Origin: Methylobacterium oxalidis
Lineage (GTDB): Bacteria > Pseudomonadota > Alphaproteobacteria > Rhizobiales > Beijerinckiaceae
DNA length: 64,000 nt
Direction: 5' to 3'
Assembly: GCF_007992195.1 (NCBI RefSeq)
Contig: NZ_BJZU01000003.1
Span: 1 to 64,000 of the forward strand
Shown here: positions 1-64,000 of the stretch, in pieces
How the letters are laid out: every line of letters starts with the position of its first letter
How positions within the stretch are numbered: the first letter of the stretch is position 1
The notes under the pieces: model-generated
Databases searched by the model: none
Seen by the model: only the letters and a program-made list of their open reading frames with translations
Told to the model about the DNA's origin: nothing
Translations under genes and position numbers: made by a program

Positions 1-41
1 TCCCGGACGGGAGAGGTGGGGCGCCTTGTCGGTGCGGGGCG

Positions 42-1535
42 TCAGTCCTGCAGCATCCGCTTCAGGAGCTCGACCTCGTCGCCGAGCACCGCGTCCTCGC
101 CGATCTGCTTCTCGATCTTGCGCACGGCGTGCAGCACCGTGGTGTGGTCGCGCCCGCCGAAGCGGCGGCCGATCTCGGGCAGGGAGCGCAGGGTGAGCAC
201 CTTCGAGAGGTACATCGCGATCTGCCGCGGCTTGACCACCGCGGCGGTGCGCCGCTCGGACAGGATGTCGGAGCGCGAGACGTTGTAGCGGGAGGCCACC
301 AGCTTCTGGATATCCTCGATCTTGATGCGCTTCGGCTCGCGGTTCTTCACGAGGTCGCGGATCGCGGTCTCGGCGGTCTCCAGCGTCACGGCGGTGCCGG
401 TGAGCGTCGCGTGGGCCAGGAGGCGGTTGACGGCGCCCTCGAGGTCGCGCCCGTTCGCGGTGATCGCCTTGGCGACGTAGGCCGCCACCGTCGGCGAGAC
501 CTCGAAGTTCGGGTGGCTCGCCCGAACCGCGGCGAGCCGCGCGGCGAGGATCGAGGTGCGCAGCTGCTCGTCGAGCGAGCCGATCTCCACCACGAGCCCG
601 CCCGCGAGGCGCGAGCGCACGCGCTCGTCGAGGGCCTCGAGCTCGGTCGGCGGCCGGTCGGAGGCGACGACGACCTGCCGGCCGGCGTCGATCAGCGCGT
701 TGATGGTGTGGCCGAACTCGGCCTGGATCGACTTGCCCTGGATGAACTGCACGTCGTCGAGGATGAGCAGGTCGATCGCCCGCAGGCGCTCCTTGAAGGC
801 GAGCGCGTTCTGCGTCTTCAGGGCGTTGACGAAGCCGTACATGAAGCGGTCGGCGGTGAGGTAGATCACCCGGCGGCCGGCGTCGCGCGCGGCGTGGCCG
901 ATCCCGTGCAGGAGGTGCGTCTTGCCGAGGCCGACGCCCGCGTGGAAGTAGAGCGGGTTGTAGAGCGCGCCCTCGCCGTCGTGGCGGGCCACGCGCTCGG
1001 CCGCGGCGTGCGCCAGGGCGTTGGAGCGGCCGACCACGAAGCTCGCGAAGGTGAGGCGCACGTCGAGAGGGGCGCCGTTGAGGTCCGCCGGCTCGCCGCG
1101 GACCGCGCTCTCGGGCTCGGGCGCCGGCGCGGGGACGGGGGCCGGCGCGCCCGCGGCGTGAAGGCGGGCGAGCGGGCCGCTCGTCGGGTTGGGCTTGCCC
1201 GCGCCCGGGGCGACCGGACGGGCCGGGGCGGCGGGGCCGCGCACCGAGACCTCGATCCGCTGGACCACCTCGGCCTCGCTGCGGAAGGTGTTCAGGACGC
1301 GGTCGAGGTAGTGGGACTCGATCCAGCTCTTCAGGAAGCGGGTGGGCACCGTCAGGCGGGCCGTGCCGCCCGCGACCTCCTCCAGCTCCAGGCGGGCGAA
1401 CCAGCTCGCGAACACGTCCTCGCCGAGCTCCGCCCGCAGGCGCCGCTTCACGCGCGACCAAGCGGCGGAGATTTCCTGCCCACTCGAGCCGTTATCCCCG
1501 TTGCCGCCGTCCGCCAAGCTGCCATCCACACGCAT
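42..1535 (-). CDS. dnaA: Chromosomal replication initiator DnaA
   Basis: ATP-dependent initiator that binds DnaA boxes at the origin, opens the duplex and loads the helicase. The 497-residue product has all four DnaA domains: an N-terminal helicase/oligomerisation domain (about 20-100), a Pro/Ala-rich linker (100-155), an AAA+ domain with Walker A GVGLGKT (200-206) and Walker B LLILDD (256-261), and the C-terminal DNA-binding domain with signature [18 protein letters not shown] (about 460-477). It starts with ATG and the length is usual for the family. No rpsT or dnaN lies beside it on the visible side. Identification is secure. Confidence 0.99.
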
Positions 1536-2020
1536 TCTCGCTCTCCTCGCGCCGAGGGCGGAGGACCGCCGACCGGAGCGTACGCAACACCACGCTTGAC
1601 GCCCCAGACACGTGCGAGGCGCAGATCATCAGCAGAGTCAAGCCCTAGACCGCAGCCTTTTGCCGACTGACGCAGCCTATCAACAATTCGCTACGGTTCT
1701 CCTAACAGTGGGACTTGCGGGGAAAGGCAAAACCGGCCTCCGGCACGGTGGAAAGCGGACGCGCAGAGTCGAGGCACGTGCCTGATCTTGCGTATGATTC
1801 GGAGGCACGGCGCACAAGCTGTGAAGTGTCTGGAATTGCGTTACCTTTTGTTAAGCTACACTGGTGGGGGTAACGCCGCAACGGAACAGATTCGCCAACA
1901 GCGTTAACGCCGGGTGGATCGCGGGGACCGGACGGCCCCGGCGCCGCGGGCACGGGCCGGCGCGCCGCCCCGGGTCGGGGCGGCGTGCGGTCGGCGTCGC
2001 GCTCTAACGGAGAGGAGGGC
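1536..2020. other. 485-bp intergenic region upstream of dnaA
   Basis: Non-coding stretch between the 5' end of dnaA and the 3' end of dcp, both on the minus strand, so it should hold the dnaA promoter and the dcp terminator. It is less GC-rich than its surroundings around 1680-1905 and contains GTTAAG/GTTAAC words near 1850 and 1902, but no cluster of DnaA boxes (TTATNCACA) and no convincing sigma-70 or EcfG promoter. I see no RNA gene and no credible small ORF. Confidence 0.6.
1963..1985. terminator. GC hairpin downstream of dcp
   Basis: Perfect 9-bp inverted repeat (CGCCGCCCC / GGGGCGGCG) with a 5-base loop, 36 bases past the dcp stop codon on the minus strand. There is no U-tract, so it may act as a pause, a weak terminator or a 3'-end stabiliser. 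Confidence 0.4.
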
Positions 2021-4102
2021 TCAGGCCGCGAGGCCGCGCTTCCTCAGGAGCGGGTCGATGCTCGGCAGGCGCCCGCGGAAGCCCGTGTAGGCGGCGCGGG
2101 GGTCGCGCAGGTTGCCCGCGCCGTAGACGAAGCGGCGCAGGCGCGCGGCGACCTCCGGGTGGAAGATGTCGCCGGCCTCGCGGAAGGCGTCGAAGGCGTC
2201 GGCGTCGAGCACCTCGGACCAGAGATAGCTGTAGTAGCCGGCCGCGTAGCCGTCGCCCGAGAAGATGTGGGCGAAGTGGGGCGAGCGGTGGCGCATGCCG
2301 ATCTCGGACGGCATCGCGATGCGGCGCAGGGCGTCCGCCTCGAAGGCCGGCACGTCGAGCCCGTCCTCGCCCGCCGCCGAGAGGTGGAGCGTCATGTCGA
2401 CGATCGCCGAGGCGGCGTACTCGACGGTCGCGAAGCCCTGGTTGAAGGTGCGGGCCGCCAGCAGCCGCTCGAGCAGCGCCTCCGGCATCGGCTCGCCGGT
2501 GCGGTGGTGGCGGGCGTGCTCGCGCAGCACCTCGGGCTGCTCCAGCCAGTGCTCGTAGAGCTGCGAGGGCAGCTCCACGAAGTCGCCCGCCACCGCCGTG
2601 CCCGAGAGCAGCGGGTAGGTGACGTCCGACAGGAGGCCGTGCAGGGCGTGCCCGAACTCGTGGAACAGGGTGCGGGCGTCGTCGAAGGAGAGGAGCGTCG
2701 CCTCGCCGGCGGGGGCGCGGGCGAAGTTCATCACGTTGACGATGATCGGCGTGACGGTGCCGTTGAGCCGCTCCTGCGAGCGGAAGGCGCTCATCCAGGC
2801 GCCGCTGCGCTTCGAGGGCCTCGCGAAATAGTCGCCGAGGAACAGGCCGACCTCGCTCCCGTCCGCGTTCGCCACGCGCCAGGCCCGCACGTCCGGGTGG
2901 TAGCGCGGGACGTCGGGAAGCTCCTCGAAGCGCAGGCCGAACAGGCGGCTCGCCGTGTCGAAGGCCGCCGCGATGATGCCCTCCAGCGGCAGGTACGGCT
3001 TGACCTCGCTCTCGTCGAGGTCGTGCTCGGCGCGGCGCAGCTTCTCCGCGTAGTGGCGCCAGTCATGCGCCTGGAGGGCGAAGTTGCCGCCCTCCTCCTG
3101 GATCAGCGCCTGCAGGCGCTCGCGCTCGGCCCCCGCCCGCTGGCGGGCCGGCGCCCAGACGTCGCGCAGGAGCTCCATCGCCGCGTCGGGCGAGCCGGCC
3201 ATCGTGTCGTCGAGCTTGAAATGGGCGAAGCTCTCGAAGCCGAGGAGGCGGGCGCGCTCGGCGCGCAGAGCCACGATCTCGGCGATGATCGCCCGGTTGT
3301 CGGTCTCGCCGCCCAGTTCGCCGCGGCGGGTCCAGGCCTCGTAGGCGCGCTCGCGCAGGTCGCGCCGGGTCGAGAAGACGAGGAAGGGCTCGATCAGCGA
3401 GCGCGACAGGGTGACGACGTGCGCGTGCCGGCCGCCGCGCTCGGCGGCGGCGCTCGCGGCGGCGGCCCGCAGGAAGGGCGGCAGGCCGGCGAGGTCCTCC
3501 TCGCCGTCGAGGGGCAGCTCGAAGCCGCTCTCGTCGGCGAGCAGGTTCTGGCTGAACTGCGTGCCGAGCTCGGCCATGCGGGCCGCGATCTCGGCCACCC
3601 GCGCCTTGGCGTCGGGGCCGAGATCGGCGCCCGCGCGCCGGAACCGGGTGCGGTAGCGGTCGAGCACCCGGTGCTCCTCCTCGCTCAGCGCCTCGGAGGC
3701 CGGATCGACCGCGGAGATCCGCGCCCACAGGGCCGGATTGAGGTAGATGGCGCTGCCGTGCCGGGCGAGGCGCGGCGCCATCGTCCGCTCGATCGCCTGA
3801 AGCTCCGGGTCGGTGTGGCTGCCCGTGAGGTTGAAGAAGACCGAGGCGACCCGGTCGAGGGGCTGGCCCGCCCGCTCCATCGCGCCGACCGTGTTGGCGA
3901 AGCTCGGCTGCGCAGCGTCGCCCGCAATCGCCGCGATCTCCGCCTCGTGCGCGGCGAGCGCAGCCTCGAAGGCGGGCAGGTAGTGCTCGGGCCGGATCCG
4001 CTCGAAGGGCGGCAGGCCGTGGGGCGTGTCCCAGGCCGGCGCCGCGAAGGGGTTCGTCGGCTCGAGTCCCGGCAGCCCGGCTGCGCTCTGTCCTGCGTAC
4101 AT
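2021..4102 (-). CDS. dcp: M3 family peptidyl-dipeptidase (Dcp type)
   Basis: Zinc metallopeptidase that removes dipeptides from the C-termini of short peptides; cytoplasmic in relatives. The start is the ATG at 4102, giving 693 residues, close to E. coli Dcp (about 680); the open frame continues upstream but that part is Arg/Pro-rich and looks non-coding. The zinc motif HEFGH is at about 481-485 and the third ligand is the Glu of DFVELPSQ (about 510). The context GAWMSAF...LFHEFGHALHG is more like Dcp than oligopeptidase A. It is transcribed toward dnaA. Confidence 0.93.
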   Translation of the reverse strand: MYAGQSAAGLPGLEPTNPFAAPAWDTPHGLPPFERIRPEHYLPAFEAALAAHEAEIAAIAGDAAQPSFANTVGAMERAGQPLDRVASVFFNLTGSHTDPELQAIERTMAPRLARHGSAIYLNPALWARISAVDPASEALSEEEHRVLDRYRTRFRRAGADLGPDAKARVAEIAARMAELGTQFSQNLLADESGFELPLDGEEDLAGLPPFLRAAAASAAAERGGRHAHVVTLSRSLIEPFLVFSTRRDLRERAYEAWTRRGELGGETDNRAIIAEIVALRAERARLLGFESFAHFKLDDTMAGSPDAAMELLRDVWAPARQRAGAERERLQALIQEEGGNFALQAHDWRHYAEKLRRAEHDLDESEVKPYLPLEGIIAAAFDTASRLFGLRFEELPDVPRYHPDVRAWRVANADGSEVGLFLGDYFARPSKRSGAWMSAFRSQERLNGTVTPIIVNVMNFARAPAGEATLLSFDDARTLFHEFGHALHGLLSDVTYPLLSGTAVAGDFVELPSQLYEHWLEQPEVLREHARHHRTGEPMPEALLERLLAARTFNQGFATVEYAASAIVDMTLHLSAAGEDGLDVPAFEADALRRIAMPSEIGMRHRSPHFAHIFSGDGYAAGYYSYLWSEVLDADAFDAFREAGDIFHPEVAARLRRFVYGAGNLRDPRAAYTGFRGRLPSIDPLLRKRGLAA

Positions 4103-4217
4103 GGGCGGTCCTCGTGTGGCCGGGGTCTCGGTTGCGGGCGCCGAACGGATCGGCGCCGGGCGGGTCGGCGCCAAGATAGGAGGGCGCCCGGCGCGCTGCA
4201 AAGCCGCCGGGCGCAGG

Positions 4218-4889
4218 TCACGCCGGCAGGTGCTCGCGAAGGAAAGCCACGGCCAGCGCGGTCGCGGCGGCCTCGCTGCGCGCGTCGAACGTGTGGGCCT
4301 GGTCCGCGTAGAGGGCGAGGCGGCAGAGGCCGCCCGCGGCGGCCGTGCCCGCGGCGAGGCGGGTCGCGTGGCTCGCCGGCACCAGCGCGTCGCGGCCGCC
4401 GTGCTGCGCGAGGATCGGCGGCAGCGCGAGGGCGCGGCCCGCGATCTCCGGCGGGATGAAGGCCGAGCGCACCGCCAGGGCCGCGACGCCGCCCGCCTCC
4501 AGCGCCAGCGCGAGGGCGAGCGCGCCGCCGAGCGAGCGCCCGCACAGGCCGATCGGCCCGGGCCGCCACGCGCCGACCTGCTGCACCAGCGCCTGAAGGC
4601 TCTCCCGCCAGGCGGCGAAATGCCGGGCGATCTCGCTGAAGCCCGCCCGCTCCTGGCCGGTCCGCCCGAGATAGTGGGGCAGGACCACGCGAAAGCCCGC
4701 CCGCGCCAGCGCGGCGGCCTCCCCGCGGACCGGCCGCCCGGGGCCGGCGCCCTCGGCCCCGTGGAGCAGAATGATCGTGCGCGTTGCATCCTCGTCCTTG
4801 CCGGTGTGGCCGAACACCTCGATCGTGAGGGGATGACCGGCGCATGTCAGCGTCTCGCGCGTGCCGGCGGGAGGGGATGTGTCAGGCAT
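4218..4889 (-). CDS. Dienelactone hydrolase-like alpha/beta hydrolase
   Basis: Predicted 223-residue alpha/beta hydrolase. A strand followed by ILLHGAEG (about 35-45) gives the oxyanion-hole side; the nucleophile elbow GLCGRSLGG places a Ser in the G-x-S-x-G-like position; an acid precedes the C-terminal His of QAHTFDARSE. The pattern fits the dienelactone hydrolase/prolyl oligopeptidase-like group; the substrate is unknown. The ATG start overlaps the start codon of the divergent extensin-like gene, so this gene's promoter must lie in or beyond that neighbour. Confidence 0.8.
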   Translation of the reverse strand: MPDTSPPAGTRETLTCAGHPLTIEVFGHTGKDEDATRTIILLHGAEGAGPGRPVRGEAAALARAGFRVVLPHYLGRTGQERAGFSEIARHFAAWRESLQALVQQVGAWRPGPIGLCGRSLGGALALALALEAGGVAALAVRSAFIPPEIAGRALALPPILAQHGGRDALVPASHATRLAAGTAAAGGLCRLALYADQAHTFDARSEAAATALAVAFLREHLPA

Positions 4890-5820
4890 GCGCGCGCGTC
4901 GTGACCCCGTTCGATCCGAAGGTTCGCCGCGCCGCGCCGGCCCCGGCGCGAAGCTCGCCCTCCTGCTCCTCCTTGCCACGGCGGCGGCCCCGCAGGCGAG
5001 GGCTGAGCCCGCCGCGGTGCCGCTCCCTCCGGAGCGCCCGCAGGACCTGAAGAGCGCCGCGCCCGCCCCTGCCGCCGCGCCCGCCCCTGCCCCCGAGACG
5101 CCGCTGCCGCCGGAGCGGCCGCCGGAGCTGAATCCCGAGCCGAAGCCCGCCGCGCCCGAGCCCGCCCCCGCGGCGGAGGCGCCGGTCCCTGCCCCTGCCC
5201 CTCCCCCTGCCCCGCCGCCGCTGCCGCCGGCCCGGCCGCCGGAACTCTCGGGCGAGGCGGCCCTCGCCCTCAAGGTGGCGGCCCCCGACGACGGCGCCTG
5301 CCGGGTCCGGCTGAAGCGCCTCGGCGCCAGCTTCGAGGCGCTGCCGCGCATCGAGAACGGGCAGTGCGGCGCTGCGAGCCCCGTCAAGCTGACCGCGCTC
5401 GAGGGCGTGGCGCTGCCCCAGTCGGCCACCCTGGTCTGCGGCGCGGCCGAGGCGCTCGTCCGCTGGGCGACCGAGGTGCAGGCGGCCGCCGAGTCCGAAC
5501 TCGGCGCGCCGCTCAAGGCCATCGCCATCGGCACCTCTTACGAGTGCCGCGGCCAGAACCACGATCGGGACGCGAAGCTGAGCGAGCACGCCTACGCCAA
5601 CGGCATCGACGTGATGAGCTTCTCGGTGGAGGGGCGGACCGCGATCCCCGTCACCGCCGCCGCGGCGGGCACGCCCGAGGCGCGCTTCCTCGCCGCCGCC
5701 CGCTCGCGCGCCTGCGGCTTCTTCCGCACCGTGCTCGGGCCGGGCTCGGACGCCGCCCACGCCAACCATCTGCACCTCGACGAGCGCGAGCGCAGCAGCG
5801 GCCACCGGTTGTGCCAATGA
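4888..5820 (+). CDS. Extensin-like C-terminal domain exported protein
   Basis: 310 residues. An N-terminal hydrophobic stretch (about 22-38) after a basic region ends near ARA, consistent with Sec export. Residues about 40-125 are a Pro/Ala/Glu-rich linker built from repeated LPPERP-like units. The C-terminal half matches the extensin-like domain of alphaproteobacterial envelope proteins, with a His-containing HANHLHLD motif and paired Cys residues. The domain is distantly related to D-Ala-D-Ala peptidases, so a peptidoglycan role is plausible but unproven. The L,D-transpeptidase follows 72 bases downstream. Confidence 0.82.
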   Translation: MRARRDPVRSEGSPRRAGPGAKLALLLLLATAAAPQARAEPAAVPLPPERPQDLKSAAPAPAAAPAPAPETPLPPERPPELNPEPKPAAPEPAPAAEAPVPAPAPPPAPPPLPPARPPELSGEAALALKVAAPDDGACRVRLKRLGASFEALPRIENGQCGAASPVKLTALEGVALPQSATLVCGAAEALVRWATEVQAAAESELGAPLKAIAIGTSYECRGQNHDRDAKLSEHAYANGIDVMSFSVEGRTAIPVTAAAAGTPEARFLAAARSRACGFFRTVLGPGSDAAHANHLHLDERERSSGHRLCQ

Positions 5821-5892
5821 GCGCCGGAACGCTCTGAGCGCCTTGAGGATTTACCGCCCGGAGCGCTGCAGCTCCCGGAGCGATGGTGCGTC

Positions 5893-6972
5893 ATGTCGAG
5901 TGGTTTCGCGGTGCGGGCGGGAGCCGCGCTGATCAGTCTCCTGTGCGTCGCGGCGCCGGGCCTCGCCGCCCCGAAGAAGGACGAGGCTCCCGCCCTCACC
6001 CACGAGGCGGTGAACGCCGCCGCGCCGGAGGCGAAGGATTCCGGCAAGCCGCAGAAGAAGGGCGCCCGCAAGGAAGCCCGCAAGGACGACCCGGACGCCC
6101 TGATCGTGAAGGCGCAGGTGCTGCTCGACCGCGCCCGCTTCTCGCCCGGCGCCATCGACGGGCGCGACGGAGACAATTACCGGGGCGCGCTGGCCGCCTA
6201 CGCCAAGGCGCAGGACCTGCCCGAGACGAAGAGCCTGACGCCGGAGCTGTTCGAGAAGCTCCAGGCCACGGGTGCCGAGGCCGTGATCACGGAGTACACC
6301 ATCACCGAGGACGACGTGCGCGGCCCCTTCGCCGAGAAGATCCCGGCCAAGATGGAGGACCAGGCCGACCTCGAGACCCTCGGCTACACGAACCCGCGCG
6401 AGATGCTGGCCGAGCGCTTCCACATGAGCCGCGACCTCCTCAGCGCCCTCAACCCCGACGCCGCCTTCGACAAGCCGGGCACGGTGATCGCGGTGGCCGC
6501 CGTGCCGCCGCTGGAGAGCGGCAAGCTGAAGGGGAAGGAACTGCCGAAGGCGCCCAAGGTCAGCCGCATCGAGGTCGACAAGGCGAGCCGGGACGTGCGC
6601 GCCTTCGACAAGGGCGGCAAGCTGCTGGCCTACTACCCGGCCTCGATCGGCAGCGAGGAGAAGCCGGCCCCGAGCGGCGAGGCCAAGGTGAAGGGCGTCG
6701 CCTTCGAGCCCACCTACACCTACAACCCGAAGTACCAGTTCGCCGGCGTGAAATCGAAGGAGACGTTCACGATCAAGCCGGGACCGAACAACCCGGTGGG
6801 CGTCGTCTGGATCGACCTCTCGATCCCCTCCTACGGCATCCACGGCACGCCGGACCCGGAGAAGGTCGGCAAGACCGAGTCGCACGGCTGCATCCGGCTC
6901 ACGAACTGGGATGCGCGCGACCTCGCCCTGCACGTCGAGCGCGGCGCCACCGTGAGCTTCAAGGACGAGTAG
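5893..6972 (+). CDS. Periplasmic L,D-transpeptidase (YkuD domain)
   Basis: 359 residues with a clear signal peptide (1-26, cut after GLAA). Residues about 45-95 look like a peptidoglycan-binding helical region, followed by a middle domain and a C-terminal YkuD domain. The catalytic motif is SHGCIRL, with Cys at about 333 and the upstream His of YGIHGTP at about 317. Such enzymes make 3-3 peptidoglycan cross-links or attach proteins to the wall. An AGGAGC-like ribosome site is weak. It lies in line with the extensin-like gene and they may be cotranscribed. Confidence 0.9.
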   Translation: MSSGFAVRAGAALISLLCVAAPGLAAPKKDEAPALTHEAVNAAAPEAKDSGKPQKKGARKEARKDDPDALIVKAQVLLDRARFSPGAIDGRDGDNYRGALAAYAKAQDLPETKSLTPELFEKLQATGAEAVITEYTITEDDVRGPFAEKIPAKMEDQADLETLGYTNPREMLAERFHMSRDLLSALNPDAAFDKPGTVIAVAAVPPLESGKLKGKELPKAPKVSRIEVDKASRDVRAFDKGGKLLAYYPASIGSEEKPAPSGEAKVKGVAFEPTYTYNPKYQFAGVKSKETFTIKPGPNNPVGVVWIDLSIPSYGIHGTPDPEKVGKTESHGCIRLTNWDARDLALHVERGATVSFKDE

Positions 6973-7098
6973 CGGGGCCTCCCCACCCCGAATCACCGCC
7001 CCGGTTTCCCCCCGCATTCCGTGCGAGAACCGCGCCTGCCCGCCGCCGCTATGACCTGGGTTAATGCGCGCCCGCTCTCCGTGGCGAAGCTCTGTGCC

Positions 7099-7123
7099 GG
7101 AACCGGGACATCCGCGTCGGGTT
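7099..7123 (+). promoter_or_regulatory. Near-consensus EcfG promoter
   Basis: GGAAC at 7099-7103, 16-base spacer, GGTT at 7120-7123 (consensus CGTT, one mismatch). Predicted start of transcription is near 7130, about 10 bases before the DUF6894 start codon. Plausible but weaker than the two perfect sites in the window. Confidence 0.4.
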
Positions 7124-7139
7124 CGGGGGGGCACAGGCG

Positions 7140-7394
7140 ATGCCGCGCTACTTCTTCGACATCGACATCTGCGGCAATGCCGCCCGCGATCCCGAGGGCG
7201 TGGTGCTGGAGAACGACGAGGCCGCCCGCCTCGCGGTGACCGGTGTCCTCCACGACGTGGCGCTCGCCACCCTGCCGGACGGCAAGCCGCAGCTTTTCGT
7301 CGCCACCGTGCGCTCCCCCGAGCGCGGCCCGCTCTTCCGCACCACCATGCGGCTCGAGACCGAGCGGGTCGGCGCGGCAGCGCTCATCGCCTGA
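7140..7394 (+). CDS. DUF6894 family small protein
   Basis: 84 residues beginning PRYFFDID, with the family pattern of an acidic residue, a Gly, then an Ala-Arg-x-x-Ala helix. DUF6894 proteins are small, usually multi-copy in Methylobacterium and relatives, and have no assigned function. A near-consensus EcfG promoter lies just upstream, suggesting stress control. The 3' end overlaps the converging permease gene by 11 bases. Confidence 0.82.
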   Translation: MPRYFFDIDICGNAARDPEGVVLENDEAARLAVTGVLHDVALATLPDGKPQLFVATVRSPERGPLFRTTMRLETERVGAAALIA

Positions 7395-8115
7395 CGAGAG
7401 CGGCCGCCGCCAGCATCGCCGCGTCACAGAGGAAGGCGAGCGAGGCGGTGCCGGCGGTGCCCTGAAGCATCGGCACCATGTTCTGGTTCTGGAGACCCGC
7501 GACGACCGGCGTGCCGAGCGTCGAGGCGCCCGCGAGCGCGCCGACCGCCGCGGTGGCCACCGCGAGGACGAGCGCCGTGCGCAGCGCCTCCACGATGCCC
7601 GGCGCGGCGAGCGGGATCTCGACGCGGGCGAGGACCTGCCCGCGGGTCAGGCCGAGGGCACGGGCGGCCTCGCGCGCCTCGGGCGGGACCGCCTCGATCG
7701 CCGAGGCCGTCCCGCGCAGGACCGGCATCAGCCCGTAGAAGACGAGGGCGAGGAGCGTCGGGGGGCCGCCGAAACCGAGGACCGGCAGCGCCAGCGCCAC
7801 CACCACGACCGGCGGCACCGCCTGCGCGGCGGCGGCGAGGCCGTCGATGCCGCCGCGCCAGGGCGCGGCCGCCTCCCGCGTGGCGAGGATGCCGAGCCCG
7901 ACCCCGAGGCCGGCCGTGAGCGCCAGCCCGGCCGCCGCAAGGGCGAGATGGTTGAGGGCGAGCGCCCCGAGATGCGGCAGGCTCAGCGCGCGCCGCGGCG
8001 CCTCCCCGAGCAGAGCGGCCAGGGCGGAGGCGAGGGCGGGGTGGCAGAGCGCGCCGAGGGCGAGCCCGGACGCGGCGGCGCCGAGCGCCGGACGGAGGCT
8101 GCGCAGGCGGCTCAT
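7384..8115 (-). CDS. Osmoprotectant ABC transporter permease (YehW/OsmW-like)
   Basis: 243-residue integral membrane protein with about five or six hydrophobic segments and the EAA loop (EAARALGLTRGQVLARVEIPLA), the site that contacts the ABC ATPase. Length and place in the operon match YehW of the E. coli yehZYXW glycine-betaine-type system. The start overlaps the previous gene's stop by 4 bases. In E. coli the ATPase YehX is encoded between YehY and YehW; here that gene is absent. The open frame extends far upstream but only as an Arg/Pro-rich shadow. Confidence 0.88.
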   Translation of the reverse strand: MSRLRSLRPALGAAASGLALGALCHPALASALAALLGEAPRRALSLPHLGALALNHLALAAAGLALTAGLGVGLGILATREAAAPWRGGIDGLAAAAQAVPPVVVVALALPVLGFGGPPTLLALVFYGLMPVLRGTASAIEAVPPEAREAARALGLTRGQVLARVEIPLAAPGIVEALRTALVLAVATAAVGALAGASTLGTPVVAGLQNQNMVPMLQGTAGTASLAFLCDAAMLAAAALVRR

Positions 8116-9323
8116 CCGCGCCGCCTCCGCGCCGCCGTCTCGGCCCGGCCGAGGGCGAGCTCCGCCGTGAGCGACAGGGCGACGATGGGAATGGCGCCGA
8201 GGAGGATCAGGTCGGGCGCGAACTGCGCCATGCCGTCGAAGACGATGCGGCCGAGGCCGCCCGCCCCGATCAGGGCGCCGAGCGTCGCGAGCCCGATGCT
8301 CTGGACGCTGGCCACCCGCAGGGCGCCGATCAGGGTCGGGGCGCCGACCGGCAGACGTACCCGCAGCAGCGTCTGGGCCCGGGTCAGGCCGAGGCCGGCG
8401 GCGGCGTCGAGGGTGGCGGGGTCCGGCGCCTGCAGGGCCCGGTTCAGCCCGCGCCAGAGCGGCAGCAGCAGGTAGGCCGCCACGCCGAGGATTGCCGGCG
8501 CGATCCCGAGAGCCCCGATGCCGAGGTCGCGCAACGCGGGAAGCGCGCGCAGGAGCCCCGAGAGCAGCGCCACCAGCGCGCCGAGCAGGGCGACCGCCGG
8601 CACCACCTGCACGGCGGAGAGACCGCCCCCGACGAGGCCCTGGCCCCGCCGCCACAGGGAGAGAAGCACGGCGCCGACGCTCGCCAGCAGGAGCGCGCCG
8701 GCCGCGAGCACCAGGTGCTCGCCGATCGCCGCGGCCATCACGCCGCGCCGCGCCCGGAGCTCGACGGCGAGGGAGAGCGCGTCGAGGATGCCCTGCCGCC
8801 ACGCGACGACCATCAGCACGGCGAGGGCGGCGCAGAGCGCGGCCCCGAGCCCCGGCAGGGCCGCCCGGCGCACCGAGAGGGCGAGGCCGGCGCCGAGGAG
8901 CGCCAGCACCGTCCAGGCGCCGCTCGCGAGGCTCGCGCGCGCGGCGGGCGGCCGGCCCGCCAGGAGGTCGGCGGCCGCGCCGCCGAGGCCGACCACGAGC
9001 ACGACGAGGGCGGTGGCGAGGAGAGCGGCCGCGGCGAGCGCGACGCGGCGCGAGGGGTGCGCGCGCACGATCAGGGCCGCCGCCACGACGAGGGCCGCCG
9101 CGCTGTGGGCCTCGGGCCCGAGCGCGGTCGCGGCGAAGACCGGCTCGCCGAGGGCGAGGCGGTTCTTCGCGAGCGCGAGCACGGGCAGCCCGTAGAGCGC
9201 GGCGAGAAGGAGGCCGGCGCCGAGCGGCGCGCCGACGCGCGCCGTCCGGCGCACGGCCCGCAGGCGGGACGGCGGGGGCGCGGTGCTGCCCTCCCCCGCG
9301 CTGCCCGGCACGAGGCCGCTCAT
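8112..9323 (-). CDS. Osmoprotectant ABC transporter permease (YehY/OsmY-like)
   Basis: 403 residues with a long N-terminal membrane region (four or five extra hydrophobic segments) before the conserved binding-protein-dependent permease domain. The EAA-type loop reads DAAAGLGLTRAQTLLRVRLPVGAPT. Size and layout match the larger YehY permease, which pairs with YehW. Coupled by 4-base overlaps to both neighbours, so all three genes should be translated from one message. Confidence 0.87.
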   Translation of the reverse strand: MSGLVPGSAGEGSTAPPPSRLRAVRRTARVGAPLGAGLLLAALYGLPVLALAKNRLALGEPVFAATALGPEAHSAAALVVAAALIVRAHPSRRVALAAAALLATALVVLVVGLGGAAADLLAGRPPAARASLASGAWTVLALLGAGLALSVRRAALPGLGAALCAALAVLMVVAWRQGILDALSLAVELRARRGVMAAAIGEHLVLAAGALLLASVGAVLLSLWRRGQGLVGGGLSAVQVVPAVALLGALVALLSGLLRALPALRDLGIGALGIAPAILGVAAYLLLPLWRGLNRALQAPDPATLDAAAGLGLTRAQTLLRVRLPVGAPTLIGALRVASVQSIGLATLGALIGAGGLGRIVFDGMAQFAPDLILLGAIPIVALSLTAELALGRAETAARRRRG

Positions 9324-10252
9324 CCGATCTGGCCGTTCTCGCGCAGGAAGCGCCTCGCCACCGCCTCGGCCACCTCCCCGTCCACGGTGATGCGGGCATT
9401 GAGGCGGCGCAACGTCGCCGCGTCGAGGCCGGCGAAGACCGGCCCGAGCTTGCCGGGGATCGCCGGGTAGCGCCCGATCACGGCCTGTCGGGCGACGGGC
9501 GCCACCTCGTAGACGATCTGCGCGCCCTTCGGGTCGGTCATCACGGCGAGGTCGAGGGCGTCGAGGGCGCCGTCGGTGCCGTAGACCATGCCGGCGTTGA
9601 CGCCGCTGATACCCTGCGCGGCCGCGCGGGCCGTCACCGCGGTGTCGCCGCCCGGCAGGCTGACGATGCGGTCGAAGGGCATCGCGAAGCCGTAGGCGGC
9701 CTCGAAGGACGGCAGGGCGGCGGGGCTCTCCACGAACTCGGTCGATGCCGCGAGCCGGATCAGGCCGCGGTGCACGGCGCCCGCGAAATCCGCCATGCTG
9801 ACGAGGTTCTCGCGGCGCGCGAGGCTCCCGCGCACGGCGATGAGCCAGGTGTTGTTGGCGGGCGCCCGGGGCAGCCAGACGAGGCCGCGCGCCGCATCCG
9901 CCCGGCGGATCGTCTCGTAGGCGCCCGCGGCCTCCTTCCAGACCGGGTCGGACTCGGTGCCCGTGAAGAAGGCGCCGTTGCCCGTGTACTCGGGGTAGAC
10001 GTCGATCTCGCCGGCCAGGAGCGCGGTGCGCACGATCAGGGTCGGGCCGAGCCCGAGGCGGCGCTCCACGGGGATGCCGAGATCCTCCAGGCAGAGCGCG
10101 ATCATGCTGCCCGTGAGCGCGCCCTCGGTGTCGCTCTTCGAGGCGACCACGACCGGCCGCCCCTCGCCGGCGCGGGCCGCGCGCAGGAGGGCGAGGCCGG
10201 CGGCGCCAGCGAGGAGGCCCCGGCGAGGCAGGCCCGCGGATCTCAGGAACAT
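9320..10252 (-). CDS. Osmoprotectant-binding protein (OsmF/YehZ-like)
   Basis: 310-residue periplasmic binding protein of the OpuAC family. The N-terminus has twin Arg (PRRGLLAG) followed by a hydrophobic stretch, so Tat or Sec export is likely. Family landmarks include SKSDTEGALTGSMIA, YPEYTGNG and the ANNTW aromatic region. Relatives bind glycine betaine, choline or related compounds with modest affinity. First gene of a three-gene operon with both permeases but no ATPase gene. Confidence 0.88.
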   Translation of the reverse strand: MFLRSAGLPRRGLLAGAAGLALLRAARAGEGRPVVVASKSDTEGALTGSMIALCLEDLGIPVERRLGLGPTLIVRTALLAGEIDVYPEYTGNGAFFTGTESDPVWKEAAGAYETIRRADAARGLVWLPRAPANNTWLIAVRGSLARRENLVSMADFAGAVHRGLIRLAASTEFVESPAALPSFEAAYGFAMPFDRIVSLPGGDTAVTARAAAQGISGVNAGMVYGTDGALDALDLAVMTDPKGAQIVYEVAPVARQAVIGRYPAIPGKLGPVFAGLDAATLRRLNARITVDGEVAEAVARRFLRENGQIG

Positions 10253-10370
10253 CTTAAAACCGGCGGTTGAGCCGCGCCCCAGCGATGCACGGTTGCAGCA
10301 CCGGCGCGGGAAAATGTATCAGGGCGTAACATCGCGTCGCGAAGCTTGGGCCGCGAGGCCCCGCGAGCGC

Positions 10371-10376
10371 TTGACA
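10371..10376 (+). promoter_or_regulatory. Possible -35 element (TTGACA)
   Basis: A perfect TTGACA about 160 bases upstream of the response regulator start, in the 282-bp gap between the divergent osmoprotectant operon and that gene. No good -10 hexamer follows at 16-18 bases, so this is weak. Confidence 0.25.
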
Positions 10377-10534
10377 CGCCCGGCGTTACGGGCGACGGCT
10401 CGAACGGCTCCGGGCCGCGCCCCGGGTGCCTCTCCGCGCTTTCGCTACGGGAGGCATTGCGTTTCTCGACACAGATACGACCTTCGCAGGCAGCGTCCCG
10501 CCCCCGGGACGAATCCAAGGGAAGACCATCCGGC

Positions 10535-10924
10535 GTGAGTGCGGAAGCTAACGACGATCTCCTCAACGGGGCCCGGGTGCTCGTCGTCGAGGACGAGGCG
10601 GCCATCTCGATGCTGCTCGAGGACATGCTGCTCGATTTCGGCTGCACGGTGGTCGGTCCTGCGGCGCGCCTCGCCACCGCCCTGGAGATGGCGGAGGGAG
10701 AGACCTTCGAGGTCGCGATTCTCGACGTCAACGTCGCGGGCGAGCCGATCTATCCGGTGGCCGAGGCGATCGTGAAGCGCGACCTGCCGCTGGTCTTCTC
10801 CACGGGCTACGGCGGCGCCGGCATCCGCGAGCCGTTCCGCGACCGTCCGGTGGTGCAGAAGCCTTTCAGCCAGGCGGACCTCAAGCGCACGCTCATCTCC
10901 GCGATCAGCGCGGCGCGGCGCTGA
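10535..10924 (+). CDS. Single-domain response regulator (CheY-like, FSTGYG type)
   Basis: 129 residues from the GTG at 10535, chosen because AAGGGAAG lies just upstream and the receiver begins about 13 residues later. It is a complete receiver with no output domain: acidic pocket E19-D20-E21, phospho-acceptor D64, switch T90 and K109 of VQKPF. The stretch FSTGYG around T90 resembles the FAT GUY single-domain receivers that work with HWE/HisKA_2 kinases in alphaproteobacterial stress signalling. No kinase is adjacent; the nearest HWE kinase is at 25-26 kb. The partner is unknown. Confidence 0.85.
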   Translation: MSAEANDDLLNGARVLVVEDEAAISMLLEDMLLDFGCTVVGPAARLATALEMAEGETFEVAILDVNVAGEPIYPVAEAIVKRDLPLVFSTGYGGAGIREPFRDRPVVQKPFSQADLKRTLISAISAARR

Positions 10925-10933
10925 GGCCGCTCT

Positions 10934-11317
10934 CTACAGACCCTCGATCGGGAAAGCGTCCGCGAGGTGCACGGGCCAGGCTCCGTGCGCCAGGAACACC
11001 GCGTCCGCCCGGAAGGTCAGGCCGGCAAGATGCGGGTTGCGGCCGATCCAGGCCCGCACCGCCCGCGAGAAGCGCTGGCGCTTGCGGTCGCCGATCGCCT
11101 CCTGCGCGGAGACGAGGCTCGCGCGGGCCTTGACCTCCACGAAGGCGATCGTGCCGCCGCGCCGGACGATGAGGTCGATCTCGCCGCCCGCGGCCGAGAA
11201 GCGGCGGGCGAGCGGCCGATATCCCTTCAGCATCAGCGCCACGAGGGCCAGGGCCTCGCCTCGCAATCCGGCCCGATAGGTGGCGCGCCGCCGCGCCCGC
11301 GGATCGTCAGGGCGCAT
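10934..11317 (-). CDS. yraN: YraN family (UPF0102) nuclease-fold protein
   Basis: 127 residues from the ATG at 11317; a start 15 codons upstream would put a Ser/Pro-rich tail deep inside rsmI. The family core is present: GLRGEALA, then GGEIDLIVR and IAFVEVKAR, the D-x(n)-E-x-K pattern of the restriction-endonuclease-like fold. Function is poorly defined (replication or recombination suggested). It overlaps the 3' end of rsmI by 11 bases, a conserved rsmI-yraN pairing. Confidence 0.9.
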
Positions 11318-12281
11318 CGGTCCCGCGCCGGGCGAGCGCGAGGGCGCGGGCGTAGACGACACGGCGGGGCTGGCCGGTCTCGTCGGCGACGAGGCTCGCC
11401 GCGTCCTTGATCGAGTGCCGCTCCAGCGCCGCGATCAGGGCCGCGTCCAGGGCGGCGTCGGCGTCCTCGGAGGGCGCCTCCTCGGGGCTCGCGCCGATCA
11501 CCACCACGACCTCGCCCTTCGGGGGCCCCTCCTCGGCGAACAGGGTGCTGAGGCTGCCGAGCGTGCCGCGCCGGATCGTCTCGTAGAGCTTCGTCAGTTC
11601 GCGGGCGACGGCGGCAGGCCGCGTGGCGCCGAGCGTCTCGGCGGCGTCCGCCAGCATCTCGGGCAGGCGGTGGGGCGACTCGAACAGCACGAGCGTGCCG
11701 GGGATGGTGCCCAGCGCCGCGAGGCGGTTGCGCCGCGCTCCCGACTTCTGCGGAAGGAAGCCCTCGAAGAAGAATCGGTCGGTGGGCAGGCCCGCCGCGA
11801 CGATCGCGGTCATCACCGCGGAGGGGCCGGGGATCGGCGTGACGGGAAGCCCCGCCTCGATCGCGGCCTGGACGAGCTTGAAGCCGGGGTCGGAGACGAG
11901 CGGGGTGCCCGCGTCGGAGACCAGGGCCAGGGCCTCGCCCGCCTGCATGCGCGCCACCATCCGCTCGCGCACGGCCGCGTTCGAGTGCTCGTGATAGGCG
12001 ACCAGCGGCGTCGTGATCCCGTAATGCATCAGCAGCGTGCGGGTGACGCGGGTATCCTCGGCCAGCACCGAGTCGGCGGCCGCCAGCGTCGCCAGCGCCC
12101 GGAACGACACGTCGCGCAGGTTGCCGATCGGTGTCGCGACGATGTGCAGGCCCGGCTCGATCGGCTCCGCCTCCGCGGCGAGGCCGAAGGCCGTGAAGGT
12201 GGCGGGCGCCCGTGCCGTCCCGGATTCGGGGCGGCGGCCGGACCTGTCGATTCGCTGTGTCATCGCTGTGGACATTGCCAC
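11307..12281 (-). CDS. rsmI: 16S rRNA C1402 2'-O-methyltransferase RsmI
   Basis: SAM-dependent enzyme that methylates the ribose of C1402 in the 16S rRNA decoding centre. 324 residues with the tetrapyrrole-methylase fold: [15 protein letters not shown], a Gly-rich [12 protein letters not shown] and IPGPSA. A C-terminal helical region follows. The N-terminal 40 residues are variable and the start could be the second or third Met. It leads the rsmI-yraN pair and is divergent from the lipoprotein gene at 12384. Confidence 0.94.
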
Positions 12282-12383
12282 GGGCCGCGGTGCCGGCGGA
12301 ATGCTCCGTGGCTTGTGCGCACTATTGCTTTGTCCGCATGCGTCCTATCCCTTGATGCCCGGCCACCGCGGAGGACAGCACGG

Positions 12384-13592
12384 ATGGCGCGATCCCGCCC
12401 GCAGCGCACCCCCATCGCCCGCATCGCCGCGGCGATGCTGCCGCTCGTCGCACTCTCCGCCTGCATCGGCGGACCGGACGGCCCGCGCACGGCCCGCACC
12501 GCGCCGCCCGAGCCGGGCGCCGCGCCCGCCGTGGCGACCCCCGGCCGGATCGGCACCGGCACCGTCAAGGTCGCCCTCGTGGTGCCGCTCACCGGCCAGG
12601 GCGCCGCCCTCGGCGCCGCGATGCGCAACGCGGCCGAACTCGCCATGGAGGAGTTCCAGCAGCCGGACCTGCAGATCCTGGTGCGGGACGACCGCGGCAC
12701 GCCGGACGGTGCCCGCGAGGCCGCGCAGGGCGCGATCGGCGAGGGCGCGGAACTGGTGCTCGGCCCCCTCTTCGCGGCGAACGTCCAGGCCGCCGCGGGC
12801 CCGGCGCGGGCGGCCGGCAAGCCGGTCATCGCCTTCTCCACCGACGCGACGGTGGCGGCCAAGGGCGTCTATCTCCTGAGCTTCCTGCCGCAATCCGAGG
12901 TCGACCGGGTCGTCGAGGAGGCGGTGGCGGCCGGCAAGCGCTCCTTCGCGGCCATGATTCCGGAGAACAGCTACGGCAACGCCGTCGAGGCGCAATTCCG
13001 CGAGGCGGTGGCGCGCAAGGGCGCGCGGCTCGCGGCGATCGAGCGCTACGCGCCGGGCGCGCCGGAACCCGCGATCCAGCGCCTCGCCGGCGTCATCACC
13101 GGGCCGGCCGTGCAGGCCGACGCCCTGTTCCTGCCCGAGACGCCGGACGGGCTCGCCGCGGTCGCGCCCGCTCTGACGAAGGCCGGCTTCTCGCCCGGCC
13201 GGGTCCGGCCCCTCGGCACCGCCGTCTGGAACGAGCCGCGGGTCTTCGCCCTGCCGGCGCTTCAGGGCGCGTGGTTCGCGTCCGCCGACCGGGCGGGCTT
13301 CGGCGGCTTCGCGGGCCGCTACCAGGCCCGCTACGGGTCGAGCCCGCCGCGGGTCGCCTCGCTCGCCTACGATTCCGTCTCGCTGACGGCGGCGCTCAGC
13401 CGCCAGTACGGGTCGCAGCGCTTCGCCGAATCGACGCTGACGAACGGCGCCGGCTTCTCGGGCGTCGACGGCACCTTCCGCTTCCGGCCGGAGGGCACCA
13501 GCGACCGGGCGCTCGCGGTCTACGAGATCCGCAACAACGCAGCCACGGTGGTGAGCCCGGCCCCGCGGACGCTCGGCAAGTCGGGCACCTGA
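12384..13592 (+). CDS. LpoA-like penicillin-binding protein activator lipoprotein
   Basis: 402 residues with a lipoprotein signal (lipobox LSAC, modified Cys at about 27) and a periplasmic type-1 binding-protein fold, starting VKVALVVPLTGQGAALG and continuing with FSTDATVAAKGVYLLS. Alphaproteobacterial members next to rsmI are annotated as penicillin-binding protein activators; the same fold occurs in branched-chain amino-acid binding proteins, but no ABC genes are near. The conserved partnership with rsmI-yraN supports the envelope role. Confidence 0.82.
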   Translation: MARSRPQRTPIARIAAAMLPLVALSACIGGPDGPRTARTAPPEPGAAPAVATPGRIGTGTVKVALVVPLTGQGAALGAAMRNAAELAMEEFQQPDLQILVRDDRGTPDGAREAAQGAIGEGAELVLGPLFAANVQAAAGPARAAGKPVIAFSTDATVAAKGVYLLSFLPQSEVDRVVEEAVAAGKRSFAAMIPENSYGNAVEAQFREAVARKGARLAAIERYAPGAPEPAIQRLAGVITGPAVQADALFLPETPDGLAAVAPALTKAGFSPGRVRPLGTAVWNEPRVFALPALQGAWFASADRAGFGGFAGRYQARYGSSPPRVASLAYDSVSLTAALSRQYGSQRFAESTLTNGAGFSGVDGTFRFRPEGTSDRALAVYEIRNNAATVVSPAPRTLGKSGT

Positions 13593-13605
13593 GTCGGGCA
13601 CCTGA
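13580..13605 (+). repeat. 13-bp tandem duplication spanning a stop codon
   Basis: The unit GTCGGGCACCTGA occurs twice in direct tandem (13580-13592 and 13593-13605). The first copy ends with the TGA stop of the lipoprotein gene; the second lies in the short convergent gap. Confidence 0.9.
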
Positions 13606-13618
13606 GGCCGCGCTCCGG

Positions 13619-14464
13619 TCAGCCGGCGCCGATCAGGGCGGCGCCCAGCGCGATCACCAGGCAGGACAGGACGCGCCCCGCGGTGAGCCGCTCCGCGAGG
13701 AAGGCCCGGCCGAGCAGGGCCGCGAAGACGACGCTCGTCTCGCGCAGGGCCGAGACCGCCCCCATCGCGCCGTGCTGCAGGGCGAAGATCACCGCCGCGT
13801 AGGCCGCGAACGAGATGGCGCCGCCGCCGAGCGCCTTCAGCGCCTCGCCGGCCGGTACCCGGAAGAAGCCGCCGCCCCGTCGCAGGAGGAGCCAGCCGGG
13901 CAGAACGAGGTGGAAGCTGAACATCGCCGCCGTGTAGCTGCGCCAGTCGCCCGCTTCCCGCACGCCGAGCCCGTCGACGAGCGTGTAGGCCGCGATCGTG
14001 CAGCCGGTGGCGAGCGCTGCGGCGAGGCTTCCCCGCCCGAGGCCCCCGCGGGCGAAGGCCAGGGCGAGAATGCCGGCGCTGACGAGGCCGATGCCGAGGC
14101 TCGGGAGGAGGCCGGGATGCTCGCCCGCCGTCAGGGCCGCGCCGAGGGCGACGATCGCCGGCGAGGAGCCGCGGGCGATCGGGTAGGTCTGGCCGAGATC
14201 GCCGCTGCGGTAGGTGGCGACGAGGAGGAGGTTGTAGGCGAGGTGTATGACGCCCGAGGCGACCGCGAAGGGAAGCCCCGCCGGCGGCAGGCCGTAGAGG
14301 GCGAGCCCCAGGAGCCCGAGCGCCCCGATGGCGAGGTTCATCGTGGCCATGGACCAGATCCGGTCCGTCCCCGCCCGCAGCAGCGTGTTCCAGGCCGCGT
14401 GCAGGAAGGCCGCGACGAGGACGAGGCCCAGGGTGCCCGCCGGAAGGATGGCCGGGATCGCCAT
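13619..14464 (-). CDS. DMT superfamily (EamA) transporter
   Basis: 281-residue inner-membrane protein with about ten hydrophobic segments arranged as two repeats, the usual EamA layout. The N-terminal motif AAFLHAAWNTLLRAG is typical of a DMT subgroup; the second half carries LRETSVVFAALLGRAFLAERL. The substrate cannot be told from sequence; amino acids and other metabolites are known for the family. It lies 9 bases downstream of hemW on the same strand. Confidence 0.88.
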   Translation of the reverse strand: MAIPAILPAGTLGLVLVAAFLHAAWNTLLRAGTDRIWSMATMNLAIGALGLLGLALYGLPPAGLPFAVASGVIHLAYNLLLVATYRSGDLGQTYPIARGSSPAIVALGAALTAGEHPGLLPSLGIGLVSAGILALAFARGGLGRGSLAAALATGCTIAAYTLVDGLGVREAGDWRSYTAAMFSFHLVLPGWLLLRRGGGFFRVPAGEALKALGGGAISFAAYAAVIFALQHGAMGAVSALRETSVVFAALLGRAFLAERLTAGRVLSCLVIALGAALIGAG

Positions 14465-14473
14465 CGCGGGCGC

Positions 14474-15733
14474 TCAGGCCGCGAGCGCGGCGACGAGGGC
14501 GTTCAGCACCGGCGCGCCGCGGGCGGTGGCGGCGATGCGGCCGCCGGGACGGGCGGCCAGCAGCCCGTCGCCGACGAGGGCACGGACCCGGCTCGCGTCG
14601 AGCGGGCGCCCCTTGAGTGCGGCGTAGCGGGCCGGGTCGATCCCCTCGCTCAGGCGCAGGCCCATCATCAGGAACTCGTCGCCCTCGTCGTCGGGCGCGA
14701 GCGCCTCCGTCTCCGCGATGCCGTGGCCCTCCGCCTCGACGCGGGCGAGCCACGCCTCGGGCGCGCGCTCGGTCACGGTGCCGACCCGCCCCGCCGCCGT
14801 GACGAGGCGCCCGTGCGCGCCGGGGCCGATGCCCGCGTACTCGCCGTAGCGCCAGTAGAGCAGGTTGTGGCGCGATTGCGCGCCGGGGCGGGCATGGTTC
14901 GAGATCTCGTAGGCCGGCAGGCCCGCCCGGTCGCAGACCTCCTGCGTCACGTCGTAGAGGGCGCGCGCGGCCTCCTCGTCCGGCGGCGTGAGGCGGCCTG
15001 CCCTGGCGAGGCCGTAGAACGGCGTGCCCGGCTCGATGGTGAGTTGGTAGAGCGAGAGGTGCTCGGCCGCCCGCGCGATGGCCTCCGTGAGCTCGGCCCG
15101 CCACGCACGCGGCGTCTGTGCGGGCCGCGCGTAGATGAGGTCGAAGGAGGTCCGCTCGAAATGGGCCTGGGCGGTGCGCACCGCGGCCAGCGCCTCCTCC
15201 GCCGTGTGCAGGCGCCCGAGGCTCTTCAGGGAGGCGTCGTCCAGCGCTTGCACGCCGAGCGAGACGCGGTTGACCCCCGCCGCCCGGTAGCCGCGGAAGC
15301 GGCCGGCCTCGACGCTGGTGGGGTTCGCCTCGAGGGTGATCTCGACGTCCTCCGTCGTGCCCCAGCGGGCCTCGATCGCCTCGATGAGGCCCGCCACGGT
15401 GGCGGGCTGCATCAGCGAGGGGGTGCCGCCGCCCAGGAAGACGCTCGACACGCGCCGCCCCGGGGTGCGCGCGGCGGCGTGCGCGATCTCGGCCCGGAAG
15501 GCCGCGAGGAAGCGCGCCTCGTCCACGGGCGCCTGCCGCACGTGGCTGTTGAAGTCGCAGTACGGGCACTTCGAGGCGCAGAACGGCCAGTGCAGGTAGA
15601 CGCCGAAGCCGACGTCGCGCGTCGGATGGTCGATCGCGCCCTCCCCGCCGAGGTTCGGCGCGGATACCGGGCCGACCGCACGACGCTCCGCGCCGGACGC
15701 GTCGCCGCTCAGGGGAGGCGCGAGCCCGCTCAT
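14474..15733 (-). CDS. hemW: Heme chaperone HemW (radical SAM)
   Basis: 419-residue radical SAM protein. The cluster motif C-x3-C-x2-C is at C52, C56 and C59, followed by DFNS as in E. coli HemW; the fourth Cys of true coproporphyrinogen dehydrogenase (CxxxCxxCxC) is missing, so this is the heme-transfer chaperone rather than HemN. GGGTPSLM and the C-terminal HemN domain are present. The N-terminal 40 residues are an extra low-complexity tail. The start overlaps the rdgB stop by 4 bases. Confidence 0.93.
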
Positions 15734-16359
15734 ACCCGCCGCAGGCAGGCTTCCGCCAGCTTCACGAAGGCGCGGGCACGGTGCGAGAGGGCCGCGCCGC
15801 TCCGCCAGTCGACGCCGTGCTTCTCCTCGGACGAGATCTCGCCGAAGGTTCGGTCGAACCCGTCCGGGCGGAACATCGGGTCGTAGCCGAACCCGGCCGC
15901 GCCGCGTGGCTCCACGAGGTCGCCGAAGACGCGGCCCTCGGCCAGCTCGGTGTGGCCGTCCGGCCAGGCGAGGACGAGGGCCGAGACGAAGTGGGCCCGG
16001 CGGTCGGTGGCGCCGCGCCGGTCGAGCTCGGCCAGGATGCGGGCCATCGCGCCCGAGAAATCCTTCTTCGGGCCGGCCCAGCGGGCCGAGAACAGGCCGG
16101 GTGCTCCGTCGAGGGCGTCGACGCACAGGCCCGAATCGTCGGCGAAGGCGGGCAGCCCGGAGGCTTCCGCCGCGGCCAGCGCCTTGATGGCCGCGTTCTC
16201 GGCGAACATCGTGCCCGTCTCCTCGGGCTCGGGCAGGCTCAGCTCGCCCGCCGACACCGCCTCGATGCCGAAGGGGGCGAGCAGCTCGCGCATCTCCGCG
16301 AGCTTGCCCGCGTTGTGGGTCGCGATGACGAGGCGGCCGGTGAGGAGGCGATGGCTCAC
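15730..16359 (-). CDS. rdgB: dITP/XTP pyrophosphatase RdgB
   Basis: House-cleaning enzyme that hydrolyses non-canonical purine triphosphates (dITP, XTP). 209 residues from a GTG at 16359 that overlaps the rph stop by 4 bases (GTGA). Family motifs: [37 protein letters not shown] and GFGYDPMF. Length is usual. Middle gene of the rph-rdgB-hemW run, an order conserved in alphaproteobacteria. Confidence 0.96.
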
Positions 16360-17081
16360 GCCGCGCCTCCCGCGAGCGCCTGCTTCTGGAGCGCGACGAG
16401 CTGCCCGACGCCGCCCTTGGCGAGCCGCAGCAGCTCCAGGAGCTCGGCCTCCGAGAAGGGCTTGCCCTCGGCCGTGCCCTGCACCTCGACGAGGCCGCCC
16501 GAACCCGTGATGACGAAGTTGGCGTCGGTCTCGGCCGCCGAATCCTCGGCGTATTCGAGGTCGAGGACCGGCGTGCCCTGGTAGATGCCGCAGGAGATCG
16601 CCGCGACGTGGTCGCGCAAAGGGTTCACGGAGATGATCGAGCGCTTCTGCATCCAGGCGAAACAGTCGCTCAGCGCCACCCAGGCGCCGGTGATGGCCGC
16701 GGTGCGGGTGCCCCCGTCCGCCTGGATCACGTCGCAATCGACGGTGATCTGGCGCTCGCCGATGGCCGGCAGGTTCGTCACGGCGCGCAGCGAGCGGCCG
16801 ATCAGCCGCTGGATCTCCTGCGTGCGGCCGGACGGCTTGCCGGACGTCACCTCGCGGCGGGTGCGATCGTGGGTCGCGCGCGGCAGCATGGAGTACTCTG
16901 CCGTGACCCAGCCCTTGCCCGAGCCGCGCAGCCACGGCGGCCCGCGCTCCTCCAGCGAGGCGGTGCACAGGACCTTCGTCTCGCCGAAGCTGACGAGGCA
17001 GGACCCCTCGGCGTAGCGCGACACCCCGCGCTCGAGCGTGACCTTGCGCAACTCGTCGGCCGCGCGCTTCGAGGGCCGCAT
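16356..17081 (-). CDS. rph: Ribonuclease PH
   Basis: Phosphorolytic 3'-5' exoribonuclease that trims tRNA 3' ends. 241 residues from the ATG at 17081, the usual family length; the frame continues upstream but the family N-terminus is MRPS-x-R. Motifs include [16 protein letters not shown]-like substrate loops ([15 protein letters not shown]) and [14 protein letters not shown]. First gene of the coupled run rph-rdgB-hemW and divergent from hrcA. Confidence 0.97.
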
Positions 17082-17457
17082 CGCCTCTCTCCCTGTCCTG
17101 TCGGATGCCAGGGCTGCGCTCATAGGCCGGCCCGGCGGAGGCGGCAACCCGACCCGATGCCGCCGCTCCGCGGAGCGGCCTCCGCCGCGATGCCCTGATC
17201 CGAGACGCGCCGCGGCGGGCGCCATTGCAAATACGTTCGGGGGCAACACCTTGTAACAGGACCCCGCTCGGCAGGCCGCGACGGGGCCGGCTACGAGAGG
17301 ACCGTGCGCTGCTCACGCGTGCCATGGCGAAGGCGAACACCGGCAGGATCATCGGCGCGATGCCGGCCTCTGCGACCGACCGCCCCGGCAAAGGCGCCGC
17401 GCCGCGGTTGATCCGGCGGCATCGGGGCGACACAATCGTCCGACAGGACCTCCCCCG
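17082..17457. other. 376-bp divergent region between rph and hrcA
   Basis: Holds the promoters of both genes but no CIRCE element (TTAGCACTC-N9-GAGTGCTAA), no clear heat-shock promoter and no EcfG site. The only strong structure is the palindrome noted separately. An AT-richer patch lies at about 17220-17260. Reading frames that cross it look like shadows. Confidence 0.5.
17134..17186. repeat. Nested palindrome upstream of rph
   Basis: A perfect 18-bp palindrome (GCCGCTCCG/CGGAGCGGC, 17162-17179) sits inside a wider inverted repeat (GGCGGAGGC at 17134-17142, GCCTCCGCC at 17178-17186). It lies 53-105 bases before the rph start codon and would form a hairpin in the leader if transcription starts upstream. 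Confidence 0.55.
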
Positions 17458-18552
17458 GTGACAGAACCTCCCCGCTCCCTCTCCTCCCCGCAGCAATTCC
17501 AGGCGCTCGCCGCGATGAACGAGCGGGCCCGGGAGATCTTCCGGCAGATCGTCGAGAGCTACCTGTCGACGGGCGAGCCGGTCGGCTCGCGCAACCTCGC
17601 GCGCATCCTGCCGATGGCGCTATCGCCCGCATCGATCCGCAATGTGATGGCCGACCTCGAGCATGCGGGCCTGATCTTCGCGCCGCACACCTCGGCCGGC
17701 CGGCTGCCGACCGAGCAGGGCCTGCGCTTCTTCGTGGACGCGATGCTGGAGCTCGGCGACGTCGGCCGCGAGGAGCAGGCGCTGATCGAGGCGCAGATGC
17801 GCGCCGCCGCCTCCCGCCACACCTTCGAATCCGCGCTCGCCGAGGCGTCCACCCTGCTCTCCGGCATCTCGCGGGGCGCCGGCGTCGTGGTGACGACGAA
17901 GCAGAACGTCCACCTCAAGCACATCGAGTTCGTGCGGCTCGACCGCGACCGCGCCCTCGTCGTCCTCGTCTCGGACGACGGCTCGGTCGAGAACCGCCTC
18001 CTCGACCTGCCGGCGGGCCTGCCCGCCAGCGCGCTCCAGGAAGCCTCGAACTTCCTCAACGCGCGCCTGCAGGGGCGGACTCTGAGCGTGCTGCGGGCCG
18101 AGATCGAGGCCGGGCGGCAGGCGATGAAGCGCGAGCTCGACGCCATCACGGAGCGTCTCGTGGATGCGGGGCTCGCCACCACGGTCGGTCCGTCGGACGC
18201 CCGCCAGCTCATCGTGCGCGGCCAGGCGAACCTGCTCGACGACCTCCGCGCCGTGGAGGATCTCGAGCGCATCCGCCTGCTCTTCAACGACCTGGAGACG
18301 CAGAAGGACGTCATCGACCTGCTCGCCCGCGCCGAGGGCGGCGAGGGCGTGCGCATCTTCATCGGCTCCGAGAACAAGCTGTTCTCGCTCTCGGGCTCAT
18401 CGATGATCGCCGCGCCCTTCCGGGACGGCTCGCAGACGATCGTCGGCGTCGTCGGGGTGATCGGCCCGACGCGGCTGAACTACGCCCGCATCGTGCCGAT
18501 GGTCGATTACACGGCCCGCGTCGTCTCGAAGCTCCTCGACGGCGGGCGCTGA
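17458..18552 (+). CDS. hrcA: Heat-inducible transcription repressor HrcA
   Basis: Repressor of chaperone operons that binds CIRCE elements. 364 residues: an N-terminal winged-helix domain ([24 protein letters not shown], then [11 protein letters not shown]), a GAF-like middle and a conserved C-terminal region ([22 protein letters not shown]). It starts with GTG. In many alphaproteobacteria grpE follows directly; here the next gene converges from the other strand, so hrcA stands alone. Confidence 0.96.
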
Positions 18553-18586
18553 GGGGCGACGCGCGAGCGCCGCCCCCGAAGCCCGG

Positions 18587-19474
18587 TCAGGCCGGGATCA
18601 CGTCGATGATCTCGTAGGTGTCCGGATCGATGATCACGACGTCGTCCTCGACCAGGATGAAGCGGTAGCCGCGATAGGCCGGCACCAGGGTCAGGATCGC
18701 GGGCGGGAGCGTGTGCAGCGTCACCGAGCGCGGGATCGCCGTGCCGACGTTGAGGCTGAAGTTCACGTTCCGCACCGGCGAGACGCCGACCCGGGTGATC
18801 GACTGGCGGAACTCCGTGCGCTGGCGCGTGTCGAGGCGGCTGACCGCGCCCCGCGCCTCGGTGCGGCTCGCCGCGCCGCCGCGCTCCGTCGCGCCCTCGC
18901 GTCCGCCGCGCCCGTCGCGGTCTGCCGCACCGCCGCGGCCGTCCCGGTCGCCGCGCTCGGCGGCACCGTCGCGACCCTCGCGGCCACCGCGCTCGCCCGC
19001 GCCGTCGCGACCTTCGCGGCCACCGCGCTCGCCCGAGCCCTCGCGTCCGCCGCGCTCGCCGGCGGCGTCCCGGCCGCCGGGCTCGGTCCCGCGCTGCGCC
19101 GCCCCGCCATTCTCGCGTCCGCCGCGCTGGCCGGCCGCGCCGCCCTCGCGGCCGCCCTCGCCCGCTCCGCGGGTGCTCGCGCCGCCGGCTCCGCCCTCGC
19201 CGCCGCGCGTGCCCGCGCCGCCGCCCGCGCCGCCGGCCTCACCGCCGCGCATGCCCGCGCCACCGCCGGCACCGCCACCGCCGACGCCCGCGCCGCCGGC
19301 ACCACCGCCCGCCGCTCCGCCGCCGGCACCACCGCCCCCGACGCCCGCGCCGCCGCCGGCACCACCGCCGGCGCCGCCGCCTCCGCCGCCCGCGCCCCCG
19401 CCCTGCGCGAGGGCCGTCGCTGCGCCCAGAACCAGCACGGCAGCCGTCACCGTGCTCCGAAAGAGCTTGCTCAT
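18587..19474 (-). CDS. Gly-rich exported DUF1236 protein
   Basis: 295 residues in three parts. A signal peptide (1-23, ALA cut site) is followed by a Gly/Ala/Val tract to about residue 100 made of GGGAGGGAG-like units. A charged repeat region (about 100-210) iterates units such as [13 protein letters not shown]-terminal DUF1236 domain (about 220-295) includes [25 protein letters not shown] and [16 protein letters not shown]1236 proteins are exported and functionally uncharacterised; the Gly tract suggests an extended or surface structure. A perfect EcfG promoter lies 56-81 bases upstream, so general-stress induction is likely. The repeats make this the most compositionally biased gene here. 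Confidence 0.88.
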
Positions 19475-19529
19475 GGCGTTGTTCCGTTCCCGTTGTGGCG
19501 ACGCCGCCCTGGCGTCAGCTCAGGCCCGC

Positions 19530-19555
19530 AACGAGAAGGTGAAGGAAACCGTTCC
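19530..19555 (-). promoter_or_regulatory. Perfect EcfG (general stress) promoter
   Basis: On the minus strand GGAAC, a 17-base spacer, then CGTT (+ strand 19551-19555 and 19530-19533), the exact consensus of the alphaproteobacterial general-stress sigma factor EcfG/SigT. Predicted transcription start is near 19523, about 50 bases before the DUF1236 start codon. Confidence 0.8.
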
Positions 19556-19759
19556 CCGGTCCGGCCGGGCCGAACCCCCTCCGCACGCGAAGCCCGCGCG
19601 GCGCCGCCGCGCCCGGCTGTGACGCTCCGCGCGCTCCCGAACCCCCGCGGCAGCCCGACCGCCTGTTCGGATGAGATGCCAGCCGCTAAACGTGCGGACG
19701 GCGGCCCCGAGATTTTCCACCGGAAGCGATCACCACAGAAGGCCGCAGAGGATCCGCCC

Positions 19760-21127
19760 ATGGACAAGTCCTTGCCTGACTCCATCGGGATCGCGCCGTC
19801 CGCGCAGGACGATGCCGCCGACCGCCGCCGCCGGATCATGGCCATCGTCGGATCGTCCTCCGGCAACCTCGTCGAGTGGTACGACTTCTACTGCTACGCC
19901 TTCTTCGCCCTCTACTTCGCGCCGGCCTTCTTCCCGCAGGGCGACCGGACGAGCCAGCTCCTGCAGACGGCGGGCATCTTCGCGGTGGGCTTCTTCATGC
20001 GGCCGATCGGCGGCTGGCTGTTCGGCCGCATCGCCGACCGGCTCGGGCGGCGCACCTCCATGGTGATCTCGGTCCTGATGATGTGCGCGGGCTCCCTCGC
20101 GATCGGCCTGCTGCCGACCTACGCGACGGTGGGCGCGGCCGCGCCGATCCTGCTGCTCCTCGCCCGCATGGTGCAGGGCATCTCGGTCGGCGGCGAGTAC
20201 GGCACCAGCGCCACCTACATGAGCGAGGTGGCGGTGAAGGGGAAGCGCGGCTTCTACGCCTCGTTCCAGTACGTGACGCTGATCGGCGGGCAGCTCCTCG
20301 CCTCGCTCGTGCTCGTCTCGCTCCAGGCGATGCTGACGGAAGCCGACCTGCGGGCCTGGGGCTGGCGCATCCCGTTCTTCATCGGCGCGCTGGCGGCGGT
20401 GGTGGCGCTCTACCTGCGGCGCTCGCTCGCCGAGACGATGGACAAGAACGCGGACCGCGAGCAGGCCGGCACCTTCAAGGAGCTCGGCAAGCACTGGCGC
20501 GCCTTCTGCGTGGTGCTGGCCTACACGGCCGGCGGGTCGCTGAGCTTCTACACCTTCACGACCTACATGCAGAAATACCTCGTCAACACCGCGCACATGG
20601 AGAAGACCACCGCCTCGCAGGTGATGACCTCCGTGCTGCTCGTCTACATGCTGATCCAGCCGATCTTCGGGGCGCTGTCCGACAGGATCGGCCGCAAGGC
20701 GAACATGCTGCTCTACAGCGGGCTCGGCACCCTGATGGTGGTGCCCTTGATGACCCTGCTCGGTGGCAACAAGGACCCCTACCTCGCCTTCGCGCTGATC
20801 ACGCTGGGGCTCACCGTGATCAGCTTCTACACGGGCATCAGCGGCATCGTGAAGGCGGAGCTGTTCCCGACCAACGTGCGGGCGCTCGGCGTCGGCCTCT
20901 CCTACGCGCTCGCCAACGCCACATTCGGCGGCACCGCCGAGTTTGCGGCGCTCTGGTTCAAGGAGAACGGGATCGAGGCGAGCTTCTTCTGGTACGTGAC
21001 GGCGATGCTGGCGATCGCCTTCGTCGCCTCGATCATCATGCCGAACCCGAAGCGCCACGGCTACCTCGACGGGGACGGCACCGTGGAAGAGGCGCTCGGC
21101 GCCAAGCCCCGGCTCGCCCACGCCTGA
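19760..21127 (+). CDS. kgtP: MFS alpha-ketoglutarate permease (KgtP type)
   Basis: 455-residue proton symporter of the metabolite:H+ symporter branch of the MFS, with twelve hydrophobic segments. Resemblance to E. coli KgtP is strong along the length: [56 protein letters not shown] and [16 protein letters not shown]. It should import 2-oxoglutarate, though related carriers take other dicarboxylates. The ATG at 19760 starts the protein just before the conserved N-terminus. A separate transcription unit, convergent with sodC. Confidence 0.93.
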
Positions 21128-21178
21128 GCGCCGCACCGCGCTCCCGGGCCCGCCCGCGCGGACCCGGGAGGCGGCGCC
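21128..21178. terminator. Bidirectional hairpin between kgtP and sodC
   Basis: Two nested inverted repeats: outer GCGCCGC / GCGGCGC (21128-21134, 21171-21177) and inner CTCCCGGG / CCCGGGAG (21141-21148, 21163-21170). It fills the gap between two converging genes and could end transcription from both sides; there is no U-tract. Confidence 0.55.
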
Positions 21179-21724
21179 CTACTTGATGACCGAGCAGGCG
21201 ACGCGCGCGCCGGCGCCGCCGATCGGCTGCGAGGCGTGGTCGTCCTCGTTGGCGTGGATGACGAGGGCCGAGCCGTCGCCGTCCTTGAGGCCGCCCTCGC
21301 CCGTCAGCGGGGTCTCGCTCGACACCTCCGCGTTCACCGAGCCGTCGGCGTTGGCATAGACGTTCGGCAGGTCGCCCTCGTCCGGTCCGTCCGGGTTGAG
21401 GAGGCCGTGCTTGCTCTGGTCGTGATTCACGTGCGCTTTCGACTTCTCGAACTTCTCGGTGTCCGAGCAGTCGCCCACCGCGTGGAAGTGGATGCCGTGC
21501 CAGCCGGGCGGCAGGCCGCCGGCCTTGATGGCCAGGCGCATCACCAGGGAGTTCGATCCGTCGCGGATCTTGATCGTCCCAATCGACTCGCCCTTGTTGT
21601 TCTTGATCTCGCTCTCGAACGTCTGCGGCGCGGCCGGCTTGGCGGGCGTCTCGGCGGTCTGGGCGGCGGCGATCGTGGGCAGGGTCAGGCTCGCGAGGCA
21701 CGCGAGCAGCGGCAGATGCTTCAT
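21179..21724 (-). CDS. sodC: Periplasmic Cu/Zn superoxide dismutase
   Basis: Converts superoxide to peroxide and oxygen in the periplasm. 181 residues with a signal peptide (1-21). Metal ligands are visible: H79 and H81 in GIHFHAVGDC, H98 in the HVNH motif, H106, D118 (GDLPN) and H157; C86 and C177 would form the conserved disulfide. An extra Pro/Ala segment follows the signal. Length and motifs are those of alphaproteobacterial SodC. Confidence 0.96.
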   Translation of the reverse strand: MKHLPLLACLASLTLPTIAAAQTAETPAKPAAPQTFESEIKNNKGESIGTIKIRDGSNSLVMRLAIKAGGLPPGWHGIHFHAVGDCSDTEKFEKSKAHVNHDQSKHGLLNPDGPDEGDLPNVYANADGSVNAEVSSETPLTGEGGLKDGDGSALVIHANEDDHASQPIGGAGARVACSVIK

Positions 21725-21850
21725 GTGATGGCTCTCCTCTCCACGCTGAGCTAGTTAGGCGCCGGGCTCGCCCTTCGACAGGGCCCGCCGCTAGAACCCA
21801 GGGTTCCGGTGGCGCTTTGACCACACTCTGTGCGGGAACATCCGGACGAC

Positions 21851-22597
21851 ATGACGGGGGAGCGGCAGCGGGCCGACCGGCTACTCGTGGAGCGCGGGCA
21901 TTTCGAGAGCCGGGCCCGGGCGCAGGCCGCCATCGAGGCCGGCCTCGTCAGCGCGGACGGCCGGCCCGTCGCCCGCGCCTCCGACCGGATCGCGGCGGGT
22001 GCGCGAATCGATGCGCGGGCGCCGCACCCCTACGTCTCCCGCGGCGGCGTGAAGCTCGCGGCCGCCCTCGACGCCTTCGGACTCGACCCGCGCGGCCTCG
22101 TCTGCCTCGATGTCGGCGCCTCGACGGGGGGCTTCACCGACGTGCTCCTGCGGCGCGGTGCCGCCCACGTCTACGCGGTCGATGTCGGGCGCGACCAGCT
22201 CCACCCGGCGCTGCGCGACAACCCACAGGTGACGAGCCTGGAGGGCACCGACGCCCGGGGCCTCGACCGCGGCGCGATCCCCCTGCCGCCGGACCTGATG
22301 ACGGTCGACGTGAGCTTCATCTCCCTGCGCCTCGTCCTGCCGGCCCTGGTGCCGCTCCTCGCGCCGGACGCGCGCCTCGCCGCTCTCGTCAAGCCGCAGT
22401 TCGAGGCGGGCCGCGAGCGGATCGGCCGCGGCGGCATCGTGCGCGACGAGGCCGTGCACGCGGCGGTCTGCGCGGAGGTGCGGGCCTGCCTCGAAGGGCT
22501 CGGCGTCGCGGTGCTCGGCCTCGTCCCCTCCCCGGTCGAGGGCGGCGACGGCAACCGCGAGTTCCTGATCGGTGGGCGCCGGGGAGAGGCAGCGTGA
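21851..22597 (+). CDS. TlyA family rRNA 2'-O-methyltransferase (S4 + FtsJ-like)
   Basis: 248 residues from the ATG at 21851; an in-frame GTG 7 codons upstream is possible. An N-terminal S4 RNA-binding domain (about 5-60) is followed by a Rossmann methyltransferase with SAM motif LDVGASTGG (86-94) and the VDVSFISLR motif. TlyA proteins methylate rRNA 2'-hydroxyls and some are linked to hemolysin annotations. The stop overlaps the next gene's GTG by 4 bases, pairing two RNA methyltransferases. Confidence 0.92.
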   Translation: MTGERQRADRLLVERGHFESRARAQAAIEAGLVSADGRPVARASDRIAAGARIDARAPHPYVSRGGVKLAAALDAFGLDPRGLVCLDVGASTGGFTDVLLRRGAAHVYAVDVGRDQLHPALRDNPQVTSLEGTDARGLDRGAIPLPPDLMTVDVSFISLRLVLPALVPLLAPDARLAALVKPQFEAGRERIGRGGIVRDEAVHAAVCAEVRACLEGLGVAVLGLVPSPVEGGDGNREFLIGGRRGEAA

Positions 22598-23841
22598 GCG
22601 AGGCCGTTACCGTCACGATCCGGCATCTCGGAGCACGCGGCGACGGCATCGCCGAGGACGGGACGCCGGTGCCGGGCGCGCTGCCGGGCGAGCAGGTCGC
22701 GATCCGGCGTGCCGGGCCGCGCGCCGAGCTCGTGGCCGTGGAGGCGCCTTCGCCCGACCGAATCGCGCCGTTCTGCCCGTATTTCGGGCGCTGCGGCGGC
22801 TGCGCGGTGCAGCATCTCGCGCCGGTGCCCTACGCCGGCTGGAAGCGCGGCCTCGTGACGGGCGCGCTCTCCCAGGCCGGCCTCGACCTCGAGCCGGAGC
22901 CCCTGCGCGACGCCGCCGCGCCCGGACGGCGGCGCATCACCCTGCACGTGCGCGCGGTCGAGGGCCGGGCCGAGGCCGGCCTGATGGCGGCCCGCAGCCA
23001 TGCCCTGGTGGCGATCGACCACTGCCCCATCACCGTGCCGGCCCTGCACGGGGCGCCCGAGGTCGCGCGCCGGCTCTCGGCGCCTCTCGGCCACGGCCGC
23101 AAGCCGCTCGACGTGGCGGTGACGGCGACGCTCGCGGGGCTCGACGTCGACATCCGCGGCCACGGCCCGGTGAGCGAGGGCGTCCGCGCCGCCCTGGTGC
23201 GGCTCGCCGAGGAGCTCGACCTCGCCCGCCTGGCGCTTCACGGCGACACGGTGGTGGAGCGCCGCCAGCCCGCGATCCTCTCGGCCGGCTTGCCGCGCGT
23301 GCCGCCCCCGGGCAGCTTCCTGCAGGCGACGCAGACCGGTGAGGCGATCCTGTCGGACCTCGTGCTCGACGCGCTGGAGGGGCGGCCGAAGCGCGTCGCC
23401 GACTTGTTCGCGGGCAGCGGCCCCTTCACCCTGGCGCTCGCGCGCCGGTCCGAGGTGCACGCGGTCGAGGGCGAGGCGGCGGCGCTCGCGAGCCTCGACC
23501 GGGCCGCGCGCGCCGCCACGGGCCTGCGCCGCGTGAGCGTGGAGCGGCGCGATCTCTTCCGCCGGCCGCTCCTCGCCCACGAGGCCGACGCCTACGACGC
23601 CGTGGTGCTCGACCCGCCGCGGGCGGGCGCTCAGGCTCTGGCCGCGCAGCTCGCGCAGAGCCGCGTGCCGCAGGTGATCATGGTCTCCTGTGATCCGGGG
23701 ACCTTCGCGCGCGATGCCGCGGCGCTGGTGGCGGGCGGCTACGCGCTGGAGCGCGTCACGCCCGTCGACCAGTTCGCCTATTCGGGCCATGTCGAGCTCG
23801 TCGGCGTCTTCCGCCGCCCGGCGATGAGGCGCCGGCGCTGA
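22594..23841 (+). CDS. Class I RNA methyltransferase, RlmD/TrmA (RumA) family
   Basis: 415 residues from a GTG coupled to the TlyA stop. A partial TRAM-like N-terminus precedes an Fe-S cluster motif (C61, C67, C70 in FCPYFGRCGGC, plus a Cys in DHCPI). The SAM motif is DLFAGSGPFTLALA, and the catalytic Cys lies in VSCDPGTFARD, the m5U nucleophile, with the terminal Glu of HVELVGVF as the base. It should make 5-methyluridine in 23S rRNA or tRNA; which site cannot be told from sequence. Confidence 0.92.
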   Translation: MSEAVTVTIRHLGARGDGIAEDGTPVPGALPGEQVAIRRAGPRAELVAVEAPSPDRIAPFCPYFGRCGGCAVQHLAPVPYAGWKRGLVTGALSQAGLDLEPEPLRDAAAPGRRRITLHVRAVEGRAEAGLMAARSHALVAIDHCPITVPALHGAPEVARRLSAPLGHGRKPLDVAVTATLAGLDVDIRGHGPVSEGVRAALVRLAEELDLARLALHGDTVVERRQPAILSAGLPRVPPPGSFLQATQTGEAILSDLVLDALEGRPKRVADLFAGSGPFTLALARRSEVHAVEGEAAALASLDRAARAATGLRRVSVERRDLFRRPLLAHEADAYDAVVLDPPRAGAQALAAQLAQSRVPQVIMVSCDPGTFARDAAALVAGGYALERVTPVDQFAYSGHVELVGVFRRPAMRRRR

Positions 23842-23860
23842 AGGGTACGGTCCCGGACCC

Positions 23861-23885
23861 TGAACCAAACGCCCGCCGCCGCGTT
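23861..23885 (+). promoter_or_regulatory. Near-consensus EcfG promoter
   Basis: TGAAC (consensus GGAAC, one mismatch) at 23861-23865, a 16-base spacer and a perfect CGTT at 23882-23885. Predicted start near 23892, about 15 bases before the next start codon, overlapping a good GAAGGAGA ribosome site. Confidence 0.45.
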
Positions 23886-23906
23886 CTGCGGGCGAAGGAG
23901 ACAGCC

Positions 23907-24185
23907 ATGCTTGCTCGAAGCCTCGCCCGCGGAGCCGTCGGGCTCTGTCTCGTCCTCGCCCCGACGGGCATGCCGCTGGCCCAGGAGGCCAACACGGCGC
24001 CGGACCGCACGGGCACCGGCGGCGGCCCCCGCTCCACGATCACGGCGCCCTACACGAACTCCGAGGGCGTCACCAAGCCGCCGGGTTCGCTCGGGCCCGG
24101 CGAGGTGCCGAGCGCGGCCGAGCAGCGCCGGGAGCGCTCCGCCGACGACCGGATCGAGCGCAGCATCTGCCAGGGCTGCAACTGA
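23907..24185 (+). CDS. Small exported protein of unknown function
   Basis: 92 residues with a signal peptide (about 1-25, LAQ cut site), then a Gly/Pro-rich mature part ending in a charged helix and a CQGCN C-terminus. A strong ribosome site (GAAGGAGA) precedes the ATG. The two C-terminal Cys (C-x2-C) could bind metal or form a disulfide. No family recognised. A near-consensus EcfG promoter suggests stress induction. Confidence 0.8.
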   Translation: MLARSLARGAVGLCLVLAPTGMPLAQEANTAPDRTGTGGGPRSTITAPYTNSEGVTKPPGSLGPGEVPSAAEQRRERSADDRIERSICQGCN

Positions 24186-24192
24186 CGGCGCC

Positions 24193-24948
24193 TCAGAAGA
24201 GGGCGCCCTGCGCGTCCTCGTCGCTGGAGCGCGGCGGCGGCTGGTCCGGCTTCGGCGCGGCGGGCTGGGGCCGGCCGACCGGCTCGATCAGGCTCGGGTC
24301 GTCGTGGCGCGCGTCGTTGACGCGGGCGCTCACGGGGTCGAGGCGCAGCCACGCGTCCGGGCAGGGCCGGCACAGGGCTGCGGCGGGCCCCGGGTCGACG
24401 CCCCGCGTGTCCAGCCAGGGCTCGATCGTCTCGGGCGCGAGGATCGCGGGCATCCGGTCGTGCACCGCCGCCATCGTGCCGTTGGCGCCCGTCGTGACGA
24501 TCGCGGCCGTGTCGATCTCGGACCCGTCCGCGCCGGCCCAGGTCTCCCACAATCCGGCGAGCGCCATCGGCGCCCCGTCCGCCCGCCGGATCATGTAGGG
24601 CGTCTTCACGGCGGCGCGGCCGCTGCCTTCCCGCCGCCACTCATAGAACCCGTCCGCCAGGAAGACACAGCGGCGATGGCGAAGAGCCCCCCGGAAGATC
24701 GGCTTCTCGGTGATCGTCTCGACGCGGGCGTTGATGACGAGGGGGAAGCCCTTCGGGTCCTTGAGCCAGCCCGGCCAGAAGCCCCAGCGGACGAGCCGGA
24801 AATGCCGCTCGCCGCCCTCCGCGTGGACGATCGCCACCGGCTGGGTCGGGGCCACGTTGTAGCGGGCCGGGAAGTTCGGCCGCTCCGGGTAGCCGTAGAA
24901 CTCCCGGAAGATCTCCGGGGCCTGCGAGATGAAGAACCGTCCGCACAT
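24193..24948 (-). CDS. SRAP domain protein (YedK/HMCES family)
   Basis: Self-crosslinks to abasic sites in single-stranded DNA through its N-terminal Cys, protecting them. 251 residues. Key residues match E. coli YedK: C2 exposed after Met removal, N73, E103 (FYEWRR) and H163 (VHDRMP). Other family landmarks are NVAPTQ and RWGFWPGW. A 25-residue Pro/Lys-rich tail follows the domain. No SOS box was recognised upstream. Confidence 0.93.
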   Translation of the reverse strand: MCGRFFISQAPEIFREFYGYPERPNFPARYNVAPTQPVAIVHAEGGERHFRLVRWGFWPGWLKDPKGFPLVINARVETITEKPIFRGALRHRRCVFLADGFYEWRREGSGRAAVKTPYMIRRADGAPMALAGLWETWAGADGSEIDTAAIVTTGANGTMAAVHDRMPAILAPETIEPWLDTRGVDPGPAAALCRPCPDAWLRLDPVSARVNDARHDDPSLIEPVGRPQPAAPKPDQPPPRSSDEDAQGALF

Positions 24949-24998
24949 CGCTTCAGCCCTTCGCCCGAGACCTTCGCCTCAGCCCTTCCGTCCGCGCC

Positions 24999-26087
24999 TC
25001 AGGCGATCGGTGCGTCCACCGTGCAGACGACGCCGGCCGGCTCGAACCGGATCTCCACCGCTCCGTCAAGATCGCGGGCGAGGTTGCGCTCGATCAGGCG
25101 GGAGCCGAAGCCCCGGCGCTTGGGCGGGCGCACGGTCGGCCCACCCACCTCGCTCCAGCGGAAGGCGAGGCGCGGCGGCACCGAACCATTGCGCACGCTC
25201 CAGTCGATCTCGACTGCCCCGGACTCGCTGGACAGTGCCCCGTACTTGACCGCGTTCGTCGCCAGTTCCTGGATCGCCATGGCGATGGCGAGCGACATCC
25301 TCGGGCACAGGCGCACGTCCGGCCCCGAGATCCGGAACCGCTCGGTCCCGCGCCCGCGATAGGGGGCGATGGCCTGCGCCACCACCTCGACGAGGTCGGC
25401 CCCCTCCCAGCTCTCGCGGGTCAGCACGTCGTGGGCGCGCGACAGGGCGAGGAGACGCGTCTCCAGCGACGCGTAGGCCTCGTCGCCGGTCTCGGCGTTG
25501 CGCAGAGTCTGCGTGGCGATCGACTGCACGGTGGCCAGCGTGTTCTTCACCCGGTGGTTCAGCTCGTCGATGAGCAGCCGCTGGTGCTCGGCGCCGCGCT
25601 GCTCGGCGGTGAGCGCCGTCTTCAGCCGGCTCTCGCCCTCGCGCAGTTCCTCGAGCCGTGCCCGCGCCTCGTACTGGCGGTGGCGTCCGCGCAGGGCCGT
25701 GCGGGCCACGCTGATCAGCGTGGTCGGATGGAAGGGCCGCTCCAGGAAGGTGACGTTGCCGAGGATCTCGGACAGGCGCGCCGCGGCCGGGTTCCGCTCC
25801 GGTCCGCCGCCCCGCCCGGTGAGGAGGATGAAGGGCAGGTCCGACCAGGGGGGCTGCGCGGCGATCCACTGGCGTATCGGCCCGAGATCGGCGGTGCGGA
25901 CCGCCTCCTCGGTGAGGAGACCGAGGCCCGCGCCCTCGACGAGGCCGCGGTGCAGCTCCTGCAGGTTGGCGCAGATCACCGAGGGGATGTTCGCCTCGCC
26001 GAGCAGCGAGGCCGCGATGGCCGCATCACGCCCCAGCGGTGCGAGGATCAGGGCCCGCTCGGAATGCGGGTTGTTGGGCCGCGTCAC
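24999..26087 (-). CDS. HWE-family histidine kinase with degenerate N-terminal receiver
   Basis: 362 residues. Residues about 8-130 have receiver-like spacing (RALILAPLGRD, FILLTGRG, TFLERPF) but the phospho-acceptor Asp is replaced (LGLLTEE) and the conserved Lys is Arg, so it is a pseudo-receiver. A coiled-coil linker (135-172) leads to the HWE phospho-acceptor motif ELNHRVKN with H178, then the ATPase domain with N-box QELATNAVKYG and the diagnostic W311-x-E313. It lacks membrane segments, so it is cytoplasmic. The GTG start overlaps the kaiC stop by 4 bases, making kinase and KaiC translationally coupled. No cognate receiver gene is adjacent. Confidence 0.88.
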   Translation of the reverse strand: MTRPNNPHSERALILAPLGRDAAIAASLLGEANIPSVICANLQELHRGLVEGAGLGLLTEEAVRTADLGPIRQWIAAQPPWSDLPFILLTGRGGGPERNPAAARLSEILGNVTFLERPFHPTTLISVARTALRGRHRQYEARARLEELREGESRLKTALTAEQRGAEHQRLLIDELNHRVKNTLATVQSIATQTLRNAETGDEAYASLETRLLALSRAHDVLTRESWEGADLVEVVAQAIAPYRGRGTERFRISGPDVRLCPRMSLAIAMAIQELATNAVKYGALSSESGAVEIDWSVRNGSVPPRLAFRWSEVGGPTVRPPKRRGFGSRLIERNLARDLDGAVEIRFEPAGVVCTVDAPIA

Positions 26088-27592
26088 GCGCCCTCCCCGC
26101 GATTCGGCCGGTCGAGGTCCCTCTCCGTGCCGACGAAGGTCGGGATGCCGCGCAGGACGCCCTGGAATCCCTCGAGGGGGTCGCCGATGGTCAGTCCGCT
26201 GCCGCTGATCCGGTACTCGCGGATCGTGTCCTCGTGAGCGCCGGCCCGCTTCTTGACGATCGAGATCGCCCGCCGCACCCGGCCGAACGCCTCGAAGTAG
26301 CGCAGCAGGATCACCGCGTCCGCGAGGTAGGTGACGTCGACGGGCGTCTGCATGTCGCCGACGAGGCCGTGCTGCGCCACCGTGAGGAAGGTCGTCGCCC
26401 CTTGGCGGTTGAGGTACTGCAGCAGCTCGTGGACGTGCAGCACCAGGGAATTCTCGTGCGGCATCGCGGCCTGGTAGCCGTTGAGGCTGTCGATGACCAC
26501 CGTCTTGACCCCGTGCCGGTCGACGAGGGTGCGGACGCTGTGGGCGAACTCGCCCGGCGAGAGTTCGGCCGCGTCGACCTGCTCGATCAGCAGCCTGCCG
26601 TCGTCGCGCAAGCCCTCCAGGTCGTAGCCCAACTGGCGCGTGCGCTCGAACAGAAGCCCGATCTCCTCGTCGAAGATGAACATCGCGGCCCGCTCGCCGC
26701 GGGCGATCGCGGCCAGGACGTACTGGACGGCGAACAGCGACTTGCCGGTCCCGGCCGGCCCCAGGATGAGCGCGCTCGATCCCTTCTCCACGCCGCCGCC
26801 CAGGAGCGAGTCGAGCTCGGCGATGCCGCTGAGGAGGCGGCCCCGCTCGAAGCCGGTCTTGTGCTCCAGCGAGACGAGGCGTGGGAAGACCTGAACGCCG
26901 CCCGTGAGGATCGTGAAGTCGTGAAAGCCGCCGCGGAAGTTCTGGCCGCGGTACTTGATCACCCGCATGCGACGCCGCTGCGCCCCGTACTCGGGCGCCA
27001 GCTCCTCCAGACGGATCACGCCGTGGGCGACGCTGTGCACGGTCTTGTCGAGGCTGTCCGCGGTCAGGTCGTCGAGCATCAGCACCGTGATGGCGTGGCG
27101 CGCGAAATAGTGCTTCAGCGCCAGGATCTGGCGTCGGTAGCGCAGCGACGAGCCCGCGAGCAGGCGGATCTCGGACAGGCTGTCCAGCACGATCCGGTGC
27201 GGCTTGATGCGATCGACGGTGTCGAAGATCTGGCGGGTCGTCTCGCCGAGTTCGAGATCCGAGGAGTAGAGCAGGCTCTGCTGCTGGTTGGCGTCGAGCA
27301 GGCTCTCCGGCGGGATCAGCTCGAAGATCTCGATGTTCTCGTCGAGCGTCCAGCCATGCGAGACCGCGGTCTCGCGCAGCTCCTCCTCGGTCTCCGACAG
27401 GGTGATGTAGAGGGTCGACTCGCCGCGGGCCGCACCCTCGCGGAGAAATTGCAAGGCGACCGTGGTCTTGCCGGTGCCGGGACTGCCCTCCAGAAGGTAC
27501 AGCCGGTCCCGCACGAAGCCGCCGAGGAGCACGTCGTCGAGGCCGTCGATCCCGATCTTCGCCTTGTCGGCGATCCCACTCGTCCCACTCAT
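26084..27592 (-). CDS. kaiC: KaiC-like double RecA ATPase
   Basis: 502 residues with two KaiC domains. CI (1-245) has Walker A GSPGTGKT (36-43) and Walker B IVLDS (134-138); CII (about 246-490) has Walker A GPAGTGKS (278-285), the acidic pair in FDEE (307-310) and VVIDS (365-369). The residues equivalent to the cyanobacterial phosphosites S431/T432 appear to be T421-Y422. In CI the catalytic Glu pair looks reduced (LSETEE). No KaiA or KaiB is near. Proteobacterial KaiC proteins are linked to signalling and stress rather than proven clocks. Coupled to the downstream HWE kinase, the likely partner. Confidence 0.93.
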   Translation of the reverse strand: MSGTSGIADKAKIGIDGLDDVLLGGFVRDRLYLLEGSPGTGKTTVALQFLREGAARGESTLYITLSETEEELRETAVSHGWTLDENIEIFELIPPESLLDANQQQSLLYSSDLELGETTRQIFDTVDRIKPHRIVLDSLSEIRLLAGSSLRYRRQILALKHYFARHAITVLMLDDLTADSLDKTVHSVAHGVIRLEELAPEYGAQRRRMRVIKYRGQNFRGGFHDFTILTGGVQVFPRLVSLEHKTGFERGRLLSGIAELDSLLGGGVEKGSSALILGPAGTGKSLFAVQYVLAAIARGERAAMFIFDEEIGLLFERTRQLGYDLEGLRDDGRLLIEQVDAAELSPGEFAHSVRTLVDRHGVKTVVIDSLNGYQAAMPHENSLVLHVHELLQYLNRQGATTFLTVAQHGLVGDMQTPVDVTYLADAVILLRYFEAFGRVRRAISIVKKRAGAHEDTIREYRISGSGLTIGDPLEGFQGVLRGIPTFVGTERDLDRPNRGEGA

Positions 27593-27730
27593 GCCATCCG
27601 GTCTCGACGCTGCTGGTCTCGCCTGCGCGCGGACGCGGATCCGCGGGCGGGATCTCCGTGTCTATCCGCAGCACCGGGGAGAGCCAAGCGAGGCGTGTTC
27701 ACAACCCGGGCCTGCAGGATCCGGGCGGGA

Positions 27731-28735
27731 TCAGAGCCACTTCTTCCAGCGGAAGAAGACGTAGGGCAGCACCGCGGCCACCACCATCATCATCACCGCC
27801 ATCGGGTAGCCGAAATGCCATTCGAGCTCCGGCATCGCCTTGAAGTTCATGCCGTAGATCGAGGCGATCAGCGTCGGCGGCATGAACACCACCGCCATGA
27901 CCGAGAACAGCTTGATGATGTTGTTCTGCTCGAGGTTCACGAGGCCGAGCGTCGCGTCGAGCAGGAACTGGATCTTGGTCGAGAGGAAGGTCGCGTGCTC
28001 CTCCAGCGACTGGAGGTCGCGAAGCGTCGAGCGCACGTCCTCGCGCAGCTCGCGCGGGGCCTTGTTGGTGCGGTAGGTCGCCGAGAGCGAGAGCAGGATG
28101 CGCTCCATCGAGACGAGGCTCTCGCGCTGCTTCGAGATCAGGTCCCCGTGCCGCCCGAGCGCCCGCAGCGTGTCCTGAAGGGCGGTGTTGCGCACGCTCG
28201 GATCGTCCTGCACCTCGAAGATCTTGCCCGACAGCCGGTCGATCCGCTCGCCCTGGAGCTGGAGCACGTCGGCGGCGCGGTCGATCACCGCCTCGATCAG
28301 CCCGGCCAGGATGGTCTCGCCCGACGTGGTGGTCGAGGGGCCGTTGCCCGTCGTGCGGCCGGCGCGCTGCGTGTACATCCGGAACGCCTGCGGCTCCTCG
28401 TAGCGCACGGTGACGAGGCGGTTCTCACGCAGGATGAAGGTGATGCCGGCGAGCCCCGGATCCTCGGAATCGCTGACCTTGCTGAGCACCCGGCCCGTCA
28501 TGTAGCGGGCCCCCTCCTCCACGTAGAGGAGTTCCGAGGGCTCGATGTCCTTCATCTCCTCGCGGGTCGGGACCTGGATGCCCATGAAGGCCTCGACCTT
28601 GAGGTCCTCCTCCCGGGTCGGGCGGATCATGTCGAGCCAGACGGTGTCGTCGGGGATCGGGTCCTGAAGGTCGAGGGGCCGGCGATCGAGCAGGATCTGC
28701 CCGGCGCCGGCGGCCGGCTGGTGGATGAAGATCAC
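27731..28735 (-). CDS. corA: CorA-family Mg2+/Co2+ transporter
   Basis: Pentameric divalent-cation channel of the inner membrane. 334 residues from a GTG at 28735, preceded by GAGAG; the frame runs further upstream but into the neighbour. The soluble N-terminal funnel is followed by a long helix and two C-terminal membrane segments; the signature YGMNF (about 294-298) starts the periplasmic loop. It begins 8 bases after the stop of an SDR gene, so it may be cotranscribed with the acyl-CoA cluster. Zn-specific ZntB relatives cannot be fully excluded. Confidence 0.92.
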   Translation of the reverse strand: MIFIHQPAAGAGQILLDRRPLDLQDPIPDDTVWLDMIRPTREEDLKVEAFMGIQVPTREEMKDIEPSELLYVEEGARYMTGRVLSKVSDSEDPGLAGITFILRENRLVTVRYEEPQAFRMYTQRAGRTTGNGPSTTTSGETILAGLIEAVIDRAADVLQLQGERIDRLSGKIFEVQDDPSVRNTALQDTLRALGRHGDLISKQRESLVSMERILLSLSATYRTNKAPRELREDVRSTLRDLQSLEEHATFLSTKIQFLLDATLGLVNLEQNNIIKLFSVMAVVFMPPTLIASIYGMNFKAMPELEWHFGYPMAVMMMVVAAVLPYVFFRWKKWL

Positions 28736-28743
28736 GTGGTCTC

Positions 28744-29604
28744 TCAGGCGAACGCGTTCGGTGGCGGTACGCTCGCATCCGGCACGAAGAAGTCCGGCGC
28801 AAGGGGAACGCCGGGTGTGACGCGGTATTTTGAAAAGTCCGTGACGCCGGTCTCGGCCAGGAAGCTGTCGTCGATCAGGAAGCGGCCAGTGACCTCGCGG
28901 GAGGGCATCAGGAACAGGGCGTGGGCAGCGTCCGCCATGATCTCGGGCGTGCGGCTCGCCTGCATCAGGGCCTCGCCGCCGAGCAGGTTGTTGACCGCCG
29001 CCGTCGCGATCGTGGTGCGCGGCCAGAGGGCGTTGACCGCGATGCCGGCGCGGCGCAGCTCGCCCGCGAGCCCGAGCACGCAGAGCGACATGCCGAACTT
29101 CGCCATCGTGTAGGCGAGGTGGGGCGCGAACCACTTCTCCTGCATGTCGAGGGGCGGCGACAGCATCAGGATGTGGGGGTTCGACGCCTTCTCCAGGTGC
29201 GGGATCGCGTATTTCGAGACCATGTAGGTGCCGCGCGTGTTGATCTGATGCATCAGGTCGAAGCGCTTCATCTCGGTCTGCGGCGTGCGCGACAGCGAGA
29301 TCGCGCTCGCGTTGTTCACCACGATGTCGATGCCGCCGAAGGTCTCGGCGGTTCGCGCGACGGCGCCCGCCACGCTGTCCTCGTCGCGCACGTCGACGAC
29401 GAGGGGCAGCGCCCGCCCGCCGGCCGCCTCGATCTGCGCGGCGGCGGTGTGGATCGTGCCCTCGAGCTTCGGGTGCGGCGCGTCGGTCTTGGCCGCGATG
29501 GCGACGTTCGCCCCGTCGCGGGCGGCGCGCAGGCCGATCGCGAGGCCGATGCCCCGCGAGGCGCCGGTGATGAACAGCGTCTTGCCCTTCAGTGATCCGT
29601 CCAT
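28744..29604 (-). CDS. Short-chain dehydrogenase/reductase, HSDL2-like
   Basis: 286-residue NAD(P)-dependent SDR. Cofactor motif TGASRGIG near the N-terminus, NNAS (about 97-100), and the active-site YTMAK. The sequence around the catalytic region (ILMLSPPLDMQEKWF) resembles HSDL2-type enzymes, which are linked to fatty-acid or sterol metabolism; the substrate is unknown. It lies in a same-strand run with a crotonase and an acyl-CoA dehydrogenase. Confidence 0.9.
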   Translation of the reverse strand: MDGSLKGKTLFITGASRGIGLAIGLRAARDGANVAIAAKTDAPHPKLEGTIHTAAAQIEAAGGRALPLVVDVRDEDSVAGAVARTAETFGGIDIVVNNASAISLSRTPQTEMKRFDLMHQINTRGTYMVSKYAIPHLEKASNPHILMLSPPLDMQEKWFAPHLAYTMAKFGMSLCVLGLAGELRRAGIAVNALWPRTTIATAAVNNLLGGEALMQASRTPEIMADAAHALFLMPSREVTGRFLIDDSFLAETGVTDFSKYRVTPGVPLAPDFFVPDASVPPPNAFA

Positions 29605-29620
29605 CGCGTCCTCCCCCTTC

Positions 29621-30472
29621 TCAGTTCTGCTGGCCGACCCGGAAGCGCGGCGGCCTCGTGCCGTCCGCGTCGGTGAAGCCGTACTCGTGCGCGAGATCGC
29701 CCGCGTGCAGGACCCGCCCGGCCCGAACCGCCACGTCCGGGTCGGCGCAGAGCGCGGCGAGCGCGCGGCCGGCGTAGAGCGGGCTCTCGGTGGCCCGCCC
29801 GTCCTGGCCGAGGTCGCGGACCCGCTCGGTGCGCACGAAGCCCGGCGAGAGGCCGAGCGCCGTCACGCCGTGGGGCCGCAACTCCTCCGCGAAGCCGAGG
29901 GCGAGCCGGTTCGTCGCGGCCTTGGCGAGGTCGTAGAAGAGGTCGCCGAGATAGCCCTCCTCCGTGCCGAAGGAGACGAGGGCGATGAGCCCGCTGCGCG
30001 CCGAGACCATGGCGGGCGCCACCGCGCGGGCGAGGAGCAGCGCCGCGTGGGGGCCGGTCTCCAGGAACCGCCCGAAGGGCTCGGCCGAGCGGCGCCAGAA
30101 CGGCGTGCCCCAGGCCGCCCCGTCCGGGTAGCGGGTGCCGTCGTAGCCCTCGTTGCCGCCCCAGACGCTGGACACCGCCACGTCGATCCGGCCGAAGCGG
30201 CGCAGCGTCCAGTGCACCATCTCGTCGACCGCCCGCTCGCTGGTGTGGTCGCAGAGGTAGTGGTGGCCGCGCCCGCCGGCCGCGTCGACCTCGCGGGCGG
30301 TGTCCTCGATCGCCTCCGGCCGCATCTCCGTGCGCGCGCCGGTCTCGCTGGAGCGGGCCGTGACGATGACGGTCGCCCCCGCCTCGCCGAGCCCGCGCGC
30401 GAGGCCGCGCCCGACGCCCCGCGAGGCCCCCGCGACGAGGCAGACCCGTCCGCGGAGGTCGGGCCCGCTCAC
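29621..30472 (-). CDS. Short-chain dehydrogenase/reductase
   Basis: 283 residues from a GTG at 30472 that overlaps the crotonase stop by 4 bases. Cofactor motif AGASRGVG, acidic switch region near TARSSETG, and catalytic YDLAK with an upstream Ser (SFGTEE). It differs from the neighbouring SDR and resembles the DHRS1-like group. Translational coupling to the crotonase suggests action on the same CoA-linked or acyl substrate; that is inference. Confidence 0.88.
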   Translation of the reverse strand: MSGPDLRGRVCLVAGASRGVGRGLARGLGEAGATVIVTARSSETGARTEMRPEAIEDTAREVDAAGGRGHHYLCDHTSERAVDEMVHWTLRRFGRIDVAVSSVWGGNEGYDGTRYPDGAAWGTPFWRRSAEPFGRFLETGPHAALLLARAVAPAMVSARSGLIALVSFGTEEGYLGDLFYDLAKAATNRLALGFAEELRPHGVTALGLSPGFVRTERVRDLGQDGRATESPLYAGRALAALCADPDVAVRAGRVLHAGDLAHEYGFTDADGTRPPRFRVGQQN

Positions 30473-31248
30473 GCGGCCGCGTCCGTCTTGGGCCTCGCGG
30501 CGCCCCGCGCGAAGAAGGCCCGGAACGCGTCCTGCGCCTCGGCCGAGCGCAATTGCGCGTCGAAGGCCACGGCCTCGGCCTCCAAGGCCGCCTCGACCGC
30601 CGCCTGGTCGCCGCGGATCAGCCGGCGCGTGGCCGCGAGCGCGCCCCGCGGCAGGGCGGCGAGGCGCACCGCCTGCGCCATCGCGTGCTCCTCCAGCATG
30701 TCTGCGGGGATGACCGCGTTGGCGAGGCCGAGCCCGACCGCTGTGTCCGCGTCGTAGGCTTCCGAGAGCATCAGCATCTCGGTGGCGCGCAGGGTGCCGA
30801 CGCGGCGCGGCAGGAGGTAGCTCGACGCCGCCTCCGGCACGAGGCCGAGCTCCACGAAGGGCATCCGGAAGCGGGCCGTCGGGCTCGCGTAGACGAGGTC
30901 GCAGTGCAGCGTCAGCGTGGTGCCGACGCCGACCGCGATCCCGTCCACCGCCGCCACCATCGGCGTGCGGGTGCGGGCGAGCTGCCGGATGAAGCGCAAG
31001 GGCGGCGACTCGGAGAAGGGCCTGTCCGCCATCGCCACGAAGTCGGCGAGGTCGTTGCCGGCAGTGAACACGCCGGTCCCGCCCGCGAACAGCACCGCGC
31101 CGATGCCGGACCCGTCCGCGTCGGCGGAGAGGAGCGCCTCGCGCATGGGCTCGTACATGGCGCCGGTGAGCGCGTTCTTCTTCTCCGGCCGGTCCATGCG
31201 GATCACCCGAACGGGGCCGTGATCCGTGACGCTGACGTGCTCGCTCAT
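30469..31248 (-). CDS. Enoyl-CoA hydratase/isomerase (crotonase) family
   Basis: 259 residues. The oxyanion-hole glycines are in AGNDLADF and AVDGIAVGVGTTL. The stretch FVELGLVPEAASSYLLPRRVG carries the acid residues and is more like Delta3,Delta2-enoyl-CoA isomerases than classical hydratases, so either activity is possible. It sits 27 bases after the acyl-CoA dehydrogenase, fitting a beta-oxidation-like pathway. Confidence 0.9.
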   Translation of the reverse strand: MSEHVSVTDHGPVRVIRMDRPEKKNALTGAMYEPMREALLSADADGSGIGAVLFAGGTGVFTAGNDLADFVAMADRPFSESPPLRFIRQLARTRTPMVAAVDGIAVGVGTTLTLHCDLVYASPTARFRMPFVELGLVPEAASSYLLPRRVGTLRATEMLMLSEAYDADTAVGLGLANAVIPADMLEEHAMAQAVRLAALPRGALAATRRLIRGDQAAVEAALEAEAVAFDAQLRSAEAQDAFRAFFARGAARPKTDAAA

Positions 31249-31275
31249 GAGGGTCGTCCCATCCGGGGGTTGCGG

Positions 31276-33045
<1,770 letters not shown>

Positions 33046-33189
33046 GTCACTCCCCTCCCGCGCCGTCTCGTGCGGCGCTGTCCGCGTCGACGTTTGACGC
33101 GGGCGGCCCGACGACGATAGGCCCGCACGCGTCGCCCGCCGACATACGCCCGAACGGCGCGCCCCGTCACGGTCGGAGATAGTTTATAT

Positions 33190-34212
33190 ATGAACGATCT
33201 CGGGTCAATGCCTGCCGGGACCCCTGCCGTGGCGTCCCAGCCCGCGACCCGTCGCCTCGCGGCCGAGGAGGCGGGCCTCGCCGAGGCAGCGCGGCTCCTC
33301 TCGGCGGGCCGGCTCGTCGCCTTCCCTACCGAGACGGTCTACGGTCTCGGCGCCGACGCCACCGATCCCGCTGCGGTCGCCCAGATCTTCGCCGCCAAGG
33401 AGCGGCCGCGCCTCAATCCGCTGATCGCCCACCTGCCCGATGCGTCCTCGGCCTGCGCGCAGGGTGACTTCGATGGCGCCGCCCTGCGCCTCGCCGAGGC
33501 GTTCTGGCCGGGCCCCCTGACCCTGGTGGTGCCGGCGCACGAACGCACCACCGTCTGCGACCTCGCCCGGGCCGGCCTGCCGAGCCTCGCCCTGCGGGTG
33601 CCGGCGAGCGCGCTGGCGCAGGATCTCCTCGCCCGGGTCGGGCGACCCGTGGCGGCGCCGTCGGCCAACCGATCGGGCCGGGTCAGCCCGACGAGCGCCG
33701 GGCACGTGCTCGGCGACCTCGACGGGCGCGTGGCGGCAATCCTCGACGGGGGCGCGACGCCGGTCGGGCTCGAATCCACTGTGGTCGCCTGCCTCGGCGG
33801 CGCGCCGCGCCTGCTGCGGCCGGGCGGCGTGCCGCGCGAGGCGATCCGCGAGGTTCTGGGATGCGAGGTGGCGGACGCGGAGGCTGACGCCGCGGCGCGC
33901 CCGGTCGGGCCCGGCCTGCTCGCCTCCCACTACGCGCCGCGGGCCCGTGTGCGCCTCGACGCGCGGCGCATCGAGCCCGGCGAAGCCGCGCTCCTGTTCG
34001 GGCCCGAGCCGGTGCCGGGCATCGCCGCGGCGCGCGCCGCGATCAACCTGAGCCCGCGCGGTGACGCCGCCGAGGCGGCCTCCCGCCTGTTCGCCGCGCT
34101 CCGCGACCTCGACGCCTCCGGCGCGGCTGTGATCGCCGTCGCGCCGATCCCGATGACGGGCCTCGGCGAGGCCATCAACGACCGGTTGAATCGGGCCGCG
34201 GCACCTCGGTAG
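33190..34212 (+). CDS. tsaC: L-threonylcarbamoyladenylate synthase (Sua5/TsaC)
   Basis: Makes threonylcarbamoyl-AMP for the t6A tRNA modification. 340 residues, the long Sua5 form: YrdC domain (about 25-210) with AFPTETVYGLGADA, KERPRLNPLI and SANRSGRVSPTSA, then a linker and Sua5 domain (about 230-335). The ATG at 33190 is embedded in TTTATATATG, which looks like a -10 element; if so transcription starts just downstream and the true start may be the ATG at 33208. Confidence 0.93.
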   Translation: MNDLGSMPAGTPAVASQPATRRLAAEEAGLAEAARLLSAGRLVAFPTETVYGLGADATDPAAVAQIFAAKERPRLNPLIAHLPDASSACAQGDFDGAALRLAEAFWPGPLTLVVPAHERTTVCDLARAGLPSLALRVPASALAQDLLARVGRPVAAPSANRSGRVSPTSAGHVLGDLDGRVAAILDGGATPVGLESTVVACLGGAPRLLRPGGVPREAIREVLGCEVADAEADAAARPVGPGLLASHYAPRARVRLDARRIEPGEAALLFGPEPVPGIAAARAAINLSPRGDAAEAASRLFAALRDLDASGAAVIAVAPIPMTGLGEAINDRLNRAAAPR

Positions 34213-34225
34213 AAATTTTTCTGTG

Positions 34226-34249
34226 AGGCGCGGAACCAACGCCGCGCCT
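34226..34249 (+). terminator. Hairpin after tsaC
   Basis: Perfect 8-bp stem AGGCGCGG / CCGCGCCT with an 8-base loop, 14 bases past the tsaC stop, no U-tract. It overlaps the -35 and spacer of the EcfG promoter, so it would form only in tsaC read-through RNA. Confidence 0.4.
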
Positions 34250-34257
34250 ACCCCGTT
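34232..34257 (+). promoter_or_regulatory. Perfect EcfG (general stress) promoter
   Basis: GGAAC at 34232-34236, a 17-base spacer, CGTT at 34254-34257: exact consensus. It points into a 98-bp stretch with no ORF that ends in two intrinsic terminators, so its product should be a short non-coding RNA starting near 34264. Confidence 0.8.
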
Positions 34258-34268
34258 GATGGGTCACG

Positions 34269-34298
34269 AAGGCCAGTTCAGCCCCCAATGGCCTTTTT
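34269..34298 (+). terminator. Intrinsic terminator 1 (C-rich loop)
   Basis: Stem AAGGCCA/TGGCCTT, loop of 13 bases including CCCCC, followed by TTTTT at 34294-34298. It may end transcription early or act as the functional loop of the small RNA, with terminator 2 as backup. Confidence 0.7.
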
Positions 34299-34304
34299 CC
34301 TTTC

Positions 34305-34332
34305 AAGGCTCGGAGCAATCCGAGCCTTTTTT
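34305..34332 (+). terminator. Intrinsic terminator 2
   Basis: 10-bp perfect stem (AAGGCTCGGA / TCCGAGCCTT), tetraloop GCAA, then TTTTTT at 34327-34332: the clearest rho-independent terminator in the window. Confidence 0.88.
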
Positions 34333-34355
34333 CTTGCGCGCTGCCACGGCGGCGC

Positions 34356-34955
34356 TCAGGCCGCGAGCTTGCCCGCGATCGTCGCCACGTGGCGGCCCTG
34401 GAAGCGAGCCCCGTCGAGCTCGACCTGGCTCGGCTGCCGGCTTCCGTCGCCGTCGGCGATCGTGGTGGCGCCGTAGGGCGTGCCGCCCTTCACCGCCTCG
34501 ACCCCGTTGAGGCCCGCGAAGGCGTAAGGCAGGCCGACGATCACCATGCCGTGGTGCAGCAGCACCGTATGGATGCTCGTCAGCGTCGTCTCTTGGCCGC
34601 CGTGCTGCGAGGCCGTCGAGGTGAAGGCCGAGCCCACCTTGCCGACGAGCTTGCCCTGCGCCCAGAGGCTGCCGGTCTGGTCGATGAACTGCTTCATCTG
34701 CGCCGCCATGTTGCCGTAGCGCGTCGGCGTGCCGAGGATGATCGCGTCGTAGTCGCCGAGTTCGTCCGGGCTCGCGATCGGGGCCGCCTGATCGAGCTTG
34801 TAATGGTACTGCTGGGCGACCGACTCGGGCACGAGTTCCGGCACCCGCTTCACGGTCACCTCGGCCCCGGCCTCGCGGGCGCCCTCGGCCACCGCGTGGG
34901 CGAGCTGCTCCACGTGGCCCCAGGACGAGTAGTACAGCACCAGAACCTTCGCCAT
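34356..34955 (-). CDS. wrbA: NAD(P)H:quinone oxidoreductase WrbA
   Basis: FMN-dependent two-electron quinone reductase protecting against redox cycling. 199 residues, usual length, flavodoxin-like fold: [13 protein letters not shown] binds the FMN phosphate, [16 protein letters not shown] and [11 protein letters not shown] complete the site, and the WrbA-specific insertion is present. Divergent from a LysR regulator across a 156-bp region containing repeats that could be its operator. Confidence 0.96.
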
Positions 34956-35009
34956 CGTCGATCTCCTTCAGCCAGAGTGGGGCGCCGCCGCGGGGAGATT
35001 CCCGCAGCC

Positions 35010-35036
35010 GTGCCGCTACGGCACCGATATCGTGCC
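35010..35036. promoter_or_regulatory. Inverted repeats between wrbA and lysR
   Basis: GTGCCG-CTA-CGGCAC is a perfect 6-3-6 palindrome (35010-35024). The right half-site GGCAC is repeated against GTGCC at 35032-35036, giving three alternating half-sites. Position and symmetry fit a LysR-type operator controlling both divergent genes. Confidence 0.5.
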
Positions 35037-35111
35037 TCGCACCCTTGCCGAAATGCCCTCGCCTGCAAGATCATCTTTGCGGATCTGCAAGCTCGAGCGA
35101 GGCCGCGACGG

Positions 35112-35990
35112 ATGGCGCTGCACTGGGACGACTTCCGGCTCGTGAAGGCCATCGCGGATCGCGGCGGCCTCACGCATGCCGCGGAGGCGCTCGCCATCAA
35201 CCACTCCACCGCGTTCCGGCGCCTCGCGGCGATCGAGGCGAGCCTCGACGCGCGCCTGTTCGAGCGCCGCCGCGCCGGCTACGTGCCGACCGCGGCCGGC
35301 GAGGCGATGGCGCGCGCCGCCGCCCGCATGGAGGAGGACGTCGTCACCTTCTCGCGGGCGATGGCGGGCAAGGGGGTGGCCCCGGCAGGCGAATTGCGCG
35401 TCACGGCGGCCGCGAGCTTCGTCTCCGGCGTGATGATGCCGATGCTCGGACGCTTCTGCGCGCGCTACCCGCAGATCCGGCTCGACCTCGTGGTCTCGGA
35501 GGAGGCGCTGAACCTGTCGCGCCGCGACGCCGACGTCGCGCTGCGGGCGAGCGACGGGCCGCCGCCGACCCTCGTCGGGCGGCGCCTCGCGGACGTCGCC
35601 TGGGCGATCTACGGACCCGCGTGCGGCCCGAGCACGCTGGAGGACCGCGACTGGGTCTCGCCGAGCGAGGGCGTCGGCGGGGGCCGGCACGCCCGGTTCG
35701 TGCGGGCCCGCGCCGGCACCGGCCGGGTCCGCCTCCAGCTCAACACGGTGCTCGGCCTCGCCGACGCGGTGGAGGCCGGCATCGGGATCGGCCCTCTCCC
35801 CTGCATGCAGGGGGACGGTCGGCCCGGGCTCGTGCGGCTCTCGGGCGTGGAGCCGGACCTCGCCAGTGCCCTGTGGCTGCTGACGCACCCGGACCTGCGC
35901 CACGCGCCGCGGGTGCGGGCCTTCATGGACCACATGGCCGAGGAGATCGCGGCCCTGCGCGGCCTGTTCGCGGGCGCGCCGGCTACCTGA
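35112..35990 (+). CDS. LysR-family transcription regulator
   Basis: 292 residues from the ATG at 35112, which places the winged helix (FRLVKAIADRGGLTHAAEAL...HSTAFRRLAAIE) at residues 6-50. A C-terminal effector-binding domain of periplasmic-binding-protein type follows (about 90-285). The family usually activates a divergent gene, making wrbA the likely target and a quinone or oxidative signal plausible; both are inference. Its last 8 bases overlap the end of the converging greA-like gene. Confidence 0.9.
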   Translation: MALHWDDFRLVKAIADRGGLTHAAEALAINHSTAFRRLAAIEASLDARLFERRRAGYVPTAAGEAMARAAARMEEDVVTFSRAMAGKGVAPAGELRVTAAASFVSGVMMPMLGRFCARYPQIRLDLVVSEEALNLSRRDADVALRASDGPPPTLVGRRLADVAWAIYGPACGPSTLEDRDWVSPSEGVGGGRHARFVRARAGTGRVRLQLNTVLGLADAVEAGIGIGPLPCMQGDGRPGLVRLSGVEPDLASALWLLTHPDLRHAPRVRAFMDHMAEEIAALRGLFAGAPAT

Positions 35991-36444
35991 TCTCGAGGAT
36001 CTCCGCCTCGTGGCCGTTCACCTCGACCACGTCGCCGACGCTCTTGCCGGTGAGCGCGCGGGCGAGCGGCGCCACGTAGGAGAGCGAGCCCTTGTTCGGG
36101 TCGGCCTCGTCCTCGCCCACGATGTGGAAGGTCTGGCGGGTGCCGTCCTCGCGCTCGATCGAGACGGTCGAGCCGAAATGCACCGTGTCGCCGGCGACCT
36201 TCTCGACGAGCTGGGCCGAGTTCATGCGCGCGGTCCAGTAGCGCAGGTCGCGCGAGACGCGCGCGTTGTCGGCCTTGTCCTCCGGGGTGAGCTTGGCGGC
36301 CTCGGCCTGCAGGCGCTTCACCTCGGCCTCGATCTGCGCGAGCCCGGCGGGCGTCACGAAATTGGGGTGCGGCGAGATCGGCCGGTCCGGCAGGTCCTCG
36401 AAGGCTTCGCCGCCCTCACGCTCACGAACGAATGCGATGCTCAT
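35983..36444 (-). CDS. greA: GreA/GreB-family transcription elongation factor
   Basis: Stimulates RNA polymerase to cleave backtracked transcripts. 153 residues: an N-terminal coiled coil (about 30-75, TPAGLAQIEAEVKRLQAEAAKL) and a C-terminal FKBP-like domain ending SYVAPLARALTGKSVGDVVEVNGHEAEIL. The first 30 residues (REREGGEAFEDLP) are longer than in E. coli GreA, as in the second Gre factor common in alphaproteobacteria, so a paralogue of the main greA may exist elsewhere. Confidence 0.88.
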   Translation of the reverse strand: MSIAFVREREGGEAFEDLPDRPISPHPNFVTPAGLAQIEAEVKRLQAEAAKLTPEDKADNARVSRDLRYWTARMNSAQLVEKVAGDTVHFGSTVSIEREDGTRQTFHIVGEDEADPNKGSLSYVAPLARALTGKSVGDVVEVNGHEAEILEIR

Positions 36445-36510
36445 GAAAAAAGCAATGCACCGGGAACAGTTCAGGTTCCGTCCCGGCCGCCGCCGGCCGG
36501 AAGAGTGCTC

Positions 36511-37497
36511 TCAGCCAACCTCGACCACCGTGCGTCCGCGCGTCCGGCCGGCCAGGATCTCCTCGGCGAGGCCCGCCACGTCGGGCAGGCGGACCGTCGT
36601 GGTCATGGCCGCGAGCTTGCCGAGATCGAGCTCGCGCGCCAGCCGGGCCCAGGCCTCGCGGCGCTTCGGCTGCGGCGTCGTCACGCTGTTGATGCCCAGC
36701 AGCGAAACGCCGCGCAGGATGAAGGGCGCCACCGAGGTCGGCAGGTCCATGCCCTGGGCGAGGCCGCAGGCGGCCACCGCCCCGTCGGCCCGCGTCATCG
36801 CCAGCACGTTGGCGAGCGTCGTCGAGCCGACCGCGTCGATCCCGGCCGCCCAGCGCTCCTTCGCCAGGGGCTTGGGCGGCCCCGAGAGTTCCGCCCGGTC
36901 GAGAATCTCGGCGGCGCCGAGGCCGCGCAGGTAATCGGCTTCGCCGTCGCGCCCGGTCGAGGCGATGACGTGCCAGCCGGCTCGGGCGAGAAGCGCCACC
37001 GCCACCGAGCCGACGCCGCCCGAGGCGCCGGTGACGATCGCCGGTCCCTGGTCGGGGCGGGCGCCGTGATGGTCGAGGGCCATGAGGCAGAGCATGGCCG
37101 TGTAGCCGGCGGTGCCGATCGCCATGGCCTGAGCCGGGCTCAAGCCCCCGGGCAGCGGCACCAGCCAGTCGCCCTTTACGCGGGCGCGCTCGGCGTAGGC
37201 GCCGAGATGCGTCTCGCCGACGCCCCAGCCCGTGAGGACCACCGCGTCGCCCGGCTCGTACTCGGGATGGCCGGATGACTCCACCACCCCGGCGAAGTCG
37301 ATGCCCGGGATCATCGGGAAGCGGCGCACGACCGGCGACTTGCCGGTCATGGCCAGACCGTCCTTGTAATTGAGGGTCGAGTGCGTGACGCGGACCGTGA
37401 CGTCGCCGTCCATCAGGTCGGCCTCGTCGAAATCCCGGAAGGACAGGCTCTGCCCGCCCTCGCCCTTATCGACCACCCAAGCCTTGAACGTCGACAT
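36511..37497 (-). CDS. acuI: Acrylyl-CoA reductase-like quinone oxidoreductase (AcuI/YhdH)
   Basis: NADPH-dependent medium-chain dehydrogenase/reductase; family members reduce acryloyl-CoA to propionyl-CoA. 328 residues from the ATG at 37497 (an upstream in-frame ATG adds an unlikely Gly/Pro tail). Typical motifs are LNYKDGLAMTGKSPVVR, PGIDFAGVV, GWGVGETHLG.Y and the Rossmann region VTGASGGVGSVAV; no catalytic zinc ligands. With pccB in the window this would fit propionyl-CoA supply, but general detoxification is equally possible. Confidence 0.9.
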   Translation of the reverse strand: MSTFKAWVVDKGEGGQSLSFRDFDEADLMDGDVTVRVTHSTLNYKDGLAMTGKSPVVRRFPMIPGIDFAGVVESSGHPEYEPGDAVVLTGWGVGETHLGAYAERARVKGDWLVPLPGGLSPAQAMAIGTAGYTAMLCLMALDHHGARPDQGPAIVTGASGGVGSVAVALLARAGWHVIASTGRDGEADYLRGLGAAEILDRAELSGPPKPLAKERWAAGIDAVGSTTLANVLAMTRADGAVAACGLAQGMDLPTSVAPFILRGVSLLGINSVTTPQPKRREAWARLARELDLGKLAAMTTTVRLPDVAGLAEEILAGRTRGRTVVEVG

Positions 37498-37561
37498 CGT
37501 GCCCGCGCCTCCACCGGTGCCCGAGACCTGTGGCGGCACGGTCGCGATTCAAGAGCGCGGC

Positions 37562-38155
37562 TCAGTAGCCGTCGTAGATGCTGCCGCGGGAGAAGCCGAG
37601 GCCGACGCCGATGTCGGCCGAGCTCGCCCCCGTGATGCCGAACGCGTCGGGGATCGAGCCGACCAGCGGGCCGCCGATACCCGGGCCGTAGCCGGGGCCC
37701 GGCCCGTATCCGCCCCCGACCGGGACCCACCCGCTGCGGGCCGGCTCGACGAGGACGCGGCGGGAGACGCTCGCGTATTCCGGCGGGATCGTCTCGGGGA
37801 TGGTCTGGGGCGGCTGCACCATCACGCGGCGCTGGCGGACGGCGTATTGCGGCGGCGTCGTCACCCAGCACCCGATCAGCTCGCCGTAGGGGCCGCGGCG
37901 CGTCTGCCAGACCCGGCCGCCCGGCGCCACGAGGACGCGCTCGGAGACGGTGTCGAAGACCGGCGGGACGGTGCGGTAGATCGTGCGGGGCGGGCGCACC
38001 AGCACCTGCTCGGAGACGGTGTCGAAGACCGGCGGGGTGGACACGCGGCGGTAGCACTCGGTGCCGTAGCAGCCCCCGGCCTGGGCGGGCGCGGCGAGGA
38101 AGGCGCCCGCGAGCGCTGTGATCAGGAACGTGAGACGGGTGACCGGCGCGGTCAT
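37562..38155 (-). CDS. Exported protein with four PPxx-V-x-x-R-V-L-V repeats
   Basis: 197 residues from the ATG at 38155 with a signal peptide (about 1-26). The mature protein begins with a CYGTECYRR segment and then has four imperfect repeats of about 24-30 residues with the core PPVFDTVSEQVLVRP, followed by a Gly/Pro/Tyr-rich tail. Similar repeats occur in exported alphaproteobacterial proteins of unknown role. The repeats suggest a beta-rich binding surface. A CtrA-like site lies about 120 bases upstream. Confidence 0.82.
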   Translation of the reverse strand: MTAPVTRLTFLITALAGAFLAAPAQAGGCYGTECYRRVSTPPVFDTVSEQVLVRPPRTIYRTVPPVFDTVSERVLVAPGGRVWQTRRGPYGELIGCWVTTPPQYAVRQRRVMVQPPQTIPETIPPEYASVSRRVLVEPARSGWVPVGGGYGPGPGYGPGIGGPLVGSIPDAFGITGASSADIGVGLGFSRGSIYDGY

Positions 38156-38274
38156 GACGGCTTCCTCGAATGTACGCTGTACGGCGGGACGGTACGCTGG
38201 CGTGCGCACCTCTCGACGTGCAGGAGGCCGTCAAGTTGCAGGACAAGCAAGATCTATCGCGGGGTAGGGTAAAA

Positions 38275-38289
38275 TTAACCCTCGCTTAG
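38275..38289. promoter_or_regulatory. Possible CtrA-binding site
   Basis: TTAA-N7-TTAG, one mismatch from the CtrA consensus TTAA-N7-TTAA, in an AT-rich patch 120 bases upstream of the exported repeat protein. A perfect 6-bp inverted repeat ATCTAC-CTAA-GTAGAT lies nearby at 38306-38321. Confidence 0.3.
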
Positions 38290-38369
38290 GACTACGCAGC
38301 GGTCAATCTACCTAAGTAGATCGGCCTGATCGATTCCGCGCTCGTTATGCTTAACTGGCCGAATCCTGG

Positions 38370-39590
38370 TCAGGTCTGCCCGCGCTTGAGCTGGTAGAAG
38401 ATGTGCCGCCCGATGACGTCCATCTTGCGCAGCCGGCGCGACCAGCCGGGCCGCACGTAGTCGGCGTGGTAGTGGGTCGCGTTGCCGACCTCGCTCAGGT
38501 AGGTCCGGCCCTCGATCACCGCGCTGGCGATGCGGGTGGCGGTCTGCCAGGAGCCGGCGTCGGTGATGCGCAGGGACTTGCCCTCGCAGGCGAAGGAGAA
38601 CTGGCAGCCCATGTAGCGGTGCCGGTTCTGGTAGACGACGCCGCAGACGTTGCCCGGGTAGAGCCCGCTCTTGACGCGGTTGAGCACCACCTGCGCCACG
38701 GCGGCCTGGCCCTCCTCCGGTTCGCTGCGGGCCTCGAAGTAGACGGCCTCGGCGAGGCAGCGCTGCTCCTTGTCCATCGCCTCGGGCACGATCAGGTCGG
38801 CGTAGCGGTGGCGGGCGGAATCCGGCTCCGCCGCCGGCTTGCCGGGATCGGGGCGGTCCGCCCGGAAGCTGAAGCCGGGCAGCGCGAGGCTCGCCGCCGC
38901 CACCTCGATCGGCGTCGCGTCGGCCGGGGCCGGCGTCGTGGAGGAGAGCGCGACGGCGCGTGGGATCGCCGGGGTCGAGCCGTCGTGGCGCTCGGCCGGC
39001 GTCGCGTCGGCGCTGCCCGCGCCGGTCGAGGCGGCGCTGCCCGCCCCCGTCGTCAGGCCGAGGTCGGGCACCGGCACGAAGCCGAGATCCGGCTCGAGGT
39101 CGGGGTTCCAGGTGGCGGAGCCCACGCTGAGGACGCCCGCGACCGAGCTCGTCAAATTGGCGAAGACCAGGGAGGTCCCGCTGTCGCGCAGGGCCGCGGC
39201 GCTGCGCTCGAAGCTCGCGCCTGGCGAGAGGGCGGCGTCGCCCTTGGACCCGCGCTGCACCACCGGGAAGACCCGGGCCTGCGCCTTCATCTCGGCCCGC
39301 AGCGGCTCGTCGCCGACGCGGGTCGCCGAGAGCGGAGCATCGGCGCGGGCGATCGCCAGGAGGTTGCCGGTGCCGTCGTGGAGCCCGGTGCCGCCCACGA
39401 GGAGCGTGCCGCCCGGCAGCGCCGGCGCGAGGCGGGCGTCGCGCTCCGGCAGCAGGCTGGAGCCGATCGTGCTCTCGGTGCCCGCCGTCGCCGTGAAGGA
39501 CACCAGGAGGCCGAGGCCGGCCAGCCAGGGCGTCACCGCCGTTCCGAGCCAGTGCAGGCTCGATCTGCGTCGAAATCGTCTCGTACCCAC
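38370..39590 (-). CDS. SleB-type cell wall hydrolase
   Basis: 406 residues from a GTG at 39590. An N-terminal basic stretch and hydrophobic segment (about 14-36) act as signal or anchor. A long Ala/Ser/Pro-rich linker (40-270) leads to the hydrolase_2 (SleB/CwlJ) domain at about 280-400, with CLAEAVYFEAR (catalytic Glu), AVAQVVLNRVKSGLYP and CQFSFACEG. Such enzymes cleave peptidoglycan; in non-sporeformers they act in wall growth or remodelling. Not obviously in an operon. Confidence 0.9.
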   Translation of the reverse strand: MGTRRFRRRSSLHWLGTAVTPWLAGLGLLVSFTATAGTESTIGSSLLPERDARLAPALPGGTLLVGGTGLHDGTGNLLAIARADAPLSATRVGDEPLRAEMKAQARVFPVVQRGSKGDAALSPGASFERSAAALRDSGTSLVFANLTSSVAGVLSVGSATWNPDLEPDLGFVPVPDLGLTTGAGSAASTGAGSADATPAERHDGSTPAIPRAVALSSTTPAPADATPIEVAAASLALPGFSFRADRPDPGKPAAEPDSARHRYADLIVPEAMDKEQRCLAEAVYFEARSEPEEGQAAVAQVVLNRVKSGLYPGNVCGVVYQNRHRYMGCQFSFACEGKSLRITDAGSWQTATRIASAVIEGRTYLSEVGNATHYHADYVRPGWSRRLRKMDVIGRHIFYQLKRGQT

Positions 39591-39755
39591 GCCGAACCGA
39601 CCCGTACCGGAAAGCCACGCCCGGCGATCGTCGCGGCGCTTTTCGGGCGCAGGATGGCCGGATCCCGACTATCACCCGGTATGGTTGCCCGAGGGTTAAG
39701 AGGTGCGATTCGGCACAACCTCCGGCTCGTCGTGCGGAGGCGTGCAACCCCCGGG

Positions 39756-40292
39756 TCAGGCGGCGCGGACCTTCTCGACCTCGAAGGCGAGGCCGCCCGG
39801 CCCCGGCCGCTCGCGGATCACCAGCCGGTCCTGCGGCCCGAACTCGCCGAGGGCGACGTCGCGGTCCGGCAGCACCACGGTGGTGGACTTGTTGAGGTGG
39901 ACGAGGACGTGGCGCTGGCGGGGGAGCGAAGCGACGGCCCAGCGCTTGAGCTGTCCATAATAAGGCTCGCGCCGCCACGCGTTCGGCTGGCCCGGGTCGA
40001 CCTGCACGTTCATGTGGCGCGAGACCGGATCGAGGCTCAGCACCATCTTGGCGCGCTCGGGCTTCCACTCGGGGCCGAGCCAGCCCTCCGTCATCCAGAG
40101 GCAGTGGAAGGCGCGGCAATGGTCCGGCCGGGTCGCGTGGATGGCGCAGCCCCTGCCCTGCCGGGTGTGGCGGCACCACTGGCCCGCCGCGCTCTCGACC
40201 GCCGGAACGTCGTACACCTTGCAGCACAGGGTGCAGGTTCCGCACGCGCGGCCCGGGGCCGGCGCGGCGACGATGGTGGCGGGGTCGAGCAT
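39756..40292 (-). CDS. YkgJ-type Cys-cluster protein
   Basis: 178 residues. The N-terminal half has eight Cys: CGTCTLCC (C17, C20, C23, C24), C40, C49, C59 and C64, matching the YkgJ/FliB zinc- or iron-chelating domain. The C-terminal half has no known domain. The biochemical role of these proteins is undefined; some modify flagellin, but no flagellar genes are near. Divergent from the aminotransferase at 40409. Confidence 0.85.
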   Translation of the reverse strand: MLDPATIVAAPAPGRACGTCTLCCKVYDVPAVESAAGQWCRHTRQGRGCAIHATRPDHCRAFHCLWMTEGWLGPEWKPERAKMVLSLDPVSRHMNVQVDPGQPNAWRREPYYGQLKRWAVASLPRQRHVLVHLNKSTTVVLPDRDVALGEFGPQDRLVIRERPGPGGLAFEVEKVRAA

Positions 40293-40408
40293 CTCGCGGG
40301 GTCCGTGGTGCGGCGGCAGCGTCCGGGCGCCGCGCCGATCTCGGGTTTGTGCCGTGGCAACGGGCCGGTAGTGTGGCAGAACTCCCCGACCGTGTCCGGA
40401 AAGGCTCC

Positions 40409-41806
40409 ATGCGCTCGAACCTCGCGGCCCGCGACGTCGAAACCCTCGTCCACCCCTACACGAACCTCGCGAGCTTCCGCGAGACCGGCCCGCTCGTGCT
40501 GGAGCGCGGCCACGGCGTCTACGTCTACGACACGGACGGGCGCCCCTACATCGAGGGCATGGCCGGCCTCTGGTGCACGGCGCTCGGCTACTCGAACGAG
40601 GAGCTGATCGAGGCCGCGAGCGAGCAGCTCTCCCGCCTGCCCTTCTCGCACCTGTTCTCCGGCCGCAGCCACGACCCGGCGATCGAGCTCGCCGAGACGC
40701 TGAAGGAACTGATGCCGGTACCGACCTCGAAGGTGTTCTTCACCTCATCGGGCTCGGAGGCGAACGACACCCAGGTCAAGCTCGTCTGGTACATGAACAA
40801 CGCGCTCGGGCGCCCGGCCAAGAAGAAGATCATCTCCCACCTGAAGGGGTACCACGGCGTCACCGTCGCCACCGCCTCGATGACGGGCCTGCCCGCCAAC
40901 CACGCGGACTGGGACCTGCCGCTGCCGGGCTTCATCCACGCCCCCTGCCCGCACCATTACCGGGGGGCCGAGCCCGGCGAGAGCGAGACGGACTTCTCCG
41001 CCCGCCTCGCCGCGGGGCTTGAGGCGCTGATCGAGCGGGAGGGGCCGGAAACGGTCGCCGCCTTCGTGGCCGAGCCGGTGATGGGCGCGGGCGGCGCCAT
41101 CGTGCCGCCGGCGGGCTACTTCGAGGCGATCCAGCCGGTGCTGGAGCGGCACGACGTGCGCCTGATCGCCGACGAGGTGATCTGCGGCTTCGGCCGTCTC
41201 GGCACGTGGTTCGGCTCGGAGAGCCTGGGGATCCGGCCGAACACCCTCTCCTTCGCCAAGGCGGTGACCTCCGGCTACCTGCCGCTCGGCGGCGTCAGCA
41301 TCGACGAGCCGCTCTACCGGGCGATGCTCGCCGAGAGCGCCAAGATCGGCACCTTCGGGCACGGCACCACCTATTCGGGCCATCCGGTCGCCTGCGCCGT
41401 TGCGCTCAAGACGATCGAGATCTACCGGCGCGACCGCATCATCGAGGGAGTCCGCGAGAAGGCGCCCCACTTCCAGGCGCGGCTCTCGGCGCTCGCCGAG
41501 CACCCGCTCGTCGGCGAGGCGCGCGGCCTCGGCCTGATCGGCGGGATCGAGATCGTGGCCGACAAGTCCGACAGGTGCCAGTACGACCCCAAGGCCGGGG
41601 TGGCCGCCCGCTGCGTCGCCTTCGCGCAGGGCGAGGGGCTGATCGTGCGCTTCCTCGCGGGCGACCGCATCGCCGTCTGCCCGCCCCTCGTGATCACCCG
41701 CGACGAGATCGACGCCCTCTTCGACCGCCTCACCCGCGCCCTCGACCGGACGCAGGCCTGGATCGCCGCGGAGGGGCTGACCGCGATGCCGCCTCCGGGC
41801 CCGTGA
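40409..41806 (+). CDS. Class-III omega-aminotransferase
   Basis: PLP enzyme that transfers amino groups from omega-amino acids or amines to pyruvate or a keto acid. 465 residues from the ATG at 40409. Landmarks: SSGSEANDTQVKL (PLP phosphate), GYHG, D255 in IADEV and the Schiff-base K284 in SFAKAVTSGYLPLGG. The subgroup resembles beta-alanine/pyruvate and putrescine-type transaminases; the donor cannot be fixed by sequence. Confidence 0.92.
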   Translation: MRSNLAARDVETLVHPYTNLASFRETGPLVLERGHGVYVYDTDGRPYIEGMAGLWCTALGYSNEELIEAASEQLSRLPFSHLFSGRSHDPAIELAETLKELMPVPTSKVFFTSSGSEANDTQVKLVWYMNNALGRPAKKKIISHLKGYHGVTVATASMTGLPANHADWDLPLPGFIHAPCPHHYRGAEPGESETDFSARLAAGLEALIEREGPETVAAFVAEPVMGAGGAIVPPAGYFEAIQPVLERHDVRLIADEVICGFGRLGTWFGSESLGIRPNTLSFAKAVTSGYLPLGGVSIDEPLYRAMLAESAKIGTFGHGTTYSGHPVACAVALKTIEIYRRDRIIEGVREKAPHFQARLSALAEHPLVGEARGLGLIGGIEIVADKSDRCQYDPKAGVAARCVAFAQGEGLIVRFLAGDRIAVCPPLVITRDEIDALFDRLTRALDRTQAWIAAEGLTAMPPPGP

Positions 41807-42054
41807 GCCGCGCCGCCGGGCACGCGCAGATTGTGTTTTGTATTCACATGACACTCAGTTGTTCTCCGCGCCGTCTCGCGCGAAGATTGGTCATTCCTTA
41901 ATGCGCCATTCAGTTTGACTGCCCCTGTATGAGGCGGTGGCAGCCCGCGGAATGTCCCGCGGAGGCCGCAAAGGTGCCCAGGCATCGTCGCGATCACTGC
42001 CCAGAACGGTGACGCAACCGCTCATCCACGCGTGCTCAGACAGGACCCAGAACC
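41807..42054. other. 248-bp AT-richer intergenic region
   Basis: Between the aminotransferase and a small ORF. It is clearly AT-richer around 41828-41925, with one near-match to a DnaA box (GTATTCACA, 41840-41848), a TTGACT at 41914-41919 and GC hairpin CCGCGG/TCCCGCGG near 41948. Probably the promoter region of the small gene; no RNA gene recognised. Confidence 0.4.
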
Positions 42055-42267
42055 ATGTACCCCTCCAGCGAGACCCCGACCGCAGCGACCGAGACCGGAC
42101 GCCGCCAGACGGACGCGGGCCGGGACGCCGAGAGCTTCCGCCCCCTCGCTCTGCCCGCCCTCGCCGCTGCCGTCCGCGTCAAGGCCCCCGCCGCCGAGAA
42201 GGCTGCGCAGCGCACCCAGCGCCGCGGCATCCTGGCGCTGCTGCACGAGGACGCCCCCCTCGCCTGA
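42055..42267 (+). CDS. Small Ala-rich protein of unknown function
   Basis: 70 residues, no membrane segment: a Thr/Glu-rich start, a central Ala/Leu helix and a basic AQRTQRRG segment before the acidic end. Almost every codon ends in G or C, as in genuine genes of this genome, and AGGACC precedes the ATG, so it is likely real. No family recognised. The next gene follows after 134 bases on the same strand. Confidence 0.7.
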   Translation: MYPSSETPTAATETGRRQTDAGRDAESFRPLALPALAAAVRVKAPAAEKAAQRTQRRGILALLHEDAPLA

Positions 42268-42401
42268 TCCTTCCGCGGAGGGAGCGCGCCGCACCGGGCG
42301 TGGTGCGCTCTCCCCGCCGTCAAAGCGTCGAAATCGGCTGGCACAGGCTTCGCGGCCGCGGCCGGGACGATCGAGCCCGGTTGTCGAGCGAGGACATCCG
42401 C

Positions 42402-43334
42402 ATGCTGATCCTGCCGAGTCGCCGGCAGTTCCTGGCCGGGCTCGGGGGCGCCACGGCGCTCGTCGGATCGACCGGCGTCTACGCCTTCGGGATCGAGCCC
42501 CTCTACCGCCTCGTCGTCACCCGCTACGCGCCCGTGCTGCCGCGCTGGACGCCGGGCCTCTCGCTGCGCGTCGCGGTGCTGGCCGATTTCCACGTCGGCG
42601 AGCCCTACATGCCGCTCGACCGCATCGCCGAGATCGTCGACACGACGAACACCCTCGCCCCCGATCTGATCCTGATGCTCGGCGACTATCCGGCCGGCCG
42701 CGTCGCGCGCCGGAAGGTGCCGCTCTCGGATTTCGCCCGGGTGGTCTCGGGCCTGCGGGCGCCGCTCGGCGTCCACGCCATCCTCGGCAACCACGACTGG
42801 TGGGACGACCACGAGGCGCAGCGCCGGCGCACCGACACCTGCGAGGCGTGGCGCGAGCTCGAGGCGGTCGGCATCCCGGTGATGGAGAACGAGGCCCTGC
42901 GCCTCACCAAGGACGGGCACCCGTTCTGGCTCGCCGGCCTCGGGGACCAGGAGCCCTACGTGCTCTGGGGCGACGCGCGGGGGCGCGACGACCTGCCGGG
43001 AACGCTGGCCAAGGTCACCGACGAGGCGCCCGTGCTGCTGATGGTGCACGAGCCCGACATCTTCGTGGACGTGCCGGACCGCGTCTCGCTCACGCTCGCG
43101 GGACACACCCACGGCGGCCAGATCCGCCTGTTCGGGTACTCGCCGGTGATCCCCTCGGTGCACGGCAACGACTTCGCCTACGGCCACGTGACGCTCGGCG
43201 GGCGCCACATGATCGTGTCCGGCGGCTTTGGCGTCAGCCGCGTGCCGGTCCGGCTCGGGGTGCCGCCGGAGATCGTGCTTCTGGAACTCGGCACCGCTCC
43301 TGCGGTCGCGGGCCGCCAGCCGGGCTCCGCCTGA
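42402..43334 (+). CDS. Exported metallophosphoesterase (YaeI-like)
   Basis: 310 residues. The twin-arginine start (SRRQFLAGLGG, residues 6-16) suggests Tat export or a membrane anchor. The calcineurin-like metal site is complete: D62-x-H64 (ADFHVG), GD (about 97), GNHDWW, H of MVHEP and GHTHGGQ. YaeI-type enzymes hydrolyse phosphodiesters, and relatives act in lipid A (LpxH/LpxG) or UDP-sugar metabolism. The substrate is unknown. Confidence 0.9.
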   Translation: MLILPSRRQFLAGLGGATALVGSTGVYAFGIEPLYRLVVTRYAPVLPRWTPGLSLRVAVLADFHVGEPYMPLDRIAEIVDTTNTLAPDLILMLGDYPAGRVARRKVPLSDFARVVSGLRAPLGVHAILGNHDWWDDHEAQRRRTDTCEAWRELEAVGIPVMENEALRLTKDGHPFWLAGLGDQEPYVLWGDARGRDDLPGTLAKVTDEAPVLLMVHEPDIFVDVPDRVSLTLAGHTHGGQIRLFGYSPVIPSVHGNDFAYGHVTLGGRHMIVSGGFGVSRVPVRLGVPPEIVLLELGTAPAVAGRQPGSA

Positions 43335-43397
43335 GGCGGCGACACGCCTCACGCCCGTTCTCCCGCACCGGCGCGGAAAATGCGCTAGGCTGGCGCC

Positions 43398-43844
43398 ATG
43401 CGCGCGCTCCTCGCCCTCCTCCTCGTCACCGCCTGCGGGCCGGCGCTGGCCGACGATTGCGGCGACCTGATCGGCCGCGTCACCGCGGAGACGCGGGCCG
43501 AGGTCGGCAACCGCAGCCTCGACTACGCGACATTCACGCTGGGAGCCGACACGACGCTGACCCTCGCCTGCGGCGGCTCGCACCCGTCCTCGGTCGGCGC
43601 GCAGTTCCGGGGCGAGACGCCGCCGGACTCCTACTACGCCCTGTTCGGGCGCGCGGGCCAGGCGGTGACGGGCGTCGCGGCCGGGGTGATCGAGGCGGCC
43701 GCCCACCGCGCGCGCGACGCGGCGAGCCGCCTGCGCCACAGCAACGTCGACGCCGGCGGCGTGCGCGTTACCTGTTCGGTGAGCCAAGCGGAGAAGGGTC
43801 CCCTCACCCTATGCGCCGTGATCGAATCCGCCGACCGCAGCTGA
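43398..43844 (+). CDS. Exported protein of unknown function
   Basis: 148 residues with a signal peptide (1-19, ALA cut site) and four Cys in the mature part that could pair. The frame has strong third-position G/C. Its end overlaps the start of the next exported protein gene by 34 bases, so the two are probably cotranscribed and coupled. No family recognised. Confidence 0.78.
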   Translation: MRALLALLLVTACGPALADDCGDLIGRVTAETRAEVGNRSLDYATFTLGADTTLTLACGGSHPSSVGAQFRGETPPDSYYALFGRAGQAVTGVAAGVIEAAAHRARDAASRLRHSNVDAGGVRVTCSVSQAEKGPLTLCAVIESADRS

Positions 43845-44302
43845 AAGCTGCCCTCTTCCTCATTCTGCTGACGGGTCCCGCCGGGCCGGCGCGGGCCCAG
43901 CCGCCGGCGGAGCCGGACCGCACCGAGAAGCCCGCGGAGAAGCGGGAGGAGCGCGAGCCCGTCAACAACTGGTCGATGCTGCGGACCGCGCTGGCGCGGT
44001 GCTGGCAGGTGCCGGACGCCACCGAGGGCTCGGTCATCGCCTTCCGGTTCGGGCTCGACAAGCGCGGCGCGATCCGCGGCGCCCCGCTCGTCACGGCGCG
44101 GCGCCTCGTCGGCGAGAAGCACGCGAAGGAGGCCTACGAGAAGGCCGCTTTCGAGGCCCTCGACCGCTGCTTCCCGGTCCCAGTGACCGCGAGCTTCGGC
44201 GCGGCGCTCGGCGAGAGCCCGATCCGCCTGCGCTTCGTCAACACGGAGCCGACGGCCGCCTACCAGATCAACTCGAACATCACGATCTTCGCGCCGCGGT
44301 GA
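43811..44302 (+). CDS. Exported TonB-C-like protein
   Basis: 163 residues with a basic N-terminus (MRRDRIRRPQ) and hydrophobic signal (11-27), a charged Glu/Lys/Arg linker, then a small domain (about 55-150) whose pattern, CWQVP, FRFGLDKRGAIRG and FEALDRCFPVP, resembles the TonB/TolA C-terminal domain found in periplasmic proteins that contact outer-membrane partners. No membrane receptor is nearby. It overlaps the preceding gene. Confidence 0.78.
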   Translation: MRRDRIRRPQLKAALFLILLTGPAGPARAQPPAEPDRTEKPAEKREEREPVNNWSMLRTALARCWQVPDATEGSVIAFRFGLDKRGAIRGAPLVTARRLVGEKHAKEAYEKAAFEALDRCFPVPVTASFGAALGESPIRLRFVNTEPTAAYQINSNITIFAPR

Positions 44303-44418
44303 GCCTCGCCGCACGCCGGAAGGCGCCGCCGCCGTAACCGGAGATGAACCGCCGCGAAAACGGGCTCGGATGCATCCAACCTTCCGTCACCATCAATCGA
44401 CATGACAGGAGAACCGGA

Positions 44419-44688
44419 ATGCTGAAGACGCTCGCCCTCACCTCGACGCTGATCATGGCCGGGATCGGCGGCGCGTTCGCGCAGACGACCTTCATGGCCT
44501 GGGGTCACGACTTCGACCTGTCGCCGTTCCGCGCGACCGAGATGCAGGTCGCCACGGCGACCCAGCGCGGCACCGGCAAGTCCTTCAACGTGCTCAAGCT
44601 GAAGAACGGGCACATGATGGCGGTCGTCGCCATCGATCGGATGAGCGGCGCGCCGGCCGCGACCGCCGACGCCGACATGATCAACTGA
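44419..44688 (+). CDS. Small exported protein
   Basis: 89 residues from the ATG at 44419, preceded by AGGAGAA. A signal peptide (about 1-21, AFA cut site) is followed by a short polar domain with no Cys. Function unknown. Followed by a strong GC hairpin before the converging pccB. Confidence 0.75.
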   Translation: MLKTLALTSTLIMAGIGGAFAQTTFMAWGHDFDLSPFRATEMQVATATQRGTGKSFNVLKLKNGHMMAVVAIDRMSGAPAATADADMIN

Positions 44689-44694
44689 TCGCGC

Positions 44695-44726
44695 CCGGGC
44701 GGGCCGCGCCGCCGCGGCCCGCCCGG
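44695..44726. terminator. Strong hairpin between convergent genes
   Basis: 14-bp perfect stem (CCGGGCGGGCCGCG with its complement at 44713-44726) and a CCGC loop, between the small exported gene and pccB. It can act for both strands; no U-tract on either side. Confidence 0.65.
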
Positions 44727-44738
44727 ATCCGCCCCGCG

Positions 44739-46271
<1,533 letters not shown>

Positions 46272-46382
46272 GAAGTCACGGCCTCGGGCTGAATCGAATA
46301 CAGAATTCCGTTGAGCCGCACAGGCTTGGCGGTTCTCCGGGTCAGGCCCCTTAGCACGAGAGTTTCGTCGGCGAAAACGCCC

Positions 46383-47201
46383 CTATCGGGCGAGCGCGGC
46401 GACCTGCGCCGCCGCATCGAACTCGGCGCGTCGGAGCGCGAGCCGCGCCTCGGCCTCGGCGTCGCGGCCCCAGACGCTCGCCTGGTAGGTCTCGTCCACG
46501 TGCGCGGCCGCCCAGGCTTCGTCGGGCGTCAGGTGGCCGCGGAGCACGGCGAGCGCGATCAGGAGCGAGCCGGTCAGCGTCGTCATGGTGTGGAGCGCCG
46601 CGAGGCGGAACGGCCCGTCGGCCGCCTCGATGGCCCGCCGCAGCGCCTGGACGGAGGCTTCGGGCTGGGTGACGTGCATGACGCCCTCGCTCAGGATGAG
46701 GCGGACGCCGAGCGCCTCCCGCGCCCAGTCGAGGATCGGGTCCCAGGCCGCGGTCTGCGCGGCCACGAGGCGCTCGGGCGAGTCCGCGCGGTAGGCGAGG
46801 AGGTCCGTCCCGGCATAGGCGGCGAGATCGTCGATCACCGCTGCGCGGCGCGGCGCCACCCCGTCGATCGCGGTGTTGACGAGGCGCGTCACCGGCATCC
46901 GGGCCGGGTCGATGATCTCGTCCTGCGCCTGCCACTCGCCGGCGATCCTCTCGGCGAGGTCGCGGCCGGGCACGGCGAGCGGGTTGCGGGCCGGGGTGTT
47001 GGCCGGGCGCCCGTCGAGGGTCAGGCGAAAGCCGCTCTCCCCTTCGCCGATTCCGGCCTCGCGGTAGAACCGCTTCGGCAGGGGCTTCGCCGGCCCGCGC
47101 GCTGCCCGCATCGGGTCCGGTGCCGCGGCGTCGGTGGGCTCGCCGAGCCAGTCGCGGGTGATGTCGTCGCCCGCCGCGGGGCCGCTCTTCGGATCGCTCA
47201 T
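46383..47201 (-). CDS. ATP12-family F1-ATPase assembly chaperone
   Basis: 272 residues, the alphaproteobacterial and mitochondrial chaperone that helps assemble F1-ATPase alpha subunit. Family blocks: RFYREAGIG, GFRLTLDGRPANTPARNPL, AEEW-like AGEWQAQDE and the C-terminal AHVDETYQASVWGRDAEAE. Sits downstream of the HAD phosphatase and RluA-family gene, a typical alphaproteobacterial order. Confidence 0.92.
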   Translation of the reverse strand: MSDPKSGPAAGDDITRDWLGEPTDAAAPDPMRAARGPAKPLPKRFYREAGIGEGESGFRLTLDGRPANTPARNPLAVPGRDLAERIAGEWQAQDEIIDPARMPVTRLVNTAIDGVAPRRAAVIDDLAAYAGTDLLAYRADSPERLVAAQTAAWDPILDWAREALGVRLILSEGVMHVTQPEASVQALRRAIEAADGPFRLAALHTMTTLTGSLLIALAVLRGHLTPDEAWAAAHVDETYQASVWGRDAEAEARLALRRAEFDAAAQVAALAR

Positions 47202-47248
47202 GAGCGTCGAGATAGTGCATCCGCCGGACCTGCGCGAGGCCGGCGGTC

Positions 47249-47950
47249 CTAGCCGCCGCGGGCGATCTCCTCCGCGATGGTCCCCTCCTCGGGCTCCGCC
47301 AGCGGACCCGAGAAAAGATCGCCGAGCGCCGCGGCGGATTCGACGACGGTCACCGCCCCAGAACCATAGAGCGCACCGGCCGGGTGGTAGCCCCAGGCGA
47401 CGCCGATGGCGGCCGCCCTCGCCGCCACGGCCATCGCCATGTCGAAGCTGGTGTCGCCGATCATCACCGTGCGCTCGGGCGGCACGTCGGCCTCGGCCAT
47501 CGCCTGGCGCAGCATGGTCGGATCGGGCTTCGAGGGGGCGTCGTCGGCGGTCTGCGTGGTGGCGAACCAGCCCTGCCAGCCCTGAGCGGCGATCAGGTGC
47601 TCGACGCCGCGGCGCGACTTGCCCGTGGCGAGGCCGAGCCGGATGTCGTCGCGGTCGCGCAGCCGCACGAGGAGATCCGCTATGCCGGGAAACAGCGGCT
47701 CCTCGTGCTCGGGATCGTGCCGCAGCGCGTTGAAGGCTCGCTTGTAGCTCTCGGCCAGGGTCGCGATCGGCCCGTCCTCGCCGACGAGGCGGCGGAACGC
47801 CTGCGGCAGCGAGAGGCCCACCACCGACAGCGCCACGGAGCGGCTCGGCGGCGTCAGGCCGTGCTCGGCGAAGGCAACGCCCTGCGCGGCGACGATGAGG
47901 TGCTGGCTGTCGACGAGCGTGCCGTCGACGTCGAAGACGACGAGCTTCAC
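47249..47950 (-). CDS. HAD-superfamily phosphatase (Gph-like)
   Basis: 233 residues from a GTG at 47950 directly before the nucleophile motif VVFDVDGTLVDS. The other HAD motifs are ATGKSRRG (motif II), K of DAPSKPDPTML and GDTSFDMAMA (motif IV). A helical cap lies between motif I and II. It resembles phosphoglycolate phosphatase-type enzymes; the substrate is not known. Same-strand neighbours: ATP12 gene downstream, RluA-family gene upstream. Confidence 0.9.
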   Translation of the reverse strand: MKLVVFDVDGTLVDSQHLIVAAQGVAFAEHGLTPPSRSVALSVVGLSLPQAFRRLVGEDGPIATLAESYKRAFNALRHDPEHEEPLFPGIADLLVRLRDRDDIRLGLATGKSRRGVEHLIAAQGWQGWFATTQTADDAPSKPDPTMLRQAMAEADVPPERTVMIGDTSFDMAMAVAARAAAIGVAWGYHPAGALYGSGAVTVVESAAALGDLFSGPLAEPEEGTIAEEIARGG

Positions 47951-48014
47951 GGCCGGCCGCGCGGCCGCGATGCGGCCAGCGTCCCGGTGGCAGAGTCTCG
48001 CGCGACCGCCGCGC

Positions 48015-48407
48015 TCATGGCCGCCGGGCCGGCGGCTGCGCGCCCGGGGGCTGCGGGTTCTGGGCAGGCGCGCCCTGGGCCGGGCGCGTGCGCTCGTAGC
48101 CAAGGCGGCAGCGGATCAGGAAGCGGCGCCGAGGGCCTCCGCGCAGGCCGCGCTGGTTCGAGACTCGATTGCAGGCCGCGTAGGAATTGCGCCGCCGCCG
48201 CTCGCCCACCCGCGGGGCGGCATTGCCCTGCGGCGCGGCTGCCGGCTGCGCCGCGGGCGCCGGGTTCGCGTTGCGCGCCGGCGCCGCTGCCGGCGGTTGC
48301 ACGGTCGGCTGCGCCGCCGCCGCGGGCCAGACGGCACAGGCCAGACCGACGAGGCCGAGACCGGCGACGTGCGCCAGCGCCGCGCGCTTCCAGACGATGA
48401 TTCTCAC
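48015..48407 (-). CDS. Small exported protein with PsiF-like Cys motif
   Basis: 130 residues from a GTG at 48407. A signal peptide (about 1-31) and a long Pro/Ala/Asn-rich stretch precede a compact C-terminal region YAACNRVSNQRGLRGGPRR followed by FLIRCRLGY, whose two Cys and spacing resemble the PsiF repeat. No function is established. The Pro/Ala tract makes the start less certain. Confidence 0.6.
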   Translation of the reverse strand: MRIIVWKRAALAHVAGLGLVGLACAVWPAAAAQPTVQPPAAAPARNANPAPAAQPAAAPQGNAAPRVGERRRRNSYAACNRVSNQRGLRGGPRRRFLIRCRLGYERTRPAQGAPAQNPQPPGAQPPARRP

Positions 48408-48591
48408 GGCCTCTCCGAGCGGCGGATGTCGCGGGTCCGCGAGTCGCTGATGCGGCCCGCAGCCGAGCGAGAGAATAAGGTGCCCGCCTGGAATGCCAAG
48501 GCGGCGTACGGGCACCGCGGCGGGCCTCGTCGTCGCGCCGCGGCAGGCGGTCGGCCGGCCTGCGGGCGCTGGAGGGGGCCGGACGGCCGGC

Positions 48592-50079
48592 TCAATCCTC
48601 TGGCGCCTCGACGATCGGGTCGTAGCGGGTGGCGTCGAAGCCCAGCAGGTTCCAACTCTGCGCCATGTGGGTCGGGAGCGGCGCCGTCACGTCGACCGGC
48701 CTGCCGGTGCGCGGATGCGGGATCACGATTCTGCGCGCGAGGAGGTGCAGGCGGTTCTGGATGCCGCCCGGCAGGGCCCAGTTCTCGACCGCGAAGTATT
48801 TCGGATCGCCGACGATCGGGTGCCCGATATGGGCGGCGTGCGCGCGAAGCTGGTGCGTCCGGCCCGTCACGGGCTTGAACGAGATCCAGGACACCTTCTG
48901 CGCCGCCTGGTCGATCACCGCGTAGTAGGTGAGCGCGTGGCTCGCCCCCTCCTCGCCGTGCTTGGCGATGCGCATGCGGGCATCCGCGTCGGTGGGCTCC
49001 TCCTTGGCGAGGTAGGTGGAGACGCGGCCCTGGCGCATCCGCGGCACGCCGGCCGTGAGCGCCCAGTAGACCTTGCGCGCCGCGCGCGAGCGGAAGCTCT
49101 TGGCGAGCGTCGCCGCCGCGAGACGCGTCTTGGCGACGATGAGGCAGCCCGCCGTGTCCTTGTCGAGGCGGTGGACGAGCCGCGGCTTCTGCCCGCCCGG
49201 CTCGGTCAGCGCGTCGAGCAGGCCGTCGACGTGGCGCACGGTGCCCGAGCCGCCCTGCACCGCGAGGCCGAACGGCTTGTTGAGCACCATCATGTCGGCG
49301 TCCTCGTAGAGGACGAGCGAGCGCAGGAAGGCGGCGTCGTCGCGGTCGCGGACGGCGCTGCGCGGGCGCTCGCCCGGCTGGTCGAGCTTGAGCGGCGGGA
49401 CGCGCACGCTCATGCCGGGCTCCAGCCGGTCTCCGGGCTTCGCGCGCTTGCCGTCCACCCGCAGCTCGCCCTTGCGGACGATGCTCTGGACGCGCGCGAA
49501 GGGAAGCTGGGGAAAGCGCGCGGTGAGGAAGCGGTCGATGCGCATGCCCGCCTCGTCCGCCTCGACGGTCAGGGTCTGGACGCCGCTCGCGAGCGTCGCG
49601 GTCGCCGCCTCCCGCTGCTGGCGGCGGGTCGGGGCGCCCGGCGGGGGCGCCTCGCGCGAGGGCTGGCGCCGCGGACCGCGCGCGGCGCGGACCTCCTCGG
49701 CGCGCTCCTCCCGTGGCGCCTGCCGCGGCGCCTGCGGGCGCTCGCCGCGCGATGTCGTCGAGCGCGGGCCGCGCGACGTTGTCTGGCGCTCGCCGCGCGG
49801 GCTGGCGGCGGAAGCGGCGCCGCCACGCTCGGGTCGCGCGCGGGCCGGCCGCTCGGCCGCGCCCTCGGACGAATCCCAGGGCGAGCGCTCGGAGACGTCC
49901 TCGCCGCGCAGGCGCGCGGCGCGCTGTGCGGCGTCGAGGGCGCTCGCCCGCGGACCGGTCCGCGCGCGCTCCGGCCGTTTCGGGGCGCCGGCGCGCGGCT
50001 TGCCCGGGCCGCCGGGGCCGCGGGCGCGGCCGGGCCCTCCGCCCTTCGGGCCGCCGCGATGGGGGGGCTTTCCTGTCAT
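48592..50079 (-). CDS. RluA/RluC-family 23S rRNA pseudouridine synthase
   Basis: 495 residues. The first 165 are a disordered, Arg/Gly/Pro-rich extension not found in E. coli RluC. An S4 RNA-binding domain (about 170-235) follows, then the synthase domain with the catalytic Asp in LVHRLDKDTAG, plus GRTHQLRAHAAHIGHPIVGDPKY. It should convert specific uridines in large-subunit rRNA; which ones cannot be read from sequence. Confidence 0.92.
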   Translation of the reverse strand: MTGKPPHRGGPKGGGPGRARGPGGPGKPRAGAPKRPERARTGPRASALDAAQRAARLRGEDVSERSPWDSSEGAAERPARARPERGGAASAASPRGERQTTSRGPRSTTSRGERPQAPRQAPREERAEEVRAARGPRRQPSREAPPPGAPTRRQQREAATATLASGVQTLTVEADEAGMRIDRFLTARFPQLPFARVQSIVRKGELRVDGKRAKPGDRLEPGMSVRVPPLKLDQPGERPRSAVRDRDDAAFLRSLVLYEDADMMVLNKPFGLAVQGGSGTVRHVDGLLDALTEPGGQKPRLVHRLDKDTAGCLIVAKTRLAAATLAKSFRSRAARKVYWALTAGVPRMRQGRVSTYLAKEEPTDADARMRIAKHGEEGASHALTYYAVIDQAAQKVSWISFKPVTGRTHQLRAHAAHIGHPIVGDPKYFAVENWALPGGIQNRLHLLARRIVIPHPRTGRPVDVTAPLPTHMAQSWNLLGFDATRYDPIVEAPED

Positions 50080-50216
50080 GGTCCTGCCGCTCGGGACGAG
50101 GCCGGTCTCGGCCTGAACCCTATCTCATTGCCGGGGCGCAGATTCTCCCCGCGGGGCGTCGCCGGCGCGGGGCGGGCTGATCTAGCACCCGTCCGCCACC
50201 GCGACAAACCGGAACC

Positions 50217-51461
50217 TCACGCCGCGCGCCGCGCCGCCTCCAGCGTCAGGCCGGTGCCGACCGAGCCGAAGGTGTCGCCCGCGACGACGCGGGCACGGGG
50301 CAGGCAGGCGGTGAGCGCGGCCCGCACGTGCGGCAACCCGGTCGAGCCGCCGGTGAGGAAGAGCGCGTCGATCGCCTCCGCCCCGACGCCGGCCTGCCGG
50401 AGGCAGCGCCCGACCCGCTCCGCGATGCGCCGCGCGAGGTCGCCCGTGTGGCGGACGAGCCCGTCCCGGTCGATCTCGGCGGCGAGCCCGCCCTCGACGA
50501 AGCCGAGCTCGAGCCGCGCCGTGCCGGTCTCGGAGGCCGCGATCTTGGCGGTCTCCACCGCCGTCGCGAGGCTGTGGCCGCGCTCGCCCTCGACCACGGC
50601 CTGCAGCCGCCCGAGGAGCTCGGGCCGGCCCGCGTCGCGCCGCGTCTCCTCGATTTCCCGCAGGGTCTTCGGGTTGTAGAGCCGGTTGATGCTCGACCAC
50701 GTGGCGAGGTCATGGAAATAGGCGTTCGGCACGGCGAGGTCACCCCGCCGCATCGGGCTGCCGAGGCCGAGGAGCGGCATCACGGTGCCGAGGCTGAGCA
50801 CCCGGTCGAAGTCGGTGCCGCCGATGCGCACGCCGTCGTTGGCGAGGATGTCGGCGGCCCGCTCCGCCCGCGCGTGGCGCTCCGGCGAGAGGCGGACGAT
50901 CGAGAAGTCCGAGGTGCCGCCGCCGATATCGGCGATGAGAGCGAGCTCCTCGCGCGCGATCCCCTGCTCGTAGTCGAGCGCCGCGGCGATCGGCTCGTAC
51001 TGGAACGAGACGTGCCGGAAGCCGATCGACTCGGCGATCTGGCGCAGCGCGTCCTCGGCCTTGCGGTCGCCCTCCGGGTCGTCGTCGACGAAGTGGACCG
51101 GGCGCCCGTGAACCACGCTATCGAGGGCAGAGCCGGTCTCCGCCTCGGCTCGCGCCTTCACGCCCGCGAGGTAGCGGGCGATGACGTCGCGGAAGCGCAG
51201 CCGCTGTCTCCCGACCGGGGTGGTCTCCTCGATGAGCGTGGAGCCGAGCACGGATTTGAGGCTGCGCATCAGCCGGCCCGGTACGCCCTCGACGTAGGCC
51301 GCCATCGCGGCGCGGCCGATCTCGGGCTCGCGACCGGGCGCGAAGAAGATCGCGCTCGGGATCGTGACGTGCTCGCCCTCCAGCCGGACGAGGCGCGGGC
51401 CGCCGCGCCAGCATCCGAGGGTGGTGTTCGACGTGCCGAAATCGAGGCCGCAGGCCGCCAT
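50217..51461 (-). CDS. yegD: Hsp70-family protein (YegD-like)
   Basis: 414 residues with only the nucleotide-binding domain of Hsp70: phosphate 1 GLDFGTSNTT (4-13), connect/phosphate 2 IADIGGGTSDFSIVRL and the adenosine motif LTGGSTGLPHV. The peptide-binding domain of DnaK is absent, as in E. coli YegD. No co-chaperone gene is near. Function undefined. Confidence 0.92.
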   Translation of the reverse strand: MAACGLDFGTSNTTLGCWRGGPRLVRLEGEHVTIPSAIFFAPGREPEIGRAAMAAYVEGVPGRLMRSLKSVLGSTLIEETTPVGRQRLRFRDVIARYLAGVKARAEAETGSALDSVVHGRPVHFVDDDPEGDRKAEDALRQIAESIGFRHVSFQYEPIAAALDYEQGIAREELALIADIGGGTSDFSIVRLSPERHARAERAADILANDGVRIGGTDFDRVLSLGTVMPLLGLGSPMRRGDLAVPNAYFHDLATWSSINRLYNPKTLREIEETRRDAGRPELLGRLQAVVEGERGHSLATAVETAKIAASETGTARLELGFVEGGLAAEIDRDGLVRHTGDLARRIAERVGRCLRQAGVGAEAIDALFLTGGSTGLPHVRAALTACLPRARVVAGDTFGSVGTGLTLEAARRAA

Positions 51462-51649
51462 CGGGGAAGCAACTCCGGCTGGGATCGGGGATCAATCGCG
51501 GGCCGGCCGGCCTAGCGGTTTGGCGCCCGCGCGTCTACGCCTTCCGTGCGCCGCGTCCCTGCCGCGATGTTCGAGCGCGCTGCGATCCGCCGACGACCCG
51601 AAGCCGCGCACCCTCGCATCGCACCCGCAAACCTCGGGCGTCGTGGGTT

Positions 51650-52816
51650 CTAGCGCCGGAAGACGGCGATCTGATTGCAATTCGTCAGCGTGAAGTGGAT
51701 GCCGGACGCCCGAAGCGCCGCGATCACGCGGTGGCGCGAGGCGGCGGACGGTGCCTCGGCATCCTCCTCCAGGCGCCGGGTCGTCGTATAGGAGAGACCG
51801 CTCGCGAGCGCCAGGTCCTGCATCGTCCAGCACAGGAGGGCGCGGGCCGCCCGGAGGTGGTGCCCCCGCACGGCCTGTTCCAGGCCGAGGAGCGCCCCGT
51901 CCCAGATCGGCGCGCCGGTTCCGGAGGCGGGCCTCGTGAAGTTGCTCCACTCCACGATCTTGCCCTGCGCGTTCCGAACCGGGACCATCACGGCCATGAG
52001 CCGCTCGCGCCGGCCATCGGCGAAGGGCACGAGTGGCGTCATCGAGTAGGCGGTTCCGGCTGTCCAGTTCTCGAAGCCGACGCTGCGCCAATGCTCGCGC
52101 TCCTCCGGTACGACGCGCATGTAGCCGTCGTCCACGAGTTCTTCCTGCGTGAACCCGGTGAGGGCGAGCAGTTCCGCCGGGTATTGAAACACGCCCTCGA
52201 CCGCCCGGGAGAACTGGAAGCAGCGGGTCTGCTCGAAGACGGCCCAGCGACGCCGGCGCTCGGCGGCCTGCGCCCGCGCCAAGCGGTCCTCCTCGGTCAC
52301 GTCGAGCACCGTGCCGGCGGCGCCGAGGGGCCGCCCCGTCGGTGAGATGTAGATCTCGCCCCGGGTCGACAGGAGGCGGATCGATCCGTCCGGGCGGATC
52401 GCTCGGACCCTGTGGTCGCGCAACAACCCCTCCCTCGAGACGTCAGCGACGGTCTCGATCTCGGCCCGATCCTCCGGGTGGACGAGGCTGAGAAACAGGG
52501 CGTAGCTCGGGCGTACGCTGCCCGGTTCGAGGCCGAGGATCCGATGCAGGCCGAGCGACCAGGTCTGGTTGCCGGAACCGAAGCACCAGCTCCAGGTTCC
52601 GGTGAGCCCGAGACCCTCCAGCATCCGAAGCATCTCGGACGACGAGAAGGCAAGGCGTGCAGCGTTCACCGCCCGGTCCCCTGCCGCATCGAGCGCTTCG
52701 AGGCGTGAACTGCGTACCGCGCGGCTCTGCGGAGGCTGATAGGGGATTGGCAGACCATAGCCAAAGTAATCACTCAGATTACGCGCGGGAGCACGCTTGC
52801 CCAGAGCCCGGGCCAT
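51650..52816 (-). CDS. PAS-domain protein with C-terminal XRE-like HTH
   Basis: 388 residues from the ATG at 52816 (an in-frame TTG at 52867 is an alternative). Two PAS domains (about 60-190 and 195-310, the first with a WCFGSG and W-S-L-G-L pattern) precede a C-terminal helix-turn-helix (about 325-385, LRAARALLCWTMQDLALASGLSYTTTRRLEE) of XRE type. This makes a soluble sensor-regulator with no kinase. The upstream DNA is strikingly AT-rich and carries nested inverted repeats, a likely autoregulatory site. The ligand is unknown. Confidence 0.82.
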   Translation of the reverse strand: MARALGKRAPARNLSDYFGYGLPIPYQPPQSRAVRSSRLEALDAAGDRAVNAARLAFSSSEMLRMLEGLGLTGTWSWCFGSGNQTWSLGLHRILGLEPGSVRPSYALFLSLVHPEDRAEIETVADVSREGLLRDHRVRAIRPDGSIRLLSTRGEIYISPTGRPLGAAGTVLDVTEEDRLARAQAAERRRRWAVFEQTRCFQFSRAVEGVFQYPAELLALTGFTQEELVDDGYMRVVPEEREHWRSVGFENWTAGTAYSMTPLVPFADGRRERLMAVMVPVRNAQGKIVEWSNFTRPASGTGAPIWDGALLGLEQAVRGHHLRAARALLCWTMQDLALASGLSYTTTRRLEEDAEAPSAASRHRVIAALRASGIHFTLTNCNQIAVFRR

Positions 52817-52826
52817 CGAACACCGC

Positions 52827-52866
52827 TGTCGGCAGGCGAGAAAATCACAGTGCAGTGATGCCGACA
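52827..52866. promoter_or_regulatory. Nested inverted repeats upstream of the PAS-HTH gene
   Basis: Outer repeat TGTCGGCA (52827-52834) / TGCCGACA (52859-52866) encloses ATCAC (52844-52848) / GTGAT (52855-52859). Its position just before the regulator's ATG fits an operator for self-regulation. Confidence 0.5.
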
Positions 52867-53000
52867 ATAGGATATTAATTTTTTATTTCTGCCCGAGAGC
52901 TTTTGATCGATCGTTTGAGCAAAATTATATCGTTCGCTTTCGTTCAAATTCCTGATGGATGCTGCGATCGCGATGATAATGATATAAATTCGTTCTTCTC
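52867..53000. other. AT-rich island in a GC-rich chromosome
   Basis: About 130 bases with runs such as TTAATTTTTTATTTC, AAAATTATAT and ATAATGATATAAATT, far less GC-rich than everything around. No ORF, no transposase remnant and no known RNA. Probably the promoter region of the PAS-HTH gene, possibly foreign DNA. Confidence 0.5.
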
Positions 53001-53096
53001 TGGCGCTCGCGGACGTGGGGTCGAGCGCGGGCCCGAGGCGTCGGGCCTGACCGTGACGGAGCGCGGGCCGCTCGTCCGCCAAGCGTTCCAGCCGAA

Positions 53097-53429
53097 TCAG
53101 AGCCAGCGCGGCAGCCAGAAGATGAGGCCTGCGGCGACGAGCCAGGCCGCCAGCGCGCCGAGGATGGCGAGGCGGTAATCGAGGCGGTCGCCGAGCCACC
53201 ACGCGGCGGCCAGGAACACGAGGTAGGCAGGGATCGTCTTGGCACCCGCGAGGCAAACCGCGCGGAAGCCCGCCGCATCGCCCTTCGCGCCGACCGCGAG
53301 CAGCGCGATGATCGCGAAGGTCGGCGCCAGCGGCAGGATGCCCGGGAGCACGTTGCCGCGCCGCGACGCGAGCACGATCGCCATCGTCACGAGGCCCCCG
53401 ACGAGCCCCTTCCAGAGGACGTCGATCAC
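53097..53429 (-). CDS. glpM: GlpM-family membrane protein
   Basis: 110 residues, mostly four hydrophobic segments, with the GlpM pattern: N-terminal KGLVGGLVTMAIVLASRRGN, LPLAPTFAII, and the central Y-L-V-F-L-A-A-A-W-W-L. In Pseudomonas, GlpM is linked to alginate production and glycerol metabolism by an unclear route. It starts with GTG overlapping the rarA stop by 4 bases. Confidence 0.8.
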   Translation of the reverse strand: MIDVLWKGLVGGLVTMAIVLASRRGNVLPGILPLAPTFAIIALLAVGAKGDAAGFRAVCLAGAKTIPAYLVFLAAAWWLGDRLDYRLAILGALAAWLVAAGLIFWLPRWL

Positions 53430-54757
53430 GCTTCCTCGTCCCGGCGCTGACCGCGCAAGCCCTCCCAGTGGGCGAGGCGGTCGGCGTAGCGGCTCTCCAT
53501 GCCTCGGTCCGTCGGCGCGTAGAAGTGCTGGCGGCCGAGGCGCTCCGGCCAGTAATCCTGGCCCGAGAAGGCGTCGGGCTCGTCGTGGTCGTATCGGTAG
53601 CCCTCGCCGTAGCCGAGCCGGCGCATGAGGTTCGTCGGCGCGTTGAGGATGGTGCGCGGCGGCGCGAGCGAGCCCGCCTCCTTGGCCACCCGCGTCGCCG
53701 CCTTGTAGGCCGTGTAGACGGCGTTCGATTTCGGCGCACAGGCGAGATAGATCGTGGCCTGCGCCAGCGCCAGTTCGCCCTCCGGGCTGCCCAGGAAGTC
53801 GAAGGCGTCCTTGGCGGCGTTGGCGACCGCGAGCGCGTGCGGGTCGGCGAGCCCGATATCCTCCACCGCCATCCGCACGAGGCGGCGTGCGATGAAGAGG
53901 CGGTCCTCGCCCCCGTCCAGCATGCGGCAGAGATAGTAGAGGGCCGCGTCCGGGTCCGAGCCGCGCACCGTCTTGTGGAGCGCGCTGATGAGATTGTAGT
54001 GGCCCTCCTGCGCCTTGTCGTAGATCGGCGCGCGGCGCTGGATGATCGCCTGCAGGGTCTCGGCGTCGATCGTCTCGCCGGGCCCGGCCGAGCGCCAGAC
54101 CTCCTCGGCGAGCGTGAGGGCGGCCCGCCCGTCCCCGTCCGCCATCCGCACCAGCACGCCGCGGGCCTCCTCGTCGAGGGGCAGCGCCCGGTCGGTCAGG
54201 GCCTCGGCCCGCACCAGCAGCTTGGCGACGGCCGCCTCGTCGAGGGCTCGGAACAGGAGCACGCGCGCCCGGGACAGGAGCGCGGCGTTGAGCTCGAAGG
54301 ACGGGTTCTCGGTGGTGGCGCCGACGAGCGTCACCGTGCCGTCCTCCATCACGGGCAGGAAGGCGTCGAGCTGGGCGCGGTTGAAGCGGTGGATCTCGTC
54401 GACGAAGAGCAGCGTCCCCTGCCCCGTCGCCCGCCGCTTGCGTGCGGCCTCGAACACCTTCCGCAGGTCGGGCAGGCCGGAGAAGATCGCCGAGATCTGC
54501 TCGAAATGCAGGCTCGTCTCGCGGGCGAGGAGGCGCGCCACGGTGGTCTTGCCGGTTCCGGGCGGCCCCCAGAAGACCAGCGAGCCGAGGCTGTTCGAGC
54601 GCAGCAGCCGCGTCAGCGCCCCGTCGGGTCCGGTCAGGTGCTCCTGCCCCACCACCTCGGCGAGGGTCTGCGGTCGCAGGCGGTCGGCGAGGGGGCGCGG
54701 GGCATCGGAGCGCTGCGCGTCCGTCTCGATCCCGGCCGAGGCGAAGAGGTCTGACAT
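53426..54757 (-). CDS. rarA: Replication-associated recombination ATPase RarA (MgsA)
   Basis: AAA+ ATPase, the bacterial Mgs1/WRNIP1 homologue, acting at stalled replication forks. 443 residues from the ATG at 54757; Walker A GPPGTGKT (64-71), Walker B FVDEIHRF, sensor 1 GATTENPSF and the C-terminal family region ([13 protein letters not shown]). Length usual. Coupled to downstream glpM by a 4-base overlap and divergent from htpX. Confidence 0.95.
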
Positions 54758-54904
54758 CGCGCCATCAACACCCCGGCCGCCCTCCTCCGCAAGCCCGCGG
54801 GCGGCGCGGTCCACCTGCGTTCGCGGCCGGGCCCGAAGCGGGGCCTTTCCGCCGGCCCTGCGCGATCCCACCTCAGGGGCGTCCGCCGCGGAGGCTCCCG
54901 ACCC

Positions 54905-55810
54905 ATGAACGTCCTCAAGACCGCGATGCTGCTCGCCGGCCTGACGGCCCTGTTCGGCGCGGTCGGGCTCGTGCTCGGCGGCGGCCGCGGCATGGCCGTC
55001 GCGCTCGGGGTCGCGGCGCTCACGAACCTCTACGCCTACTGGCGCTCGGACGCGCTGGCGCTCGCGGCGCACGACGCCCGCGAGGTCGATGCCCGGGCGG
55101 CGCCGGACCTTCACGCGATGGTGCGGGATCTCGCGGGCCGCGCCGGGCTGCCGATGCCCCGCGTCTACCTGATCGACAGCCCGCAGCCGAACGCCTTCGC
55201 CACCGGGCGCAACCCGCAGAACGCCGCCGTGGCCGCGACCACCGGCCTTCTGGCCGCCCTGAGCCGCGAGGAGGTCGCCGGGGTGATGGCGCACGAGCTT
55301 GCCCACATCAAGAACCGCGACACCCTCACCATGACGGTCTCGGCGACGCTCGCCGGCGCCATCGCGACGCTGGCACAGTTCGGCTTCCTGTTCGGCGGCC
55401 GGGGTGATTCGCGCCCCAACCCCCTCGTTATGATCGGCACCACGCTGCTCGCGCCGATCGCCGCGATGATCGTGCAGTTCGCGATCAGCCGCTCGCGGGA
55501 ATACGCCGCCGACCGGGAGGGCGGGCTGATCTGCGGCAACCCGCTCTGGCTGGCCTCGGCGCTCAGGCGGATCGAGGCGGGCGTCGCGCAGGTGCCGAGC
55601 CCGTCCGCGGAGAGCCACCCCGCCACCGCCCCGCTCTTCATCGTCAACCCGCTGTCGGGCCGGGGCATCGACAACCTGTTCTCGACGCACCCGGCCACCG
55701 CCAACCGGGTCGCGGCGCTCCAGCAGCTCGCCGGCGAGATCGGCGGCCTGGCAGCCCGGTCCGGCGGCTTCCGCGACGCCTCCCGGACCGGGCGCGGCCC
55801 CTGGGGTTGA
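54905..55810 (+). CDS. htpX: Membrane protease HtpX
   Basis: M48 zinc metalloprotease of the inner membrane that degrades misfolded membrane proteins together with FtsH. 301 residues with N-terminal membrane segments (about 5-45), the zinc motif H130-E131-L-A-H134, two further membrane segments (about 140-190) and the third ligand Glu in the SRSREYAAD motif. Stop and the converging degP stop lie 4 bases apart. Confidence 0.96.
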
Positions 55811-55814
55811 GGCC

Positions 55815-57272
<1,458 letters not shown>

Positions 57273-57373
57273 GCAGGGCTCCCGGATGGCAGGGGCCAGC
57301 CCCGACCCGCCTCGACCGGCACCGCGAGGCGGGCCGGGGCGCAGGGTCCAGGGCGGCTGTCCGGGGCTATTTA

Positions 57374-57392
57374 GCGCCGCCAATTGCGGCGC
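57374..57392. repeat. Inverted repeat upstream of degP
   Basis: GCGCCGC-CAATT-GCGGCGC, a perfect 7-bp inverted repeat about 100 bases before the degP start, directly next to CTATTTAG, which on the minus strand reads as a possible -10 (TAAATA). Could be an operator. Confidence 0.4.
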
Positions 57393-57446
57393 GCGAGAGT
57401 CTGGATCGCACCGCATCGAAGGATCGGGCGGCGAAAAGGCCAAGTG

Positions 57447-57466
57447 CCCGGGCGCTGGCGCCCGGG
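57447..57466. terminator. Hairpin downstream of the large phasin
   Basis: Perfect 9-bp stem CCCGGGCGC/GCGCCCGGG with a 2-base loop, 34 bases after the phasin stop on the minus strand; no U-tract. Confidence 0.5.
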
Positions 57467-57499
57467 ACGATCGCGCGGGAGGGCCGGACGGCCCCTCCG

Positions 57500-58345
57500 T
57501 CACTGCTTCGGCTGCTCGACCATCCGGCTCGCCTTGCGGGCGAGATCGCTCCAGCAGGTCAGCGAGGCGTCGGCGACGCGCTGCATCTCGGCCACCTGGA
57601 GCCGGATCAGGTCGGCCGGCGACTTCGCCGTGCCGAGCGCCTGGAGGTGGCTGATCGCCGCCGCGCTCTCGTTGCGGATGAAGGCGAGCACCGTCGCGTT
57701 CATGCCGCTGAGGTCGATGGTCGGCGCCGAGAGGCTGACGTTGAGGAACTCGAAGGGCAGCTTGCGCGAGGGCGGGGCGGCCTCGGCGGCCTTCCTGGCC
57801 TCCTTGCGGATCTCGGTGCGCACGGTCTCGGCGGCCTTCGCCGCCACGACGGGCGGGGACTTCTCGGCCAGGTCGACGGCGGCGTCGACCGCCTTCTTGG
57901 CGGCCTCGGCAGGAGGCGCCCCGACAGACTTCTCGACGCTCTGCACGACGGCCTTGGCCGCGAGCGTGGCCGGCGCGACGCTGTTGAGGAGCGCGGTCTC
58001 CGGCTTCTTCTCGGCGGCGGGCTTGGCGGCCGGCGGCTTCGCGGCGGCGGCCACCGTCTCGGCGGCCTTGGCCGGCGCGGGCGCGGCGGGCTTCGCCGGG
58101 GCGGCCGGCTTCTCCGGAGCGGCCTTGGCGGGCGCCTTCGGCGGCTCGACCGGCTTGGCGGCCGCGGCGGGCTTCGCCACCGGGGGCTTGGCTGCGGCCT
58201 CGACCTTCTTGGCCTCAGGCTTGGACTGCTCGTCCTTCGGCAGCGCGGACTTCACCGAACCCTTGTCCGTCGTCGCGCTCGCCACCGCTCGCGGCGCGCT
58301 GCGCCGGGCCGTGCGGGAAGGCTGCTGTGTACGCCGAGTCACCAT
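57500..58345 (-). CDS. Phasin-family protein with Lys/Pro/Ala repeat linker
   Basis: 281 residues. The N-terminal 130 are basic and low-complexity, made of repeated KPAAPAKPA-like units; the C-terminal part (about 190-281) is an amphipathic helical phasin domain (FLNVSLSAPTIDLSGMNATVLAFIRNE onward). Phasins coat polyhydroxybutyrate granules. The basic linker resembles histone-like granule proteins that bind DNA (PhaM/PhaF-like), which could link granules to the nucleoid; that is inference. Confidence 0.85.
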   Translation of the reverse strand: MVTRRTQQPSRTARRSAPRAVASATTDKGSVKSALPKDEQSKPEAKKVEAAAKPPVAKPAAAAKPVEPPKAPAKAAPEKPAAPAKPAAPAPAKAAETVAAAAKPPAAKPAAEKKPETALLNSVAPATLAAKAVVQSVEKSVGAPPAEAAKKAVDAAVDLAEKSPPVVAAKAAETVRTEIRKEARKAAEAAPPSRKLPFEFLNVSLSAPTIDLSGMNATVLAFIRNESAAAISHLQALGTAKSPADLIRLQVAEMQRVADASLTCWSDLARKASRMVEQPKQ

Positions 58346-58523
58346 GTCTCTCCTCTCCTAAACCCTGCGACCCCCGCCTCCGCGCTCCGGGAGCGGAAGG
58401 GCCGACGTCAGCCTCCGGCCGACCAAGTCACGGGGCCTCGTCGAGGCGATTCGAGGTTGTACCCGCCCGGTCGAGCGGGGTCGTGGCCCGGCCCGGCGGG
58501 AGCCGGGCCGGTCGCGTCCGCGA

Positions 58524-58877
58524 TCAGCGGGCGGCGTTCTGGGCGAGCGTGCCGAAATCCTTGGCCTGCGCCTGCAGCGTGGCGAACTGGCTGCGGATGA
58601 ACTCCGACTGCAGCTCGAAAGCCTCGCGGAGGTCCTTGGTGCGCACGAGCTTCTGAGCGAAGTCGAAGGTCGCGTTGGCGTTGGTCTGAGCGTGGTCGAA
58701 GCCCTTGGCGACGGCGGCCTGCATGGTCGACTGGAAGGTCTGGCTGGAAGACTGGACCTGATCGGTCGCCTTGAGGGCGTTGCTCATCAGCGTGCCGACC
58801 GCGGTGCGCGCCTGATCGACAGACTTCTCGGCGAAGTCGCGCAGCTCGCTCGGAATCTCGAAGGTCTGGGTCGTCAT
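58524..58877 (-). CDS. Phasin
   Basis: 117 residues, all helical and amphipathic, with the phasin pattern: MTTQTFEIP.ELRDFAEKSVDQAR, MQAAVAKGFDHAQTNANATFDFAQKL and EFIRSQFATLQAQ. Coats PHB granules and is typically abundant. A PhaR-type palindrome lies 63-77 bases upstream, indicating repression until polymer forms. The second phasin follows downstream after 178 bases. Confidence 0.93.
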   Translation of the reverse strand: MTTQTFEIPSELRDFAEKSVDQARTAVGTLMSNALKATDQVQSSSQTFQSTMQAAVAKGFDHAQTNANATFDFAQKLVRTKDLREAFELQSEFIRSQFATLQAQAKDFGTLAQNAAR

Positions 58878-58939
58878 GTCGTCTCCTCGCAGGTCTCGCG
58901 TCCTGGGCGGCGCACTCGGCCGCCGTCAACGACCGGACT

Positions 58940-58954
58940 TATGTTGCATTGCAG
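58940..58954. promoter_or_regulatory. PhaR-type operator upstream of the phasin
   Basis: TGTTGC-ATT-GCAGCA, a near-perfect 15-bp inverted repeat (one mismatch) with a TGC-N3-GCA core, the kind of site bound by the granule-sensing repressor PhaR, at a promoter-like distance from the phasin start. Confidence 0.6.
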
Positions 58955-59177
58955 CATAGAAGTCAACACGCCCCGCGCGGCCGGCTCGAACATCGTCCGA
59001 GGGGCATCAACTCTCTAGAAGCTGAACGACGCGAAGACGCACAACTTAGGGCGCGAGGCACCGGCCCGTCAAATGCGGCCGCGTCGGCCTGTCAGTATTC
59101 TGCATGCACTTCACGCGATTGTCATGAAGGGTACCGACTCCGGTCGAGCATTCCGGACATCGCCTGGCGACCGGGGA
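58955..59177. other. 223 bp without recognised content
   Basis: Between the phasin operator and the first glycosyltransferase. No convincing ORF, terminator or promoter; a short + strand frame here has no ribosome site and does not look coding. Confidence 0.5.
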
Positions 59178-60482
59178 TTATAGCCTGGCTGCCCCCGTGC
59201 ACTCCGCAGCCGCGGCGCCGGTAGGGATCCGGTCGGCCGCGTCCCGCTGCTCCGGCTGCTGCGCTGCACACAACCCTCGCTGCCGGACACGCGCGTAGAG
59301 AGCGGCGAGCGCCTCGCAATGTGCGGCGACCGTGAGGGGCGCCGACCAGTAGCGCGCGTGCGCCGCGCGGCCGAGAGCACCGACCCGCGCGTCGTCCCGC
59401 AGCGCGCGGAACGCCTCGGTCAGCGCCGCGGGCTCGGGCGGGACGACGAACCCGGTCTCGCCGTGCCGTACCTTCTCGGCCGCGCCGGACCTGTCCGAGG
59501 CCACCACCGGTATGCCGGCGGCGAGCGCCTCGTAGACGGTGAGCGGGCCGGTCTCCAGCCAGCGCGACGGCGCCGCGACGGCCCGGGCGCGGGCGCGCAG
59601 GATCGCCTGCACCTCCGCGGGGCTGCGCCATCCCAGAAGCTCGATCCCGGGGCGCCCGCGCAGGCTCTCCTCGAGGGGGCCGGAGCCGATGAAGAAGGCG
59701 GGAAGGCCGGCGGCGCGCGCGGCCTCGGCCACGAGATCGGCACCCTTCTCGGCGGTCATGCGGCCCACATAGGCGATCGCGTCGCCGCGGGCCGGTTCGG
59801 CCGGCTCCCCACGCACCACGCTCACCGGATTGTCGATGCGGTGATGGCTCGCGGCGAACTCCGCCAGCATCGGCCCCATGCGGGCGAGCGTCGCGTCGCA
59901 GACGTGCACGAGATGCAGCCGGTTGCGCCCGGCGGCCCGCCGCAGCGCCGCCGTGCGGGCGACGCGCACGAGCTTGTGCGCGCGGCTCTTCGCGTCGCAG
60001 GGCGCCGTGAGGCAGGGTGTGGAGAGCGGCCTCAGGGCGCAGGGCTCGCCCCTGTCGAAGCGGTAATAGACGCCGTTCGGGCAGGCCAGGAAGTAGTCGT
60101 GCAGCGTCACCACCACGGGCGCGCCCGTGCCGAGGAGGAGCGGGAAGACGCTCGGCGAGAGCGAGCGCGTCCACTGGTGAAGGTGCAGGCAGTCGGGCCG
60201 GGTCGGCAGGCCGTCGAGCGCGGACGCCAGCCGCTCCGCCGCCGCCCGGTGCCAGATCCCGGCCGTCGCGGCCGTGAGGGCCGGCCGGCTCCAGACGTCG
60301 GGAAGCTCGAGAGCGACGCGCCTGAGGCGCGGATGGTCCAGAAGCGGGTCGGCCGGACCCTCGACGCCCTGGATGAAGGTCACCTCGAGGCCGGCTTCCG
60401 CCAGGCCGCGCGCCGATTCCACGGCGACCTTCTCGGCGCCCCCGCTCGGTCCGGCGAACTCGGCCAGGATGACGACGTGCAT
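59178..60482 (-). CDS. GT4-type glycosyltransferase with four-Cys insert
   Basis: 434 residues from the ATG at 60482. GT-B fold: N-terminal domain starting HVVILAEFAGPSGGAE, and C-terminal GT4 domain (about 230-400) with AYVGRMTAEKGADLV and the EALAAGIPVVASD nucleotide-sugar motif. A Cys-rich insert at C134, C148, C157 and C162 (C-x13-C-x8-C-x4-C) is shared at the same residue numbers with the divergent neighbour, so the two are paralogues. Donor and acceptor unknown; a surface polysaccharide role is likely. Confidence 0.88.
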   Translation of the reverse strand: MHVVILAEFAGPSGGAEKVAVESARGLAEAGLEVTFIQGVEGPADPLLDHPRLRRVALELPDVWSRPALTAATAGIWHRAAAERLASALDGLPTRPDCLHLHQWTRSLSPSVFPLLLGTGAPVVVTLHDYFLACPNGVYYRFDRGEPCALRPLSTPCLTAPCDAKSRAHKLVRVARTAALRRAAGRNRLHLVHVCDATLARMGPMLAEFAASHHRIDNPVSVVRGEPAEPARGDAIAYVGRMTAEKGADLVAEAARAAGLPAFFIGSGPLEESLRGRPGIELLGWRSPAEVQAILRARARAVAAPSRWLETGPLTVYEALAAGIPVVASDRSGAAEKVRHGETGFVVPPEPAALTEAFRALRDDARVGALGRAAHARYWSAPLTVAAHCEALAALYARVRQRGLCAAQQPEQRDAADRIPTGAAAAECTGAARL

Positions 60483-60605
60483 GGGGAGGCCCCGGGTCCG
60501 GTCCGATGCTCGCGGATCCGACGACCCGGCGGACCGCAATTTACGCGCGATCAACTGCCGTCCGGTAAATGAGGGGATATCGTTCGGCGCCGGGATGGTT
60601 CAGCC

Positions 60606-61877
60606 TTGCACGTCGTACTCGTCGCCGACCACGCGTTCATCAACGGCGGACAGGCCAAGGTCGCGATCGATTCGGCGCTCGGCCTCGCGGGCCGCGGCCA
60701 CCGCGTCACCCTGTTCGCCGCCGTGGGACCGCCGGACCCGAGGCTGGAGGCGGCCGGGATCCGCGTCGTCTGCCTGAACCAGCCCGACATCTCGACGGCC
60801 CGCAGCAAGCTCGCCTTCGCCGTACAGGCGATCTGGAATCGCGAGGCCGCCCGGCGCCTGTCCGAGGAACTGGGGCGCGTCGACCCGCGCGAGACGATCG
60901 TGCACGTCCACGCCTTCGCCAAAGCGCTCTCGCCCTCGATCGGCATCGCGCTCCGGGAGAGCGGGCTGCCGCTCCTCTACACGATGCACGAGTTCTTCCT
61001 CGTCTGCCCGAACGGCGGGTTCTACGAGTACCCGGCCGCCCGCATCTGCCACCGCACGCCGATGTCGCGGGACTGCCTGACCACGAACTGCGACGCGCGC
61101 TCCTATCCGCGCAAGCTCCTGCGCGTCGTGCGCCATCTCGGCCTCGAGACCGTGGCGCGGCTGCCCGACCTGTTCCGCCACGTCGTCACGATCAGCGACC
61201 TGCAGGAGCGGGCCGCCGCGCCCCACCTGCCCCGCGAGACGGTCTTCCACCGAATTGCCAACCCGATCTCCGTGCCGGACGCGCCGGCTTCGCCGAAGGC
61301 CGGCGGCGCCTTCCTGTTCGTCGGCCGCATCTCCACCGAGAAGGGCGCGCCGATCTTCGCGGAGGCCGCGCGGCGGGCGGGCATCCGCCCCGTCTTCCTG
61401 GGCGATGGGGATCAGGCGGCCGAGCTCGCCGCCCGCTACCCGGAGGCGACGATGCTCGGCTGGCACGATGCGGCGGCCGTTCAGGCGCGCCTGCGGGCGG
61501 CGCGGGCCCTCATCTTCCCCAGCGTCTGGTACGAGGGCCAGCCCCTCACCGTCTACGAGGCGCTCGCCTGCGGCACGGCGGTGATCGTCAGCGACGCCTG
61601 CGCCGGGCGCGAGGCGGTCGAGGACGGGGAGACCGGCTTCTGGTTCCGATCCGGCGACGCGGACGCGCTCGCCGCGCACCTGCGCCGCCTCGCCGACGAC
61701 GAGCTCGCCGACCGGATGGGACGGGCCGCGCACGACCGCTACTGGGCCGCGCCCCTGACCCTCGACGCGCATCTCGACCGCCTCGCGACCGTCTACGACG
61801 CCGTGATGCGGGAGGCCGCGGCCGCCCGCCTCGCCCGAGGCGCCGCCCCGCGCGGCCGAGCGGTGGCGCCGGCCTGA
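60606..61877 (+). CDS. GT4-type glycosyltransferase, divergent paralogue
   Basis: 423 residues from a TTG at 60606, supported because the N-terminus (HVVLVADHAFINGGQAK) then aligns with its neighbour and the four Cys fall at exactly C134, C148, C157 and C162. GT4 motifs: FLFVGRISTEKGAPIF, and EALACGTAVIVSDA. Divergent from the other enzyme across a 123-bp gap. Probably adds a sugar to the same cell-surface glycan. Confidence 0.88.
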   Translation: MHVVLVADHAFINGGQAKVAIDSALGLAGRGHRVTLFAAVGPPDPRLEAAGIRVVCLNQPDISTARSKLAFAVQAIWNREAARRLSEELGRVDPRETIVHVHAFAKALSPSIGIALRESGLPLLYTMHEFFLVCPNGGFYEYPAARICHRTPMSRDCLTTNCDARSYPRKLLRVVRHLGLETVARLPDLFRHVVTISDLQERAAAPHLPRETVFHRIANPISVPDAPASPKAGGAFLFVGRISTEKGAPIFAEAARRAGIRPVFLGDGDQAAELAARYPEATMLGWHDAAAVQARLRAARALIFPSVWYEGQPLTVYEALACGTAVIVSDACAGREAVEDGETGFWFRSGDADALAAHLRRLADDELADRMGRAAHDRYWAAPLTLDAHLDRLATVYDAVMREAAAARLARGAAPRGRAVAPA

Positions 61878-61915
61878 GCCCGACGCCCGGAACCCGGCGC
61901 GAGCCTCCTGGAAGC

Positions 61916-61941
61916 GGAAACACCCGCCGCCGCTTCGCGTT
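61916..61941 (+). promoter_or_regulatory. Near-consensus EcfG promoter
   Basis: GGAAA (consensus GGAAC, one mismatch) at 61916-61920, a 17-base spacer and a perfect CGTT at 61938-61941. Predicted start near 61949, about 43 bases before the small protein gene. Confidence 0.45.
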
Positions 61942-61991
61942 GACGAGCATCTGCACCGGCGACGGTGCCTCCGCGACACGGGAGTGCCACG

Positions 61992-62177
61992 ATGGCCGAG
62001 ACCACGACGAAGCCCCCCGAGGGGCAGGGCAAGCCCGGCTTCCGGCAGGACAGCCCGAAGCCCGACGACAAGGCGAACCCGGCGAACCGCCAGGAAGCGA
62101 TGAACGAGCGCCTCGACGAGGCCCTGGAGGAGACCTTCCCGTCGAGCGACCCCGTCTCCGTGAAGGTCACGAAGTAG
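61992..62177 (+). CDS. Small acidic protein with ETFPSSDPVSV motif
   Basis: 61 residues, hydrophilic and probably disordered at the N-terminus, ending in a short helix (RLDEALEETFPSSDPVSV) that is widespread among small alphaproteobacterial proteins of unknown function. The ATG at 61992 follows a weak GGAG-like site. A near-consensus EcfG promoter suggests general-stress expression. Confidence 0.8.
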   Translation: MAETTTKPPEGQGKPGFRQDSPKPDDKANPANRQEAMNERLDEALEETFPSSDPVSVKVTK

Positions 62178-62202
62178 GCCACACCCGGTCATCCGAAACG
62201 AG

Positions 62203-62233
62203 GAGAGCCGGGGCCCCGTGGGCTCCGGCTCTC
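62203..62233. terminator. Strong hairpin between convergent genes
   Basis: 14-bp stem with one G-T pair (GAGAGCCGGGGCCC / GGGCTCCGGCTCTC) and a 3-base loop between the small protein and mcd. Usable on both strands; no U-tract. Confidence 0.6.
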
Positions 62234-62257
62234 GTCATGTTCGGGCCGTGATGCGCC

Positions 62258-63940
62258 TCAGGCCGCTTCGAGCAGGCGCCGCGCGATGACCTGCGCCTGG
62301 ATCTCGGCGGCACCCTCGAAGATCGAGAGGATGCGCGCGTCGCAGAGGATGCGGCTCACCGTGTACTCCAGGGCGAAGCCGTTGCCGCCGTGGATCTGCA
62401 GGGCGTTGTCGGCCGCCGCCCAGGCGACGCGGGCGCCGAGGAGCTTGGCCATGCCGGCCTCGAGGTCGCAGCGCTTGCCCTCGTCCTTCTCGCGGGCCGA
62501 GAAGTAGGTGAGCTGGCGGGCGATGTTGATCTCGACCGCCATCATGGCGAGCTTGTCGGCCACGCGCGGGAAGTTCACCAGCGCCTTGCCGAACTGCACC
62601 CGCTCCTCCGCGTAGCGCAGGCCCACGTCGAGGGCCGACTGCGCCACGCCGATGGCGCGGGCCGCGGTCTGGATGCGGGCCGATTCGAAGGTCTGCATGA
62701 GCTGGGCGAAGCCCTTGCCCTCGACCTCGCCGAGGAGGTTCGACGCCGGCACCTCGAAATTCTCGAAGGCGAGCTCGTACTCCTTCATGCCGCGGTAGCC
62801 GAGCACCTCGATCTCGCCGCCGGACAGGCCGTTCACCGGGAAGGGGTCCGCATCCGTGCCCCGCGGCTTCTCGGCGATCAGCATCGAGAGGCCCCGGTGG
62901 CCCTTCTCCTCGGGCTTGGTTCGCACGAGCACCGTCATGATGTCGGCGCGCACGGGGTGGGTGATCCAGGTCTTGTTGCCGGAGATCTTCCAGGCGTCGC
63001 CGTCCTTGACCGCCTTGGTGCGCAGGCTCGCGAGGTCGGAGCCGGTGTTCGGCTCGGTGAACACGGCGGTCGGCAGGATCTCGCCCGAGGCGAGCTTGGG
63101 CAGGAAGCGCTGCTTCTGCTCCTCGGTGCCGCCGCACAGGATCAGCTCCGCCGCGATCTCCGTGCGGGTGCCGAGCGAGCCGACGCCGATATAGGCGCGC
63201 GACAGCTCCTCCGAGACGACGCACATCGAGATCTTCGGCAGGCCCATCCCGCCGTACTCCTCGGGGATCGTCAGGCCGAAGACGCCGAGCTCGGCCATCT
63301 TCTCGATGATCTCCATCGGGATGTAGGCGTTCTCGCGGTGCCACTCCTGCGCCTTCTCCACCACCTCGGCCTTGCCGAAGCGGCGCATCTCGGAGCGGAT
63401 CGCCTCCATGTCTTCGTCGAGGCCCGAATCTCCCACCGTGGCGGAGCCGCCGCCGTCGCGGATCCTGGCGACGAGAGCGGCGCGGTTCTCCGGCGTGTTG
63501 CCTTCCGCGATCATCGCCTCGATGGCGGAGGTGCGGAACTGGGCGAGCTCACGGCCGGAGAGGCCGAGCGAGGAGGTCGGGCGCACCATCTCGCCCTGGC
63601 TCATCGGGATGCCGCCGAACATCTGGTCGAGGTACTCGCCCATGCCGATCCGCACGAGGAGCGTCTCGGTCTCGCCGAGGCGGCCGGCCTCCTGAAGGTT
63701 GGCGGCGTAGTGGGCGAGTTCGCGCACCGCCTCACCGTAGGTGGCGAGCCAGGCGAGGCCGTGGGCGGCGTGCTGCTCGGCCTCGAGCTTGGCCGCGTCG
63801 AGCTTGCCGTCCGACGAGAGGACGCGGGCGCGGACACGGCGCGTCGCCTCGGCGACGAGCTTCTTGGCTCCCTCGGCCGCGTCGCGGCTCAGCGTGACGA
63901 GGTCCTGCGGCGCGGGCGTGAGGGCGGGTGAGGCTGACAT
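62258..63940 (-). CDS. mcd: (2S)-methylsuccinyl-CoA dehydrogenase
   Basis: FAD enzyme that oxidises methylsuccinyl-CoA to mesaconyl-CoA in the ethylmalonyl-CoA pathway. 560 residues: a 150-residue N-terminal helical extension typical of Mcd, then the acyl-CoA dehydrogenase core with TIPEEYGGMGLPKISM, TEPNTGSDLASLRT, ALQIHGGNGFALEY and the C-terminal active-site region IFEGAAEIQAQVIARRLL. Length and N-terminal extension set it apart from beta-oxidation enzymes. The pathway is how serine-cycle methylotrophs turn acetyl-CoA into glyoxylate. A TATAAT lies upstream. Confidence 0.88.
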   Translation of the reverse strand: MSASPALTPAPQDLVTLSRDAAEGAKKLVAEATRRVRARVLSSDGKLDAAKLEAEQHAAHGLAWLATYGEAVRELAHYAANLQEAGRLGETETLLVRIGMGEYLDQMFGGIPMSQGEMVRPTSSLGLSGRELAQFRTSAIEAMIAEGNTPENRAALVARIRDGGGSATVGDSGLDEDMEAIRSEMRRFGKAEVVEKAQEWHRENAYIPMEIIEKMAELGVFGLTIPEEYGGMGLPKISMCVVSEELSRAYIGVGSLGTRTEIAAELILCGGTEEQKQRFLPKLASGEILPTAVFTEPNTGSDLASLRTKAVKDGDAWKISGNKTWITHPVRADIMTVLVRTKPEEKGHRGLSMLIAEKPRGTDADPFPVNGLSGGEIEVLGYRGMKEYELAFENFEVPASNLLGEVEGKGFAQLMQTFESARIQTAARAIGVAQSALDVGLRYAEERVQFGKALVNFPRVADKLAMMAVEINIARQLTYFSAREKDEGKRCDLEAGMAKLLGARVAWAAADNALQIHGGNGFALEYTVSRILCDARILSIFEGAAEIQAQVIARRLLEAA

Positions 63941-63973
63941 TGGCGGTCTCTCGTAACGTGAAGTCTGGGGTTC

Positions 63974-63979
63974 ATTATA
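63974..63979 (-). promoter_or_regulatory. -10 element (TATAAT) of mcd
   Basis: Perfect minus-strand TATAAT, 34 bases before the mcd ATG; the matching -35 would fall at the edge of or outside the window. Rare in DNA this GC-rich, so likely real. Confidence 0.55.
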
Positions 63980-64000
63980 GGCAGGCGCGCCCGCGCAGTA

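Follow-up and report, generated by a model that had tools for sequence, protein, structure and literature searches.

The window, the whole stretch of 64,000 nucleotides analysed here, carries a candidate small RNA gene between tsaC and wrbA, gene names that we keep from the earlier note. In brief, tsaC is a 340-aa ORF at 33190 to 34212 on the plus strand, the same strand as the RNA gene, and wrbA is a 199-aa ORF at 34356 to 34955 on the minus strand, convergent on the RNA gene as that note had stated. The small RNA is predicted to be about 69 nt long (34264 to 34332, plus strand), as delimited by a conserved block, the fold and covariation, and starts 52 nt after the end of tsaC. Its 5' end, 34264, is a prediction based on the spacing from the promoter and on where the conserved block begins. 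The interval from the promoter to the wrbA stop (34258 to 34355) is indeed 98 bp long, but it had also been described as free of ORFs, and mechanically called open frames do overlap it. The ATG within the first hairpin has no stop codon inside the RNA, and the linker between the two hairpins varies in length among relatives, and therefore the reading frame varies as well. On these grounds a small protein encoded by this stretch was rejected.

The promoter is an exact match to GGAAC-N17-CGTT at 34232 to 34257 on the plus strand, with the -35 box at 34232 to 34236 and the -10 box at 34254 to 34257, as first reported. Upstream of the -35 box, at 34213 to 34220 on the plus strand, is an A/T tract resembling an UP element, recognised from the sequence itself and from A+T-rich columns in relatives. 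The EcfG consensus of M. extorquens is given as GAAC-N16,17-C/GGTT (PMC4814048), and the promoter in the window is of this GGAAC-N16/17-CGTT type. Taken alone, the match is near chance and weak. The 64-kb window holds two matches to GGAAC-N17-CGTT, against a mean of 0.77 in shuffled sequence, with two reached in 18 of 100 shuffles; genome-wide there are 136, against 65 for the reversed control. The second exact match in the window is at 19530 to 19555 on the minus strand, 55 nt before the ATG of an ORF for a glycine-rich protein (18587 to 19474, minus strand), which we regard as a candidate EcfG-regulated gene.

The hairpins follow directly. Hairpin 1 (34268 to 34296) has 8 pairs, 34268-34275 with 34289-34296, closing a 13-nt loop, GUUCAGCCCCCAA, and the CCCCC of this loop (34282 to 34286) is the proposed pairing site. 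An unpaired, pyrimidine-rich linker (34297 to 34304) leads to hairpin 2, which has 10 pairs and a 4-nt loop and forms, with its T-run, a predicted intrinsic terminator (34305 to 34332). All of these are on the plus strand. The fold energy of the RNA is -28.9 kcal/mol, whereas shuffled sequences average about -14.7 (z about -5.3) and none of 200 did as well. A terminator scan gave a single site, hairpin 2 (34305-34328, 10 pairs and T-run), where shuffles of the region give 0.5, and this match alone is also weak. Since the promoter and terminator matches are each near chance, the argument rests on the comparison among relatives.

The RNA was confirmed in 96 of the 111 genomes of the genus, the other 15 being unconfirmed. 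A DNA search matched 95 of the 111 at E <=0.01. Two of the genomes (G105 and G005) were confirmed by the covariance model at 69.9 and 65.9 bits, and G050, with a 20-base match alone, was not confirmed. Among the 16 genomes without a DNA match, the model found the RNA, with its promoter, in G063 and G035; the remaining 14 are not among the genus genomes that the model searches listed. Twelve named records, nine titled Methylorubrum and three Methylobacterium sp., contain a 46-letter pattern of the RNA. The counts given below for promoter boxes, loop and neighbours rest on an RNA-aligned set of 92 loci. A second, partial copy in one genome (L097 in G019) is excluded from the parsed-loop, spacer and 92-locus counts, and was included in the first promoter tally.

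GGAAC is retained in 90 of the 92 aligned loci, the other two (L063 and L072) carrying GCAAC, and 89 of the 92 have CGTT, TGTT or CATT as -10. The best -10 among the 90 GGAAC loci is CGTT in 60, CATT in 17, TGTT in 12 and GATT in one (L033). The spacing of the boxes in these loci, picked for each locus to give the best -10, is 16 bases in 76 and 17 in 14. Within the 89 loci that have both boxes, mean identity in the spacer columns is 50% for 74 distinct sequences with spacer 16 and 56% for 14 with spacer 17. It should be noted that the 100% identity of the -35 box in this 89-locus analysis is a product of how the loci were selected, which does not apply to the count of 90 out of 92. The columns 12 to 18 bases 5' of GGAAC are 73-93% A+T in the 74 sequences with spacer 16 and 86-100% in the 14 with spacer 17. 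The boxes are thus kept while the spacer drifts, and the promoter therefore appears to be under selection. We suggest that the RNA gene is very probably turned on by the general stress regulator EcfG. As a separate observation, the CATT form of the -10 box, seen in 17 of the 92 aligned loci, falls largely in the Methylorubrum clade, as the named records suggest, and may mark a clade-wide promoter change.

In the 89 loci that could be parsed, the loop of hairpin 1 is TCAGCCCCCAA in 79 and contains CCCCC in all 89. The T-run that follows hairpin 1 is 5 long in 35 of these loci, 4 in 34, 3 in 11 and 2 in 9, and reads TTC in the three unparsed loci. Hairpin 2 is followed by T6 in 84 of the 89. The earlier note had described two back-to-back intrinsic terminators, the first with a 13-nt CCCCC loop, and a product of 45 or 70 nt. 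The loop and the terminator at hairpin 2 hold, whereas hairpin 1 is doubtful as a terminator. A 45-nt product is doubtful because the U-run after hairpin 1 is not conserved, and the prediction is an RNA of about 69 nt.

Covariation was scored on alignments built by sequence, with the structure taken from the fold of the window RNA. The first alignment holds 60 of the 62 distinct genus sequences (L007 and L052, whose ends were trimmed differently, are omitted); 97.2% of its cells pair, and changes on both sides are found in 4 of the 18 pairs. The second is made of 24 chosen rows, which include divergent genomes of the genus, genus g32 and a second copy of the RNA in the own genome. In this alignment 12 of the 18 pairs have changes on both sides, 95.3% of cells pair and compensatory changes fall in both stems. 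Its covariation score of 0.384 compares with a shuffle mean of 0.180, a value of 0.384 being reached in none of 500 shuffles, and with at most 0.131 for slid partners.

We also searched for the combination of a stem of at least 7 pairs round a CCCCC loop and a terminator within 55 nt. In 481 kb of own-genome strand sequence this gave three places, all with an EcfG-type promoter, two of them in loci chosen for such a promoter or for the RNA model. In 1.39 Mb from other genomes, most of it loci that had been selected for the window RNA, the scan gave only the window RNA or close kin: 66 distinct core-like places, 64 with the promoter, plus L117 with the promoter. The combination of promoter, CCCCC hairpin and terminator is not chance.

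As to the gene neighbourhood, a tsaC homologue lies immediately upstream of the RNA in 89 of the 92 aligned loci and 831-847 nt off in the other three. A convergent wrbA homologue is found in 66, within 200 nt in 63 of these, and none lies within the examined flank in 26. In six genomes of g32, another genus in the family (G320, G309, G206, G247, G285 and G141) the promoter, CCCCC hairpin and terminator are found with no tsaC or wrbA homologues in the examined flanks; one of these (G285) has a shorter loop in hairpin 1 and CATT as -10.

At E <=0.1, a covariance model built from the genus only (R1) had matches in 165 of the 248 genomes of the family. We read 20 of the matched regions, and 10 have an EcfG-type promoter and 10 do not. 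The 10 promoter regions are four from g32 with the RNA, the g32 near relative L117, three divergent genomes of the genus, the second copy in the own genome and one phyR-side RNA, described below. With a second model (R2), matches at E <=1e-4 were obtained in 42 of the 397 genomes of the order, and of the 31 loci read only L200, from g32, has the promoter. The promoterless matches, 10 of the 20 regions and 30 of the 31 loci, were read as terminator look-alikes. Since most of the wider matches are promoterless, our claim for the RNA is limited to the genus and g32. Weak matches are lost through the strict filters of the wide searches, which do not prove that the RNA is absent elsewhere. The earlier note had made its case depend on promoter and hairpins being kept in related genomes. 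The comparison bears this out: it supports an independent small RNA gene that has an EcfG-type promoter and is kept as one unit in genomes across the genus.

Rfam 15 gave no match to the window at gathering score, and a search of 12 loci with sibling or kin RNAs gave only a tRNA at threshold. The best weak match by E-value was suhB/mmgR (RF00519), like the window RNA a two-hairpin small RNA of alphaproteobacteria; it was rejected because its 21 bits (E-value 0.018) fall short of the gathering score of 41, and the place in the window is not among the 24 RF00519 matches listed in the own genome. Seven suhB/mmgR matches above the cut-off lie elsewhere in this genome (L098-L101 and other places). 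BjrC68 (RF02353) was likewise rejected, with 16.6 bits against a threshold of 39. We recognised no description of the window RNA in the GsrN, EcfG/PhyR and Methylobacterium/Methylorubrum small-RNA literature, as represented by partial texts that include PMC5869019, PMC4814048, PMC6520949 and PMC8103513, with most subscription journals outside this scope. The RNA is thus apparently undescribed, although small RNAs of the EcfG type with a C-rich loop are already known as a kind.

The genome encodes the machinery for such regulation, namely phyR, nepR and six ecfG-like genes. A NepR-like stretch is in the same open frame in five of the six ecfG-like genes and in a separate upstream frame in the sixth, on contig C158; three of the six stretches pass the Pfam cut-off. 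For EcfG of M. extorquens, an extension at the N terminus has been described (PMC4814048).

Among the closest known systems is GsrN of Caulobacter, a sigma-T-dependent RNA whose C-rich loop pairs with G-tracts and which is processed endonucleolytically, under the influence of Hfq, to a stable 5' isoform (PMC5869019). Outside the Caulobacteraceae, Tien et al. (2018) put forward homologues of GsrN on the basis of their expression, an EcfG site and a location close to phyR; adjacency to the phyR/ecfG locus is the criterion for such genomes, with C. crescentus itself an exception, and the BLASTn hits to GsrN that the paper reports are confined to the Caulobacteraceae (PMC5869019). Compared with the published description of GsrN of C. 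crescentus, not by direct alignment, the window RNA shares a general stress sigma promoter, a C-rich loop near the 5' end, exposed according to fold and covariation, and a 3' terminator hairpin, and is probably trans-acting too. It differs in having two hairpins only, a predicted length of about 69 nt and a location away from phyR: it lies on contig C3 and phyR on contig C82, at least about 60 kb apart by contig positions.

In the own genome (G000), the place beside phyR on contig C82 is taken by another candidate RNA gene (L122:161-285), tail to tail with phyR. It has an EcfG-type site (L122:161-185) followed by GGUCCUCCCCGCAUUCCCC and a terminator. The phyR gene itself (L122:401-1246, on the opposite strand) has matches to PhyR_sigma2, PhyR_sigma-like and Response_reg. 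This phyR-side RNA was matched in 110 of the 111 genus genomes, and its promoter is found in all 12 places read among the best matches of the search (13 loci, two of one place). It resembles the window RNA in its EcfG-type promoter, C-rich unpaired stretch, terminator and genus-wide conservation, but has another sequence and fold, with GGUCCUCCCCGCAUUCCCC in a branched loop, and the window model gives it at most about 25 bits. Near phyR there is also a 64-aa hydrophobic ORF (L122:1743-1937, minus strand), which an EcfG-type site precedes by about 40 nt.

The earlier note had inferred, with caution, homology of the window RNA to GsrN from its layout. As orthologue of GsrN in this genus, the RNA would be expected to carry the EcfG-type promoter, 5'-proximal C-rich loop and 3' terminator that it has. 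Positions could be compared in 95 of the 96 confirmed genomes; of the 94 with both RNAs, 43 have them on one contig and 25 have the window RNA at 10.1-18.6 kb from the phyR-side RNA, which also speaks for orthology. We consider such orthology unlikely, given the low score of the window model on the phyR-side RNA, the family-limited BLASTn hits in the GsrN paper and the better match of the phyR-side RNA to the published criteria (PMC5869019). The homology inferred in the earlier note is unsupported, and the phyR-side RNA is likely the positional GsrN of the genus. With a separate RNA in the place next to phyR, the window RNA is a second and different one, distinct from the positional GsrN. It seems to be a new Methylobacterium stress RNA with no direct kinship to GsrN, though its way of working may be similar.

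Further EcfG-type RNAs appear to be encoded in the own genome. The pattern GGAACN{15,18}NGTTN{8,38}CCCCC gave 14 matches in 12 places, against 7 in the control. One place is a second copy of the window RNA (C133:6444, L102:1976-2042), where GGAAC-N16-GGTT is followed by the UUCAGCCCCCA loop of the window RNA and by a terminator; R1 gives it 36.6 bits, and R2, of which it is a training row, 55.4. At C4:208004, C17:5061 and C182:6803 the CCCCC lies inside a first hairpin that is followed by a terminator-like second hairpin. The folded stretch at C182 does not outperform shuffled sequence (z -0.93), and the C17 candidate adjoins an ecfG-like gene on the opposite strand. The resemblance of these three to the window RNA, as looser kin, is suggestive only. 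Besides the C133 copy, an EcfG-type promoter with a CCCCC hairpin and a terminator behind it was seen in this genome in L143 (from 1501), L145 (from 1501) and L152 (minus strand, near 1561 downwards).

The best explanation, to which we assign a probability of about 0.7, is that the window encodes a small RNA that depends on EcfG and acts in trans, its C5 loop pairing with G-rich mRNA sites. Under stress, PhyR would remove NepR from sigma-EcfG, and EcfG-RNA polymerase would start at about 34264 and stop at hairpin 2, so that the main product would be a single RNA of about 69 nt; EcfG-driven expression and the exact ends are predictions. The 8-bp hairpin would present the CAGCCCCCA loop, which we infer, as for GsrN, to pair with G-rich stretches of other mRNAs; all targets, and any binding of Hfq, are likewise putative. 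Such pairing would alter translation or stability of the target mRNAs. RsaE/RoxS, stress RNAs of Gram-positive bacteria, also offer a C-rich motif to G-rich mRNA sites; they are under other regulators, and we claim no sequence relation to the window RNA.

We looked for targets in three ways, and the leaders of ecfG-like genes, the phyR leaders and the loop complements gave no convincing support for any. The leaders of five of the six ecfG-like genes form duplexes of -12.7 to -16.0 kcal/mol with the loop, energies for which no control was run, and contain no long complement; the sixth gene (C158) has no clear start and was left unscored. The idea that ecfG-like genes, and thereby sigma-EcfG3, are targets is not supported by these duplexes. 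The stretch GUUGGGGC in the phyR leader of the own genome is kept in just 5 of 12 places (13 rows, two of one place). The loop complement TTGGGGGYTGR occurs in five places in the own genome, one being the antisense of the RNA itself, against four for the reversed control. BTTGGGGGCTGA occurs in 36 places in 25 of 41 genus genomes, against 16 for the control. Eight of the 36 were counted as the RNA's own antisense, six in loci read and two from their coordinates; without them 28 remain against 16, an apparent mild excess. No recurring gene was recognised among 30 loop-complement loci read, where grouping by tblastx is unreliable for G+C-rich DNA. One site lies 64 nt before a gene that we take to be radA and overlaps the end of a gene that is presumably alr; its place before radA is probably incidental.

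An RNA with an almost invariant loop and no recognised conserved complement in mRNA could instead have a protein as its partner, which the hairpin loop would bind in the manner of a decoy or sponge; if dosage matters to such a decoy, the second copy with its identical loop would fit. However, no candidate protein emerged, short G-tract seeds would escape patterns of 11 and 12 letters, and the C-rich loop of GsrN acts through pairing (PMC5869019). We regard a protein decoy as improbable. Finally, that the hairpins are a mere 3'-end terminator region of tsaC beside an incidental promoter match, as the short distance to tsaC, its homologue immediately upstream in 89 of 92 loci and the near-chance matches might suggest, is very improbable in view of the retained boxes round a drifting spacer, the persistence of the unit in three loci with tsaC more than 800 nt off and in the six g32 genomes without tsaC in the examined flank, and a near-invariant CAGCCCCCA loop that a terminator does not need.

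Keeping to the trans-acting RNA, we tentatively put forward a wider possibility, namely that the window RNA, the phyR-side RNA, the C133 copy and the looser candidates at C4, C17 and C182 form a bank of EcfG-driven C-loop RNAs that would act additively on shared G-rich mRNA sites, and that one of these RNAs may underlie the post-transcriptional rise of sigma-EcfG3 in M. extorquens. The part on sigma-EcfG3 is the least likely element, the ecfG leaders having given no support. In M. extorquens, stress was found in 2016 to raise the sigma-EcfG3 protein in a PhyR/EcfG-dependent manner with no transcriptional change, "possibly by a small RNA" (PMC4814048). The window RNA and the phyR-side RNA would be concrete candidates for this factor, though the sequence gives no convincing ecfG target.

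Conserved boxes round a drifting spacer offer a clean route to finding more such RNAs. Since the window RNA is present besides a separate phyR-side RNA, the stress response of the genus would have at least two candidate RNA outputs, with at least two conserved EcfG-promoter RNAs in the genus. With the window RNA, the general stress response of a plant-associated, methylotrophic and much-used genus gains an RNA that is deeply conserved and, it appears, undescribed so far.
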